Origin: Craspedostauros australis
Taxonomy: Eukaryota > Bacillariophyta > Bacillariophyceae > Mastogloiales > Achnanthaceae
Reading direction: 5' to 3'
Assembly (NCBI GenBank): GCA_026770025.1
Contig: JAMXDE010000043.1
Coordinates: 496,001-560,000 of the forward strand
Length of the DNA stretch: 64,000 nt
In this document: positions 1 through 64,000 of the stretch, in pieces
Layout: every line of letters starts with the position of its first letter
Position numbering within the stretch: the stretch's first letter is position 1
The notes under the pieces: generated by a model
Told to the model about the DNA's origin: nothing
Database searches by the model: none
What the model saw: only the letters and a program-made list of their open reading frames with translations
Translations under genes and position numbers: made by a program

Positions 1-129
1 ATTTTCACGAGTCATCGATGCTGTCGCGCTGTTGTGTTTTGATTGGTTTCGTGATACGAGCAATTCTGTGTTTTTTGCACATAGCGCAATGATATTTTAT
101 GATTTAGCCTGTCTTCGCCTCATAGTTCT

Positions 130-550
130 GGAACACCCAACATTTTGTCCGATTTTCATTTTTCTAGCTCGTGACTTACTTTAACGGGACTTAATGTGCG
201 GCGTTGAGACAGAAAAGTGAATCAGCCGAAATCCCAAATAGCTTACTTAGGGTTACGCTATTGAACTTCAATTGTGGTTCGTTCACGCCCAACAAGAGAG
301 ACCGGACAAAACCGGAGAAACTAGGTCAGACCGGACAGACCGGACAAAATGACCGGACAAAACGGACATACCGGACAAAACGACCGGACAAACCGGACAG
401 ACCGGACAAAACAACCGGACAGAACGGACAAAACGACCGGACAAACCGGACAAAATGACCGGACAGACCGGACAAAACGGCCGGACAGAATGGATGGACC
501 GGACAAAATTAACGAACTTAGCGGACACTGTTAACGGACAGTGTACCCAA
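130..550 (+). repeat. Left terminal inverted repeat with CCGGACA minisatellite
   Basis: This is the left end of the transposon. Its inverted counterpart lies at about 3330-3716. Positions 298-510 are a tandem array of roughly 9-13-bp units (CCGGACAGA, CCGGACAAA, CCGGACAAAACGA, CCGGACAAAATGA). The array produces open frames on both strands with repetitive translations, and these are not genes. Confidence 0.85.
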
Positions 551-2265
551 AACAGCACTGAAGGTCGGCGCAGCGACGTGTGATGGATCAAATGGGAGCA
601 ACATTGCGAGTGTCTGGGTTGAGTGTGGAGGACTACCTCCGGCAAGTATTTTTGGTTGATGCGATTAGTATGTGGAAAGTAGATAGCAAAAGCTGTGAAG
701 CGTGATGCTGGTTCTTAATGTTTCGTACACCATTCTGAGACACTCTGCTCAAGTTCAATACGCCCTACTCAATTGAGGGTTGCCATGCTTGGTTTCAAGA
801 TAGAAAATAAGCTTGATTTGTCGCACTTCCTGGTAGATGTGTTCTTTGAATTTGCGTTTTCCAAATTGCACATATATACTGGTCAGGTTTGCTGCAACTC
901 TGATGGTGTCATCTATGTTTGTTCAACTTCTAGGATGTCTTGTTGGAGGAGCATACTTGCAGTGGACATGTTGAGCACCAAGCCTCCACAAGAATTCATT
1001 GCTTCTCTTGGGTGTATGCATCTATCATGTTTCAATGAGGCCAATTCCACCATCGGGTGCAACTCTTTCTTGCCCAACTGTTTCCAATGATCGCAAAGGT
1101 GAGCTTCAAACTGGCTGAGCACAACATCAACAAATTCAGCCATGTGGAAGCAGCATGTGTCCCACACTTCTGCGGCAGATAACTCTTCTTCAGTCATTGG
1201 CAAGACACCATCTAGCAAGTCCTGTAGAATGATGAATTTTGCTTTGCTAGCCTTTCACTTGATACAACCCTCTCTTCTTGACATGGTGGGGATGTTTGGA
1301 GTATACTGTGGTGTTTGTGCTATGTCTTGACCACTCCTTTCTTGTTGATTCTGTGGAACAATGATGATTTCACTCAGGATTTGGCTTCTGTGCAATTCTT
1401 CAAGCTTGGCATGATGCCTGGCTGTCTGAGTTCCTGAGAGATGAAACAAGAGGGCTTGTCCCAAACATTCCAGGAGAACGAACTGTTGCGAAAATTCAAG
1501 CTTGTCCATCCACAGATGCAGGAGCAGCAAGAAGCATTCTTTGATTGGACTGCTTGATGTGTTGTGCCAAGAATAGACAAAGAACAGACCAAGTTGCCAA
1601 GTACCTGCAGCAAACATAGAACACAATGACAAGACAGCGATACAACCAAAGTGAGGACAACAGAATGCAGCAAGAGAAAGCTCACAAATCAAACTTCATT
1701 CGTTCTTGCCCTTTCTTGTCATGATGACAGTGCCTGCCTTGAGGTAAGCAGCCACAGGAACAGCATCATCAATGTCTTGGACTTCTCTCACTATGGTGAT
1801 CTACAACCATGATCCATCTATCCCACATGTGCTGCAAAATTCCACAACACTTTGGCTATGACAGGACTTGCACTCCACATACTCTGATGTATTCCTTGCA
1901 TTGGATGACAATGATTGGAGTCCTGTAGAAAATGCCCTCAAGAATGAATATTTCTGACACAGGCTTTCTATGTTGAAACTTCTTTTCTCTTGACTCAACG
2001 CTTGCACATTGCAACAGCATCAATCTCACAACCAAGAACACAGCAATGATGTTGACAAATCCTCAAGGAGGGAAGATCAACCATAATGCACCAAACAGAT
2101 TGGCAATTTCACACCTAATGGAGAGAATACCAATGACAACAAAGCCAGCAGCATTGCCACCACATCACATCAACAGAAGCCACACATACCCTCTGTACAA
2201 ATGCTTGTTGTTTAACCATTGGGTGTCCTGCAACAAGGCTTTATTGCTGAACTTATCTTTGCCCT

Positions 2266-3130
2266 TTGTTTCTTGACATGACAATGGATCAAAGAAATAC
2301 CATGTTCCGATCTCACTATGCATCTTGGCCGGAAACTATTTCAGGTATTTGGGATGACATGCACACAACGACTACTTCCGCAGCAAAGATATCACAATAT
2401 GACAACACTGGAAGAGGCTTTTTAATGTTCCTTGCAGTTCTATGCTTTCTATGGACCAATCCAAAGAATGCCAACATCCTTGATGCAGCATATGGGATAT
2501 TTTGATAGTATGCAATATGGAATCATCTATGGTGCTGGATCAAAATGATTGCAGCAATGAAAGCTGACATGATTGTTTGGCCAAGCTCATTGAATGATCA
2601 AGAGGGAACAGCTTTCATTGCCACAGTTGACAGCACAGATTTTCATGTATGGGAGCAGAAACACTCAACACTCAACACAGATCTGGCATGGGGCTCGAAG
2701 AAGTTCAACCACGGTGCTCTCAAATACAAGATCGCAATCACTGTGTACCACTTAAAGTGTGTTTGGATCCACGGGCTCCACCAAGGAGGTAAACATGACT
2801 TGACTATTTGTTGTGAAGGATTGTTGCATCAGATCACAGGCGGAAAAGTCATCATTGCTGATTGTGGGCACAGGACGAGTCGTATGAAAAAGAATATGAT
2901 GTGAACACCAAATGAGTTCGATGGGCCAGAACTTGAAAACTTCAAGAGCAGAGCACGGTTGCATCATGAGACCTTCAATGAGAGACTGGAGTTCTTCAGC
3001 GTGCTGAAGATCACTTTTTGCATGGCACAGAAAAGCAGAAGCATGTGTTTGAAGCCATTTGTGTCATTGTGCAATACCATCAGGATGATGGAGCAGAACT
3101 CTTTGAGATTTGATGTCATACCACAAAACA
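2266..3130 (+). pseudogene. DDE transposase relic (Harbinger/DDE_Tnp_4-like)
   Basis: Conceptual translation between 2545 and 2904 contains, in order, TVDSTDFHVWE, a KKFNHGALKYKI block, VWIHGLHQGGKHDLT and GGKVIIADCGHR. This spacing matches the DDE superfamily endonucleases of PIF/Harbinger-like elements common in diatoms and oomycetes, where the first Asp sits in a V-D-G/S-T-D motif and the second in a pocket after W-x-x-G. After a stop near 2904 a shifted frame continues with FKSRARLHHETFNERLEFF, typical of the C-terminal part of this family. The reading frame is broken by at least two stops or frameshifts, so it is not functional. The match rests on motif memory, not on a search. Confidence 0.7.
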
Positions 3131-3329
3131 GTAATAAGAACAACACACATAATGCAATAGAACCGGACATTTGCATTGGCATGATGCCATACTTCAGTGC
3201 GAAGCTGGCTTGTTGTCTTGTTTCGCTGATCTGTTCTTGTGGTTTGGGTTGGCTTGCGTCACTCCGTGCGAAGTAGTTTTGTCTGTTTCTTCACGATCCA
3301 AATGTCCGTTATATTCGATTAACCGTCCG

Positions 3330-3716
3330 TTAAATAGTTCGATAAATTCTTGAGTTTTGTCCGGTCTGTCCGGTTGATTCGTTTGTTTTGTCCGGTCTGT
3401 CCGGTCATTTTGTCCGGTTTGTCCGGTATGTCCGGTCGTTTTGTCCGGTTTGTCCGGTCTGTCCGGTCGTTTTGTCCGGTCTGTCCGGTTTGTCCGGTCA
3501 TTTTGTCCGGTCTGTCCGGTCCGACCTAGTTTCTCCGGTTTTGTCCGGTCTCTCCGTGCCTGGACCAACGACAATTGAAGAGCAATAGCGTAACCCTATC
3601 TATGATTTTCAGGATTTCAGGCGATTCACTGTTCTGTCTCAACGCTGTGTATTAAGTCCCGGTAAATTAGGTCACGAGCTAGAAAAGTGAAAATCGGACA
3701 AAATGTTGGGTGTTCC
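3330..3716 (-). repeat. Right terminal inverted repeat with TCCGG minisatellite
   Basis: This is the reverse complement of the left end. The array at about 3355-3560 reads GTCCGGTCTGTCCGG, GTCCGGTTT and GTCCGGTCGTTTT, the complement of the left-hand units. The outer unique part (CACGAGCTAGAAAA, then CAAAATGTTGGGTGTTCC) matches the left end closely with scattered substitutions. Unit order differs between the two arrays, so they have evolved separately since insertion. Confidence 0.85.
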
Positions 3717-4909
3717 TGGTCGATGTTCACAAACTCGTTTAAACATGCGCCGTCAGGAAATGTCATTACGTCCACAAAGAGGGACAGAGAGTTGTTTTCA
3801 CTGGTTCGGGCTGTTGTTGTGCCTGTTGTTGTGGTTGGACACGGGTTGACACAAAGTCGTCCTGCAACAGTACGGTGATGTCGTTGAGCGCAGATGGCTT
3901 CCCGCATGGGAACAGCGCACCAATCGATGCCAGAGAATAGTGAACACGCATTTGATTGGTATGATGCTCACTCACTCACTCACTCTCGAAAGTCGTACAG
4001 GTACTCTCCAGGGTAACCACATTCTCGACGTCTGCACTCTTGGAATTCGGCATTCTGTCAGCCTGGTTGAAGTCGCTCACAAATCAGAAACAGAATCACA
4101 ACAGGAAACCAAATCAAGACCACAGGCACACACCATGCGGTGCAAGACGAAAACATGCAAAGATCGTGGTTGATCCACCCCACTTTTCTTTCACCACCCA
4201 CGAGCAGAGATTGGGGGTGCAGATGTGCTCACCTTCGCAACATGATGGATGGAAATGGACGGTCCCATCCAGCATGCATTTGGGGTGAGGAAAGTCCTGG
4301 TGGTCGAGGCGTGATGTCGATCGTTTCGGAATGTTGGTCTGTCACGCAGATGAGGTGATTCCAGAAATACCTTGCATGGCATCTTGGATCAATCGAAATC
4401 GCCACCAACACATTCCTTCATGCAGCTCTTGAGCTGAGGACAAATCGAAGCTGGAGATTCCTTCTTTCATCCATCCAGTCATCGCCGATGGCGCTTCCTT
4501 GAACGAATGCATCCTACATCATCGTGATGCTGCGTCAATTCAACCAAGGGACGAACAGATCTAATTCACATCTCGTGATGGATCTGAGACAACGAACCGA
4601 TCACCGTTTGCAGAATCATGGACTGTAATGGAGAGAGAGAGTCAGTGATTGTGTGAAATGTAACGTACCTTTATTGTGTAGAATAGTATAGTATGCGTTT
4701 AAATTGTGGATCCAATGATCGTTGGTCGGAATCGTTTGTATGTATGGTGTGTTGTGAACACTCCTGTTGGTCGCATCACGAGTTGCGCACTTGTAGAATC
4801 ACCCTCGCATGGAGGATGGATGGATGAATGGCTTTGCGTTGCGGTGCAATGCACGAAGAATCACTTTATGAACAGTATACTTGTCTCAGGGAGTGCCACC
4901 GTCGTCTCT
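3717..4909. other. Intergenic, no supportable gene
   Basis: I see only short open frames without recognisable motifs. The part nearest 4910 is the 3' flank of the minus-strand gene that ends there. Confidence 0.5.
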
Positions 4910-5728
4910 TCAAGAGATGACCAGCGCGGATCGAGGACAGGCCGTAGCGAAGGCCTGCTTGTCCCACCGTGGAATCTTGACGGCGGACAATGCCAGATTG
5001 AGGTTGCTGCAGTCCAATGAAACGCCATCGGCGACTGCAGGTTGCTGTGTCTGTTTGGAGGAGGATGCGGAAAGCGTGGATGTTGCGTCATCCATCGTCT
5101 TCTTCGCTGGTGCCGTCGATTGTTGCTGCGCACCATTGCCCTGCATCAACGTCGCCAACTTATCCAACAGCCGCGTCTCCAATCGCTGCTGCTTGACGAA
5201 GGTGGCCTGCGTCACGGCCTTCTGAATATCCTTCTCGCTGTGTCCATTGTTGGCCAGCAGATCGCGTCGCCGGCGGTCCGACAGAGGTCGGTAGCGATAT
5301 CTCGAATGCAGTCTCTGATAGCGCTCCATGTCGGAGACGGCCACGATCATGACTCTTGTGGGTCTGGATGATGGTGGCGAAGCGGGCGATGAGGATGTCG
5401 TCGTCGGCGACTGTGGTAGACTGGCGTTGCTGTCATCATCGTTCGTGAGATACCCCAAGGCGATGGGAGGACCCGAGATGCTGGCCACGGTGTTGCCACC
5501 AGGAATCGTGGGGAACTCGTAGATGCAGGCATCGGAGAATCGCACCGTCCTGCGTTTGTTCTTCGATTCCATCGACGACAGAGACAGCGACGATGGCGAC
5601 TTGCGCAGCGAAGCGGTCGACGCGGTGTCACTCGACGACTGTCTCTCGGGCTTGCCGAAGCTGAAGCGCTTGGCCCGCGGGGAGATGATAGGATTCATCA
5701 TGAACTTGGATGCGATGGATTCCAGCAT
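4910..5728 (-). CDS. Cluster paralogue 1: VRFS/GPP-QQRLET module protein
   Basis: This is an intronless ORF of 272 aa of unknown function, the only member of the five-gene cluster on the minus strand. Residues about 57-95 hold segment one: RRTVRFSD, then EFPTIPGG, then SGPPIALGY. After a S/T/P-rich linker, residues about 135-200 hold segment two: SDMERYQRL, PLSDRRRRDLLANNG, and QQRLETRLLDKL. Segment two is predicted largely helical. The flanks are Ser/Thr-rich and disordered, with no signal peptide or membrane segment. The order and spacing of both segments are shared with the four paralogues downstream. A basic, soluble, probably nuclear or cytosolic protein is the most one can infer. The alternative start at MMNPII would shorten it by 9 residues. 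Confidence 0.8.
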   Translation of the reverse strand: MLESIASKFMMNPIISPRAKRFSFGKPERQSSSDTASTASLRKSPSSLSLSSMESKNKRRTVRFSDACIYEFPTIPGGNTVASISGPPIALGYLTNDDDSNASLPQSPTTTSSSPASPPSSRPTRVMIVAVSDMERYQRLHSRYRYRPLSDRRRRDLLANNGHSEKDIQKAVTQATFVKQQRLETRLLDKLATLMQGNGAQQQSTAPAKKTMDDATSTLSASSSKQTQQPAVADGVSLDCSNLNLALSAVKIPRWDKQAFATACPRSALVIS

Positions 5729-7829
5729 CTTTCGTTCCGTTTGTTTGGGTTGGTCGAGAGTTGCGTCTGCTGTTTATGACGACGCTGTGAAGGAGATCGT
5801 CGGATGGCTTCAGTTCTCTGTGAGTGTGGTGGTATCCATGTGGTTGCTTTGCTTTGTGGAATCGCTGCTGTCCAACTGCGGACTGGTGCATCTGATCGTG
5901 CAATGGCTCCATCTGTCGCTCTTGCGGCGACCACAACATCGGAAAGGCTGGCACGAATGGGTTTGTGATCGTGTAATCGGATCAGAAAGAAACGCTCTTC
6001 CGTGAAAATGTTGCTTCTTTTGCGGCATGAGGCTGGAGACGAAGCATCGCCACACGCAAATTTGTGATCAAACGCAGCAGCAACAACAACGGTAGCAAGG
6101 CCTTCTCGCGAAGTGTGCTGGGCTTCTTTGGTGTGTACCCAAGGCACAACAGTGTGACGATAAATCGTGCGATCGCATCCTTCACAATCGTCACGGGATA
6201 GACTAAAAAGGCATAGACGGCGTCACAGGCAGTTTCACACTTATGGAGACAATTGTCTGGGACTAATTCTCTTTCACCAATAGTCGGAAACAGTTATGTA
6301 ATTGTTCGTATTTCCGTTGGATGTGATCGTAAAGATGAAGCCGTAAGAATCGATATTTGTGCCTTAGTGTCTCATGAGACGTCTGTGATGACACAGCAAG
6401 GACGCTGTCACACTTTCGGTCAAGTTGGCCGTCACAATTTGGCAACCACGTCACAGGAGCCAACAACGCTTCGCCGAGTCACCACAAAGTCGACGACGAA
6501 CGTGGAGATGCGAACAACGCCGACCGCAATAATCGACCAACACGATCCAAAATTGAGTCGAGAAGACCAGAGGATCATTCTCTATCTTCCTTTTGAAAAG
6601 CATCTTGCAATAGTTTCTGGCCATGGATACTGTAAGCAGTATTCACATGTTCCTCAATGCTATACTCGGAGCCAGTGTATGTGATTAACGGCATCATTGC
6701 TACGTTGCAACCGCTCGCTTCGTATAGTGGTTGGTATGTAGCTCGTATGCATTGGATGACGTTCGTTGGCGCTTGTCAACATTCAAAGAGGAATTCGAAG
6801 TGCAGCATGGCCGTAAGTGCAATGCTCGCAGGTGTTTTTGGAAAGATCCGGGGAATGACGTTTTGAAAGGGATGCTAACGGCTTTGCGCTATGAACAAGG
6901 TAACAGCATGCGCAAAGTCCACCATGAGTCAACATCACGTCGCGAATGTGCACTCAATCAGCACCTGACTATCATTTGAATCTCGCAACTGCCAACAACA
7001 CAGCAACGACCAGTGAACTCTGCCTATCCACAATTCGAACCTGATTCGCGATGTGACGGTGCAAATTGTCTACTCGTGCGCATCGCTCGATAGTACTTCG
7101 GAGGTGCGAAGAGGTCATTGCAGAATGAACAGACCAAACCCAATCTCGTTGCGGATCTTTTCGCACAATGATACTTCCTCGTGCTTATGGTGTGCAGTGT
7201 GACAACTGCTGACCTGTTGTTCTCTGTGCTGTTTTCGCATGGTCGCGACAGATGTCGATGGGACAGAAACACCCCACCGACTCAATGATGACGAACTCTC
7301 AGTCGCACACCTTTTGGCGTTCCACAGCACAGTCATGTGTGACTGTCTCAATTCCTCGCGCTTCTGAGGAGTTTGTAACGTTTTCACTCACAGTGACAAT
7401 TCTACTCCCAGGCGAAGATTGTTGCATTTATCGAGCGTGCAGAAGGTAGAGCAAACGAGGCCATTTACGGTGCATCGCGTTGCCTCCATCCCTAACCCTC
7501 ACATGTCGCGTTGGGGCAAACGAACTACATTCGCGTCTCTTCACGGTCTGTGGCTTCCAGCGAAAACAGCGATGACCACACCACTGGCAACGGTCAATTG
7601 ACAAACTCGGACTTCTACCATTCAGCAACAGTTGCACACCTGCACAGGAACATACTCGCACTCATGGTACTTGCCAACATCCTGGGCTGTCACGCCGTTT
7701 ACTGCACCTCGCACAACAAGCGCCGTCCCTGCATGGACGTTCCAGCCACATAAACCAAACAAACACAGACAATTCACATCCATACTGCATCAATCGACCC
7801 CATCCAATCCGCATCAACGACGGACGACG
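5729..7829. other. Intergenic between divergent paralogues 1 and 2
   Basis: This 2.1-kb gap separates the minus-strand paralogue from the plus-strand array. The open frames at 6253-6684, 7115-7387 and elsewhere have no family resemblance and no consistent coding character. It presumably contains the two divergent promoters, but no specific element is recognised. Confidence 0.5.
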
Positions 7830-10800
7830 ATGACGCTTTGCGATCCTCCCGGCCGTCGCTGCTCCCAAGTGGGGTTGGATCCACCTGTCGAATGCGAGGT
7901 GTTGCACGCTCCATCATCGGATATCACCTGCATGCTCAGCACGTCCTTCGATAAATCGGATATGGATTCTGACATCGAGTCTGAGGATGACATGCATGAT
8001 GCGTGTCTGCCTGTGGAAGATCCAATCCGCCCAGCCGATGTCATGTCGAATGAGGATGCACCAACTGCCGCTGAAAGCACGAGCGACGCAATCGCCAACG
8101 TTAATAGCACTATCATCGATATCACTCCGGTCGAAAGCGTGAGCGATGAAAGCATATCGGTGGAAAGCAAATCGGCGGAAAGCATAACGGTCGAACACGC
8201 CACCGATGAACACACCACTGTTGCAAACATCATCGATGACACCAGTTCCGTCGATAGCACCATCAGCGAAATCACCGTCAGCGAAAGCATGCCCTTCGAA
8301 AGCGCCACCGTTGCAAAGACTACCGATGAAGATTCTCCCGTCGAGTTGACCATCGTCGGTAGCGACATCCCAATCTCTGATGTCGAATGCACTGCCGTTG
8401 CAAGCACTGCCGATGAACGCGCCACTAATGAAGATATTGCCGTTACGGACATCACCGGTAAAAATATTCCCGTTGCAAACTTCACGAGCGAAAACACGAC
8501 CGTTACGCACATCATCAGTGGCGAAACTACTACCATCAGGAACGCCCCCGATGAACCAACTACAGTCGAAGGCACTGCTGCCGAAGATACTACAGACGGA
8601 TCAACTGCCGATGAGAGCACTGCGCATGACAGCACTTCCGTCGAAAGCACTTCTGTCGAGGCAGCTATCGTCGACGATTCTACGGATGAATCAACTGCGG
8701 TCGGAAGTGATGCCGATGAAGATACTCTCGTGAAAAGCACGCCCGTCGAGAGCGCCACCCTCGATGACACTGCAGTCGCAAGCGCCCTCAATGAAAAGAC
8801 TACCATTGAGAGAACCACTGATGACGTCACGAGCGTTGATCGCGCTATCAGCGCAAGCACTGCGAATGAAAGCACCCCCGATGAATCAACTGTGGTTGAA
8901 AGCACCAAGGTCGGAAGCGCCAAAGTCGGAAGCGTTACTGATACAACGGCTTCCGCCCAAAACGCCACCGATGAACATGCTACGGTTGCAAGCACTATTC
9001 TCGAAGACACTATCAATGATAGCCGTACCGTCGAATGTCTTACCGTTCCATGCACTACCGTCGAGGCCACCATCGTCAAGAAAACCACCGATAAAGATAC
9101 TACCGACGAAGAGGCTACCAATGAAAACACTTCCGTCGAGGCCTCTATCGTCGAGAGCACCACTGATGAACCAACTGCAGTTGGAAGCATTACGGTCGGT
9201 AGTGCGAGCGTTGCAAACACCGCCGTTGAGATCACCACATATGGCATTCCTAGCGTCGATCGCGCTGTCATCGAAAGGGCTACCGTTGCAACCACTGCCA
9301 TCGAGATCGAGACTGTCGAGGCGACCATCGTCGAAAGCACTGCCGTCGAAAAGACCACCGATGATAACATTACTGCCGAAGCTCCTCTCGTCGAAAGCGC
9401 GACCGATGAACCAGCGACCGTCGAAAGCACTCTCGTCGACAACATCATTACCACCGCAAATGTCGAATGCAACGAGGTCAAGAGCGAGGAACCAAAGCCC
9501 ACGAAGCCACGGAAGAAGGCTAAGCGCAAGAGCAAAAGCAAGAACCTGAAGAAGGAGAAGAGCCAGGGCAAGTTGCTGGGCAAAGGCAACAAGGCGAAGA
9601 CAAAGAAGAAGGCTCCTCCAAAGAACGACGCTGAAAACGGAGCCAAAGCTGTCGATGGTCCTGCCAATGCCAGCAACAGCAAAGCAAAGAAGACTGTACG
9701 AGCAGAGAACAACGCCACCACTACTACTGCCACCGACAGCACCAACAAAAAGGTAGTATCGAAGAAGCGAAGCAAGAGCATGCGCAACCTCAAGACCGTC
9801 AAAGATGATACCGGGATCACAACTATCACCGCCAACGAAAGCCACAACAAGAAGAGACCCATCTCGAAGAAACCCAAAAAACGGAGCAAAAGCATGCGCA
9901 ACCTCAAGACCGTCGAAGCCGATGGCAACATCACCACGACCGCCGCGACCAACAACAACAGCAACAAGAAGAAGAGGTCAGTATGGACCAAGCTAAAAAA
10001 CCGGGGCAAGAGCTTGCGCAACCTCAAGACCGTCCAAGACGATGGCAACATCACCACGACCACCGCGACCAACAACAACAACAGCAACAAGAAGAAGAGG
10101 CCAGTATCGAAGAAACCCAACAAACGGAGCAAGAGCTTGCAGGACCACAAGACCGTCCAAGACGATGGCATCATCGCCGCGACCGCCAATACCAGCAACA
10201 ACAAGAAGAGGCCAGTATCGAAGAAACCCAAAAAGCGGAGCAAGAGCTTGGAGGACCACAAGACCCTCCAAGACGATGGCAACATGGCTACTGTTGTCAC
10301 TACCATCGGCAACGGCAACAAAAAGAAGAGGCCTGTATCTGCAAAGCCCAAAAGGCGGAGCAAGAGCTTGGAGGATCTCAAGACCGTCGAAGACGATGGC
10401 AACATTACAGCCACCACCAACAAGAAGACACTACCGAAGAAGCCCAAACAGCAAAGCAAGAGCATGCGCAACCTCAAGACAGTCGACGACGATGGCAGCA
10501 TCAGCATCACCACCATCACGACTGCCAGCAGCAACAGCAGCAGCGCCACTGCGGGCAACGTCCACGCTGCAGAGAGCGTAAAAAACGATGTAAGCATCGA
10601 CACGGTGACCACCCACAAGTCGGCGCGGCGCAGGCAAGTGCGCTTCTCCACCGTCACCGTTCACAGGCATCCCATGATCCTCGGAGCCGAACCAGTCCTC
10701 GAGGGCCCGCCGCTGACCATCGATTGGAAAGCTGACCACAGCGTCCACGTTAATGTCCAGCAATGGGAAGGATGGAAGCATACGAAGAGCGTCCTCAGCA

Positions 10801-11033
10801 CTCCCACTTCGGTTCCAGCCAACACGTCCCACATTCCTGGCAGTCCTGTGCCACGCACGGTGAGGTCATTCAGCGCTCAGCAGCGATTTGGCATCTTGAG
10901 ACGCTCCGGGGTCAGTCCGGCCGCAATCTACAACGCAGGCTTGGATGCGCGCTTGGTATGCCAGCAACGGCTCGAGACCAAGCTGCAGCTTCGGATCAAC
11001 GATGCTCGGAAGAAACTGAGCTCCAAATCGTAA
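7830..11033 (+). CDS. Cluster paralogue 2: long repetitive protein with the VRFS/GPP module
   Basis: This ORF encodes 1067 aa from ATG 7830. The frame is open from 7632 but has no earlier ATG. Three parts are visible. Residues about 84-547 are a Ser/Thr/Glu/Val tract built on short ESTxVE/TDEST repeats. Residues about 637-904 contain seven imperfect basic repeats of 34-41 aa with the core KKRPVSKKPKKRSKS, then LKTVxDDGNIT. The C-terminal residues about 931-1064 are the cluster module: RRRQVRFSTVTVHRHP, ILGAEP, EGPPLTIDWK, FSAQQRFGILRRSGVSP and CQQRLETKLQLRI. No signal peptide or TM helix is present. The Lys/Ser-rich repeats resemble nuclear-targeting or silica-associated low-complexity sequence, but there is no secretion signal, so I do not call it a silaffin. 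The opposite strand has a long shadow ORF caused by the repeats. Confidence 0.8.
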   Translation: MTLCDPPGRRCSQVGLDPPVECEVLHAPSSDITCMLSTSFDKSDMDSDIESEDDMHDACLPVEDPIRPADVMSNEDAPTAAESTSDAIANVNSTIIDITPVESVSDESISVESKSAESITVEHATDEHTTVANIIDDTSSVDSTISEITVSESMPFESATVAKTTDEDSPVELTIVGSDIPISDVECTAVASTADERATNEDIAVTDITGKNIPVANFTSENTTVTHIISGETTTIRNAPDEPTTVEGTAAEDTTDGSTADESTAHDSTSVESTSVEAAIVDDSTDESTAVGSDADEDTLVKSTPVESATLDDTAVASALNEKTTIERTTDDVTSVDRAISASTANESTPDESTVVESTKVGSAKVGSVTDTTASAQNATDEHATVASTILEDTINDSRTVECLTVPCTTVEATIVKKTTDKDTTDEEATNENTSVEASIVESTTDEPTAVGSITVGSASVANTAVEITTYGIPSVDRAVIERATVATTAIEIETVEATIVESTAVEKTTDDNITAEAPLVESATDEPATVESTLVDNIITTANVECNEVKSEEPKPTKPRKKAKRKSKSKNLKKEKSQGKLLGKGNKAKTKKKAPPKNDAENGAKAVDGPANASNSKAKKTVRAENNATTTTATDSTNKKVVSKKRSKSMRNLKTVKDDTGITTITANESHNKKRPISKKPKKRSKSMRNLKTVEADGNITTTAATNNNSNKKKRSVWTKLKNRGKSLRNLKTVQDDGNITTTTATNNNNSNKKKRPVSKKPNKRSKSLQDHKTVQDDGIIAATANTSNNKKRPVSKKPKKRSKSLEDHKTLQDDGNMATVVTTIGNGNKKKRPVSAKPKRRSKSLEDLKTVEDDGNITATTNKKTLPKKPKQQSKSMRNLKTVDDDGSISITTITTASSNSSSATAGNVHAAESVKNDVSIDTVTTHKSARRRQVRFSTVTVHRHPMILGAEPVLEGPPLTIDWKADHSVHVNVQQWEGWKHTKSVLSTPTSVPANTSHIPGSPVPRTVRSFSAQQRFGILRRSGVSPAAIYNAGLDARLVCQQRLETKLQLRINDARKKLSSKS
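8070..9470 (+). repeat. Degenerate coding repeats, ESTxVE type
   Basis: Codons for E-S-T/A-x-V-E and T-D-E recur every 30-60 bases within paralogue 2. The repeats open all frames on both strands. That explains several long overlapping ORFs which are not genes. Confidence 0.7.
9740..10545 (+). repeat. Seven ~110-bp coding repeats, KKRPVSKKPKKRSKS type
   Basis: Seven tandem units within paralogue 2 each encode a Lys/Arg/Ser block, an L-K-T-V/L-x-D-D-G core and a Thr/Asn-rich tail. The units differ in sequence and tail length, as expected for an old, still evolving array. Confidence 0.8.
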
Positions 11034-12670
11034 CTTGTGTGTGAGATTCGCGGGGAAGGGCAAACAAATAGAGCATGCAGAAGTACAAATACATGCGGAG
11101 AACGTGGGTTACATGAACCCATGCTTCGCACACATTGAGATGGATGGCTGAAACGTGACAGCCAGATTTACGACAGTGGAGAGATAGAGCACAGCGCACT
11201 ACGCGATGTGCATCCCACCGAAACACAAATACAGATACGCGCCGCACCCATAGATTGGTGGAATCGGCAAACGACCCAGCAGGCAGCGCATAGAACGAGC
11301 GGGAACCGATGGAACACCCCTACATAATGCTAGTAGAGGACTAAATACAACGAAGAATAGATAGTAAAACAATACAAAGCACAACTCAGTGTACTGTACG
11401 TATGTCTCTACCCCTCCCACACGCGCATGCACGCTTCACTCAAACGGAAACAGTGTTGTGCGCACGAATCTCCCTCTCTGGGAGTACAGAGACAACTGTG
11501 ATGAATCAGGCTCTTCGCTTGCTCTTTCGTTTGCTCCTTTGTTGTTCCCTGTCAGCTGAGGCTTCAGCCGCCACCTTGATGTTTGACGAAGTCGATGTGA
11601 TCGATCGGTCGTATCCTGTTGCTGGTTGTGGTTCCATTTCGGAAGAGCATCAAGTCACAGCCGAAGGAAAGCCACATCACTTGTACCTGCGTATGATGTC
11701 TTGTCCTTCCATTCCACGAGTACCATGCCCGGCCCTCGTTTCTTTGAGCGCAGCGGCTGCATCCGCAACAAGTATCTCGCAAGACGCGAGACGACTTCGT
11801 CGAGACCAAGGGTGTGCCATGCGGTGTTGTTACCGTCCACGCATCCGCCTCTCGTTAAACTTCACCGTCTAGTCGCACAACTGGAGGGACTGATTGGCCC
11901 AAGGCCAGCGATTACTGGGCTAACCCAACCAAAGCGCTGCCTCCACCGCACGAGAGTGTCAGCTGGTCCAGATCAGTCTTTGTTCGCATGTTGAGGAGTG
12001 AAAGGGACTCGGCTGCCCGCCAGAATCATTCCATGGATACCTGGAAGAACAGCGAAGCCCGCTTTCTGTCAAGAAGTCGAATCAGACAAGAAATTGGCTT
12101 CTTCATGATTGTCAACGACATACATCATGTCACAAGGGACTCATTGATAAATATGGCTTGTCCTTCAATAAGTCTGAAATGTCGTGCAGATGCTGTCTGT
12201 TTCACCAACGTTCTTGTGCAACTTCTGTTCACAAAATGACGCTTCGACAATTTCCGCCTTTGGGCTCGCCACGGATCCAAACCATGCGAAAAAGAGAAGA
12301 CCGTCCACGCCATCCGTGGGTGTGTGCGAACAACAAAACATCATCAACGCCTCCAGATGTGGATGAGCAAAGCCATTGGCTAAGAGCGCGAGTACCCAGC
12401 GCATGTTTCAGATGCGGTGCTTCGACGCCAACTCCGAATCTTGGAGGAGCTCCAGCGTTTGGCTGCAGAACTGCTCTGGTACTCGCACTCATAAACGCTG
12501 GTGCTGATACTCGTGCGCAGTCGGTACTTGGAGAGGTGATGTGTTGCAGTGCTCATCTACGCACAGATCCAAACGTAAGAGGACAAATCCAAAGGCAAAC
12601 CCACACTCCCACAAACCCACAAACTCACAAACGCAAGCCCGAAGCAGGCGTCAGAACTCGCATCTCTGCA
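11034..12670. other. Intergenic between paralogues 2 and 3
   Basis: This is mostly featureless. The upstream extension of paralogue 3's frame (12158-12670) is rejected as coding because it lacks the character of the family. One weak candidate small ORF is listed separately at 11501-11872. Confidence 0.5.
11501..11872 (+). CDS. Possible small secreted protein, unrecognised
   Basis: From ATG 11501 a 123-aa frame begins with a basic, leucine-rich stretch (MNQALRLLFRLLLCC) ending in SAEASA, which looks like a signal peptide. An acidic segment and a Cys/Arg-rich tail follow. Another frame overlaps its second half, so a frameshifted or spurious ORF is equally possible. I do not recognise it. Confidence 0.2.
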   Translation: MNQALRLLFRLLLCCSLSAEASAATLMFDEVDVIDRSYPVAGCGSISEEHQVTAEGKPHHLYLRMMSCPSIPRVPCPALVSLSAAAASATSISQDARRLRRDQGCAMRCCYRPRIRLSLNFTV

Positions 12671-13546
12671 ATGACGGCAACAGCATACCCATCCTTCAGA
12701 AGAAATCGCAAGACGTTGGAGGCGTGCGATGACATCGATGCCGTTTCATTGGAGTCCACCTCCTCCGATTTGTCCATCGAGTCAACTTCTTCCCCTACGT
12801 CGCCATTGAACAGACGCCACGCCAACACCAGCGACAGATGCATCGACTATCCAATAAAGGACATCACCATTGTTACAACAACGCCGAGCGTCACGACGCG
12901 CACAACACCAAAGTGCTGCTTCACATCGGTACAGCAACCAGCATCACCCAAATCCAAATGTGTTGACTCCACTGGTGCAAAGCGCTTTGATCCCACAGAC
13001 TACAGCGTCGCAACCGAACCCACGGAGCGTTCCGATTTTTCAAGCTTCGGCACTGCCACGCAATGCCAAGACGACGACGACGACGACGAATCTGTTGCCA
13101 GTCACCACGTTGATCATGCCGCTCATGAGCGACCACTTCTACCACCGCGCCGCGTGCATTTCTCCACCGTCACAATCCACCAGCACGCGATGATACTGGG
13201 CGCCGAGCCCATCGCCGACGGTCCACCGATCACCATCGAGTGGAAGGCATGCCACAGCACGCAGTTGCATGTGACGCGGTGGGAAGGCATCAAGCAATAC
13301 AAGCGCGGTGCGATGTATCCCACCCGAATGCAACCATTGTCTGCCGAACAACGATACCATCTGCTGATCGACACGGGGGCGGGAGTTGACGAGATTGGAC
13401 GAGCCACGGCGCAAGCGGCGTTTTTGTACCATCAGCGACTGCAAACGGCCTTGCATGTCCGCATCGAGTCGATGGAGGAGAAGCTGCGCCATCGGGCACG
13501 CCGGGACATTCGTGTAAGGGCGGCACGATACAGATATGGCCTATGA
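12671..13546 (+). CDS. Cluster paralogue 3: VRFS/GPP-QQRLET module protein
   Basis: This ORF encodes 291 aa from ATG 12671, chosen because it gives a protein of the same size as paralogue 1 and because the upstream in-frame stretch looks non-coding. Residues about 20-150 are Ser/Thr-rich with a run of six Asp. The module follows: PRRVHFSTVTIHQHA, ILGAEPIADGPPITIEWK, a basic middle, LSAEQRYHLLIDTG and YHQRLQTALHVRI. It is closest to paralogue 2 in the first segment (both have FSTVT, ILGAEP and GPPxTIxWK), which suggests a recent tandem duplication. The function is unknown. Confidence 0.78.
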   Translation: MTATAYPSFRRNRKTLEACDDIDAVSLESTSSDLSIESTSSPTSPLNRRHANTSDRCIDYPIKDITIVTTTPSVTTRTTPKCCFTSVQQPASPKSKCVDSTGAKRFDPTDYSVATEPTERSDFSSFGTATQCQDDDDDDESVASHHVDHAAHERPLLPPRRVHFSTVTIHQHAMILGAEPIADGPPITIEWKACHSTQLHVTRWEGIKQYKRGAMYPTRMQPLSAEQRYHLLIDTGAGVDEIGRATAQAAFLYHQRLQTALHVRIESMEEKLRHRARRDIRVRAARYRYGL

Positions 13547-14613
13547 AGGCAGAGGAACGCAACGCAAGCAGCAGACGAAGCATAAACAATAGCAGGATTT
13601 TTCTTCGATACTCGACAATGGACGCAACGGTGATGTCATGCTGTAGGACCTTGAGTGGAATAGACATTAACAGTCACTGCGCTACTCGTGCCGTGTGATG
13701 GAGTTGGTGCTTTTGAAGGCATTTGCGCGAGGACAACACATGTGGAAGCCGAATGAAGCAAGAAAGGGTGTTTGGATCATAGAGATTCACAACAGAAACA
13801 AAAGCGCGCAGCCCTTGGTCGCACCTGTTGGATCCACACGAGTCGTCTGAGTCGAACGAATCTACACTCGTCCCAGAAGAAAACAAGTTTCTCTTGCGCC
13901 TATTTCCGCACCTGTTTCTCCATGACACAAACTGTTAACGGTCGCTATGTCTCGAATGGACATGTGACTCCCGTACTGTTATCGCAATGCGCTTTGGCAC
14001 ATCGTGGCTGTGCTGTTCGAAGAACTCCAACGGGTACAGTCACCTAAGCCTCTCGGTGGCAATACTGTCACTTTGTAAACTGGATGGCCAATGAGCATGA
14101 GCGTGGGTGCGCCAACTCTTCTTCGTGACATGCTGTGACTGCACAAAAAGTGAGCGAAAAGAGCGCATGTCTGCGTGTGCACCAACCGCGAAGAGAAACA
14201 CGCAATCACCACCACACATCTACACAGAGAACGATTTATTGTGCTTTGAAATCAACACATGCACAATCTTGATCGTCGACGCAAGAGCTTGTGCTCAAAG
14301 AAGAGTCTCCCAAGGATACGTCCAACTGCTCATTCTCACAGAGCTATCACACCCTCACAAGCAGCATCCAGAGCCGTCGGCATCCGAGACCGTCCAGGAG
14401 ATCTTCACGCTTTCACCACTTTTGAAGCATTCATTGATTCGTTGGGTCATTCATCTCCTCTGTTTGGCTTGACTTGATTTCAGCATTGGTGACGAGCGTG
14501 TTCTTTGGACTTCACTTCGATCGAAGGCGACCGAGAACCGAAGATCGGCAGGTTCATACCATTGGGCAGGGACCATACGACCACGCAAGCGATCCTAGCT
14601 GCGGGTTGATACA
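13547..14613. other. Intergenic between paralogues 3 and 4
   Basis: No gene is supportable here. Short open frames at 13772-14047 and 14107-14472 lack motifs. The stretch presumably contains the promoter of paralogue 4. Confidence 0.5.
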
Positions 14614-17253
14614 ATGAGCATGCACAGACGAAGGTCGATGGAGGAAGCCTATGATCATGGCAATCCACCGGATTCTTATGACAGGCAGCCACATCAACCA
14701 CATCAACTACATCCACATCAAAGGCAGCCTCATCAGCCTCGACGGCTTCACCCATCGCAACAACCTCGTCCACAGCAGCAGCAGCAGCAGCAGCACCAGC
14801 AGCCATCACAACAACACCCATCGCAGCTGGGCCGACAGTACGATGCTGGTCGACGCCGAAATTCGGCCATCAATGCAAACCAGGATCGCAACGCTTCTTC
14901 TCCATACGAATACGACAAGTACGATAAAAAGAGCGCGAGTCTCCACGATCGTGGTGTCAACAGCATGAGGAGATCGACCAACAGCAATGACACTGGCAAT
15001 CGCATCAACGGCGCTCGCAACGGCGATTTCCATCAGGATGATTCCAGTCTGCCTCCGCAACGCAGACCGTTCGTTCCTTCTCATCCACAGAAACTCACTA
15101 TGCCTTCGCGGAAACTCAGTCCGAACCGTCCCATGAATGCCGATAACGCCAGCATCCACACGAGCCCCACAACCAACGTCCGCCCGCGTCAAAGCCGCCC
15201 CACGCATCTCGATGACGAAGATGATCGGGATTTCGGCATGATGAAAAAGAAACCACGTGCCAAACGCAACGTCCGATTCTCCAATGTCGACCTCATCTTC
15301 TTCCCCACGACCGTCGGCGATATCCCCGTCATGTACGGACCGCCCATCACGATGGCATGGGTTCCCAGCGATTGCTGCGTCGTTTCCATCGATGAGATGG
15401 ATCGTATCCAACGTTTGGCCGTGCCGCATATCGAGACCGACGCGGGCGAAGACGAAGATTTCTATTTGCATCTGCAAATGCGTGTCGATGGGCGCAAGAC
15501 GCAGCGCGATGATGATGACGACGATGACGACGAATGTATGCCATTGTCGGCGACACAACGGCAGAAGCTGCTGCGCGATAACGGCGTGTCGTGGGACGCC
15601 ATTCGTCAAGCCACCATGGATTCGCATGTCGTGTTGCAACAGCGATTGGAAACCAGGTTGTTGGATCATCTCGATAACGTGTCGCAATTCAAGAGTCTCT
15701 TTTCACCGACGGTGTTGCAGCGGCCCAAGCTGTCGCGTCAAGCGTTGATGCGACGACGGCGTGCGACCAAGGAGGACAAGATCGATGAGATGGTCGACAA
15801 GTTTCCACAAAAGATGAACCTGCAGGACAATGTCGTGGATGATGTCAAGGCGGATGTCAAGGACGACGTCGCCAAGGTGATTGCGAAAGAACCTGCCAAT
15901 GTCAAGGTCAAGACCAGTGTCAAGGCCAATGATGACCGCCACAAGCACAAGCCTGCAGACGACGATCACGACACGATCAGCAGCGGCAACATGAGCAATC
16001 ATGATATGCGCCGTAGTCGAGACCACGATGAGAAGAAGCTGGATGATGACCGGCATGAGCTTCGTTCGAAGGGACATGACGAGGACTTCAACAAACCTGT
16101 GGCGCAGATCCAAGTGCCGTATCCACCTCCCATGCAGCAGCAACAGCAGCCCAATCCGCCATATCCACCGCAACCCGCACCAGACTATCACCAGCCACAA
16201 CCGTATGGTCAGGGATACCCACCGGACTATCGACAGCCACAGGGATACGGCCCCAACTACCAACAACCGGCCTACGATCCAGCTTACGCACAGCACTATC
16301 CGCCGCAGCCACCGCCGCCACCACAGACATACAACCAAGGCTACCCGCATGGCCATCCACCGCCGTACAACCAGGCCTATGCGCAAGATCATCAGCTTCC
16401 AATGCAACCGCTGCCATACCACCATCCGCAGGGATATGCGCAACCACCGTATGGTCCAGAATACCATCATCCTCCGCAGCCACAGCAGCACTATCCGCAA
16501 CAGCCGAACGCTTACCCAATGTACGAACAGCAGCAACAGCAGGAGAGGTATCCATACGAACACCCGCCACCGCCACAGCAACCGCAGCCCCAAATGCACG
16601 CACCCGCATCGACCATCCTATCACCTGTCACAGCCTCGATGGCAAGCAACGACGATGGCTCCTCCTCACATGGACGAGGAAAACCGCAGCCAGAACGATC
16701 CAGGGGACGCTCCCAATCGCGTGTCCGAACTGCTCGTGGCAGATCGCGATCGCGTGCCCGCAACACCACCAACAAAAACCAGGAGGTTGCGGCGCACCCA
16801 ATTCGAGACGAGCCAGAAGATCGGCAGCACCGTGGACGATCCCGCAGCCGCGTGCGAGCTGGCGCACGACACAAATCGCCGGCCCGCACACGACCGCTGG
16901 CTGCCGAGAAGCAGCTTGCTTCCAATGCGGAACGACGCCCCAGAGACAAGAGCAGGGCTCGATCTCGATCTAGGGCCAGACGCCGAGCGTTGCCACAACC
17001 CAGCGGCAATCCAGGTCGACGCAGAGATGATCGCAGCTACGATTCTGATGACAGGAGCTTCAGCAGCGACGAAGACGACTACGAGTACGACGACGAAGAC
17101 GAACTGTACGAAGTGGACAGCGGCAGAGAAGCGGCACAACCGCCGGAACCCGGTGGTGAAACGCGCCGCAAGAAGAAGGCGGCGAGAGTGCCAAAGCGCA
17201 TGGCAAAGCCGAAACGTGATCGAAGCAGGGGCATGCCTTCACGGGCTAGCTAG
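14614..17253 (+). CDS. Cluster paralogue 4: module protein with P/Q/Y-rich and RS-like tails
   Basis: This ORF encodes 879 aa from ATG 14614. In order it has a His/Gln/Pro-rich start (residues ~20-75), a disordered linker, and the cluster module at ~213-359. The module reads RAKRNVRFSNVDLIFFP, YGPPITMAWVP, DEMDRIQRL, an acidic insert with eight Asp, LSATQRQKLLRDNGVS and LQQRLETRLLDHL. Next comes a charged Lys/Asp region, then a Pro/Gln/Tyr/Gly-rich prion-like stretch (~500-663, with repeats such as QGYPPDYRQPQGYGP). An RS/RG-type tract follows (~686-797, RSRGRSQSRVRTARGRSRSR), and the end is acidic and then basic. Prion-like and RS tracts are typical of RNA-granule or splicing-associated proteins. 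That suggests nucleic-acid-linked work, but nothing enzymatic is visible. Confidence 0.8.
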   Translation: MSMHRRRSMEEAYDHGNPPDSYDRQPHQPHQLHPHQRQPHQPRRLHPSQQPRPQQQQQQQHQQPSQQHPSQLGRQYDAGRRRNSAINANQDRNASSPYEYDKYDKKSASLHDRGVNSMRRSTNSNDTGNRINGARNGDFHQDDSSLPPQRRPFVPSHPQKLTMPSRKLSPNRPMNADNASIHTSPTTNVRPRQSRPTHLDDEDDRDFGMMKKKPRAKRNVRFSNVDLIFFPTTVGDIPVMYGPPITMAWVPSDCCVVSIDEMDRIQRLAVPHIETDAGEDEDFYLHLQMRVDGRKTQRDDDDDDDDECMPLSATQRQKLLRDNGVSWDAIRQATMDSHVVLQQRLETRLLDHLDNVSQFKSLFSPTVLQRPKLSRQALMRRRRATKEDKIDEMVDKFPQKMNLQDNVVDDVKADVKDDVAKVIAKEPANVKVKTSVKANDDRHKHKPADDDHDTISSGNMSNHDMRRSRDHDEKKLDDDRHELRSKGHDEDFNKPVAQIQVPYPPPMQQQQQPNPPYPPQPAPDYHQPQPYGQGYPPDYRQPQGYGPNYQQPAYDPAYAQHYPPQPPPPPQTYNQGYPHGHPPPYNQAYAQDHQLPMQPLPYHHPQGYAQPPYGPEYHHPPQPQQHYPQQPNAYPMYEQQQQQERYPYEHPPPPQQPQPQMHAPASTILSPVTASMASNDDGSSSHGRGKPQPERSRGRSQSRVRTARGRSRSRARNTTNKNQEVAAHPIRDEPEDRQHRGRSRSRVRAGARHKSPARTRPLAAEKQLASNAERRPRDKSRARSRSRARRRALPQPSGNPGRRRDDRSYDSDDRSFSSDEDDYEYDDEDELYEVDSGREAAQPPEPGGETRRKKKAARVPKRMAKPKRDRSRGMPSRAS

Positions 17254-18000
17254 AACGTGAGTAAATAGAACGCATTGTACGAGGATACAACATGGTTCAA
17301 AGCCAACATATCACTCATCGGGTGCGCGATAGCTTCGATGCCTGTATGCAATGCAATGCAATGAAATAGTTTGTGAGCAATGGGAAAGGATAGAGATCAC
17401 CTGATCACGATGTGGTTGCTCTGCTTCCAACTTACACAACGCATCACATGTACTTGTGCTTCGTGTTGTGAAGTGTTGGCTTGTGCGACCATTGAAGGAA
17501 AAGAGCGTCCAACAAACAAGTCGTCAAAACTTCACGCACGAAGACCAACGCCATTTCTCCATAGACGAGCCTTCTTTATGGATCCGTGAAAGAAGGGCGA
17601 TTGCAGGGTTCGCCAACTCGGGCCCTCACAAATTGAATTTGGTCTGGCTGCATACAACCGAAGTGATGACGCGCGGGTGCAGAACCAACGCAAACACACT
17701 CCAGCGAAATGTAGGTAGTGGAGTGTGGAGCGGAGCGGTGGACAACGCCAAAAGACGAATCATGGAGCGGCACGGAATGATCGCGCCGCAAGTCCATCAG
17801 AAGGCAGGCACATCTCGTGGCCAATCCCGAATTCCCGTTTGTACCAGTGGGAGTGTGCGACCGACACTCAGCAATGGATTGGGCAACAGCACCTTTTGCT
17901 TCCTCGTGCAACCATTCGTGTGCCTGTGTGATCATGATGATGCAAGACCCACCTTGCCTACCACAGCCACACTGTGCGATTGACTCGAGTCGCGACGTGA
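17254..18000. other. Intergenic between paralogues 4 and 5
   Basis: No gene is supportable here. The open frames at 17456-17983 and on the minus strand have no motif. The stretch presumably carries the upstream region of paralogue 5. Confidence 0.5.
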
Positions 18001-19890
18001 ATGAAAGAAGCGAGACTTGCCCATCGTATGGTACAGCAACACCATGTTCTTGCACATCAGCACCAACCTGCACTCATGCGATACTCCTGCGACGCCAACA
18101 TAGCAACCACTCGAGCCGTGACGAATTTCCCACAATTCCCAACCATCAAGCTCAAGCATCAGCAGCAACACAACCAACAAAAGGAACCTTTTGCGAGCAC
18201 TGTCCGCAGCTGGTGGATCATGTACCAACTCGCACAAAGCAAGCTCGATACGCTGCGGCAGAGTTCCAGCAAATCGGTGCTGTCGCACGTATCACATACA
18301 TCGCGTGCAGCGAGGCAACCTCAGTGGGGCGGCAGCATTATCCAATCCCACATCTCCGCGCACACCACGCATAGCAGCATCACGGACACCGAAACGATAG
18401 CTGCTCTTGATGCCATCGGCAATAGTGACGACGACTACAGCACGTACAATGGTAGTCATGATGGCATGAACGACGACACGATTCGAACGGAGGATACTCC
18501 AGTCATCAGCGTGGGTAGCAGCAACCACAGTAACACAAGATCTCGCACTATCACTTCCAAGCATGAACAGCGTTATCCGAGAGACGCCTACTCTTGCAAC
18601 GGTCTGGACGAAAGCACCCATTGCTATTCCGTGACATCCCTCATCGTGCCGACCGTGATGGGGCTTTCGCCTTCTCCATGCATCTCGAGGTTCCCGTCAT
18701 CCCGAACGCAGAGGAAATCACCGACATCCGTCATGAACTTTTTCGCTGCGGACGCAGCGGACCATGACAAGACCATGACTGCATGCAGCGCAAGTCGCGA
18801 CGCGCGTAGATGTGATGCAGACTTCCAATTGCCACCCGAGCCCCCGCTGCTGCGTCGTGTGGGGCCACCAGCAGACGACGCGTCGGAAACCGACAATCTC
18901 GAGAGCTCGTTCAGTTGGGGTGACGAATACGACGGCTACGAATGTGATGACGGCTATGGTGGGTTGGAGGGATGCGGCAGCGACGACGGCCACAGTGAGG
19001 GTAGCCAACAGCGCCCTATTGACAGCATCCGTTTCCACAAAGTCAATATCCAACCTGGAGTTGGAGTTCACCAACGTCGCAACAATGCTGAACAGCAGGA
19101 GAGGGATGGAGAGCGCTGTGGCGAGAGCGAGTCCGGCTTGGGACCTTCACTCGTCAGGAAGGACGTGACGGCGCTGCAGTGGACAGGACCAAGCGGGGAT
19201 GGGGCTGTTATCTCACGTGGCAGCATCAAAGGGAATAAACCAAAGATGGTCCTCCACGAATGCGACACGCCAGTCCACGGTCCTGGAGAAGACAACGACG
19301 CCATCGATCAACTCGTACACTTCTCGACAGTCACAGTGCGAGAGATGCCGACAACTCTTGGGCTTGAGGAAGTGATCCAGGGCCCTGCCCTTACACTGGA
19401 TTGGATGCCCGTTGCACAATGGAGCGCTGCAATTGATGAGTACGAGATGACTCGCCACAGCCAAGGCAACCCGACGGCTAGTGCTTTGGAACTCAAGAAA
19501 CAGAAGCTTCTTCACCGAGAGCAACGATGGCGGGCCATCTTCGTCCGTCCTGACGACGGAGAGAACCCGAGCAACCGCGAAGACGCGATCGACAGCAGCT
19601 GCATTCCGCTCACAGCGCAGGAACGATACGACATACTGTGCGGTCAAGGCATACCCGATCTGCTGATCCTGGTAGGTGTCCTGCGGTCGCAGATCCTCCG
19701 ATACGAACGATTGGAGACCATTGCGCTCGATTTGATAGCAAGCGAGAGCCAAACAGAAACAGGCGGCTGCGTCTCCAAGATCCAGACTGCGGCATGTGTT
19801 GTCGCGACATGGGTTATAAGCGTTAATTTCTTGTGTTCATGCACGGCGTGGACTGGCTCCGTGGTTCGATTCCGCAGCGCGCTATTTTAA
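18001..19890 (+). CDS. Cluster paralogue 5: VRFS/GPP module protein with repeat-derived C-terminus
   Basis: The ORF is 629 aa from ATG 18001, though a later start is possible. The N-terminal ~430 residues are disordered with acidic Gly/Asp-rich patches. The module lies at ~439-583: LVHFSTVTVREMPTTLG, QGPALTLDWMP, AIDEYEMTR, a longer charged insert, PLTAQERYDILCGQG and RYERLETIALDLI. The second segment is the most divergent of the five (RYERLET instead of QQRLET). The last ~30 residues are encoded inside a 93-bp tRNA-like repeat whose second copy lies 265 bp downstream. The native C-terminus has therefore probably been replaced or extended by a repeat insertion. Function unknown. Confidence 0.7.
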   Translation: MKEARLAHRMVQQHHVLAHQHQPALMRYSCDANIATTRAVTNFPQFPTIKLKHQQQHNQQKEPFASTVRSWWIMYQLAQSKLDTLRQSSSKSVLSHVSHTSRAARQPQWGGSIIQSHISAHTTHSSITDTETIAALDAIGNSDDDYSTYNGSHDGMNDDTIRTEDTPVISVGSSNHSNTRSRTITSKHEQRYPRDAYSCNGLDESTHCYSVTSLIVPTVMGLSPSPCISRFPSSRTQRKSPTSVMNFFAADAADHDKTMTACSASRDARRCDADFQLPPEPPLLRRVGPPADDASETDNLESSFSWGDEYDGYECDDGYGGLEGCGSDDGHSEGSQQRPIDSIRFHKVNIQPGVGVHQRRNNAEQQERDGERCGESESGLGPSLVRKDVTALQWTGPSGDGAVISRGSIKGNKPKMVLHECDTPVHGPGEDNDAIDQLVHFSTVTVREMPTTLGLEEVIQGPALTLDWMPVAQWSAAIDEYEMTRHSQGNPTASALELKKQKLLHREQRWRAIFVRPDDGENPSNREDAIDSSCIPLTAQERYDILCGQGIPDLLILVGVLRSQILRYERLETIALDLIASESQTETGGCVSKIQTAACVVATWVISVNFLCSCTAWTGSVVRFRSALF

Positions 19891-19892
19891 CA
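19800..19892 (+). repeat. 93-bp tRNA-like repeat, copy 1
   Basis: This copy is identical to 20065-20157. It contains a perfect pol III B-box, GGTTCGATTCC, at 19863-19873. The ends TGTCGCG and CGCGCTA can pair at six of seven positions, but that register is one base out of step with the T arm and no convincing D or anticodon arm can be drawn. I therefore call it tRNA-like or SINE-like, not a tRNA gene. It overlaps the 3' end of paralogue 5. Confidence 0.7.
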
Positions 19893-20064
19893 TGGTAGCG
19901 TGGCCTAAGGTTCGATTCCGTCGGCTGGTACCCACCCCTGCGACAAAAACACACAGAAACACCCGAAACTTGCCGACTGCCTACAGCGGCAGTATAAAGA
20001 TAGAGTGTGGGGGGGTCCTCATGATAGGGGGGCTCAAGGGCATGAATCCAAGAATTAGGGAGGG
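19893..20064 (+). other. Spacer with a further B-box
   Basis: The stretch between the two 93-bp repeats contains another GGTTCGATTCC at 19909-19919. An A-box-like GGTAGCGTGG lies only a few bases upstream of it, so this looks like a tRNA fragment lacking the anticodon arm. No gene is visible. Confidence 0.4.
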
Positions 20065-20157
20065 TGTCGCGACATGGGTTATAAGCGTTAATTTCTTGTG
20101 TTCATGCACGGCGTGGACTGGCTCCGTGGTTCGATTCCGCAGCGCGCTATTTTAACA
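20065..20157 (+). repeat. 93-bp tRNA-like repeat, copy 2
   Basis: This is an exact duplicate of 19800-19892 in the same orientation, with its B-box at 20128-20138. Perfect identity implies recent duplication or recent insertion. Confidence 0.7.
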
Positions 20158-20976
20158 ATGTGTCGCATCGCCTTACAAAGATAGCGCATAATTGCAGACA
20201 AGCCTCCAGAGATACAGTGCCTCGAATTTGGTGCATTCCTTCAGGAGATGTTGCACAGTTTTGCTGCTTTGCGTGCTCTATCCTCTCTCATTCGTTGCGA
20301 GACATCCGAGATGCGGACGCACTTGCAGGGAAGTCACATCCACAGATAAATCCGACGCATGTCATGAATACGTTAGAGCACCCACAGACGAATCTCTCTC
20401 TCTCTCTCTCTCTCTCTCTGAAGTATTGGTGCAGAGCGACTGCAGATGAAACGCTCATGAATGCCCCCGATGTCTTGTCTCTGCAAATGCTTGCACGAGC
20501 GCAGAGAGGGGTGACGATGATGGACACCGTCTTCCCCCAAGCCGCAACTAGGATTTTTTCGTGCATAATTGTCACGTACTGCGGGCTCACTCTTCCAGCA
20601 CCGTAACAAGATACGAAGGGATCGCTTTTCATGTCAAACGCCAAGAAGCAGAACCGTTCCGAAAGACAACAAGCCCTTCAGAGAGGCAGACAAGTGCGTT
20701 TGTTGGTATGGCAGAGGAGAGTACAGACACTCTGGCAAATTGCCGAGCATGGTGCGGGTACGACTACCGATACTCGCGCCTCTGCGACTTTGCCTGCAAT
20801 ACTCATGCAAGCCCAGAGAGGGGGTGCGATGGTTGGTCACATGGGTGGCGTGAAGCCGTCTCTGTTTTGCGGATGGAGAGAAATCAGACACGCAGACGCT
20901 CTCATCCGCAAAATCTTTGGACGAAATCGTGAGGAGAAGAAAGAAACGGGGAATGAGAGTAACTACCTGTATTGGT
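20158..20976. other. Intergenic with a CT microsatellite
   Basis: About 14 CT units lie at 20391-20419. The overlapping open frames at 20561-20978 are not recognisable and change frame freely, so no gene is called. Confidence 0.5.
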
Positions 20977-22190
20977 GATGGGACAGAAGCAGAATGGAAT
21001 GGAATCGCAGACGAGCCCAAAGTGGATCGAGAACAATGGACTATTCCGAACGAAGAACAACAGCAGCAATCAAGGCTTGTTGGGACTGTTTAATTGGAAA
21101 CACCGGCGCGTCCTCAATCGCTCTATTCGCTTGTAATTGGTGCTTCAAACATGGAGCTGGTTCGATGATACGAAACCATCACGCTCTTGGGAAGCAAATG
21201 TTTGCAATCATTATGGATTTGGGATGGATCGATCGTGAGCGGACATGATCCAAGGGAGAGGTCCATCAGAGTTGAATACGTTGGCCAAAGCCGCCGATCA
21301 CAAAGTGCGGATTGGGTGCTGCTCCGTGAGAAACTGCCGCGACAGTGGTCAGTCAGTCACACTGCGATTTGCGCACGGCAGGATGTATGGTTCACCCTCG
21401 ATTGTCCATGGTGCAAGGGTCTGCTTCACCAAAAGAGACTTCGTTCTGAGTTCCGTAGGAGCTGACTGGGCCTGCGTCAAAGGCATCCAGCATCGCATGT
21501 GTGAGCTCTCCGCAAGGCCAAACATGACTCTTGCCTGGCTCAGTTCGCGGCGTGACACACACACTCTCTCTCTCCCTCCCTCTCTCTTTCTTTGGACACC
21601 AACGTCATCAAGAAAACCTTTGGTTCATCTGACACAGTCTCGCGATCGGCGTTGTGATAGTGGGGTGGCACCACTTAGTTAGCTCTTTCCCTTCGTCATC
21701 GTCTTCGTCTTCTTCTCTGTCTCTGTCTCCGTCTCTGTGTTCCACTCCGACCTCTCCGATCAAGCTGAAGGAGCACTTTCACCGCCTTGGATACCCTCTC
21801 TTCCCTGTCTTGTCCCCCTCGTATCGGAGAACCTGGGTGCACATGGAGCATTCTGTTCCCTCGGTATTTGTGAAGGCATTCGATGCGCAAGTGCGACACC
21901 TTGGCTGCGAATGGGCTTCAGGACAGGGCTTACCCTTGTGAGCAAAGTCGAGGTGGTAGATACAACTCTGAGTTGGTCCCTACGCCAAATCATCTGGAAC
22001 GGAAGACGAAGATGGTCGGAACTCGGATCAGATCTTTGTGGGAAAAAGAGTTTCTGATACGCTCTACCTGCTGCTGCCTCGTTCGCAAGCCATCATTTAT
22101 TGTGGAGGTATCACATTTCACGTCGGGCCATACAACGCCAGAGCACAGCCTGCCGAGTAGAAGCAAAGGAGATGATGGTGTCTGTGTAGG
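20977..22190 (+). repeat. 1.2-kb direct repeat, copy 1
   Basis: This is nearly identical to 30696-31910 (I count about nine substitutions and one single-base indel). It begins at TGATGGGACAGAAGC and ends at GTCTGTGTAG, exactly where transposon A begins. The longest open frame (21245-21682) is open in both copies but matches nothing I know. The ends are not TG...CA and there is no clear target duplication, so it is not obviously an LTR. Confidence 0.9.
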
Positions 22191-22342
22191 ACCCATGTGA
22201 GTGAGTCGACTAACCGTTTGTACAGTAGAGTGGCAATTTTTCTTCGATTACAACAGAACTAAGCATACCAACCTACTCATTATAGTCTTCATAGCAACAG
22301 GAAATATCCAGAATCTTAAAGTCCATATTTTAAGTTTTATGC
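22191..22342 (+). repeat. Transposon A left terminal inverted repeat
   Basis: About 150 bp, inverted relative to 26594-26747. The two arms differ at scattered positions, for example ACTAACCG against ACCAACCG and GTACAG against GTAAAG. This shows the insertion is not very recent. Confidence 0.85.
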
Positions 22343-22852
22343 ACCATCAAATATTTGGAGTCGTAGGGGTCAAACGTAGCCTTCCACAATCTAGTGTTGC
22401 CGAAAGTTCTTTGGTGTTCCGAGTTAATAACGATTTGTGCCCATTCACGTTGGTGTCTCCAGCTTTTTCCTTCCGCCTTGCTCGTTTGGAACACGTTAAA
22501 CAACGTTTGCCGCTCTGGAATCGATTGACATTTTGCGTTTGTGGACATCACACACATCATCACCACATGCGCACGCACACATCGTTGCCACGCAGACACA
22601 AAACCCCCGTCACATTTTTGCTTCATTCCAAAGGTGCCTCCGCCGATGCGATGCTCATTGTATCTGTTATGCTGCGGTTGTAGTGTGAGTAGTGAGAGTA
22701 CTAGTGACATTGGCGGTTGTTGTTTTCGCTGCTTCACCCAACACCTCCATCAGCATCACCTCCTCCACCCGCTTTCATTCAGCGTTCTACAGTGCCATTC
22801 ATCGATCAATCAATCAATCAATCAATCAAGCTACTCTGCTACCATCAACACC

Positions 22853-25800
22853 ATGTCCTCCATCGCCAGCAAAGCAACAATCAAGGGCGAAAACCTATGT
22901 CCTCGCAAGAAGCCTCGTTCCTGTGCTGCCCCTCTCGATTCTACTTTTGATTCGGATGGCAACTTGGCACCTAATCGTGAGCAGCTGTTGCCTGACAAGC
23001 TGTCTGCTGGATTGCGGAAGCCCACCAACATCACTCACGCGATCGAGGTGAAGCCGATGCTTCCAGTGGACAGCAACCTTGTGCCAACATTGGCGCATGT
23101 CGATGCCGCTAACCTGCGCGTCAACGTGCGCCTGTCCAGTGCAGCTGGTGTCATTTTTGATACACCAACGGTCACACTGCGTACGGTTGGACAAGGTGTC
23201 GGTGCTATCACAGTGGTAGACATCAGTGTGAACGTGCCACCTCCCATTGAGTCTCCTGCCAAACCAACTACCCGCGCAAGCACTGCACGACACGCAAACG
23301 CTGTCGCTGGAGGCGCTTCCAAGCATGTTGATGTTGACAGCAACGACGACTATGTGGATGGCCGTGATCGCAGGAGGAAGCGAACAGGACGCAACAGAAT
23401 CATCAACAAAACGGTGAGAGGATGGCGTCGCGATGCGTTGGTCCACGTTGCAGGGTTGGTTAAGTCTGGGCTACCTTCAAAAGCGTTCAACTCCATGCCA
23501 AAGACAGGCTTCACACTTGGTGGAAAGCACAACAAGCAAGTCTGGTGCAACATCAAACGGATGTAGGCACCAATTGCTTCTGCGCTCTGGGATGTGTTGC
23601 TCCCAAAAGAAGCGACACCAACTGGCCAGATGCATGAGGTGGTCCATTTTGTCCGGGCTGGACAAGCACTGCCACCACTGACGCTTGCACCAAATTTGTA
23701 CCGCATATGTGTTGGAGGGAGCAAACTGATGCACCTCTGCGCGAGAGCCGTTCTCGCAGAGTCTGCATCTCCAAAAGCATGCACAGATATTCTCACTGAA
23801 TACGTCAAGGGATTGCCAGAGGAAGAACGCCTGCATGTATATAGCAATCGACAAACCATCACTAAAAGCCAACAGAAGACATTGCAGCGCTACTACGACA
23901 TGTTGAGTGATGGGGAAACCAATCCGCCCAAAATTCTCCAATACCGTGTGACTACGTGTGCTTTGTTTGGTGTGGTGTCGTTTCTCTGCACTACAACCAC
24001 GTACAAGGCTGGCTTGTGCCACGCAGTGGAGCGGGAAGGAGTCGTATTCAAGAAAGTTCCAGTCTTCGATCGTGGAGGCAAAAGCAACAAGGCGCTATTC
24101 GACATGTACAAGACTACCACCACCAACCCAGTGGGCGAACCAGCATTCAAAGAGATGACAAAGCTACTAACACGACATGGCAAAGTGAACACAGGGCTGT
24201 CTCCCTTCGAAAGCCACTTTTTGTTGGCAATGCTAACTCTCAAACGCACGATCTCGCGCCTCGTCACACTTTTGAAGGCTAAGTATCCCACAACAAACGA
24301 TGCTGAGGACGAGAACGACGTGATTTCCCAACATCTGCGCACAGCTGAGTCTCTGTTGTACTCATTGGAGCTTCTTGTTGTCTTCGTCAAATGGGAATTC
24401 ACTGCCTCTCACATGCAGATGGAGTGTGATGACCCACTGCACTCAGCTCAATTCACGCTCACACCCCAACAAGAAGAAGACAACAACCAAACAATTCCAA
24501 CCAACCAGAACATGTACCAACAAGCACAAGCTCAGGAAGAAGATCACTCAAACAAATGACATTGCTTCTGCCACCAATGACACTCCAACCATCACAATTG
24601 ATATTCCTGACATCACTCGTGTGACACATGCTGCTGCCAATGACACCACCACTGACAATAATGAACAGCCTTGCGCCACCACAGACAAACAACACACTGG
24701 AGTATGTAACCGTTGTGCAGGGGTGATGCGTTTTGTGGACGACCGATATGTCCCTTTTGTGACATCGCTTATGGAAGATCACCTTGCGGAACACGCGACA
24801 GAATTGGAGTCGATGCTCAATGCCGCACCAGGGTTCAACAACGAAATACTGTGGTACATGGCACACAAAGTGCGCAGCAAGGTTCAATTCGGACAAATTG
24901 AGCAGTACCTCCAAAGTATCAACAACCGAGAGGATCGCGCACATGTGGTGCTGGACCACAAACAGAAAATTCTTCCGACTGGCCAAGGCGAAGCTCAACA
25001 AGAATACTGGGGCAAGAAGGGCATGTCTCTGTTGGGCGCGATGGTGATAACATGTCACAACGACGTTTTCACGTATCGCTTCATCGATATCATTGTCAAA
25101 GGGAGGCCAACTCAAGACACCCTCCAAGTTGGCGGGCTTCTCAAAATTGTGCAACAACAGGTGAGAAAACTGCTTCCATCGGTCACCGAAATTGTCATCC
25201 AATCCAATAATGCGTCTTGTTTTGCGAGCCACAAGCACATCCCACTGATCACATCAGTGCTGAACAAGAACCTTGGAACGCAAAATGTCCCCAAGATTGC
25301 GGCCTGGATCTACACTGAAGCCCAAACAGGTAAAGGTCGCCTTGACACGCACTTTGCATACATCACTGTTGTACTGTGAGCGTATGTGCTGGAGGACAAT
25401 GACATCAAGACAGAACACCAACTTTTTGATGTATTGGAAGCCAACAACATTGCAGGAACGACCTCACTTTTGGTGGATGCAGAATGCCTCAAGGGGCGTG
25501 TCCTGAGTTTCCCTGGCATGCCAAAGAAGCATTTCTGCGTGAAAGGGCAAAAGGTATGCCAAACGCACAAGGTCAAGTTTGGAGATGACAAGGCCAATTT
25601 GGTGGCGGCATCTGGCGTCACAGATGACGTACTTGTCCCGTGTGTGGAGTGGGAGAAATGGGAAATCAACCAGCTGGGTGTCCGCACGATCGCAACGCAC
25701 ACGTCAGGAAAGGAACCGTTCACCGCCGAATCACCAAAGAAGAAGAAGAAGAAGACGCGAAAGTGGGGTGCTACTGCGGTGGAGAGCAAGGCGCTCGTGT

Positions 25801-26402
25801 TTCGCGATGCATTGAAGATGGGGCAAGGAGAGCTACCACACGACCACACCGCAAAATTGAAAGACCAGACTGCGGAAGCAGAAATCCCCCGACTCGCAGT
25901 GAAGGGCTGGGCAGTGAAAACAACGCGCAGCAACGCTGAGTTACCACGGTACGTACTGCAGAAATTGGATGAAATGAGCATGGCAGCCAAAGAGGACCCG
26001 AAAAACCGACCAACAGAACACGAAGCGCACCGCCGATTGATGGAGCTGCAGGGAACAGAGACTGATTGGTTCACGCAATTGCACGGAAGTCCAATGCGCG
26101 TGAAATCGCACCTGACCGCGGCGTACTACAGCTCACAACGTGACGCCAAGAAAACAGCCGCGGCACCAGGTACGACCGACAACAACAAAAAATGGCATCA
26201 CCGTCACCACCATCACCATCACCACCAACAGCAACAGCAACAGCAACCGCTGCGGAACCAACAGGTACGAAACCATCAGACTAGCAGAAGAGCCAAGAAG
26301 AGGAAGAGATGGAAGAAGAGGAAAGGGAGAATAGGATGTGGTGCGAGGCCAACATCACGAAGAGACACGCGGAGAATGAAGAGATGGTCCCGCAAGAAGT
26401 GA
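22853..26402 (+). pseudogene. Transposon A transposase, disrupted
   Basis: Joining the frames conceptually gives a protein that aligns end to end with transposon B's. It has an N-terminal KKPRS / EQLLPDK domain, a WRRDA...MPKxGF...GxHxxxVW block, RRYYDM-like and TTTYKAGL segments, a VCNRC pair, then VLDHKQKILPTGQGEAQQEY, a QSNNAxCFAS block and WIYTEAQTGK. Breaks: TAG at about 23564 where B has Trp (TGG); a frameshift near 24465; TGA at about 25377 where B has Arg (CGA). The second acidic residue of the presumed catalytic triad is Asn (AAT, 25206-25208) where B has Asp. The C-terminus is His- and Gln-rich. It is non-functional as it stands. Confidence 0.8.
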
Positions 26403-26593
26403 GGGAAGCGATTCGCACGAGGATGAGACGGAGACTGATGGCGAAAATGGAGGAACAAAATAAGGACTAATTAATTCAAAATGTGAACAAATTCGCCAAA
26501 ACCAAGAACACAAGCACGTTATTTTGGATCGAACTTGTCGGATGTCTATCGCTCAGTTTAGGAGTGGTCCAAAAAAGCGCACATTGACAGGTC

Positions 26594-26748
26594 CATAAAA
26601 CTTAAAATATGGACTTTGAGATTCTGGTTAATTTTCCTGTTGCTATGGACACTATAATGAGTAGGTTGGTATGCTTAGTTCTGTTAACATCGAAGAGAAA
26701 GTGCCACTCTACTTTACAAACGGTTGGTCGACTCACTCACATGGGTCA
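26594..26748 (-). repeat. Transposon A right terminal inverted repeat
   Basis: This is the inverted counterpart of the left end, finishing CACTCACATGGGTC. It ends 157 bp before the start codon of the LRR gene, so the element sits in that gene's upstream region. Confidence 0.85.
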
Positions 26749-26904
26749 TAATACAATCGCAGAGTCCGACCTATTCCTCATTTCCCCACAACAGAAGCAC
26801 ACCCCAAAACAACACCAATCCAAACAACCAAGGAGAGGAGTGCAATCTATTCTATAACATTATCTATTCCACGTATCGTAGAATCCTCGCAAAGCACGAC
26901 CGTG

Positions 26905-29900
26905 ATGGACGACCGAAAGTTGCCACCAATGAGCGCTGGCGATGCCAAGAGGGATGCCGAGAAGGAAGACGATGATGATGGCCAGAAGAAGCAACCGGCA
27001 GCGAACGCCGTCCTGGGAGCGTACATGAAAACCTCCGAACAGTCCATGAAGGAGACCGACAACGGCGACGACCAGGGCAGCAGGCCCAAGCTGCCATCGC
27101 GCCGTCGGGAGGTCCGCATCGGTCGAGACAGAGACAGGAGACGCAACAGCGGAGCATCAACCACAACCAACTCCACCGCGGACGCTGATGCCAAAGCAAA
27201 GGCCAGAGCCGGAGCTCTGCGCGCTGCTGGCCTGGCCCGCCCCAGCGAAAGGTCCTCAGCCGGATCCGGCTCCTTCGCCGCCATTGGATCGGAGCAACCG
27301 AAGTCAAGACCGCCACCGCTGCGACCAGGAGCCGTGTCAGTTCCGGGCGTTGGTGCATCAATGGAAGCCATCGAAGCTTCCAATGCGTCCAATGCAGCGT
27401 ACACGATGTCGCAGAAGGTCGGGGCTGTCCCCGCATCCGCCAGGACCTTCGACAAGTCGGCCGCCGGTAGCGAACATGACGGCAAGAAACCCAACTTCCC
27501 TCGGGGCACGCGAACAACGAAACGGGATTCCAATCCCACCAGGATCACCAGGATCACCAGCCTCAGCCGCAGTTCAACTGAGATGAAGCAGGATGAAGAT
27601 GGGCTGCTGCAGCTAGAGGATGACACGCCACAGACCGTGCCGAACGAACCAGGCCCCACTTCAAATGGTGACAACTTGCGCACGTCCACGGCCTCTACCT
27701 TTTCCGCCGATCCATCTCACGCGCCACCGGTCTCGGTTGTGCACCAAAATACATCTTCCAACGTCTCCGTCTTCACCATGGACCAAACCGAAGACCTGTC
27801 CACGATCGCCACCCCCATCACAGCTCAGCTGGCTCCAACCGATGACGACCTGGCGGATCGTGTCAAGGAGCGTCTCGAGAAGGATTTCGCGGAGCGCATG
27901 GAGGCGCAGGTAAAGGAGCGCACGGAGGCACAGGTACGGGAGCGCATGCGCTTGGAGCAAACGCGCAATGGCGGGGGCGCGACAACCAACGGCGCAGTTG
28001 TCACCGCCGAAGTGGTGGAGGTCACGAAGGACGACGAAAACGGCAACTCCGGCAGTCAAAGCAGGCGCAGGAGGTGCATTGGCATCATCGTCGCTTTCGT
28101 GTTGGCAGGGATCGGCACTGCAATCGGCGTGGCACTGTCAGGTCGCAACTCCAACAGCTCCTCCAACAACTCCTCCAATGCCGACAACAGATCTCTCGTG
28201 ACGTCAGCACCAACCGCAGCTCCCATCACATCATCGAGCCCGACCTTCACACCGCAGACAGCAGAATTCGACACGCTCGTCAATCGTCTGGCGCAGATAC
28301 TGGAAGGTGAACCGGCAAACACCGGGCGCGATGTACTGGAGGACCGATCCACTACACAGTACAGAGCATTGGACTGGCTCGCAAACCAAGACGTCGCAAA
28401 GATCGACCCGGCCTTAGCGCCCACATCCGAACTCCTCGAACGCTACGCACTCGCCGTTCTGTACTACACGACCGGAGGCGAGGACAGGTGGGGGAACAAA
28501 TTCAACTTTCTTACCAACAGCAGCGTCTGCGAATGGGGTGATGTCATTGATAACTTCGGCGGCATTGTTTCGTGCGACGAAGCTGGCAGGGCGACTACGC
28601 TTCACTTTGATTCCAACTTCATGACTGGCACCATTCCGAAAGAGCTTTTCCTCCTCGAACAGCTCACCAGCTTGCACATCAACAACAACGTCATCACAGG
28701 AACGCTGCCAACCGAAATTGGTCTTTTATCAAACTTGATGGAGCTCCACATAGTCGTCCTCCCAATGTCCGGCCCGATGCCCACGGAGATCGGCCGTCTG
28801 GTCAACTTGATGGACGCTCAATTTAATAAAATCGGTCTCACCGGCACGCTTCCGTCCGAGATTGGCAACCTGAAGTTACTTCAATTGCTGTATATCGCCG
28901 ACAACTCCCTGACAGGCGCGTTGCCCACCGAGGTCGGTGAGATGCAAGCCCTGACCAACCTCCAGATCTTTCAGAACAGATTCAACGGGACAGTTCCAAT
29001 CGAGTGGGGCCAGCTTACCAACCTGCAGAGTCTCGGTGTGGAGCAAACTGAGTTGCAGGGCGACCTGAATCCAATCTTTTGCTCAGGCTCACATCTCGAC
29101 CTTTTTCACTTCTACTCAGATTGCGTTGCCACTGACGATGGTGGGATTCCAGCAGAAACGACATGCTCCTGCTGCTCGAACTGTTGCGACGCCGCGGACA
29201 AATGCTGCAGCACTCAGACAGAGTGTCCCATCTTGAATGCCGAGAAAATGAGCGACATACTCGCCATATTGGAACCATATGTGCAGGGCGATCCAATCTT
29301 TACAGACCCGTTGGTGTTCAATGATATCGGAAGCCCGCAATACCGCGCGCTGGACTGGTTTGCAAATCGCGATCTCCTCTATCTGGATCTCGCCAACACG
29401 GCAGATGAGGTGGTCGTGGAGCGATACGCCTTGGCTGTGTTCTACTATGCCACTACCAACGATGGGCCTTGGGGCACGACTGCTTCTGTTATGTCGCCTT
29501 TATCCGTTTGCGAATGGTGGAATGGGGAAGGAGGTATCCGATGCGACGCCGAGGGCCGCGTCACCTCCATCATGCTCTCAGACTCAAACATGGACGCTGA
29601 CCAGCTTCCCTCCGAGATTGCTCTTTTCAAATACTTGACCATCTTCGATTGCTCCGACAATCCCATCTCCGGGTCCCTCCCCACAGAAATGGGGAAGCTG
29701 GATTGGCTTGAGGAACTCAACCTCTCGTTCAACCTCATGGTTGGCACAATCCCGACGGAATATGGAGATCTTTCGAGTCTCAGACTTCTCGATCTCAGCT
29801 TCGGCTTCCTCAAGGAGGAAGTCCCATCAGAGCTCGGGAGGTTGTTGGCACTGGAGGAGTTCTACCTTGACGACAATGAGCTCACAGGCGCGTTGCCATT

Positions 29901-30183
29901 CGAAATTGGTGATCTGTCCCAGCTTGTTTCCGTCTCCGTTTCAGGAAACTCCATCAACGGGGAGGTCCCGCTCCAATGGGGGAATCTGACGAATTTGCAC
30001 AGCCTTGAATTGCGGGGGAACTCGATCACAGGCAACCTCACTGATGTGTTCTGCGATGGATCATTCCAATTCGATTGGTTTACTTCAGACTGCAAGGAAC
30101 CGGACGACAACATCCTGCCTCCAGAGACCGAGTGCGCATGCTGCACACAGTGTTGCGACCGAAATGACGTCTGCCTCCCCTAG
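26905..30183 (+). CDS. Membrane LRR receptor-like protein with duplicated ectodomain
   Basis: This is a 1092-aa intronless ORF from ATG 26905. Residues 1-385 are charged and disordered with an Arg/Glu-rich helical stretch just before the membrane. One TM helix lies at about 390-413 (CIGIIVAFVLAGIGTAIGVAL after a basic RRRR). Without a signal peptide, the C-terminal part is probably outside the cell. The ectodomain is an internal duplication: each half has a TQYRALDW/PQYRALDWFAN block, an ERYALAVxYY block, an SVCEW pair, plant-type LRRs (GTLPTEIGLLSNL, GALPTEVGEMQAL, GSLPTEMGKLDWL) and a Cys-rich end (CSCCSNCC, CACCTQCC). LRRs span about 556-712 and 886-1046. This architecture is common in diatoms; ligands are unknown. 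There is no kinase domain, so signalling would need a partner. Confidence 0.9.
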   Translation: MDDRKLPPMSAGDAKRDAEKEDDDDGQKKQPAANAVLGAYMKTSEQSMKETDNGDDQGSRPKLPSRRREVRIGRDRDRRRNSGASTTTNSTADADAKAKARAGALRAAGLARPSERSSAGSGSFAAIGSEQPKSRPPPLRPGAVSVPGVGASMEAIEASNASNAAYTMSQKVGAVPASARTFDKSAAGSEHDGKKPNFPRGTRTTKRDSNPTRITRITSLSRSSTEMKQDEDGLLQLEDDTPQTVPNEPGPTSNGDNLRTSTASTFSADPSHAPPVSVVHQNTSSNVSVFTMDQTEDLSTIATPITAQLAPTDDDLADRVKERLEKDFAERMEAQVKERTEAQVRERMRLEQTRNGGGATTNGAVVTAEVVEVTKDDENGNSGSQSRRRRCIGIIVAFVLAGIGTAIGVALSGRNSNSSSNNSSNADNRSLVTSAPTAAPITSSSPTFTPQTAEFDTLVNRLAQILEGEPANTGRDVLEDRSTTQYRALDWLANQDVAKIDPALAPTSELLERYALAVLYYTTGGEDRWGNKFNFLTNSSVCEWGDVIDNFGGIVSCDEAGRATTLHFDSNFMTGTIPKELFLLEQLTSLHINNNVITGTLPTEIGLLSNLMELHIVVLPMSGPMPTEIGRLVNLMDAQFNKIGLTGTLPSEIGNLKLLQLLYIADNSLTGALPTEVGEMQALTNLQIFQNRFNGTVPIEWGQLTNLQSLGVEQTELQGDLNPIFCSGSHLDLFHFYSDCVATDDGGIPAETTCSCCSNCCDAADKCCSTQTECPILNAEKMSDILAILEPYVQGDPIFTDPLVFNDIGSPQYRALDWFANRDLLYLDLANTADEVVVERYALAVFYYATTNDGPWGTTASVMSPLSVCEWWNGEGGIRCDAEGRVTSIMLSDSNMDADQLPSEIALFKYLTIFDCSDNPISGSLPTEMGKLDWLEELNLSFNLMVGTIPTEYGDLSSLRLLDLSFGFLKEEVPSELGRLLALEEFYLDDNELTGALPFEIGDLSQLVSVSVSGNSINGEVPLQWGNLTNLHSLELRGNSITGNLTDVFCDGSFQFDWFTSDCKEPDDNILPPETECACCTQCCDRNDVCLP

Positions 30184-30695
30184 GGAGCGACGAGCGGCGG
30201 AGCATACAAGTGGGGGCAAGTCGGAGGAGACGGGGGAGACCGCTCAGCAAACTTCCTCCCACGATCGACTCGCGGCACTTTGCTCTGTGGCAGGTCATTC
30301 CAAATAGAAGCACTTAAGCATGAGACGACGAGCTACACAAAGAAGTGCTATTCTCTTTACGTTACTGATCAGCTATCACCGCGAGCATACGTCCCAGAGA
30401 GTACGGGCTGGTGTTGTATCCGTGGTTGCTGTGAGCACCAGAAGAAAGTGAAAGTGGCTCGGGTTCTGTGCCAACTTCGCTGGCAGGAGTCGCCCGGTAT
30501 CGTCGCGTCACCCAGCGTTTCGCGCCAACGTCAGCGATGTCAAGTACTACACTTCGCCGAACATTCGAGCGCGGTCGTGAAGAAGTGCCGCTCGCCAAAC
30601 GCAACTTATCCTGTCATGATAAAACGTATGTCGTCATCAACATCACGATGTGGAGTGATCAACGAGAGGAACCACCTGTTTTTGGTGGATTGACG
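30184..30695. other. Intergenic, 3' flank of the LRR gene
   Basis: No gene is supportable here. Short open frames without motifs lead up to the second copy of the 1.2-kb repeat. Confidence 0.5.
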
Positions 30696-31910
30696 TGATG
30701 GGACAGAAGCAGAATGGAATGGAATCGCAGACGAGCCCAAAGTGGATCGAGAACAATGGACTATTCCGAACGAAGAACAACAGCAGCAATCAAGGCTTGT
30801 TGGGACTGTTTAATTGGAAACACCGGCGCGTCCTCAATCGCTCTATTCGCTTGTAATTGGTGCTTCAAACATGAAGCTGGTTCGATGATACGAAACCATC
30901 ACGCTCTTGGGAAGCAAGTGTTTGCAATCATTATGGACTTGGGATGGATCGATCGTGAGCGGACATGATCCAAGGGAGAGGTCCATCAGAGTTGAATACG
31001 TTGACCAAAGCCGCCGATCACAAAGTGCGGATTGGGTGCTGTTCCGTGAGAAACTGCCGCGACAGTGGTCAGTCAGTCACACTGCGATTTGCGCACGGCA
31101 GGATGTATGGTTCACCCTCGATTGTCCATGGTGCAAGGGTCTGCTTCACCAAAAGAGACTTCGTTCTGAGTTCCGTAGGAGCTGACTGGGCCTGCGTCAA
31201 AGGCATCCAGCATCGCATGTGTGAGCTCTCCGCAAGGCCAAACATGACTCTTGCCTGGCTCAGTTCGCGGCGTGACACACACACTCTCTCTCTCCCTCCC
31301 TCTCTCTTTCTTTGGACACCAACGTCATCAAGAAAACCTTTGGTTCATCTGACACAGTCTCGCGATCGGCGTTGTGATAGTGGGGTGGCACCACTTAGTT
31401 AGCTCTTTCCCTTCGTCATCGTCTTCGTCTTCTTCTCTGTCTCTGTCTCCGTCTCTGTGTTCCACTCCGACCTCTCCGATCAAGCTGAAGGAGCACTTTC
31501 ACCGCCTTGGATACCCTCTCTTCCCTGTCTTGTCCCCCTCGTATCGGAGAACCTGGGTGCACATGGAGCATTCTGTTCCCTCGGTATTTGTGAAGGCATT
31601 CGATGCGCAAGTGCGACACCTTGGCTGCGAATGGGCTTCAGGACAGGGCTTACCCTTGTGAGCAAAGTCGAGGTGGTAGATACAACTCTGAGTTGGTCCC
31701 TACGCCAAATCATCTGGAACGGAAGACGAAGATGGTCGGAACTCGGATCAGATCTTTGTGGGGAAAAAGAGTTTCTGATACGCTCTACCTGCTGCTGCCT
31801 CGTTCGCAAGCCATCAATTATTGTGGAGGTATCACATTTCACTTCGAACCATACAACGCCAGAGCACAGCCTGCCGAGTAGAAGCAAAGGAGATGATGGT
31901 GTCTGTGTAG
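30696..31910 (+). repeat. 1.2-kb direct repeat, copy 2
   Basis: This is about 99% identical to 20977-22190 and in the same orientation. Identity stops at GTCTGTGTAG, after which unique sequence (ATGGTGGCGG) follows instead of transposon A. The pair brackets transposon A and the LRR gene. Confidence 0.9.
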
Positions 31911-34689
31911 ATGGTGGCGGATGAGACTGACGCACTAAACAATAGAGGTGAAAATCCCCCAATGGGCGGCGGAGAAACACATCACAGGAGGGCACCACCG
32001 TTGGGCAAAATGGGTGATGTGAACCGAGATAAAGACGCGCTGAGGAAGGCCACCGCTACAACCGCGGTCGACGCTTGGGCTGCCATTGGTACCAGTCTGA
32101 ACTAAATGTGTCATACAAGTCCGACTACGAGCAAGAATACAACTTCAAGTTCATCAACGACGGAAATTGGAACTCATCAGCACGCACAAATCGAGAACTG
32201 GGCATCGGTAACGAACGTGCGCATACAGGGACATCACACATTGCTGGCCTCCAAGCACCTTGGATGGTGCAGCCGCTGGAGGCAGGCCGTTTGCTCCATG
32301 CGAACATGGTATGCTAGCAATTCCAGAGAGTCACTCGATTTGAAAGAGACTGTGGTTTGAGCAAGGCACCGTGTTCGCTTTACTTCAGGCATCCATCCTT
32401 CTGTAGATGTTTGCAGGAACAGGATGGCCCCACTTGTTGCTCCTCTCCGCCCCACCATCGTGCTGTGAATCGAGACCATCCCCAGCGAATGAGTTCATTG
32501 GTGGCGGACTACCATCAGGTACAGCTGGTCTTGTCAACATTGGATGCAAGTCTCATGTCGTCTCCGGCCATCGAAATTGAAGGCGCTGTACCTTGGCTGC
32601 CAATAAATTCCACGGCTGTCTACTCCCCGGATTGGGAACTGGATGAGTATTGACAGCGCCCACCGAGTGGAGAACCAACGAGGAGGGAGAGCCATGCGGT
32701 CACGTTCGCCGAGAGTGGTCAAGCGCCCCCCTTCACACGTGCCGACAGAACGGATCGGTTGCTCGGATGTCATTATCGGCGTGGTTGTTGTTGAGCATTG
32801 CCGTTCATCCCTCATTACGGCGCATGAATTGTGATGGTCGCCAACTGACTCAGGCGATGAAGGCAGGGTCACCTTGCAACTGGAGTCCGTGAGCCGATCG
32901 CCAGACAAGAAAGCTGATTTCTTCGTTCTTTTTCGCAGCCGACGAAGACCGGATGGTCACAGCTCTGTTGCTCTTCCGCCCGAGGATGGATCAGACTCCG
33001 CCTGACCACTCTCGCCTGAGGTCTTGGTGCTGTACACCAATTCCTTAGTTCGCGATCTACGCGTTGGGATGGATTGAAGTGTATCTCTCTATCGTTGTAC
33101 AGTTGTCACTCCCTCAAGCAATCATGAAGGGCAACAGATGTGGCACCACATCTGTCCCCCAGGCATCGCCTGCGCCGGTTCCATTTTACACGTGACAGTG
33201 CGCAGTCTCGGCAGCAACCTGGCACAGAGTCTCACCACAAGGCCACTTTGCTGTACCACGCCATCTTCGTCCCCAAGGCCTTAGAATCCCGTTCCACGCG
33301 AACAAGATCGCTGCGTCTCCCCATCACCCACGGCCTGTTCGACAGTTTGCGATGACCTCATCTTGCTCACTTTATTGATCAGCTTTCTGATTTCTCTGTC
33401 TTGTTGCTCCGTCAACAAGCCACTTTTTGCTCCTTGCATCTTTTTCACCTGGCGTACCCGCAAGGACGCATGCGTGTACTGCATGGTACGAAGCGCATAA
33501 AGTATGAACGTCGTCTCCATTCAACCATCGAACTGCAGGCGTGTATCGTAAGGCGCACCGACACTCTTTCGTTGATACCAGTTGTAAAGCTCCATGCATC
33601 CTTGCAAATGAAGGCTGAGGATCCTGTCTTTCATGTTCTTCCCTTCTCCGCCACACATCAACGTATGTAGATACCGGTGCGGCTCTGTCCACGTGGGGGC
33701 AGATGGAGACTTGTATGAAGATGGAATGCTTCACGGCCGGTTGGGGCATGTACCCTTCTTTCGATGGAAGGTTCACGGACATGTTGTCTGCCATTGCAAC
33801 TGCGCAGTCTTCGAGTTCCATTCCTTGCCCTTCGGACATGTGAATCCACAAGGCTCTCCTTCTCTGGTGCCGTGTCGAAGTGCTCTCGTGTTCTCACATT
33901 CTTCTATTCCATTGCCGTGATGCTCCATTCACTCCAATTGAGCACTCCACGATCACGATCGTTTCTCGTTGGGCCCGATCTGTGCGCCCTTCGTGCATTG
34001 GTTTCTGCGCCAAGACAGCAAGATTGCCATCGCAGGGCGCCCTTGGCGAGTTCTGCCACCTCCTCTTGTGAAGCGGAGAGGAAGCCTTGCCGTCTTTTCC
34101 TGCCGGGCCAGGCGGCGCAACTCATCCCCTACTCCGCAACAGATGCGATGCTGTTGACGATTGAGGCGCATCGCCGTTTCCTGGGCCGAACATCGTGCAT
34201 CGAGCGCTGTAGCTGCCATCATGCCGCGTCCACACCATCCCGCTGCTGTTGCGTTGTCCTTACTTTGACTTTGACTTCCACTTTGACTTCCATTTCCATC
34301 TCCATTTCATCCGACTCTCTTCTCATAATATTTGATTCTTCAAGCCCAGCCGGTGAGTCGCTGATCATCTCCACATGATTGGAATGAGTGACAATCATTT
34401 ATGATGCGAGCATTGCCGTATCCAATCATGCGATACCGTGAGGTTATGCCAGCGATGAAACGATCTTCGCCGACTTGCTTTTGACCCATTGCGCCATCGG
34501 TAAAGTCGCGGAGAAGATACAAGAGTGCGAAATCCATGCATCGACTCACCCATCAATTATTCCCTTTGATCGTGTCACGATCGTCCCGACATCTCCGATA
34601 TGTCGTCATTCTCGTATATCCCGTCTATCTCATCTCTCCACTCGTACGTATCTGCACCATCGATAGCCCCAACACAGAATCTGTTAAAA
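31911..34689. other. Intergenic, 2.8 kb without a supportable gene
   Basis: Many short overlapping frames occur on both strands (for example 32534-32908 minus, 33372-33851 minus, 33953-34222 minus), but none shows motifs or a consistent frame. The region could hold decayed mobile sequence. The last part must contain the promoter of the GMC oxidoreductase gene. Confidence 0.45.
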
Positions 34690-36381
34690 ATGCCTTTCAA
34701 ACCATCGTCATCCACCGCCATCGTCGGTTGGATCTTCGCCTGTGCAATTTCTCTCACTTCGCTCGTCCCTATCAACGCCGACGACCCTATCAAAGAGTAC
34801 GACTACATCGTCGTCGGGGCCGGCAGCGCCGGAAGCATCGTGGCTTCGGAGCTTGCCGGTCGAAACAACGACGTGCTAGTCATCGAGGCCGGAGGCGATG
34901 AGTACGATCCGGCCATCGAGAATGTGAAGATGTACTTCGACGTGGCCTTCAATACTCCTGACTTCGGCTACCTCACCTGGCCGTATCAAAGCACTGAACA
35001 ACGGCCATTCAATTCCACGAACAACTTCACCTTTGCTTTGCCCAGAGGCAGGGCTCTCGGTGGATCCCATTCCATCAACGCGGCTGCCTTCACCACCGGG
35101 CACATGGACGATTTTGACATGCTCGCCGATACCCTCCACGACAACGATTGGAAGTGGAGATCGATCGTCAGATTCGTGAGGCGGATCCAGCGCACGTTGG
35201 ACTTCGTGCGTTTGGACAAGAACAATCAGGCCGGCGGTGATGAGTACGTGGAGTCGGCCGAGCGAGTCCTCGGCTTTGAATACAACCGGAACAAGTGCGA
35301 ACGCGGAGAGCAGAATGGCATCTGCCCCGCTCTGTGGACCGGATCCATCGATGAAAATGGTCTGGCCACCCGCAGCACCTCGTACGACGCCTTCCTGGAG
35401 GAGCTCATCGGTCGAAACAAGGTCGATCTCGTGACCTTCCATCAGGTGGAGAAGCTGCTGTTCGACGATGTGCACCCCACCAAGGTCGTTGGCGTGCGGG
35501 TCCTGAACACCCGATCGATGAGACACACCGAATACCACGCCCGCAAGGAGGTGATCCTGTCCAGCGGGACGTACAACACCCCGCAGATCCTCATGCTGAG
35601 CGGCATCGGTCCTGCTCAGGCCTTGCAGCAGCTCAACATTCCAGTCGTCGTGGAGTCGCCGGGAGTGGGGCAGAACCTCCGCGATCACTACTGCACCTTC
35701 ACCACGTGGAATCGTGTCACCCTGCCGGAGGAGTCGCCATTCCTCTTCCAAAGCCCCGTCTTCAACTTCTTCGGTCCCGAGACGGAGACGCAGACAACCT
35801 ACCAGTTCCAGATCTCTGGCACGTTCGGCTCCGTCCTTCACTTCCGCTCAAAGAGCGTCGGCGAAGTCAGGGTGCTATCCACCGATCCGATGGTGCCGGT
35901 GGAGATCGACCCCAACGCCGTTTCAACTGAGGCCGATCTCCAGGCGCTCGTGGATGGGTTGAAGGACTTCATCTTGCCCTTCTTCGGTGACCTGGTGGAC
36001 AAGGGAATAGTGTCCGTTGATTCGCTGGACCCAGCCGCAAGCGAGCAGGAGATCCGCGAATACATACTGGATGGCAACATCCTGAGCAGCCATCATGCTG
36101 TTGGCACGTGCAAGGTGGGACCGGACAGCGATCCGATGGCGGTCGTGGACTCCGACTTCAGGGTGCGAGGCACCACGAACCTGCGTGTTGTGGATGCGTC
36201 CGTGTTCCCCGTGGTCCCTTCCTCCAACACCAACTCACCGACGATGTCGATCGCTTTGTTGGCATCACGCAAGCTGCTGGCCACACCAAACATCTTCGAT
36301 GCGGCCGAGAGCGATGACGAAAGTGAAAGCGACGACCGCCGCCGGCTGCTGCGTTCGCGCGGAGGAGCAATGGAAGAGTGA
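34690..36381 (+). CDS. GMC-family FAD-dependent oxidoreductase, probably secreted
   Basis: This ORF encodes 563 aa from ATG 34690. The in-frame ATG at 34600 is less likely because starting at 34690 puts a signal peptide at the very N-terminus (hydrophobic IVGWIFACAISLTSLVP, then INADD). GMC enzymes oxidise alcohols or sugars using FAD. Visible family marks are the dinucleotide-binding YDYIVVGAGSAGS (residues ~37-49) with VIEAGG at 64-69, the first signature RGRALGGSHSINAAAF (119-134), and SGTYNTPQILMLSGIG (second signature). The active-site His is in HAVGTCKVG (H469), with the partner Asn in NTNSPTMSIA (N515). The length is normal for the family. The C-terminus adds an acidic/basic tail. The substrate cannot be read from sequence; choline dehydrogenase-like and aryl-alcohol oxidase-like are both possible. 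Confidence 0.9.
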   Translation: MPFKPSSSTAIVGWIFACAISLTSLVPINADDPIKEYDYIVVGAGSAGSIVASELAGRNNDVLVIEAGGDEYDPAIENVKMYFDVAFNTPDFGYLTWPYQSTEQRPFNSTNNFTFALPRGRALGGSHSINAAAFTTGHMDDFDMLADTLHDNDWKWRSIVRFVRRIQRTLDFVRLDKNNQAGGDEYVESAERVLGFEYNRNKCERGEQNGICPALWTGSIDENGLATRSTSYDAFLEELIGRNKVDLVTFHQVEKLLFDDVHPTKVVGVRVLNTRSMRHTEYHARKEVILSSGTYNTPQILMLSGIGPAQALQQLNIPVVVESPGVGQNLRDHYCTFTTWNRVTLPEESPFLFQSPVFNFFGPETETQTTYQFQISGTFGSVLHFRSKSVGEVRVLSTDPMVPVEIDPNAVSTEADLQALVDGLKDFILPFFGDLVDKGIVSVDSLDPAASEQEIREYILDGNILSSHHAVGTCKVGPDSDPMAVVDSDFRVRGTTNLRVVDASVFPVVPSSNTNSPTMSIALLASRKLLATPNIFDAAESDDESESDDRRRLLRSRGGAMEE

Positions 36382-37307
36382 TAGAGAGCCAGCAATCCTC
36401 CAGCAGTCTCTTTTGTGTCACCTCCACCCACGGACGGAGCCATCAAACAGGTATTATGAGCTGAGCCAACAAACCCGAACAGAGAAACCAAAGAAGGTTC
36501 GCACCAAGCAAACGTGCGCGTGCCACACCCTGAACATCGGTAGCAGAAGCAGAAGCAACACATCACAAACAACGAACACAGAGAAAGAGAAAATGAGAAC
36601 ACATCAAGAACAAGCGACAGAATCCTTTCCAAACAGATTTAAGTACATACATAGCGTCATTATTACATGTTAGTCGAGCATGTCGTCAGATCGACTTGTG
36701 GCGAAGTTCGAGTTTGGTCCTTCGCCTTTCTGTTGGACGGCACAATCAGGAATGTCTGACAAAACACAGCGAAGCCGGTCATCATAGTTGCTATATAGTA
36801 AGCGACTCCATCCGCTGTGTTGCGTCACCACTTTGGCCCGTAGAACCCATGAACTGCGTGTCTCGTGAGATACAATTATGGTCCGTGGGCTTTGTCGGAC
36901 TTGTTTGGACATTCGTGTGGACTACGCTAAATAGGCCCTCCAAACCAAACAAGCACCATCGGCACCGGTCATTGGGGTTGGTGTCTCTTTGTGTTTTCAT
37001 CGCCTGTCCCCTTTGTTTGGTAGACTTGTCGCCATGTTTTCGCTGTTCTTCCCCAATGCTTCGCGATGGACTAGGCGCCGCACAGCCAAGCACCTTTCTG
37101 ATTGAAGGCAGTTGCATCACAAAACACGATGGCACATGCGCACATTCAGCAAGCGAGAAGACATTGTTGGAATTGAGCAAGCACCAACAGTCACAACCGC
37201 AACAGCAACAAGGGCAACGCACATACTACTATTCTATAATACCCCATCCGCAAACCAAGCACGTCCACTACCCTGACCAGTTGATCCAGCGACCGACATT
37301 CGTCGCG
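36382..37307. other. Intergenic upstream of the 7TM gene
   Basis: The frame of the next gene stays open back to 36696, but the extra peptide is compositionally unlike the 7TM protein and includes a poly-Gln run, so it is taken as leader DNA. No other gene is seen. Confidence 0.5.
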
Positions 37308-38672
37308 ATGAGCACCGTTTACCACGATACCGTGCATCCGGAATTTGCGGAATGGCAGCAAATCGTGATCGTCGTGTCGGGCGCCATCACCGGCTTTCTG
37401 TCGCTGATGAGCTCCGCGACGATCCTGTGCCTCATCATTGCTGATTTGGACCGCAAATTCGCCAAGGTCAAATACAGATTCCTGTTGGGCCTCAGTGTCG
37501 CCGATGCCATCGGATCGATAACCTTCATGGTGTGGAGCCTGCCCGTGCCGCAGAACTCTCCAAATGTCTGGGGAGCCTTGGGCAACGACACAACATGCGC
37601 CGCGCAAGGCTTCGTCCTGCAGTTGTCAACCATGGGAGCATTCTACAATGCGGCGCTGTCCCATTTCTTCTACAGGTCGATCTGCCATGGAACTTCCGAC
37701 GACGAATACTACTTCAGCGGATGGGAGCTTGGCTGGCACATCGTGGGAATCTTCATTCCCTGCATCACGGCGCTGCTCGGAGTGGCCATGGGCGTGGCCA
37801 ACTTCACGAGCGTCGGCTGCTGGTACGGTCCCCACCCGCCTGGCTGTCTGCACGACGACGCAGTCGAGTGCATACGAGGCGAGAACGGCTTCGTCGTCGG
37901 CTGGTTGTTCGTCGGCGTTCCAACATGCGCGCTGCTGGTGGTCGTCGGCTGGTGCATGTGGAAGATCCAGCATGAGGTGGCGACTGTCGTGGAAAGGGTG
38001 AAATCCAATTCCGGCGACTCGACGTGGCGCAGCTCCAAAGCCAAAGGCAGCGGCAACGATAGAAATACAGCGCAAGAGGGCACCGAGTGTCGGGATAAAC
38101 TCCGGAAAGGTGCCCATGACAGCAGCCAGACTGAGGATGGCAACCTGGATGGTGACAATGGTCACAATACCGATGCGGCTGATCATTCCACCCTCGGTCT
38201 GGAACAACGAGTCAAGGAAGTGGCGCAACAGGCCTATTGGTATTTCGCCATCTACTTCATCACGCATGTGTTCGGCTTTCCAATGTTCTTCATGGAATCG
38301 GTTGGGTTGCCACAGCAATTCTGGCTTTCGTGGCTGCTGATGGTCACATACCCGTCGCAAGGAATGGGCAATTTATTCATCTTCATCCGACCTCGCGTCT
38401 TGAACGTCCAGAGGAAGTACCCATCGTACACGTACGCCAATGCGCTGTATGCTTCGATCTTCCGGTACGATCAACTGCTCTCAGTATCCGAGCAAATATC
38501 ATCCGGTGCTGCCTCATCGCAGATACAGTCGGTTGTTGAAGCAATTGGTGCTGATGCGGATACTGCGACTGTGGGTGCGGCTGTGGGTGCGACTGTGGGT
38601 GTTGGTGGGAGAATGTCAACAGGTGTCAAAAAGGAGATGGTTGGCAAGCGCGAAAACAGAAGACAGAAGTAG
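37308..38672 (+). CDS. Seven-transmembrane receptor-like protein (GPCR-like)
   Basis: This ORF encodes 454 aa from ATG 37308, chosen because it leaves a short acidic N-terminus before the first helix. Hydrophobic segments lie at about 18-45, 58-79, 99-123, 142-164, 196-220, 307-330 and 338-361, giving seven. The stretch between helices 5 and 6 (~225-300) is a long hydrophilic Ser/Asp/Asn-rich loop, as in the third intracellular loop of GPCRs. Cys97 before helix 3 and Cys171/Cys180 in the loop after helix 4 could form the usual disulfide. The layout (LSVADAIGSITFMVW in helix 2, GNLFIFIRPR at the end of helix 7) recalls cAMP-receptor/secretin-like receptors of protists. The tail is low-complexity and basic. 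Ligand and coupling are unknown. Confidence 0.75.
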   Translation: MSTVYHDTVHPEFAEWQQIVIVVSGAITGFLSLMSSATILCLIIADLDRKFAKVKYRFLLGLSVADAIGSITFMVWSLPVPQNSPNVWGALGNDTTCAAQGFVLQLSTMGAFYNAALSHFFYRSICHGTSDDEYYFSGWELGWHIVGIFIPCITALLGVAMGVANFTSVGCWYGPHPPGCLHDDAVECIRGENGFVVGWLFVGVPTCALLVVVGWCMWKIQHEVATVVERVKSNSGDSTWRSSKAKGSGNDRNTAQEGTECRDKLRKGAHDSSQTEDGNLDGDNGHNTDAADHSTLGLEQRVKEVAQQAYWYFAIYFITHVFGFPMFFMESVGLPQQFWLSWLLMVTYPSQGMGNLFIFIRPRVLNVQRKYPSYTYANALYASIFRYDQLLSVSEQISSGAASSQIQSVVEAIGADADTATVGAAVGATVGVGGRMSTGVKKEMVGKRENRRQK

Positions 38673-39266
38673 AGAGGAAGGTGACCGTGCAACAAACCAA
38701 GGAGGCATTGATAACACTCCTCGATGGGAATACACAGACACGCAGCGCAATACTTTACTTTCAGAAAATAACATCATAGCATGATGCAATAGGTCGTGTG
38801 TGGTCCCACAAATCTTTTGCTGGCAACGAGCCGATACTAAAATGGATTGGAAGTGGAGGATGCAGATGGCGAAAGTGATGTGAACAAGAGATGGAGTAGG
38901 GATGGTCGGATGAGAAGAATTCGTCCACAAAGCTGCGGATGTTGTTTGATTGTTCGGAGAAAGTTCCATTCCTCCCGATGCTCGCCATCGACTCCATCAT
39001 CCTTTTTGCGAATGGACAATTTCAAGTTTCGGCCAAAACCACTGACACGACTCAGATCTCCCCAAAACTTGTCATCAACAACTGGAAATGGCAAAAATAT
39101 GTTTTGTCATTCTTGGGAAAAGCCACAAGAAACTCAGTTCAGGGAGTTGGAATGAAATGAACGGTAAATGGCGACAAAAAAGCAATATCATCACAAAAAT
39201 CAGACAGAATCTGCCGAATGGTTCAAGCGCCTGCGGCGCCTCACGTTCACTTCCGTACACGATTGG
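38673..39266. other. Intergenic up to transposon B
   Basis: No gene is supportable here. An A-box-like stretch near 39211-39228 was examined as a tRNA start and rejected. Confidence 0.5.
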
Positions 39267-39269
39267 TAT

Positions 39270-39423
39270 GAGCCCGATCAGTGAGTCGACCTGCACTTTG
39301 AAATGGACATTCTAACTTTTCATCTGAGATATCCAAACCAAGCACATATTCGTAATCCTTATAATCTCATTATACATAATTAACCGTTACATTTTTTGTT
39401 AGATCTTTATTTTAAGTTTTATG
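39270..39423 (+). repeat. Transposon B left terminal inverted repeat
   Basis: Inverted relative to 45750-45904. The CTGCACTTTGAAATGGAC block and CCAAGCACATATTCGTAATCC match exactly, and the middle has diverged. Confidence 0.85.
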
Positions 39424-39741
39424 GAGTGATCTATGTGTGCATAGCAGTCACGTGGGTCCAACAGCACAAAACCCGTTGTTGTTGGCAGAAGGTTCTATGA
39501 TGTTCTCATGTATTTATCGTGAGGTGATCAGTCACGGACTTGCTTCCGAAGGTGTCAGTCGTTTGGTACGCGTTAATTACACGTTAGCATGTGGCACCTG
39601 ATTCCACATTCTGCTCGTCACAAAACACATCACACAAAACACATCATCTCCATCATTTCGCAAAATCGCGCCACACTTTGGCTCCATTCACAACTTTCCT
39701 CTGCACACTCGCCCTTTCGCTCCATGCCCGTTCTTGTCACA

Positions 39742-39848
<107 letters not shown>

Positions 39849-39981
39849 TGCTGTTGTTGTTGTTGTTGTCACCAGGTGGTTGGCCTTTCATCGTATGCTC
39901 TCCTTCCTCACTTCGTCTCAACCTCTGCAGTTCATCACATCCAACGAGCAAACAGCACTACTCTCCACCAACAACTCCACC

Positions 39982-42900
39982 ATGCCTCTCTCCACCACCA
40001 CCAAGGCCCTCTCCAAGGATGCTAACCCCTCCCCCAGTAAGAAACCCCGTTCTGCTCGCCTTGCATCTGCTCCTCCTTTCGATTCGAAGGGGGGCTTGCT
40101 GCCTACTGTCGAGCAACTGTTGCCTGACAAGCCATCCGCTGCATTGGGGAAGCCGAGCACCATCACGCAAGTGATTGATGTGAAGCCAATACTTGCAGCG
40201 GATGGCAACCTTGTCCCGAACGGTACGCATGCGCACGCTCGCGAGCTGCATGTGTATGTCCACATCCTTGACAACAACGGAGGCGTCTTTGACGAATCCA
40301 ATGTCAGGGTGCGTTCGGAGGGACGAGGTGTCGGCGATGGGACTTTGGTGAGCGTTGTCGTGAACGCGCCACCCCCGCCTGCTATGGCCGACGTTGCACC
40401 ACCTGTCGAGCCTGCCCCACCAGCGAGGCTCCCTCGTCGCTGCAATGCTGTTGTTGCTGGGGGCTACGCAGATGCCTCTGGCGACAGTGACAGCACGTAC
40501 GACGACAACTACAAGAAGGAGGGGCCGCGCGCCAGCAGGAACAGGAGAGGAGGCCAGTTCGGGTACGATCTGGAAGAGGCGGGAATCTGGAGGCGCGACG
40601 CCATCGTTCGTGTGATGGCAGCGCTTCGATCTAACCTAGATCCAAAACTGTTGCAGCTCATGCCGAAAAAAGGGTTCGTCCTCGCAGGCAGACATGATCG
40701 AACCGTCTGGAGCTATGTGAAACAGATGTGGAATGTCGTATCGTCCGCGCTTTGGACTGTCCTGCTTCCAGAAGAAGAGGTGCCAACTTGTCAAATGGAA
40801 CAGGTGGTTGCATACGTACGAGGCAATGTGGAGCTTCCGCCAATCATGTTGGCGCCCAATCTGTACACCCTGGGTTTGCTCGGCGTGTTATCTCGTTATC
40901 GTACACGGCGAAATCACACGAGTCCTTCAAGAGAGATCAAGTCTTTCAGGACGAGGGTGACAAGCTGGTGAGTGAAGACACTGTTTGGGTTGAGTGACTT
41001 CTGATTCTATGTTATCTTCATTGAGTTGTATCTCATGTTGCTGTCTTCAAGGTCAGCTCTCGGTCATTGCACCTCTGCGATCTTGTTCTGATGTGGAGAT
41101 GACCCATGATGTGGCGATGATGTCTTCTGTGTCGACGTCACTCATCACTGTCCCATGGCTCTGTCGATTCCACATTCCATTGATGATGCTTGAGGTCATC
41201 GAGTGTGTTGTCATTTCAGGTTTAGTTGGGAAGTATATCAGGTCGAATTGGGCATCACATATTTGCCGGGCGATGGCCAGACCGAATCTCTGATGTTCTC
41301 CCTAGTGTGTCCCTCTTATGCCGAAAATCATGTGTCGGAGTAAAGCATCGTTTCAGCACATACCAGGACAGACTATTCAGAAAACGAATCAGGTGAATAA
41401 AGCGTTGTGCTAATACGGCGAAACTACGTCGTCTGTCACAGTGAGAGCTGCCTTGGCCATGTCCGCGCCCCACACACTGTGTACTGCTATCTTGGGCAAG
41501 CAGGCACATGGACTATCGGAGGAACAGAAGGCGCGCATGCTTCCCAAACGCGACACGATCACACGCAGTCAGACAGACACCTTGCGACGCTACTACGACA
41601 TGATGAGCCACGGTGAAAGCATTCCACTACGAGTTCTTCAGTACCGTGTGAGTGCCTGCAATCTCTCTGGCGTGGTGTCCTTCCTCATGACAACAACAAC
41701 ATACAAGGCAGGGTTAAGTCACACGGTACAGTATGGTGGAGTTGCATTTGAAAATGTCCCAGTGTTCGATCGAGGTGGCATGACCATCCAAGAATTATTC
41801 GGCATGTACTCGTCCACAACTAACAACCCAGTAGGAAGGCCTGCGTTCGCTACAATGACCAACCTCCTCACACGCAAAAGCAAGATCAAGACAGGGCTTT
41901 CTTCCTTTGAGAGCTATTTCTGGATGGCCACGGAGAAACTGAAACAGGCAATTTCGCGCCTAGTCGACCTGCTGAAGGCTAAGTATGAAGTGGGGGGCGA
42001 GGAGAAAAACGATGCCAATGACAAGACCCACCATGACAACAATGAGCCAGATGACGTCATCTCACCACATGTGCGCACAGCAGAGTCCCTCTCGCATGCG
42101 CTCGAACTGCTTGTTGTGTTCGTCAAATGGGAATTCACCGCGTCGCACATGCAGCATGAGTGTGACGACCCCATGCATTCGGCTGCGTTCGCACTCATCA
42201 CCGGAAAGGAGAAGAAGAAGGCAACAACCACATCAACCAATCAACGCAAACCACGCACCAACAAGCACAAGAACAAGCGCAAGAAGACCACCACCATCAC
42301 AAACGACACTCCAAACGTCACAAGTGACATTCCTGTGGTCACAACAAACGAACAACCGCGTAAAGTATGCAACCGTTGTGGCGCAGCAATGCGATTTGTG
42401 AATGATCGTTTTGTCCCATTCGTCGAAATGCTTAAGGACAACGAACTCGCAGAACACAAGGGCGAATTGCAATCAATGCTTGCGGCAGCGCCGGGATTCG
42501 CTGATGAAATCATTAATTACATGGCTCACAAAGTGCGTGCCAAAGTTCAATTCGGACAAATCGCTTTTTATCAATCCCAGCTCAACGAAAAGCCTGAAAG
42601 AGCCTATGTGGTACTCGACCATAAGCAAAAAATTCTACCGACCGGCCAAGGCGAAGCCCAACAAGAATATTGGGGGAAGAAGGGGATGTCACTGCTTGGG
42701 GCGATGGTCATCAAGTGTCGCAATGACATTTTTACTTATCGGTTCATCGACATTGTGGTCGGTGGAAGACCAACACAAGACACACTTCAAGTTGGTGGAC
42801 TGCTGGAGATTGTGCAAAAAAAGGTCAAAGACATTCACCCATCCGTGACTGAAATCATCCTACAGAGCGATAACGCGTGTTGCTTTGCCAGTCACGAGCA

Positions 42901-44077
42901 CATCGCGCTCATCACATCGGTACTCAACAAGAACCTTGCGACACGAAAAGCAGCCAAAATCATCGCGTGGATCTACACGGAGGCCCAAACCGGTAAGAGC
43001 ATGCTGGACACCCACTTCGCGTTCATCACCCGTGTACTGCGAAAATACGTGCAAAGCGGACGTGACATCAAGACCGCCCGCCAACTCTACGAAGCACTGA
43101 AAGCTGGTAGCATCGCGGGTACCACCACAGTACTGGTCAACGCGTCGTCCCTCCAAGGCAACATCACCACGCTTCCTGGCGCACCAAAACAACGATTCCG
43201 CGCGAATGGACAACAGGTACGTCAAACTCACGAGGTGAAGTATGATGATGACCAGGCGCGGTTGGTGGCTGCATCTGGTATCACAGAAGACGTCGTGGTC
43301 AAGAGCGCTGAATGGGAAGGGTGGATCATCAACGAGTTGGGTGTCATCGAGGACCGAACGTTCACGTCCGACAAGCTGCCGATAACGTCCGAATCGTTCA
43401 GGAAGACGGATAAGACGCGAAAACTCGGGCGCACAGCAGCAGAGAGCAAGGCACTGGCGTTCGGCAAAGCCATCGCAGACGGACAACAACATCTACCATC
43501 CGATCACACCACAGCGCTACAAGACCAGACCGCGGAAACAGAACATCCACCACTTGCAGTGCCAGGCTGGGCAAGCAAAACAACGCGCAAACCAGCGGAA
43601 CTACCAGAATACATCGCGGACAAATTGAAGGACATCAGTGAAGCGTCCGCGAAGGACCCGAAAAACAGACCGTCCGAACACGAAGCACACGAGCAATTGA
43701 TGGACGACAACAGGACCAAAACTGACTGGTACGTACAACTGCACGCAAATCCCATGCGCGTGAAAGCGTCGCTGTCTGCAGCGTACAACGCCAAACAATG
43801 CAAGGAAAAGAAGGAGGCTGCCCTCATCAAGACGGAAACCACCACCAACCCAACAGGCAACACAACAGCAACAGCAACAGCATCTGCAATTGTGGCGACC
43901 CGCGATGCGCCAGCTGAAACACAGGAGGAACGAAGAGAGGAGGAGTTGCAGAGAGAAGAAGAGGAGCTGGATCATCAGATGTGGTGTGATGCTGACACAC
44001 TGAAGGCCAACACAGAAAGTGAGGCTGTGTTGGATGATGGGACAGAAAATTGTGATGGGCACGTACTGCCGCGATAA
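39982..44077 (+). pseudogene. Transposon B transposase, split by an insertion
   Basis: The first part starts at ATG 39982 (MPLSTTTKALSK) and matches the A protein up to about 40880 (LAPNLY). The second part resumes at about 41435 (VRAALAMSAP) and runs 878 codons to 44077. Between them lies ~0.55 kb of unrelated repeat that ends the first frame at 40971. The second part is intact and has a VCNRC pair, then VLDHKQKILPTGQGEAQQEY (Asp codon at 42617), EIILQSDNACCFAS (Asp at 42869) and WIYTEAQTGKSMLDTHF (Glu at 42980, Asp at 43007). Two Asp after beta strands followed by Glu fit an RNase H-fold DDE transposase, but I cannot assign it to a named superfamily. Splicing out of the insert is not excluded. 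Confidence 0.75.
40885..41435 (-). mobile_element. Repeat inserted in transposon B's gene
   Basis: This sequence is absent from the aligned gene in transposon A. Its middle (about 41070-41310) resembles 60715-60960, sharing TTCTGATGTGGAG, CACATTCC...TTGATGATG and an AGACC-AAT-TCTGATG block. On the minus strand both copies can be read as a related peptide containing IINGMWN / IINGIWN then HGT. They look like fragments of one mobile-element protein. The exact ends are not clear. Confidence 0.6.
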
Positions 44078-45749
44078 CACTAGTTGTGGAGTTTTGTGGG
44101 CGGCAGACCATGCTACTAAAACGAGTCTAGAGGCCATCCAAAAAGCACATCCAATATCTGCTTGTCATGCTATATCTCAACACCACATCGTTTTAAATTA
44201 AATCTAAACATTGCGCTCAGATGCCTGGCTATCTTTTAATCAGAATATCAAAGTTAAATGAGTATAGAAAATATTTTGGAAATCATGTTGGTTTGCTGTG
44301 TTTGTGTGGTGGATTCGGAAAAAAATGCTGATGCCACAATGTTGCCCTCCAATGAGCACACATGATCATCATCATCATCCTTGTATTTCAGCAAAATGTG
44401 CATACCATTCGCTCTGCATACCCCCCAGCTACCCACTCCATGAAGGCTGGCCACAGACATTGGCTCTGCATGCAGCAATGCAGCCACACACTGAAACAGA
44501 GCGATTGCCAAAAACGTTTTCAATCCGGATGCGGTATGGATACGGATCCATACCTCATCCATACGATCCTTTCAGCCCCTCCAAGCACTCCTCGTGCATT
44601 CCCACACTCCATGGCGACACGCGGATGCATCCAGAATGGGCTGGGAGTGCATGGATGACGTGATACACCTCCAGATGATGATGTGGTGGTGCATTTTTTG
44701 CTCCAACCAAACATGACCATTCTGCAGATATGGTCGGCTGCAGCCTCTTTCAGACAACTTCAGCAGAGCATACTTCACGACGTGCATCTTCAATTGATGC
44801 CGCACGCATCTTGTATGGGGGCCTTGGAGATTGAGGGGCGTCGTCCCATCGCTCCTCGCAGCCAAAGCCACGCGACCAGTGCCGCGCAAGCCTCAACCAA
44901 AACTCCTCAGAACCACCTTTTCCTCCGCGCGGAGACCTTCCCGGTGCTCCGCGAGCCTCAAACTTCGAGGGTGCCTTCGTCTTGGCCTTCCTGAGGCGTC
45001 TTGCGTATCCGTAGGCGCTGATATGGCCTGTGTGTGGCACACACAGGCCAAAACCAACGAGCCGATTTGGGGCCAAATTGTGATCGTATTTCTGGGGCCT
45101 ACGACGGCCCCAAATCAACCCCTCTTCCCGCCTCCGTTCGTCCACCCACCAAACGTTGCGTGGAGGTGACGTCGATGTTCTTGTATCTTGAATTGGCCGG
45201 CTGGTTGTTGCGGCGCCAAGCATACCGTTGGATGGCCATTGTGGTATTTTTTTGGTGTTGCTCCACTTCCATGTTGGTGTGTCGAGTTTGCCACTCTCGG
45301 CCAGCCTCACATGTTGGGGGATGTGGAGATTTACCAACAATTGTACCGACTGTCCAAAAAGACCACGACACAAAACACTCGAGGAGTACCAACCCCACTC
45401 AACCACTTCGCCACGACGAAGCAGACCTGATGATGTTGTGCATCGTGATATCATTGGTGTTTCATGACGAAGTATCCAATTTCGTGACGTCGATGACGGA
45501 TTGGACAAGCACATGGTGTAAGTAACGTAAACGTGGATTAACCGCTTCCCCCAACATTCTACAACTAGTGCTATCGTGGATGGACTGTTGGATGGCCTCA
45601 TCCGAACACCTGAAAAAGAGACTAAACAATTCAAAATCGGAACACAGTCGCTGAAACAAAGAACAGCAAAGGGTTAAATTGGATCGATGTAGTCGTAAGC
45701 AAGAGGCCGAAACACGAAAGAGATCGAAAATTGCGCATATCCATCGGTC
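44078..45749. other. Non-coding 3' part of transposon B with inverted repeats
   Basis: It contains a near-perfect hairpin at 45024-45050 (12-bp arms around GGC) and 11-bp inverted arms GATTTGGGGCC / GGCCCCAAATC at 45064-45074 and 45106-45116. The minus-strand open frame 44750-45634 reads through both and has no recognisable motif, so it is not called as a gene. Confidence 0.5.
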
Positions 45750-45904
45750 CATAAAACTTAAAGTAGGATCTGATTCAAAAATGTAATGGTTAATTATTTG
45801 TATTAGACCTACAAGGATTACGAATATGTGCTTGGTTAGTTTGTAGGAGAGAAAATTTCTGGAGGTCCATTTCAAAGTGCAGGTCGACTCACTGATCGGG
45901 CTCG
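45750..45904 (-). repeat. Transposon B right terminal inverted repeat
   Basis: This is the inverted counterpart of the left end, finishing GGTCGACTCACTGATCGGGCTC and followed by a base and then TA. Confidence 0.85.
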
Positions 45905-45906
45905 TA

Positions 45907-46536
45907 TAGAATGGTCTGCACGACAACTCGATCGACGGAATTTTGTTGTGAACCAGATTATGATCGCACGCTCTGAATCCATTAAAGACACATGCTCTAT
46001 TATTCGCCCTCGTGTTGTTTCAGCCACAAGCACTCCGCCTCGGTTGCGTTGTGACCGTACGGCGACAGAAACTTCGACCAATGCGATCCATAAAGCTCGT
46101 TGCGCTCGCCCTCAGCATCGTCGTGGATCGCCCACAGACAACTGCGAAAAAACTCAATCGGCGGCGTCTTTTGCGCTTAACGTCAATTGGCTGAGTCACG
46201 GAAGTTTTATATTTATTGTTGTTGGGAAAGCTTCAATAACAAATTCAGATGTCGCATTCAACACCAGGATAAGAACAGAGAGTCATAAGTGCATAAATGC
46301 GTGTCCATCTATTGCCAATAGGTCATTTATAGTTGCCACCGGTTAATTGTGCTCAACCAGAAAAGATTTGCCACTGGGCGCGTTACTGACGAAGAATCGC
46401 ATAGGAAGGCAACCTGGTGTGCGAAGTGATAGCAACAGCAACAGCAACAGCAACAGGAACAGCAGCCACGCCAAAACCAAGACAAGGGGACGTCGAGCCA
46501 AAAGATGAAGAGCAGCAAGGATTTGCAGAACTGAGG
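45907..46536. other. Intergenic
   Basis: No gene is supportable here. A CAG/CAA-rich run near 46430-46475 precedes the next candidate gene. Confidence 0.45.
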
Positions 46537-47120
46537 ATGAACTCACAGTCCACGCAAATACAAAGCAAGAACAAACCTCACAACACCACCAGCAATACCA
46601 CCAGCAACACCACCAGCAACCCAATCAGCAACCCAATCAGCAACATGCATCGCGGCAACCCCAACAACCTCAACAACGGCAACAACCAAGGAGGTAAGAG
46701 CACAGCGAGCCTGCCATATCTGTTTGCCAAGGAGATACAACAGTCAGACGAGAGGGAGCAAGAATGCGCATACATGGTTCGACTGCGGTTTTCAAACAGA
46801 TCTAATACCGCAACAACTGCACTCTTGCTCAACAATTTTGATTCTCTCCTTTTCTTGCTCCCTGCGCGCTGATTCATTTGCATCCATATGACCATGCAAC
46901 AGCACCCCCACCAGGAGGTCTGCCACTGCCTCCACCCCATGGCGCGCCAGCAGCACCAGTAGCACCAGTAGCAGCACAGCCACAAGCAGTAGCCAACCAG
47001 AACCAAGGAGCCGTCGACCGTTTCGCCCGTCACCAGGATGAAAATGGCGACATCTCACAAGCGGAGGTTGACGAGGCATTGATCGCCGACGCCAACGGTG
47101 AGTATCGACGCTTGTATTAA
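46537..47120 (+). CDS. Candidate spliced gene, Asn/Thr and Pro/Ala-rich product
   Basis: The proposed exon 1 runs 46537-46693 and the proposed intron 46694-46902 (GTAAGA...ACAG, 209 bp, similar in size to the other introns here). Exon 2 then continues in frame to a stop at 47120 or splices again. The joined peptide starts MNSQSTQIQSK, has NTTS repeats, a Pro/Ala-rich middle and a tail HQDENGDISQAEVDEAL. That tail fits positions 3, 5, 6, 8 and 12 of an EF-hand loop but has His at position 1. A second donor-like GGTGAGT at about 47097 suggests a further exon, possibly at 47388 or later. The gene boundaries are uncertain and I do not recognise the protein. Confidence 0.3.
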
Positions 47121-47408
47121 ATTGTACCTACGAGAGTGTACGTGAAGAACGAAGATTGGAGCGCATCACGCAAGTCTTCCTTGTGTTGTTCCTCTCATCT
47201 TTCTCTCGCCGTTCTCTCATTTCCATGCTTCCTTTCCATTGCAACCATACTTTCACACAACCCTCTCTGCCATCGATGGCTCGTCGCTTGCTCTCGCTGC
47301 CTGTAAGGAGGATTCTTCTACTCCTGAGGAAACTTCCTGTGCTGTTGTTGTCGCTCGATTTTGAATGTGTTGATACCACAGGCTCGTCATCGTGGACGAC
47401 TCTCCACA

Positions 47409-47870
47409 ATGTGTCCGAAGAAGATCGCTGCAGGACTTTTCAGAGATCCGATCAGCGTTGGCAAGGATGGGAACGACGCATTGGCAGCCTCACCTGGACT
47501 TGCCGGGACCTGGCGCCACGCCCAATTGGAGATTTTGACAGACAGCAACGACGGCTTGCCAAAGAAGATCGAGTGCTCCGGCAGGACGACCGACGGAGCC
47601 ACTGCAATTGGCACATGGTGTATGTGCCGTATTGCTTTTTCGGATTCTGCTCAAAAGCAGCTGGACCAGACAGTTGCGATAGCGGCAGCAGTTGCAGGTG
47701 GCTCTACGTTAGTTAATTTGACGATGCAGTTGCACAATTATCATACATGTCACACAGTGCTTGCACTCACCAAGACGTTTTATTGCACGAGTAGTATACT
47801 CTGCATGATGCAAGCAGCACCACTTCTATCAGGTGAATGTAAATCAAATCGTCTCTGGATGGATTTGTGA
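47409..47870 (+). CDS. Hypothetical ORF, perhaps a downstream exon of the preceding gene
   Basis: From MCPKKIAAGLF the frame runs to 47870 with reasonable composition in its first 90 codons (ISVGKDGNDALAASPG, ECSGRTTDGATAIGTW). A good acceptor, ATACCACAG, precedes it at about 47380-47388. The end of the frame looks non-coding. No family is recognised. It may be an exon of the gene starting at 46537. Confidence 0.25.
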   Translation: MCPKKIAAGLFRDPISVGKDGNDALAASPGLAGTWRHAQLEILTDSNDGLPKKIECSGRTTDGATAIGTWCMCRIAFSDSAQKQLDQTVAIAAAVAGGSTLVNLTMQLHNYHTCHTVLALTKTFYCTSSILCMMQAAPLLSGECKSNRLWMDL

Positions 47871-48806
47871 GTTGAGAGTTGAGAGTTGCAAATCCATGCG
47901 CGCATAATGGTAGATTACTTGACTACGACTACGGTATGACGAAGTTGCCGTGGTAGCCAGGCTCCGCGTCGCAGTTCAGCTTGTGCTTCCATAGTCGCAC
48001 CTCATCTTGCGCTGCCATAGTGCCCTTCGTGGCCTGGATGCGAAGATTTGGTGGTGCAAAAACCAACTCCGACACAGACGTTGGGTTCAGGAAGCGAGGC
48101 CAGAGGCGTATGCAACGATGACGACATCACAGGAGCGAAATCAGCAAGCGCAGCCACAGCAAGAGCGTTAGGATACCGTCGGAGGGACACCAAAGTTGTC
48201 GCTGACACACGAGTGCGACTATGCTCTTATGCTTGCGATCCATCTTGCACGCATTTTGTTGCTCCGTGAGAAGCTCTCCTGTCGCAGTTCTCCTGTCGCA
48301 GTTCTCGAGCAGACAGAGCGACCGAAATACCCCTGAGAAATCGTCCTTTGAGAAACGTCATTCTTCGTCAGCAAGTATGCGCAAGTAAGAAGGTAAGAAG
48401 GTACTATGCAGGCGCATAAGTCTCCGAGGCCACCCTGGACGAGTGAGAAGCCTCTCTGTACCCATGTTTGTCGATTTTGCATCACATCTGCACGGAGGCC
48501 TCCGCATCTCTTGCCCTTCTCGATTGATGGCGCGAGTGTGACCATGCGTTTTGGAATCGAATGTGTCAAGCAAGCTTTGCGGGCAACGAAATGGTTACTG
48601 CGAAAAAACCAAATTGCCGCTGACCCCAATATCTTGTTGAAGATCTTCCAAGACACACAACAACCACCCATCAATCCAAACCCATCAACGCAACCCGTGA
48701 GGAAGGAAGCCGCAGTTGGCGACAGCCCTAATAATTCGAGTGGGACGGTCCATAGCTCGTACTCCTCTGCTGTTATATTATTCTATTCGCGATGAGAACG
48801 AGGACG
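47871..48806. other. Intergenic upstream of the PrmC-like gene
   Basis: The open frames on both strands at 48219-48795 have no motifs. Nothing else is recognised. Confidence 0.45.
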
Positions 48807-49904
48807 ATGGCTTTGCCATATGCGATGTGCTGGATAGCCAGAAGGACCGCAGGATTCTCTAGCACACAGCCATCATGCAGATTGTCGCATCGACTGGCAT
48901 CCCATGGGATGACCACCAGATATTCGACACCATCGCTGCGCAAGACACGTACGAGGCTGTGGCAGTCCACGACCGTGCGAGAAGCGCTGCAATCGTCGAT
49001 GGAAATCTTGCAGACACGCGATGTCCCGGAGCCGACGGAATCGGCCATCCATATCCTCTCCAAGGTGCTGCAATTGGATTGGGAGACGGGATGGAGACAG
49101 CTGTTGCAGATCTCCCAACAATCACCGTTGCATGCAACGCAGGGACTGGCCGATCAATGCATGACCGACGCGCAGATTGCGCAATTCGATGCGCTGCTGC
49201 GGCGGCGCTACGAACATCACGAACCGATTCAGTACATCGTGGGACAATGGGATTTCTTGGATCACACCTTCGAGATCCGACCGCCGCTGTTGTGCCCGCG
49301 ACCCGAAACGGAGGAGCTCGTGCTGCATGCGCTGCGTGATGTGCAAGCGCCTGCCAAAATCCTGGATGTCGGTTGCGGCACGGGATGCATCGGGATTTCG
49401 ATCGCGGCCCAGTTGGACGATTGCACGGTCGTCGCCATCGATCCCGAAGGCGTGGCCATTGCGACGTCCAACGCCAACGCGCAACGCATTCTGGGGGATG
49501 CGCAGTCGTATCGCACCGTGCAATGTGCGGCCGCGGAATTGGACGGCGATGACGTGCCGTTCGATATGGTGGTCAGCAATCCACCCTACATCCCGACCAA
49601 GGACATGGCGACGCTGGAGAGCACGGTCGTGGCGCACGAAAGTCCATCCGCGTTGTGCGGCGGCGCGGATGGTTTGGATGTTGTTCGGGATATCGTGGCG
49701 CAGTTGCCCAGATGGTGTCGCACGGGTGCCATCTGTTGGATGGAGGTGGATCCCACGCATCCAAGCATGATCGAGGAATGGTTGTCTGCACCATCGTCAG
49801 CGTCATCGTCATCGTCGGCGGGTGATGTGGTATGGGAAGAGTCCGTCCAAGACATGTTCGGGCTGGATCGATTTGTCAAGTTGCGGGTTGTGAATGGGCG
49901 GTGA
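48807..49904 (+). CDS. PrmC/HemK-type release-factor glutamine methyltransferase, probably organellar
   Basis: The frame opens at ATG 48792 (370 aa). Starting at the next ATG, 48807, gives 365 aa. Numbering here follows the 370-aa form. This family uses S-adenosylmethionine to methylate the Gln of the GGQ motif in peptide-chain release factors. Residues 1-60 are Arg/Ser/Thr-rich with few acids, like a mitochondrial targeting peptide. A helical N-terminal domain follows (~65-150, with EPIQYIVGQWDFLDHTF and RPETEELV, hallmarks of the family), then the SAM-binding LDVGCGTGCIGI (191-202) and the catalytic NPPY (263-266) in VSNPPYIPTKD. A Ser-rich insert lies near the C-terminus. The next gene, HSP90, lies tail to tail with it on the other strand. 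Confidence 0.9.
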   Translation: MALPYAMCWIARRTAGFSSTQPSCRLSHRLASHGMTTRYSTPSLRKTRTRLWQSTTVREALQSSMEILQTRDVPEPTESAIHILSKVLQLDWETGWRQLLQISQQSPLHATQGLADQCMTDAQIAQFDALLRRRYEHHEPIQYIVGQWDFLDHTFEIRPPLLCPRPETEELVLHALRDVQAPAKILDVGCGTGCIGISIAAQLDDCTVVAIDPEGVAIATSNANAQRILGDAQSYRTVQCAAAELDGDDVPFDMVVSNPPYIPTKDMATLESTVVAHESPSALCGGADGLDVVRDIVAQLPRWCRTGAICWMEVDPTHPSMIEEWLSAPSSASSSSSAGDVVWEESVQDMFGLDRFVKLRVVNGR

Positions 49905-50323
49905 TGACAAAAAGTACCATTGCGCTCACGCTTCTGCTCTCTCCAATCAGCAGATGATGCAGTGGAGTGATGGTGGAGCTCGCACGCTATTATTCCAAAG
50001 ATCACGGATACTCGTGCTGGTAGACTGCAAAACCCTATCACTCTATTCATAATTGTAGCGCTACCTACCTGCAAGTACTTGCCTACCTACCTGATCATTG
50101 AACTTGTGTTCCTCTACCTAATTGTACGAAGGCTGAGCTTTCTCCCCAATTCTTGTGTTTTCACGGGTGGAGGTGCGTGCGTAGAATTCTGGACACGCAA
50201 TAACCTCAGCGACTGCAGCACCGTCATGTTCGTTTTTGTTTCCATTTCGCACATACCATACATCCAATTCGATCCATTCCTAATCCTACTTCTACTCTTG
50301 TTGCTGTCGCTGTTGCCGCTTGA
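49905..50323. other. Convergent intergenic region
   Basis: This stretch lies between the stop of the plus-strand methyltransferase and the stop of the minus-strand HSP90 gene. It should contain both 3' ends. No gene is visible. Confidence 0.5.
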
Positions 50324-52810
50324 TTACGAGATGACCTCAACCTCCTTTGGCTTGTCGTCGTCGTCATCGTTGTCGGAAGCAGGCTTCTTCTTGGGCTCCT
50401 CCTCCTCCTCCTTCGCCGCAACGATTTCGGCTTCTGGCACGGCTTCGTCGGCATTGTTCGACATGAGCCCCATGACACGCTGCGCGAAGCTCTTCATGTT
50501 GGAGACCTCGTATCCCGAAGTCATACCCGCCACGTCGTACAGGAGCATGGCGAAATCCTGCGTGGCCGGACTCTCCTTGTCGGCCTTGATCATGGCATCC
50601 AAATCGCGAATGATGGGATGGTTGGCATTGATCTCCATCACGGCCTTGGTCAGTTTGCCCATGGGTAGGTCGTTGTCGCCGGACGCCACGGCCTGCGCGC
50701 GCATGTACCGTTGCATGGTGGGGCTCATACCGAACGCGCCCTGCACCAAGGCAGCGGGCGAATCCGTCAGGTCCGTCGACACGGTGACCTTCTGGACCTT
50801 GTCGGACAGAAGAGTTTCGAGGAATTCGATGACGCTGATGAATTCGCGGTTGAGATCCTCCTTCTGCTTCTTGGCCTCGTCACCCTCCTCCTCGTCGACC
50901 TTGAGATTCTCCTTGGCGGCATCGACCACGTCGATGTCCTTGAAGTTGCGCAGCGATTCAAACATGATTTCGTCGAGCGGTTCGGTCGCGAAGAGGACTT
51001 CGAATCCACGCGACGTGAGCTTCTCCACGACGGGGGACATGGCGGCGCCATCGCGGCCCTCGCCGGTGACGAAGTAGATCTGCTTCTGATTTTCGGGCAT
51101 GTTCTCGACGTACTTGTCGAGGCTGGTGTACTCCTCGCCGGACTTGGAGCTGTAGAATCGCAGCAGAGGAGCAATGTCGTCGCGGTGCTTGTCGCCCTCG
51201 ACGATGCCGACCTTCATGTACTTGCCGAAGTTGTTCCAGAAGAGGACGTACTGGGCGCCGTCGTCGTCGGCCTCGGCAATGTCGCGGATCATGTCGAGGG
51301 ACTTGCGCACGAGGCGCTTGTTGATGATGCTGAGGACCTTGGACTTTTGGAGGATCTCACGCGAGACGTTGAGCGGGAGGTCGTTGGAGTCGACGACTCC
51401 GCGCACGAACTTGAGCCATCGCGGCATGAGGTCTTCGAACTGGTCGTTGATGAAGACGCGCTTGACGTAGAGGCGAATGTTGCGCGAATTTTCATCGAAC
51501 ATGTCCTTGGACAGCTCGAAGGGGAGCGAGCCTGGGATGTAGAGGATGGACTTGCATTCTACCTGTCCCTCGAGGACGAAGTGGGTGTGCTTCAAGGGGT
51601 CGTCGAAGGAATTCTTGAAGGCGGATTTGTAGAAGTTCTTGTACTCGTCCTCCGTGACTTCGCGTGGGGATCGCAGCCAGATCGGCTTTTGCGTGTTGAC
51701 GCGCTCGAAGGCCTCGGTGGTTTCCGGGACGGTCTTCATCTTTGGCTCCTCGCCTTCGGCAAGGTCCTTGTTGGCCTCCTCGTCTGGAACCTTCTTGTAC
51801 TCCGTGGTCTCCTTCCAGACGGAGATGGGGAATTCGATGAATTCTGAATATCGCTGCAGCAGCGTCTCGATCTCGTTGGTGTCCACGTACTCGGCGGCGT
51901 CGTCGCGCATGTGCAGAACGAGCTTGGTCCCGCTGTTGCTCTCGATGATGTCGTCGCCCTCAATCTCCTCGATGGTGTAGGACGACTCCGCCTCGGAGAT
52001 CCAACGGTAGGTCTTGGCCCCGTCCTGCATGGACTTGGTGATGACCTCGACCTTGTCGGCCACGAGGTATGCCGAGTAGAATCCCACGCCGAACTGTCCA
52101 ATGAGGTTGACGTCGGCCGTGCCGTCGCCAAGGGCCTCGGCGAAGGCGCGCGTTCCGGATTGCGCAATCTTTCCCAGGTTGTTCATGAGCTCGTCCTTCG
52201 TCATGCCGACGCCACTGTCCTCGATGGTGATCGTGTTGTCCTCCGCGTTGGTCTTGATCTTGATTTCCGGCGGCGCGGCCGCGGCCTCGTCGGTGATGGA
52301 GAGGAAGCGCTTCTTGTCGCAGGCATCGGCGGCGTTGGAGATGAGCTCGCGCAGGAAGATGTCGCGGTCGGAGTAGAGGGAGTTGATGATGAGGTCCATG
52401 ACTCGGCCGACGTCGCTCTGCGGGGTTGTAGAATGCAATTCAATACAACAGAGCACGTGTTGTTGAAATCAAGTATGGTAGAATATTATATAATATTTGG
52501 AGAAAACAGAACGGAATGGAATGCAATGGAAACGCATGGAAATGTTAGATACGATAGTGAAGCACACAGATGTGAACAATCGTCAACACTCTCGAGCAGC
52601 ACCAATCGCATGACGATACGAAACCCAACGCACCGTGAATTCGTACTTCTCTGGCGCCGCAGTGGCATCGAGGGAGACGAGGGAATGCCTCTCAGCATGC
52701 TGCAGATTGGGCTGAAAGGCGACCGAGCCGGTGCGCGATCGGAAGGCGGGTGCGAAGGCAGCAGTGGTGGCCGCCGTGGCCAAGACGAGCGCTGCGGATG
52801 TGAACTTCAT
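50324..52810 (-). CDS. Plastid-targeted HSP90 chaperone, two exons
   Basis: The gene has exon 1 at 52810-52634 (59 codons), an intron at 52633-52418 (GTGCGT...CCGCAG, 216 bp) and exon 2 at 52417-50324, giving 756 aa. The splice joins KYEFT to SDVGRVMDL in phase, which restores the start of the HSP90 fold. Exon 1 is a bipartite plastid presequence: a hydrophobic signal peptide (MKFTSAALVLATAATTA), then AFAPAF with the Phe after the predicted cut site, then a Ser/Arg-containing transit part. The ATPase domain has DIFLRELISNAADAC (E83, N87) and EDSGVGMT (D126, G130), followed by GQFGVGFYSAYLVAD. The middle domain has SNDLPLNVSRE. The end DDDDDKPKEVEVIS lacks both KDEL and MEEVD, arguing against the ER and cytosolic forms. 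It folds stromal client proteins. Confidence 0.93.
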
Positions 52811-53432
52811 GGTCGTGCAAGGGCAGTTATGAGTTGCGATTGGATTTTATGAAGCACTCTGGATTGATTGGTTTGTTTCGTTGGTTGTGAACTGGTCCGA
52901 AGCCTTTTTGTTTGTCTCGTCAACACTTCGTCGTGTGGATTTTCGTCGGTTGTTTGATTGCTTGATTGATGGCTGGCTGCCGATGCATCTGGGTTTGGTG
53001 ATGTGCGGCGAAAGAAAGTCTTCGGAAAAGATCCAACAAGGATTGGGAAAGATGCCTTCCACGTGTAACTGTTCTTTGCTGACGTCATCTCAGGTGGTTG
53101 ACTCAACGGAACGATGCAAAGAAGCGAATCGAAATTCGTGTTGTTTTGTTGTGGCGGTTGCTGTGTTGTTTTGTTGTTTTGTTGTGACGAGAGGCTCTTT
53201 TCTGTGTTTCATGGAGAACGTGCAGAGCGATCAGCCATGTCTCTCTGCTGCAATTGCTCATACTTCTTTGTTCCCAACTGTCTTCTGATCCCATCTGACC
53301 ACCAATACGCATTATCATACGACCTCCGTTTGGAAAGAAGTCAAACAAAGAGACTGCCTTCATCACATTCAACACAGACTCGTATCAGAGTGAGCAACCG
53401 ACACAACACACTCCATATAGAAGAGCTCGAAG
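52811..53432. promoter_or_regulatory. Shared divergent upstream region of HSP90 and ISCA2
   Basis: Two genes start outward from this 0.6-kb stretch, so it must contain both promoters. It has no ORF with family resemblance. I cannot point to a heat-shock element with confidence. Confidence 0.45.
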
Positions 53433-54239
53433 ATGACAACAGGCATGACTCGTATTTCGTTGGCAGCATCGAAGCCTGCAGCTCTGGGACAACGATTGGG
53501 TGCTGTTCTGTGCTCTCGTCCTGCATCCTTGTCACCATTGACAAGCATCAGAGCAGCAGCAGCACGAACAACAACAACAACAGCCATGCCAATCAGGCAG
53601 CAGCACACGGCATCCACCATCCAACAACCATGGAGGATCACCGCCAATCAGGCAATTCAATCAAGGCGCCATCCCCTCGCATTCACACGCAGATCCATGG
53701 TGCAGATCACGCAAACGAAGGTCTCTCAGTTGTCGCCAGATGCTTCTATCGCCAGCGAACCAACTGTGACGAACACTAGCAGCAACATCAATGACAGCGC
53801 TGACAACAACAACAACAACAACAACACTACGACCGAATTCCTGCAACAGTACGAACTAGTATCGCAGGAGATACTGACGGTCACGGAAAGTTGCTTGAAA
53901 CAGATCGAGGTCTTGATTCAGAAACAGCCACAAACGGGCCACTACTTGCGCGTCTACGTCGACGCCGGCGGCTGCTCCGGCTTCGAATACAAATTCGAAT
54001 TGTGCCACGACGACCTCGAGGACGACGACATCGTCGTGGCCACAAAACGAGATGGTGCCACGCGGCTCGTCGTCGATGAGACCTCCCTCAACTTCCTGCG
54101 CGGCAGCACCATCGATTACGTGCGCGAGATGATCCGCTCCAGCTTCGTCGTGTCGCATAATCCACAATCGGAATCGGCCTGCGGATGCGGCTCGTCGTTC
54201 GCCGTCAAGAACTTTGGCTCCAATCCGGCTTTGGATTGA
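53433..54239 (+). CDS. Mitochondrial A-type iron-sulfur assembly protein (ISCA2-like)
   Basis: This ORF encodes 268 aa from ATG 53433. A-type carriers bind iron or an Fe-S cluster through three Cys and deliver it to [4Fe-4S] enzymes. The HesB/IscA domain occupies about 140-268: a helical start (ELVSQEILTVTESCLKQI), RVYVDAGGCSGFEYKFEL (C181), VVDETSLNFLRGSTIDYV, and ACGCGSSF (C250, C252). All three ligands are present. The first ~130 residues are Arg/Ser/Thr/Gln-rich with almost no acids and then Asn-rich, fitting a long mitochondrial presequence plus linker. The VDETSLNFLRGSTIDYV segment is typical of ISCA2 more than ISCA1. It is divergently transcribed from the HSP90 gene. Confidence 0.92.
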   Translation: MTTGMTRISLAASKPAALGQRLGAVLCSRPASLSPLTSIRAAAARTTTTTAMPIRQQHTASTIQQPWRITANQAIQSRRHPLAFTRRSMVQITQTKVSQLSPDASIASEPTVTNTSSNINDSADNNNNNNNTTTEFLQQYELVSQEILTVTESCLKQIEVLIQKQPQTGHYLRVYVDAGGCSGFEYKFELCHDDLEDDDIVVATKRDGATRLVVDETSLNFLRGSTIDYVREMIRSSFVVSHNPQSESACGCGSSFAVKNFGSNPALD

Positions 54240-54286
54240 AGCGGTTTACGTTTATAATACTATTGCGTCCCGCAGTCTTTCGTAGT

Positions 54287-54730
54287 CTAACATTGTTTCG
54301 CAGCACGATTCTTGGACGCCGTCAGCAGTTGCTCTTGCGCGCGTTCCATCTCTTCGAGTTCTGATTTGGAAGGCTTTCGCTTCGAGCGTTTGGAGGGTTT
54401 CTGAGATGATGATGATGATTTGCGTTTGGCAATCGTCGTAGTTGTCTCAACCGCGGCCTGATGAGCTTGCTGAAATAAAGATTGAAAGTCCGGCAACGAC
54501 GCGAAGGCTTTGTGCAGATCTTCAATCGAAATTGCCCGGTTGGTATCTTCCTCATCGCAGTACGTGACCAACCGCTTGGCGACGATCTGCAAGAACGAGA
54601 GATGCAGTATGCGCAAGGTTTGGACGGAGGCGTCCGTGAAGGCCACGTCCTCCGAACACTTCTGCAACGATTCCCAAAACACCGGCGCGTTGATGCAAAA
54701 GTGTGTTGGCGGTGATCGTTTGGCGGACAT
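54287..54730 (-). CDS. Small histone-fold-like nuclear protein
   Basis: This ORF encodes 147 aa from the ATG at 54730. The frame stays open to 55135, but that extension runs through a tRNA locus and is rejected. Residues about 12-85 read as a histone fold: a short helix (APVFWESLQKC), then VAFTDASVQ leading into a long helix (TLRILHLSFLQIVAKRLVTYCDEED), then NRAISIEDLHKAFASL. The last resembles the loop-2/helix-3 signature of NF-YB, DPB4/POLE3 and TAF-type folds. The tail is rich in Lys and Ser (KRKSSSSSQKPSKRSKRKPSKS), a probable nuclear signal, followed by an acidic-basic helix. A partner histone-fold subunit would be expected. The assignment is by pattern only. Confidence 0.6.
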   Translation of the reverse strand: MSAKRSPPTHFCINAPVFWESLQKCSEDVAFTDASVQTLRILHLSFLQIVAKRLVTYCDEEDTNRAISIEDLHKAFASLPDFQSLFQQAHQAAVETTTTIAKRKSSSSSQKPSKRSKRKPSKSELEEMERAQEQLLTASKNRAAKQC

Positions 54731-54875
54731 GGTTTGTGTTTGGCGCTGTGGGATGGAGAGTGGTGTGGCGATAGCGCTTGTTCGGGTCTGTGCTGTGCTC
54801 TCTTGTTGTGCTTGGATTTGTGGCAGCAAAACGAGAACAACGAGCAAATCGCCACAACATGCAGCTGCGCAAAAC

Positions 54876-54880
54876 AAAAA
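54876..54880 (-). terminator. RNA polymerase III T5 terminator of the permuted tRNA
   Basis: On the minus strand five T lie four bases after the end of the 5' half, with a further T4 at 54874-54871. Its position after the 5' half, not after the 3' half, supports transcription of the locus in permuted order. Confidence 0.75.
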
Positions 54881-54884
54881 GAAG

Positions 54885-54961
54885 TCGTAGTCAGACGCCT
54901 TGCCGTTGGGCCAACAGGTCTCCAGAAACCTGCCCGGGATTCGAACCCGGAATCTTCTGAT
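54885..54961 (-). tRNA. Circularly permuted tRNA-Arg(ACG)
   Basis: Reading the minus strand, the 3' half comes first (54961-54926): base 38, anticodon-stem TCAGA, variable loop AGATT, T arm CCGGG-TTCGAAT-CCCGG, acceptor GCAGGTT, then T73. Five bases (CTGGA) follow. The 5' half then runs 54920-54885: acceptor GACCTGT, TG, D arm starting GCCC, G26, anticodon-stem TCTGA and CTACGA. All seven acceptor pairs form (two G-U), and all five anticodon-stem and all five T-stem pairs form. Joining gives the anticodon loop CTACGAA, anticodon ACG (read as ICG). The B-box (GGTTCGAATCC, 54947-54937) precedes the A-box (TGGCCCAACGG, 54913-54903), the reverse of a normal gene. A T5 run follows at once. Around the junction AGAA can pair with TTCT, leaving 7-nt strands in which two 3-nt bulges (ACA, GAC) are cut between bases 2 and 3, and C32 pairs with a G three bases before base 38. 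The U73 discriminator is unusual. Confidence 0.88.
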
Positions 54962-54970
54962 GTCAAGTTC

Positions 54971-55115
54971 TGCCAACATTGCATCAATCAATGTTTCTAA
55001 TCTCTTGCCAAATATGTCCATAATTTCATTTGGTTGAATGTGTTGACGCCTGCAGTGGAAACATGGCAACGAGGTAACCACAGAATGTAAAGAACATCGA
55101 GCAGACGACGAGTAC
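54971..55115. other. Short gap upstream of the permuted tRNA
   Basis: On the minus strand this lies between the stop of the FkbM gene and the tRNA. It is AT-rich in part (GGACATATTTGG about 60 bases upstream of the tRNA). No gene is visible. Confidence 0.4.
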
Positions 55116-56465
55116 CTACATACGCAAGGATTCACCCTTCTTCAGCGTCTCCAGGAACATGGCCTCCATCCGCGATGCCAACGACTTGGCTTCCAGCATG
55201 CCCACATGCACGCAGGCCACATTGGACCAGTACCGATGCCGATAGTGCTTCTGCCAGCAGCCCGTGATCCTCCAGATATTCCCATTCGTCCCGGGCCAGT
55301 AGCACACGTAGCCGTGTCCTTGCAACATATCGATCGCGTCCCGCAACCTCTGCGTCTTCCATTTACCTTTCCAATTGTACTCAAATTCCAGGTACTGCAC
55401 CTGCTGCTGTGCCAGCAATTTCTGTCCACCCAACAGCACATCCAGATCGTATCCTTCCACGTCGATGCTGAGGAAATCGATCGTGCTGCTGGCGTCGCCG
55501 GTCATATACGACAGCGTTCCGACGTAGTCATCCAAAGTGTAGACCGGTATTTCGCTGCACAGTTTCACATCCTTGCCGTTTGCGTGAAGCTGCTGCTGCC
55601 GACGGCAATGATGCTCGAAATCCTTCAATCCACCCGATTCCGCACCCAGCAAGAACCGATCCGAGACCTGCATCGTGCCGCGATCCATGGCAAACGCTGC
55701 CTGCTCCAATATGAAGTCGTTGTTCCACTGCAGATGCAGCTTGGAACGGTACAGTTTCTCGAACGTCGCCGACACGGGCTCAAAACAGTACACGGTGGCT
55801 GGTCGGACCGACGTCGCCTGCACGTCGACTTGCGCCTTGTCGAACTGCGCGCAACTGCTGCCGGCAAAGCCCGATGCGTTATGTTGTTGCGCCGTTTGCG
55901 ATTCCGACGATAACAGCGCGGATTTCCACACGTCGACATCGTACTTGGCATTCTGGCTGCCCATGCGCAATGCATTGACGGCATCGATGCCTTTGTTGCA
56001 TCCGACAAAGAAGCTGACAAAGTGATCGTGCGATGCCGTCGTCGAGTACTCGGGTTGCAGCCACCGCATCGAATCGGGACAGCTCGTGGCACGCGAGAAG
56101 GAGCAGTTGCTGGTCCAGGGGAACTTCTTGTGCTTCTTGCAGTCCAATTCGGGCAGTTGCACGGAGAGGATCTCCATCTGTTCGGCTGTGCAATTGGGAT
56201 GATGCGTCGCGATTTCCAGTTGTGGGTCCAGTCTTCGATTGATGGTGCTGGCGGATGCCGCTGTCAACGCATTCTGCGGATGTGTCTTTGGCAATGAATG
56301 GAAGGATCCATCCCTCTTCATCATGCCTATTGCGGACGGCTGTGATTGCAACACGGATGCGTGTTTGTTCAGGTGATGGGAAAGGAAGATCGGGCTCAAC
56401 GTGACGAACGCAATGGCCATCACGAGCAGCACCCGCACGGGCCGGATCGTCCTGGTCCTCCTCAT
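55116..56465 (-). CDS. FkbM-family methyltransferase with signal anchor
   Basis: This ORF encodes 449 aa from the ATG at 56465. A basic start followed by a single hydrophobic stretch (~11-28, VLLVMAIAFVTLSPIFL) suggests a type II signal anchor, so the catalytic part would face the Golgi/ER lumen or the cell exterior. Family marks are FFVGCNKGIDAVNAL (SAM-binding region, ~155-170), TVYCFEPVSATFEKLY (~240-255), PVYTLDDYVG and IDFLSIDVEGYDLDVLLGG (~335-355). FkbM-type enzymes O-methylate sugars or other small hydroxylated substrates. The diatom versions are numerous and uncharacterised. Many Cys in the luminal part fit an oxidising compartment. The substrate is not readable. Confidence 0.85.
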   Translation of the reverse strand: MRRTRTIRPVRVLLVMAIAFVTLSPIFLSHHLNKHASVLQSQPSAIGMMKRDGSFHSLPKTHPQNALTAASASTINRRLDPQLEIATHHPNCTAEQMEILSVQLPELDCKKHKKFPWTSNCSFSRATSCPDSMRWLQPEYSTTASHDHFVSFFVGCNKGIDAVNALRMGSQNAKYDVDVWKSALLSSESQTAQQHNASGFAGSSCAQFDKAQVDVQATSVRPATVYCFEPVSATFEKLYRSKLHLQWNNDFILEQAAFAMDRGTMQVSDRFLLGAESGGLKDFEHHCRRQQQLHANGKDVKLCSEIPVYTLDDYVGTLSYMTGDASSTIDFLSIDVEGYDLDVLLGGQKLLAQQQVQYLEFEYNWKGKWKTQRLRDAIDMLQGHGYVCYWPGTNGNIWRITGCWQKHYRHRYWSNVACVHVGMLEAKSLASRMEAMFLETLKKGESLRM

Positions 56466-56948
56466 TCTCTAGAGATGCCGTTCGTCTTGTTGTCAATGGT
56501 GTGTGTGCAGATATATATGGTTGGAGCTTGGGACAATGATGATGAAGTTGGCAGAGTGCTATCACCGACATCTCGTGAGTCGCCTCCCATCATCTGTTTC
56601 TGTGATTCGGCAGATACGCGCAAAAGATGATTGTTGGCATCGTGGAATTCGTTCGTGACTGGTTGTTGTTCCCGAATCACTCGCAAAACCGCCAAACCAA
56701 TCACCAACGTCACCCTTTCATCGTTCCTCCCAACTTCATTCATGTTCCACTAGCTACCGACGAGTTCCCGAAGATGCCTGTCAAGTAAAGAGGTGCTTCT
56801 AATGTTACATTATAGAATTGCTCCACGCTTCGCTTGCGACCACGTGTTGTCTCGGTTGTTGAATTGTCGACGCTCCTTTCTTCAGAGCGTAGTGGAATGC
56901 CGTCTCCACTTCACTCCACTCCGGACAGTCGTATGCGCCTGCCTACTC
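56466..56948. other. Intergenic
   Basis: This stretch contains the upstream region of the FkbM gene and the 3' flank of the 4TM gene, both transcribed to the left. No gene is recognised. Confidence 0.5.
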
Positions 56949-57563
56949 CTATTTATGGTACTGGTAAGTGGAGGTGCTCTCGCCGTTGCCACCGATGCCG
57001 TTGCGGGCCGCCTCCCGGTTCTTCTGCTCCAAGTACAGAACGCGAGACATCATGGGCAACAACCCGATGCTGGCACTGGTACCAACAAACAGGAACCAGG
57101 CGACGATGTTCATGTCGAGCTCGCGCGCCTTGGGAAGGATGAAGACCCACGAGACACACAGGCAGTACAGCAGATCGTACCAGATCTGGTGTCCCACGAA
57201 GTTGCTCGTGTGCTCCGAAAAGAACGTCGCGACGCCCTCCTGCATCACGGCGTACACGGTGAAGCCGAGGAAGAAGACGAAGACCCCGAACGGGAGTTGC
57301 CATGGCAGGTTGTACGGATCGGAAACACCGAACGTGGTGTGCGCCATGAAGACGAACGCAAAGGCTGATGTTACGGAATAAGTGGTGAGGGCATAGCGCA
57401 TCGATGGAAGTTGAAACAGTGAAGCAGAAAAAGTGGTGGCAGAGTGAGTGAATTGAATTGATGCGGAGAGAGTCTTTGTTGATGTTGCTGAGAACAAGCC
57501 GTGTGATCCGAATGAGCACTCACCGTACATAACGAGAGGCATAACTTGGAGGTAGTCTGTCAT
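56949..57563 (-). CDS. Spliced four-helix membrane protein, unknown function
   Basis: Exon 1 lies at 57563-57524, the intron at 57523-57365 (GTGAGT...CATCAG, 159 bp) and exon 2 at 57364-56949, giving 151 aa. The splice joins MTDYLQVMPLVMY to AFAFVFMAHTTFG in phase and removes a Ser/Thr-rich stretch that is open in frame but looks intronic. Four hydrophobic segments are visible: LQVMPLVMYAFAFVFMA, LPFGVFVFFLGFTVYAVM, IWYDLLYCLCVSWVFIL and IVAWFLFVGTSASIGLL. A conserved-looking loop EGVATFFSEHTSNFVGHQIWYDL sits between helices 2 and 3, and the tail is hydrophilic. I do not recognise the family; proteins of this sort recur in stramenopiles as uncharacterised. Confidence 0.75.
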   Translation of the reverse strand: MTDYLQVMPLVMYGECSFGSHGLFSATSTKTLSASIQFTHSATTFSASLFQLPSMRYALTTYSVTSAFAFVFMAHTTFGVSDPYNLPWQLPFGVFVFFLGFTVYAVMQEGVATFFSEHTSNFVGHQIWYDLLYCLCVSWVFILPKARELDMNIVAWFLFVGTSASIGLLPMMSRVLYLEQKNREAARNGIGGNGESTSTYQYHK

Positions 57564-57829
57564 GGTTGTCGTTGTTGTTGCTGATGCTGTTGGCTTGATG
57601 TCGATCTTGACCTTGATTTCGTTTTATGAGCTTGAGTTGTGTGTGAGGATTGTGATGTTTGGGATCAATTTGTGAGGATGCTTCCTGTTGCTTTTGTTGT
57701 TGCGGTTCGTTCGTGTTTCTGGAGAAGGTACGGTAAATTACGGAATCAAGCGTTTGTATTCTTATTGCTATCGCTGTGAGTTACAAACACTATTTATGTA
57801 TCTGCCTTGACTCCCTGGATGCGCCCCCA
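57564..57829. other. Upstream region of the 4TM gene
   Basis: No gene is visible. This should contain the promoter of the minus-strand 4TM gene. Confidence 0.4.
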
Positions 57830-57905
57830 ACTTTGGGAGCCCCTCGAGGGAGTCCACCCGCACTTTGAAATGGACCTCCTAACTTACAATCTCGGATATC
57901 CGTAA
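57830..57905 (+). repeat. Relic of a transposon B-type terminal inverted repeat
   Basis: The sequence GAGCCCCTCGAGGGAGTC, then CCCGCACTTTGAAATGGAC, then CTAACTTACAATCTCGGATATCC follows the left end of transposon B closely in order and spacing. No matching right end or transposase is seen within the next kilobases, so this is a solo end, a deleted copy or the edge of a non-autonomous derivative. Confidence 0.7.
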
Positions 57906-60620
57906 GGAATTTTTTGTGTGGGCGTTTTCGTATATGACCCACGTCAGCCAATGACCGTACGACCACGGCAGGATTTTGAAAAAATGGGCTCCTATGGAGA
58001 CTAAAATTTAACCATGTATAATTTAACACATTGGTAATAAGGGAAAGGTGCTAGACAGTGAGTCCGGGCATTGGTTATAAAGTTATGAGGTGGTGAAAAT
58101 GGCCAAGCTATCTCTAATAGGGCCTTTGTGAGTGCGTTTTTCGCGTTGTTCCTCGTCTTGCAAGTTTTTGTCAATGAGACTGATTCGGTACATTTCTGGT
58201 TGGTTCACGGATCCGAGACCCTCTTGAACTCGATTTTGGGCCAAACATTCGTGAATGAAACGTACTCACGGGCAGACGACATAATTTTGCGACACACTCA
58301 ACGTCGCGAAACAAAGCAGCCACCGTGCACAACTGCTCCAAGTGCTTCAGCTGCTCTTCCAACGCTCATCTTTGTTTGGGTTGGCTCAATATAGTGCATG
58401 GGGGAGGAATAACCGCTCCTGCACGAGTGGTGGCCCAGTCTATGCCCCACTCAAAGAGCACGGCGATGATGGAGAGTGGCGTTGGCATCATCACCCCAGT
58501 GGATGACCCTGTTGGACTGTTGGGAATGCCCTTGTTCACGTTGTACGATCCCAGTGGTTCAATCCAACCCTTGTTGAAGAAACTGTCTCCAGTATCTGAA
58601 GTGGATCATTTTTGAAGCATACAATGAGATGCAGTCTGCTGGATTGAAGTGAGTGTGCTGGGGAAGAAGCAATCGCGGAGCCCATCCGATCGTCATCAAT
58701 CCAAAGCGAGAGTGATCATTTCGAATATCGGCTCGCGCAATCCCCAAAACGTCCTTCTTCATGTATGGCAAAATTGTACGTAATTATTCCTACTGAGTGA
58801 TGTGAACGTTTCAATTTCAAATTTGAAATTTCCAGATTGTTCTCATCTTTTGTCATTGACATTCGTTAAACGTCACTATCAAATTGTGTTGTCCAATCAT
58901 TTCGTCTCATCATCATGACGTATACACACGTACATACGGACAGACAGTGTTTTGTTCCCGCAAAGCCTCAAAACCAAACAAATCCAACACATCGTTTGGC
59001 GAGAGGTGTTGAGTGCACCAACACATTCGCCCCAATAACACCGTTAGCAACAGATATAAGAAAAACAAACGCAATTACGTCCACCACAGCAAGTCAACCA
59101 GGGGCGCAGGTCAACATTGTCACCAACAACGACGCCATTGTGGCCATCGACCATATGCTCAATGTGTGCTGAGTAGAGGAACACTGCGCAGTTTGGTATC
59201 GACAGCGTTGTCAACGACCATGAGACACTGTCATGGCATGAACACACCAGTGAAGCCATCCACCAAACTACTCCACTAATGCATGCCACAGCATCATCAG
59301 CGGGCTTCTCTTCTCAAGTGGCCTATCGCCGCAATACATGCAATGCTGTGTGGCATTCCATGTATTTGAAGAAGCGACTATGGCACTCGCCTGTTGCCAC
59401 ATGCCACATGAGGCCTACCATGGTAGAGTCCCGATTGTGTACACCTACGGGCTCTTGGCTCCAGGATGTTTGCGCGCAAACCTGGACAGCCAAGGGCAAA
59501 GCTGCATCGGCACTCCTGTGATGGCGTTTTCCTGGGATACACTGCTACAGCGTCCAACATTGAGTAGAACGACGTATCCACGGGCCAAGTGAAAACAACG
59601 GCCCATTTCACCATTGACAAGGCTCACTACAACGCTCAGGAGCGATCGCCAGGGCCGCAGCTCCTGTACAACCTTGTCCTTCAGGAACATCAACCCGATG
59701 CAGTTGCCATCCCGGCTGTGCTTCCTATCCTGCAACACGAGCTCCATCCCGTGACTGCGTCAAGATTGCAGCGCGCATGCCTTTGCCACTTGGAGAGCTT
59801 GCGAACATCCCCACGCATGCGTCAGCGGCCATCCTGCATACGACTGTCCCTTCTGATCCAGATTCAGTCCTGGGGTCCATTTTATCGGTGATTCGTTCGG
59901 CGTAAGTTTCCAATGCATCGTGTCCCTTTCCGGGAGCGATGACACCCTTGGGCTTGACCTCCAGATGGACAACATTGTCGGAATGCGTGTACTCGGATGT
60001 GTATGCATCAGTCACACTTGCATGCCATCAAGAATATTTGGTGGCAGAATCACGACCCAAAACTAATGACGTCACAACGATACCACCACGATACCACGAG
60101 GATACTACGATACTACAATACCAGGATATCGCAATACCAGCGGATACCACAGTATCCAACACATGTGGTGTCACCTCAAGGCCTTACCTACCAGGTCTAC
60201 AGAGAATGAAATATGTTTTTAATAATCCATCAGATTCCATCAATCATCAGATTCAACAAAACCCGAGAACGAAACAACGACGAGACAACGAGAGAGAAAC
60301 AACAACACGAAAATCAAGTCAACATCAACGAGCAACAGGAGAGCAATGTGCATGGAGGTGCAAGAGTATTGCACCAGCAATGAGAGCAAGGAAGAGATGG
60401 ATCAAGAGAGCATCTTGATCATCTCATTCCGCACACTCGCTCATCAACAATCGATTCCAGTAACAGTAACAAGCAACGGAAACACTTTCAGCAAAGAGTG
60501 TTGACTACTACCGATTCTCCATGTGCAGAGCCTTCCAACACACTCTCTCTCTCTCTCTCTCTCCATGATATCACTGCGCGATACTATGTATTCGATATGT
60601 AATCAATCGTCCTGTCTCAT
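57906..60620. other. Repeat-like region, no intact gene
   Basis: Scattered open frames occur on both strands. The plus frame 58325-58615 and the minus frames 59725-60015 and 59445-59747 look faintly protein-like (for example HLEVKPKGVIAPGKGHDALETY on the minus strand, then MELVLQDRKHSRDGNCIGLMFL), as if from a decayed mobile element. They cannot be joined into anything I recognise. A CT microsatellite lies at about 60541-60563. Confidence 0.4.
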
Positions 60621-60629
60621 ATTGACCTA

Positions 60630-60965
60630 CTACTTCATGCGGAGTTTTCAATGTCTTGCTTGAACTCCTCCTTTACATATCCATGATCTCCATGACGCCA
60701 CAGTAATAGAATCTTTGGATTCTGTTCTGATGTGGAGTCAGCTGTTGATGTGGGGACACATGGCATCGTGTCAGTGCCAGCTGTCGTTCCATGCTCCTTC
60801 ACATTCCATATTCCGTTGATGATGTAGATGGGAGGCAAAGGTATTGTCATTTTGGGTATAGTTGTGAAATATTTCGACCTGGACTTGATGTCACTTGTTT
60901 CTGTCGAATGGATGGACAGACCAAATATCTGATGCTCTCAGATAATGTTGTTCACCCATTGCCTT
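60630..60965 (-). mobile_element. Dispersed repeat, second copy of the transposon B insert
   Basis: The region 60715-60960 resembles the middle of the insertion at 41070-41310. On the minus strand an open frame of 71 aa (60850-60635) contains PPIYIINGIWNVKEHGT, matching IINGMWN...HGT in the other copy. It appears to be a fragment of a mobile-element gene. Confidence 0.5.
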
Positions 60966-61346
60966 CCGAAATGGTGAACACATTGGCGCGCGTGAATTCG
61001 TGATGTGATTCACTCAATCACGCTTCATTGATGACACGAATGTTAGCGCCATTTGCACAGAGAGTACAAGAGAACAATGGGTGAGTAATGCACATACACC
61101 TATGCACATTCCGACACACAAACAACACAAAAACAAAGATGCGAAAGACTACTCTTTCCCATTCAGTGATGAAGGTGATTGTGCACGTCATGTTAGAATA
61201 ACAAAGATAGCAGTTGGCAAACAATCCAGATCTATTATGCAGAAAAGCATAGTCCGCGTGACCCTTCCACCGAGAAGACGTATGTAGGACCAGTACTAAC
61301 AAATTTACGTAGAACGTGTACAATCACTACCAGAACAAAAACACAG
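60966..61346. other. Intergenic or element flank
   Basis: No gene is supportable here. The stretch leads directly into the disrupted ORF that starts at 61347. Confidence 0.4.
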
Positions 61347-63694
61347 ATGATGGTGCGCACCGACGCAACAAACAGCTCTGGCAGAGCCAACCCAAAGCCA
61401 TCCTGCACCCAGCAAAGGGCATCGGGACGACCAGGAAGAGGAGGCCGTCACAATGGTGACAACGACGGCGGAGGGCGAGGAGGAGGGGGTCGGAAACAGG
61501 CCCGGGAAGGAGCACGAAAGAAAGCGGCGAAAAACACCACCAACACGGGCGACAGCGGATGGATTTGGAGCCATGACCATGAGAAATCTTGGGGTGACAT
61601 CCTCCGTGAGCGCAATTTGTTGACGCGAAACGCCGAACCCTTCACAACGGCCACAGGGGCGGAAGGCGCACTCGACGAAACCATCGCGCACACCAAAGCG
61701 AACACCGTGGATGGCGACACCGGAAAACGCTGGAGGAGTGGACGGACGTGTTTCAACGAGCATACGACAACAAGTTGCAACCTGACCAGAATATTAATCT
61801 GGTGGAGCTCATGATCCGGTTGGTGGCAACACCCAACATCTTTCCCAACATGTGGAACGCAGGGCGGATCAAAGCCACACATGAGACGTCGGCGTGGATT
61901 GCGGCAAGGATCGTTTTCATGCACTCCAAAGGCATCGAATTCGAAGACAAAGAGGAAACCACCACTTCCCCAAACCCGAAGAAGAAGAAGAAGCCATGCA
62001 AACCAAAACGCAAGGCGGTTGCATTCCTGCGGAAGACGGCAAGGCAAGCCGATCTACCAAGTGTGAACGATGTGTTGAGTGACTTCAACAAAACCTTCTT
62101 CGATGTACGGCTTCCCATGGTCAGGGAATCCAATGATCCCATTATTAACCAAGTCATCGCAAGCCTCAATGAAGTCAGAGCGTTCATCTTCCGGGCCGAT
62201 TCGAAGGCTCGGGTCGTTGTGTGGCGACGAAGCAAGGAGATGAAACCATGGACGGCATCCGACGTGCCCTGGACCTCTCGCGAGACCGTCAAGCAGTTTG
62301 TAGAGAGCTTGTACGCACGTACGGGCTTCAACACGTACACAAAGATCTGGGTCGCACACAAGGCGGAGGCAAAAGTTTTCGAAGACGACGGTACACTTTG
62401 AGCATCAGCCATATCGTTCTCCAAGTTGGAAATCCAAGAGCACAACATCGTAACAGCAGGCTGGTTGTTCGGCAGTCACAGCACCACCAACAACAACGAC
62501 CTGGCTGATGCCATCAACGAGGCGGAGGTTGTGAAAGGCAAATTTGCGGTGCAGTTGCGAATGAAGGAGATGCAGCTGGTCAGCAAAAGGAATCGACCAA
62601 AAGACACTAGCAACTTCAGAAACCGTCCTAGAGCCACGCATGTGATGAGTGGGGAATCGAAAACCCACATGTGCAGGGTAGCAATGAAGGAACTCTTCAA
62701 CAACCGCTCGGATACGGTCCGGGTGCTGGGAAAACAGATGAGGTTTCTGCCAGACGCGTTGGACACGAGGTTCGAACATCCTCCATCGGAGCTCGCAAAC
62801 TTGAGCAAGATGGCAGCACACCAGCGAGAATTCGAAAAGGTGATGAAGGTTCAAGGGGTTCACTCTATCCTACAGCTGGACGTCGAGATTCCGATCTGGA
62901 GGCTGACCCTACGCGAAGTGGTCATGAACCTTAGGTCTTTCGAGGATCCGGACTACGCCCTGTTCGTCTCAGTGGATACCAACAGAAACGATTGGACCCA
63001 GATGAACTTTGTGTTTCATCTGAAGCGACGAGTGGAGGCACACGAACTGATTTCGAAGCTACCTTTCTTTTGCTACAAGAAATTGGACTTCCGCTGCCAG
63101 GGATGGTTTACTCCATATGCGTGATCACAGAATGAGCACTACGAGGTAGATTGGGAGTCTGGATTGGTCCTCAGCCGGGAAGAACAAGAGATGGGGCAGA
63201 TGGTGCAAGCCGGCCCTAAGTTCTTGAACCTTGATGAACAAGAGGCGATGGGCATGTCTCCCACGGAGATGGGATGGGAAGGGTACGTGGACGATCAAGG
63301 CAATATGAAGCCGGTACCGTTGCTCCAGTTCGACGTGGAGTTGATCACAAACCCAAAAACCCAGAACGGGGACAATTACACCGTGGGTACATTCGCCACG
63401 GCATCCCCTGCTCAGCAAACCAGCCATGTGGCGCACGTAATTGCGAACGCAGCCTCAAACAAGGCTGACAATCCGGAGGCATTCGTGTTGGATCCGAGAG
63501 CCAAAGTGGACTTTGATGTGGACCATCCAGCAACCATCGCGGAGAAGGATGAAGAAGACGAGGGAGATGAAGATGATAGCTCAAACAGCACTGGGACGGA
63601 CTCCAACGAGGCAGCCGTCGACGACATGGTCGTCAACATGGACACAAGCTCCAAAAAATCTGACAGTGGTGATAGGGCCACAGTCCACGCGTAA
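61347..63694 (+). pseudogene. Disrupted large ORF, probably retroelement ORF1-like
   Basis: One long protein can be followed through four open segments. A frameshift lies in the A-run at about 61718-61722: the first frame fails there, while the other frame reads TLEEWTDVFQRAYDNKL without a break. TGA stops at 62399 and 63122 interrupt the same frame. In order there is a Gly/Arg-rich basic start, a basic patch KKKKKPCKPKRKAVAFLRKTA, a globular part with HNIVTAGWLFGSHSTTNNNDLADAI, KGKFAVQLRMKEMQL, RVLGKQMRFLPDAL and VDTNRNDWTQMNFVFHLKRRVEAHEL, and an acidic Ser-rich end. I have a memory of similar GWL-GSH...LADAL...MRF-PD proteins next to reverse transcriptases in stramenopile genomes, but cannot confirm it. 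No reverse transcriptase lies within the window. Confidence 0.5.
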
Positions 63695-64000
63695 TCGCAA
63701 GAATGCCAAAGGACCAGCTACGCGCAAGCAATCGGCTGAGTCCGAGGACTCAGGCAGGATAAAGAGAGTCCAGGAAAGAGGAGGAGTGTGAGACCAGCGG
63801 AGATGACGGACTATAGTCAAAGGTAACAAAAAACAGAGAGGAGGAAGACCGAAAAATTTGCCAGTACCAACACTATCAATACAACAACGACAACAACAAC
63901 GACAACAACAGCAGCAACAACGGCGATAAAATAGCAACAAAGACAACGACAACAACGACAACAACAACAACGACGACGACTCGACGAAAACGGCGAATAC
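63695..64000. other. CAA/CGA-rich low-complexity end of the window
   Basis: From about 63866 the sequence becomes an imperfect (CAACGA/CAACAA)n tract running to the end. If the preceding ORF belongs to a retroelement, its other parts lie beyond the window. Confidence 0.6.

What the first reader, a model, noticed from the sequence alone, without database searches (positions are those of the whole stretch)
54871..54970. Circularly permuted tRNA-Arg(ACG) gene in a diatom-like genome
The 3' half of a tRNA-Arg precedes its 5' half on the minus strand, separated by 5 nt. All acceptor, anticodon and T-stem pairs form after reordering. The B-box lies upstream of the A-box, and a T5 terminator follows the 5' half. 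The cut sites fall at 37/38, the normal eukaryotic position. The predicted fold has two 3-nt bulges cut between the second and third base, AGAA/TTCT outside them, and the C32-purine pair that tRNA splicing endonuclease uses. Permuted tRNA genes are known from the red alga Cyanidioschyzon, prasinophyte green algae, a chlorarachniophyte nucleomorph and an archaeon. I know of none described in a diatom. The anticodon core closely resembles canonical eukaryotic tRNA-Arg(ACG). Caveats are U73, the G1-U72 pair and only two of four pairs in the central helix.
Basis: partly seen in the sequence, partly recalled or inferred. Interest (0 to 1): 0.96.

Follow-up and report, generated by a model that had tools for sequence, protein, structure and literature searches.

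The report
Permuted arginine tRNA genes, likely diatom
In what is most likely a diatom genome, five scattered genes encode one arginine tRNA with its back half written before its front half, so the cell probably has to join the ends into a circle and recut it to make a working tRNA.

Summary
On the minus strand at 54961-54885 the 3' half of a tRNA-Arg(ACG) (positions 38-73) precedes its 5' half (1-37), 5 nt apart. Reordered, ARAGORN calls it tRNA-Arg(acg); as it stands, nothing. The same 72 tRNA positions occur in the same permuted order on five contigs: halves identical, spacers different, flanks unrelated. At the 37/38 junction all five have G at leader -3 facing C32, and an outer helix in the register expected of a bulge-helix-bulge site (16 pairs; at most 7 in 20 other registers). 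A T4-T7 run starts 3-7 nt after A37 in 5 of 5. The genome has 88 silicon-transporter matches, so a diatom is likely. Best reading: type II circularly permuted genes, matured through a circular intermediate, supply cytosolic tRNA-Arg(ICG). A known kind of gene, in a lineage for which my searches found no report. Expression is untested.

The parts
54926..54961 (-). 3' half of tRNA-Arg(ACG), positions 38-73 (anticodon stem 3' strand, variable loop, T arm, acceptor 3' strand, U73)
   Evidence: Read; identical in 5 of 5 loci; R1 and R2 model hits
54921..54925 (-). Intervening sequence CTGGA joining the two acceptor strands
   Evidence: Differs in sequence and length between the five loci: CTGGA, CTGGT, GTGAT, GCGGAA, CTCGGT (read)
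54885..54920 (-). 5' half of tRNA-Arg(ACG), positions 1-37 (acceptor 5' strand, D arm, anticodon arm 5' strand, anticodon ACG, A37)
   Evidence: Read; identical in 5 of 5 loci
54937..54947 (-). B-box-like GGTTCGAATCC, lying upstream of the A box
   Evidence: Sequence; box names from general knowledge
54903..54913 (-). A-box-like TGGCCCAACGG, lying downstream of the B box
   Evidence: Sequence; box names from general knowledge
54876..54880 (-). T5 run, likely RNA polymerase III terminator
   Evidence: T4-T7 starting 3-7 nt after A37 in 5 of 5 loci; T4 in 50 of 1025 background 15-nt windows; T4 or longer within 25 nt in 30 of 33 conventional nuclear tRNA genes
54968..54971 (-). Leader strand (AGAA, -10 to -7) of the outer helix of the bulge-helix-bulge-like junction
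   Evidence: Pairs with 54883-54880; register test, pair counts
54880..54883 (-). Trailer strand (TTCT, +2 to +5) of the same helix; its last base overlaps the T5 run
54964..54964 (-). Leader G at -3, facing C32 (the anticodon-intron pair that eukaryotic splicing endonuclease uses; that role is from general knowledge)
   Evidence: G in 5 of 5 loci
54991..55006 (-). A+T-rich stretch 30-45 nt upstream, TATA-like at best
   Evidence: A+T 0.73-0.93 in the five permuted loci against mean 0.71, sd 0.13, in 33 conventional tRNA genes: shared by both kinds, not specific

Best explanation
A functional type II (37/38) circularly permuted tRNA-Arg(ACG) gene, one of five dispersed copies that together are the likely only source of cytosolic tRNA-Arg(ICG). 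Inferred pathway: RNA polymerase III transcribes leader, 3' half, spacer, 5' half and trailer and stops at the T run; the transcript folds so that the anticodon stem and a short leader-trailer helix frame the junction; tRNA-splicing endonuclease cuts after A37 and before A38; a ligase joins A37 to A38, giving a circle; RNase P and tRNase Z cut the 5-6 nt spacer out of the acceptor loop; CCA is added and A34 becomes inosine. Shown here: gene order, conserved halves, fold, junction pairing, T runs, a splicing-endonuclease family match, no conventional gene found. Inferred: transcription, circle, ligation, maturation, charging.
For: Five permuted loci on C41, C14, C33, C43 and C3 at 94-100% identity over the whole 85-base query. 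The 72 tRNA positions are identical in 5 of 5; spacers vary; flanks are 29-30% identical on average (ungapped, in register) with no blastn match between them at E 1e-3. R2, trained on none of them: 53-61 bits against 8.4 for the next window hit. Junction: C32-G(-3) in 5 of 5; outer-helix sum 16 in the expected register, at most 7 in 20 others, reached by 0.025% of 20,000 leader shuffles; two of its pairs change on both sides. T run at 3-7 nt in 5 of 5. PF01974 splicing endonuclease at C12, E 1.7e-9. No conventional tRNA-Arg(ACG), where one search recovers both known conventional tRNA-Arg(TCG) genes as one-mismatch hits. CGC+CGT = 244 of 540 Arg codons in 14 window ORFs.
Against: No RNA data. 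Central helix weak (11 of 20 possible core pairs over five loci); RNAfold minimum structures show the junction helix clearly in 2 of 5 loci, the window and L012. Two of the five covariation measures are not exceptional (pairs changed on both sides: 78 of 500 shuffles as high; further pair types: 109 of 500). U73 is unusual; conventional Arg(TCG) and Arg(TCT) here have A73 (read). RtcB not found and PF09511, a Trl1-type ligase model, not found, though no control rang, so the ligase is unidentified. In two silicon-transporter ORFs CGC+CGT are only 5 of 20 Arg codons. Absence of a conventional gene rests on limited searches: 63 of 1610 tRNA candidates scored, fixed-spacing patterns, and one mis-built pattern that missed even the five known genes (void).
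Confidence: 0.9

Rival explanations
1. Non-functional permuted tRNA relics: duplicated or retroposed pseudogenes in permuted order, the cell using a conventional tRNA-Arg(ACG) that my searches missed.
For: No expression data; only 63 of 1610 first-look tRNA candidates were scored; weak junction core.
Against: Zero differences in 72 tRNA positions among five copies whose flanks are unrelated; junction helix kept in 5 of 5 at +2/-7 and +3/-8 with changes on both sides; T runs in 5 of 5; no conventional gene.
Confidence: 0.05
2. A mobile, SINE-like element that happens to carry permuted tRNA halves.
For: Dispersed copies without shared flanks; the same genome carries a tRNA-derived repeat family.
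Against: The shared unit ends at the tRNA halves; no target-site-like duplication above chance (repeats of 5-6 nt, shuffle P 0.14-0.60); copies are not decayed.
Confidence: 0.02
3. Assembly join or chance arrangement.
For: None found.
Against: Five contigs carry it; R2 gap 59.7 against 8.4 bits.
Confidence: 0.005
4. The circular or half-tRNA product is used mainly as a regulatory small RNA, not as a decoding tRNA.
For: Not excluded by sequence; U73 is unusual.
Against: Complete canonical tRNA fold, and no other reader of CGU/CGC found, though these codons are common in window ORFs.
Confidence: 0.025

Closest known systems
Type II (37/38) permuted tRNA genes of prasinophyte green algae (Ostreococcus, Micromonas) and of the Bigelowiella natans nucleomorph
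   Same: Junction at 37/38 (one O. tauri gene apart), short spacer (5 nt in both B. natans genes), junction fitted to the ordinary eukaryotic splicing endonuclease (PMC3978253, Table 1 and sections 4 part 1, 5, 6 and 8 read)
   Different: In that table they are Ser, Leu, Cys, iMet, Arg(TCT) and Asn genes; none is Arg(ACG) and none is listed in five copies; green-lineage genomes
[quoted passage not shown]
   Same: Eukaryotic nuclear permuted genes with a T run and a TATA-like upstream region; the review reports a circular intermediate and aminoacylation; includes one two-copy case, Gly(CCC)
   Different: Junctions at several positions, some genes with added introns; the Arg gene there is Arg(CCT), junction 59/60
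Permuted tRNA genes of the green alga Auxenochlorella
   Same: Found because tRNAscan-SE gave an incomplete set (passages in PMC12636532)
   Different: Trebouxiophyte green alga; details are in a supplement I did not read
Permuted tRNAs of the archaeon Thermofilum pendens
   Same: Reversed halves, single source of their anticodons (as told in PMC3978253)
   Different: Junction at 59/60, archaeal machinery

Membership tests
Circularly permuted tRNA genes | 3' half encoded upstream of 5' half on the same strand | tested here: met
   5 of 5 loci
Circularly permuted tRNA genes | Reordered halves give a canonical tRNA | tested here: met
   ARAGORN: tRNA-Arg(acg) after reordering, none in the locus as it stands; all acceptor, anticodon and T-stem pairs form, D stem three pairs
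Circularly permuted tRNA genes | Short intervening sequence between acceptor strands (1-74 nt in known cases) | tested here: met
   5 or 6 nt, variable in sequence; range from PMC3978253
Circularly permuted tRNA genes | Splice-site-like (BHB) structure at the junction: outer helix in register and C32-purine pair | tested here: met
   C32-G in 5 of 5; outer helix of 4, 2, 2, 4, 4 pairs in the expected register
Circularly permuted tRNA genes | Strict four-pair central helix of the BHB | tested here: inconclusive
   2-3 of 4 core pairs per locus; relaxed forms are described for known members, so this is not taken as excluding
Circularly permuted tRNA genes | One transcription unit: no T run between the halves, one after the 5' half | tested here: met
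   No T4 between the halves in 5 of 5 (sequences); T4-T7 starting 3-7 nt after A37 in 5 of 5
Circularly permuted tRNA genes | Circular RNA intermediate | not testable with these tools
Circularly permuted tRNA genes | Mature, CCA-ended, charged tRNA | not testable with these tools
tRNA with a conventional 37/38 intron | 5' half upstream of 3' half | tested here: not met
   Order reversed in 5 of 5; pattern of the same arm with 0-30 nt insert: 0 hits
Split (trans-spliced) tRNA genes | Halves at separate loci | tested here: not met
   Halves 5-6 nt apart in 5 of 5

The most novel reading that the evidence does not exclude
In this diatom the whole cytosolic supply of tRNA-Arg(ICG), needed for CGC and CGU, passes through a circular RNA intermediate made from five dispersed, permuted genes, the conventional gene having been lost. 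It would be the first such case in stramenopiles known to me and the largest permuted family of one tRNA in the list I read, and the copies may have spread through an RNA or circular-DNA intermediate, since nothing but the tRNA unit is shared.
Probability: 0.7. Interest if true: 0.8.

Novelty: new member of a known kind. Interest (0 to 1): 0.72.

Why it matters
Permuted tRNA genes are few: 34 in six algae and one archaeon by the 2014 review, plus Auxenochlorella. Those are red and green algae, a green-derived nucleomorph and an archaeon. A five-copy family in a likely diatom adds a further branch and argues for repeated origin from the ordinary splicing machinery. Because the tRNA reads common codons and no substitute was found, the circular pathway would be essential here, in a group where genetic tools exist (recalled). 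Five natural variants with constant halves and changing junctions also give a ready data set on what the splicing endonuclease needs. Practically, ARAGORN and the Rfam tRNA model miss such genes, so other diatom annotations may lack this tRNA for the same reason.

Tried and rejected
Considered and rejected: assembly join (five contigs); SINE-like mobile unit (no duplications above chance, no decay); split or intron-bearing gene. A special upstream promoter for permuted genes was looked for and not found: A+T at -45 to -30 overlaps that of 33 conventional genes (of 34 fetched, L033, on the plastid contig, was left out). ACATATTT occurs in 2 of 5 permuted and 1 of 33 conventional upstream regions.

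Other permuted tRNAs: B-box pattern GGTTCGANTCC has 412 sites in the genome, 81 for the reversed control; 100 sites, on C1-C6, were listed. One is the known permuted copy on C3 and four are conventional tRNA genes already in hand. I fetched 73 stretches covering 75 of the other 95 sites (one stretch holds three; 20 sites not fetched). ARAGORN finds conventional tRNAs in 18 of 73. R1 and R2 give at best 27.1 and 25.5 bits, in a tRNA-derived repeat, some with low E-values (5e-7, 9e-7) that the T arm explains; I read this as no further permuted gene, but could not calibrate what another isotype would score. The other 312 sites and other T-loop sequences were not examined.

One search was my error: the pattern is one place too long, missed the five known genes, and tests nothing. 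One search gave 12 hits (reversed control 20) and one search gave 4 (control 37). The one exact hit (C12, L146) has no Rfam match. Viral contigs hold no exact copy of the permuted unit. Ligase: RtcB not found (9 of 14 controls rang); PF09511 not found but no control rang. TFIIIC B-block: one weak hit, 21.5 bits, and 8 of 14 prokaryote controls rang too, so uninformative. One search gave a weak YrlA match on L012, E 0.51, taken as chance. Paper searches on missing tRNA genes in diatoms gave nothing to the point (listings; passages of PMC8007984).

Full report
WHAT IS THERE. On the minus strand the window reads A38-U73 of a tRNA at 54961-54926, CTGGA at 54925-54921, G1-A37 at 54920-54885 and T5 at 54880-54876. 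ARAGORN and Rfam at gathering thresholds find no tRNA in the 64 kb. Put in the usual order, the same 72 nt are called tRNA-Arg(acg), with a complete acceptor stem (first pair G-U), a three-pair D stem (C13 faces A22), and full anticodon and T stems; 500 bases around the locus as it stands give nothing.

MORE THAN CHANCE. I built a covariance model of rotated tRNAs from ten conventional nuclear tRNAs of this genome, leaving out every permuted sequence (R2). It scores the window locus 59.7 bits; the next best place in the window scores 8.4. A first model that included three permuted sequences gives 81.2 against 11.1, but that is partly by construction.

FIVE COPIES. A search of the genome (74.8 Mb, 90 contigs) with the 85-base permuted unit gives five matches, all over the full query and all in permuted order: C41 (the window), C14, C33, C43, C3. 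The 72 tRNA positions are identical in all five; spacers are CTGGA, CTGGT, GTGAT, GCGGAA and CTCGGT (alignment). Flanks have no blastn match to each other at E 1e-3 and are 29% (upstream 60 nt) and 30% (downstream 15-75 nt) identical on average, at most 40%. Conservation thus stops at the tRNA positions and skips the spacer, as expected if selection acts on the mature tRNA.

THE JUNCTION. Number the leader backwards from A38 and the trailer forwards from A37. Leader -3 is G in 5 of 5 and faces C32. Trailer +2 faces leader -7, as in a bulge-helix-bulge with 3-nt bulges and a 4-pair core; in this register the five loci make 4, 2, 2, 4 and 4 consecutive pairs, sum 16. In the 20 other registers tried the sum is 0-7. 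Shuffled leaders reach 16 in 0.025% of 20,000 trials. On the alignment the +2/-7 pair is AU, CG and GC in different loci and +3/-8 is AU and GC, each paired in 5 of 5; the outer helix is paired in 16 of 20 cells. Sliding the partners of the whole scored structure by 1-3 columns drops pairing from 92% to 30-48%; the invariant anticodon stem is part of that figure. Of the shuffle controls, the covariation score is reached by 10 of 500 and the share of paired cells by 17, but the count of pairs changed on both sides by 78 and of further pair types by 109, so with five sequences the covariation evidence is modest. The core is weak: 11 of 20 possible pairs, and minimum-energy folds show the junction helix clearly only for the window and L012.

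TRANSCRIPTION SIGNALS. A T4-T7 run starts 3-7 nt after A37 in 5 of 5 loci; T4 occurs in 50 of 1025 background 15-nt windows, and 30 of 33 conventional nuclear tRNA genes have T4 or longer within 25 nt. Upstream the five are A+T-rich at -45 to -30, but so are conventional genes. The B box lies before the A box, so the usual TFIIIC spacing is lost; how initiation works is open.

IS THERE A CONVENTIONAL GENE? None found. The best 63 of 1610 tRNA candidates were scored, 35 of them on nuclear contigs; 33 of those 35 went through ARAGORN and include Arg(TCG) and Arg(TCT), not Arg(ACG) (L016, which ARAGORN names Sec with a long intron, I read as Ala(CGC)). BLAST with both halves finds only the five permuted loci. 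The exact anticodon arm with a 0-30 nt insert gives 0. Patterns from anticodon loop to T loop with a 5-nt or 4-nt variable loop, one mismatch allowed, give 12 and 4 hits, no more than their reversed controls (20 and 37). Two are the conventional Arg(TCG) genes, an internal control. Of the other fourteen I looked at two, the exact hit (L146) and one inside L080, neither a tRNA, and judged the rest by their printed letters only. One search was mis-built and is void. So absence is likely, not proven. In 14 ORFs of at least 300 aa in the window, CGC is the commonest Arg codon (165) and CGT has 79 of 540; these ORFs are mechanical, introns ignored. In two silicon-transporter ORFs CGC+CGT are only 5 of 20. 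By wobble rules (general knowledge) only an ACG (inosine) tRNA reads CGC and CGU in eukaryotes.

MACHINERY. One PF01974 splicing-endonuclease match over cut-off and one below it. RtcB not found; PF09511 not found with no control ringing. [quoted passage not shown]

THE ORGANISM. It is not named. C83 carries mitochondrial genes and C90 plastid genes, by my reading of the translated frames; C89, not read, shares the tRNA set of C83. The plastid rbcL matches 7yk5, 5mz2, 5n9z, 5oya and 6ftl best (1047-1070 bits; next 926); that these are diatom Rubiscos is recalled. PF03842 (silicon transporter) gives 88 matches, 32 nearly full length by my count of the table; C3 and C14, which carry permuted tRNAs, also carry partial matches to it. 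A diatom is the best reading; no other ochrophyte rbcL stood in the list for contrast, as far as I know.

SURROUNDINGS. The gene lies between ORF 55116-56465 (minus, FkbM methyltransferase domain) and an ORF from an inner ATG, 54287-54733 (minus, no family); 53433-54239 (plus) has a Fe-S biosynthesis domain. Two longer mechanical frames, 54287-55021 and 54322-54984, stay open through the tRNA; as the tRNA halves recur in unrelated flanks at four other loci, I take that as incidental.

COMPARED WITH WHAT IS KNOWN. Soma 2014 (PMC3978253; abstract, section 4 part 1 with Table 1, sections 5, 6 and 8 read) lists 34 permuted genes in six algae and one archaeon, none for Arg(ACG) and at most two copies of one tRNA in a species; a word search finds no diatom or stramenopile in it. 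Auxenochlorella was added in 2025 (passages). Searches pairing 'permuted tRNA' with diatom (6 papers, 5 listed), stramenopile (1), Phaeodactylum (3, 2 listed) and Thalassiosira (3, 2 listed) list no paper that I could see to report such a gene in a diatom; I opened passages of four of the five distinct works and saw PMC4929541 only as a listing. Of 45 papers with 'permuted tRNA', 40 were listed; one search added none. Maruyama 2010 is not held. The library holds only open-licence papers, so 'not reported' is limited to that.

VERDICT. A real, conserved, probably essential permuted tRNA-Arg(ACG) family; a new member of a known kind in a lineage new to it as far as I could search.

Noticed in passing
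G000, 88 matches to PF03842, e.g. L071, L072: By my count 32 nearly full-length silicon-transporter matches, 28 without internal stops; far more than I recall for any diatom. One search of papers was seen as a listing only.
   Followed up: no
L074, L103, L107, L118, L122, L129, L139-L145: A tRNA-derived repeat (TATAAA-like stretch, A and B boxes, odd anticodon loop) in 13 of 73 sampled B-box stretches. Four pairs lie 456-457 bases apart, and one copy of each pair has the same downstream sequence, as if in terminal direct repeats of an element.
   Followed up: partly
L112 and L120: Two related tRNA-like sequences; L112 scores 46.6 bits for tRNA-Sec (cut-off 47), but the anticodon loop does not plainly show UCA. 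L120 was not scanned.
   Followed up: partly
L092 and L097; L093, L108 and L131; L084 and L104: Other short sequences with a B box that recur at several loci, some with a T run after them; possibly unnamed RNA polymerase III genes or repeats.
   Followed up: no
G000 contigs C83 and C89: Two contigs carry the same organellar tRNA set; C83 is mitochondrial, suggesting two assemblies or forms of the mitochondrial genome.
   Followed up: no
window 54287-55021 and 54322-54984, minus strand: Two open frames of 244 and 220 codons run through the permuted tRNA; probably incidental.
   Followed up: partly
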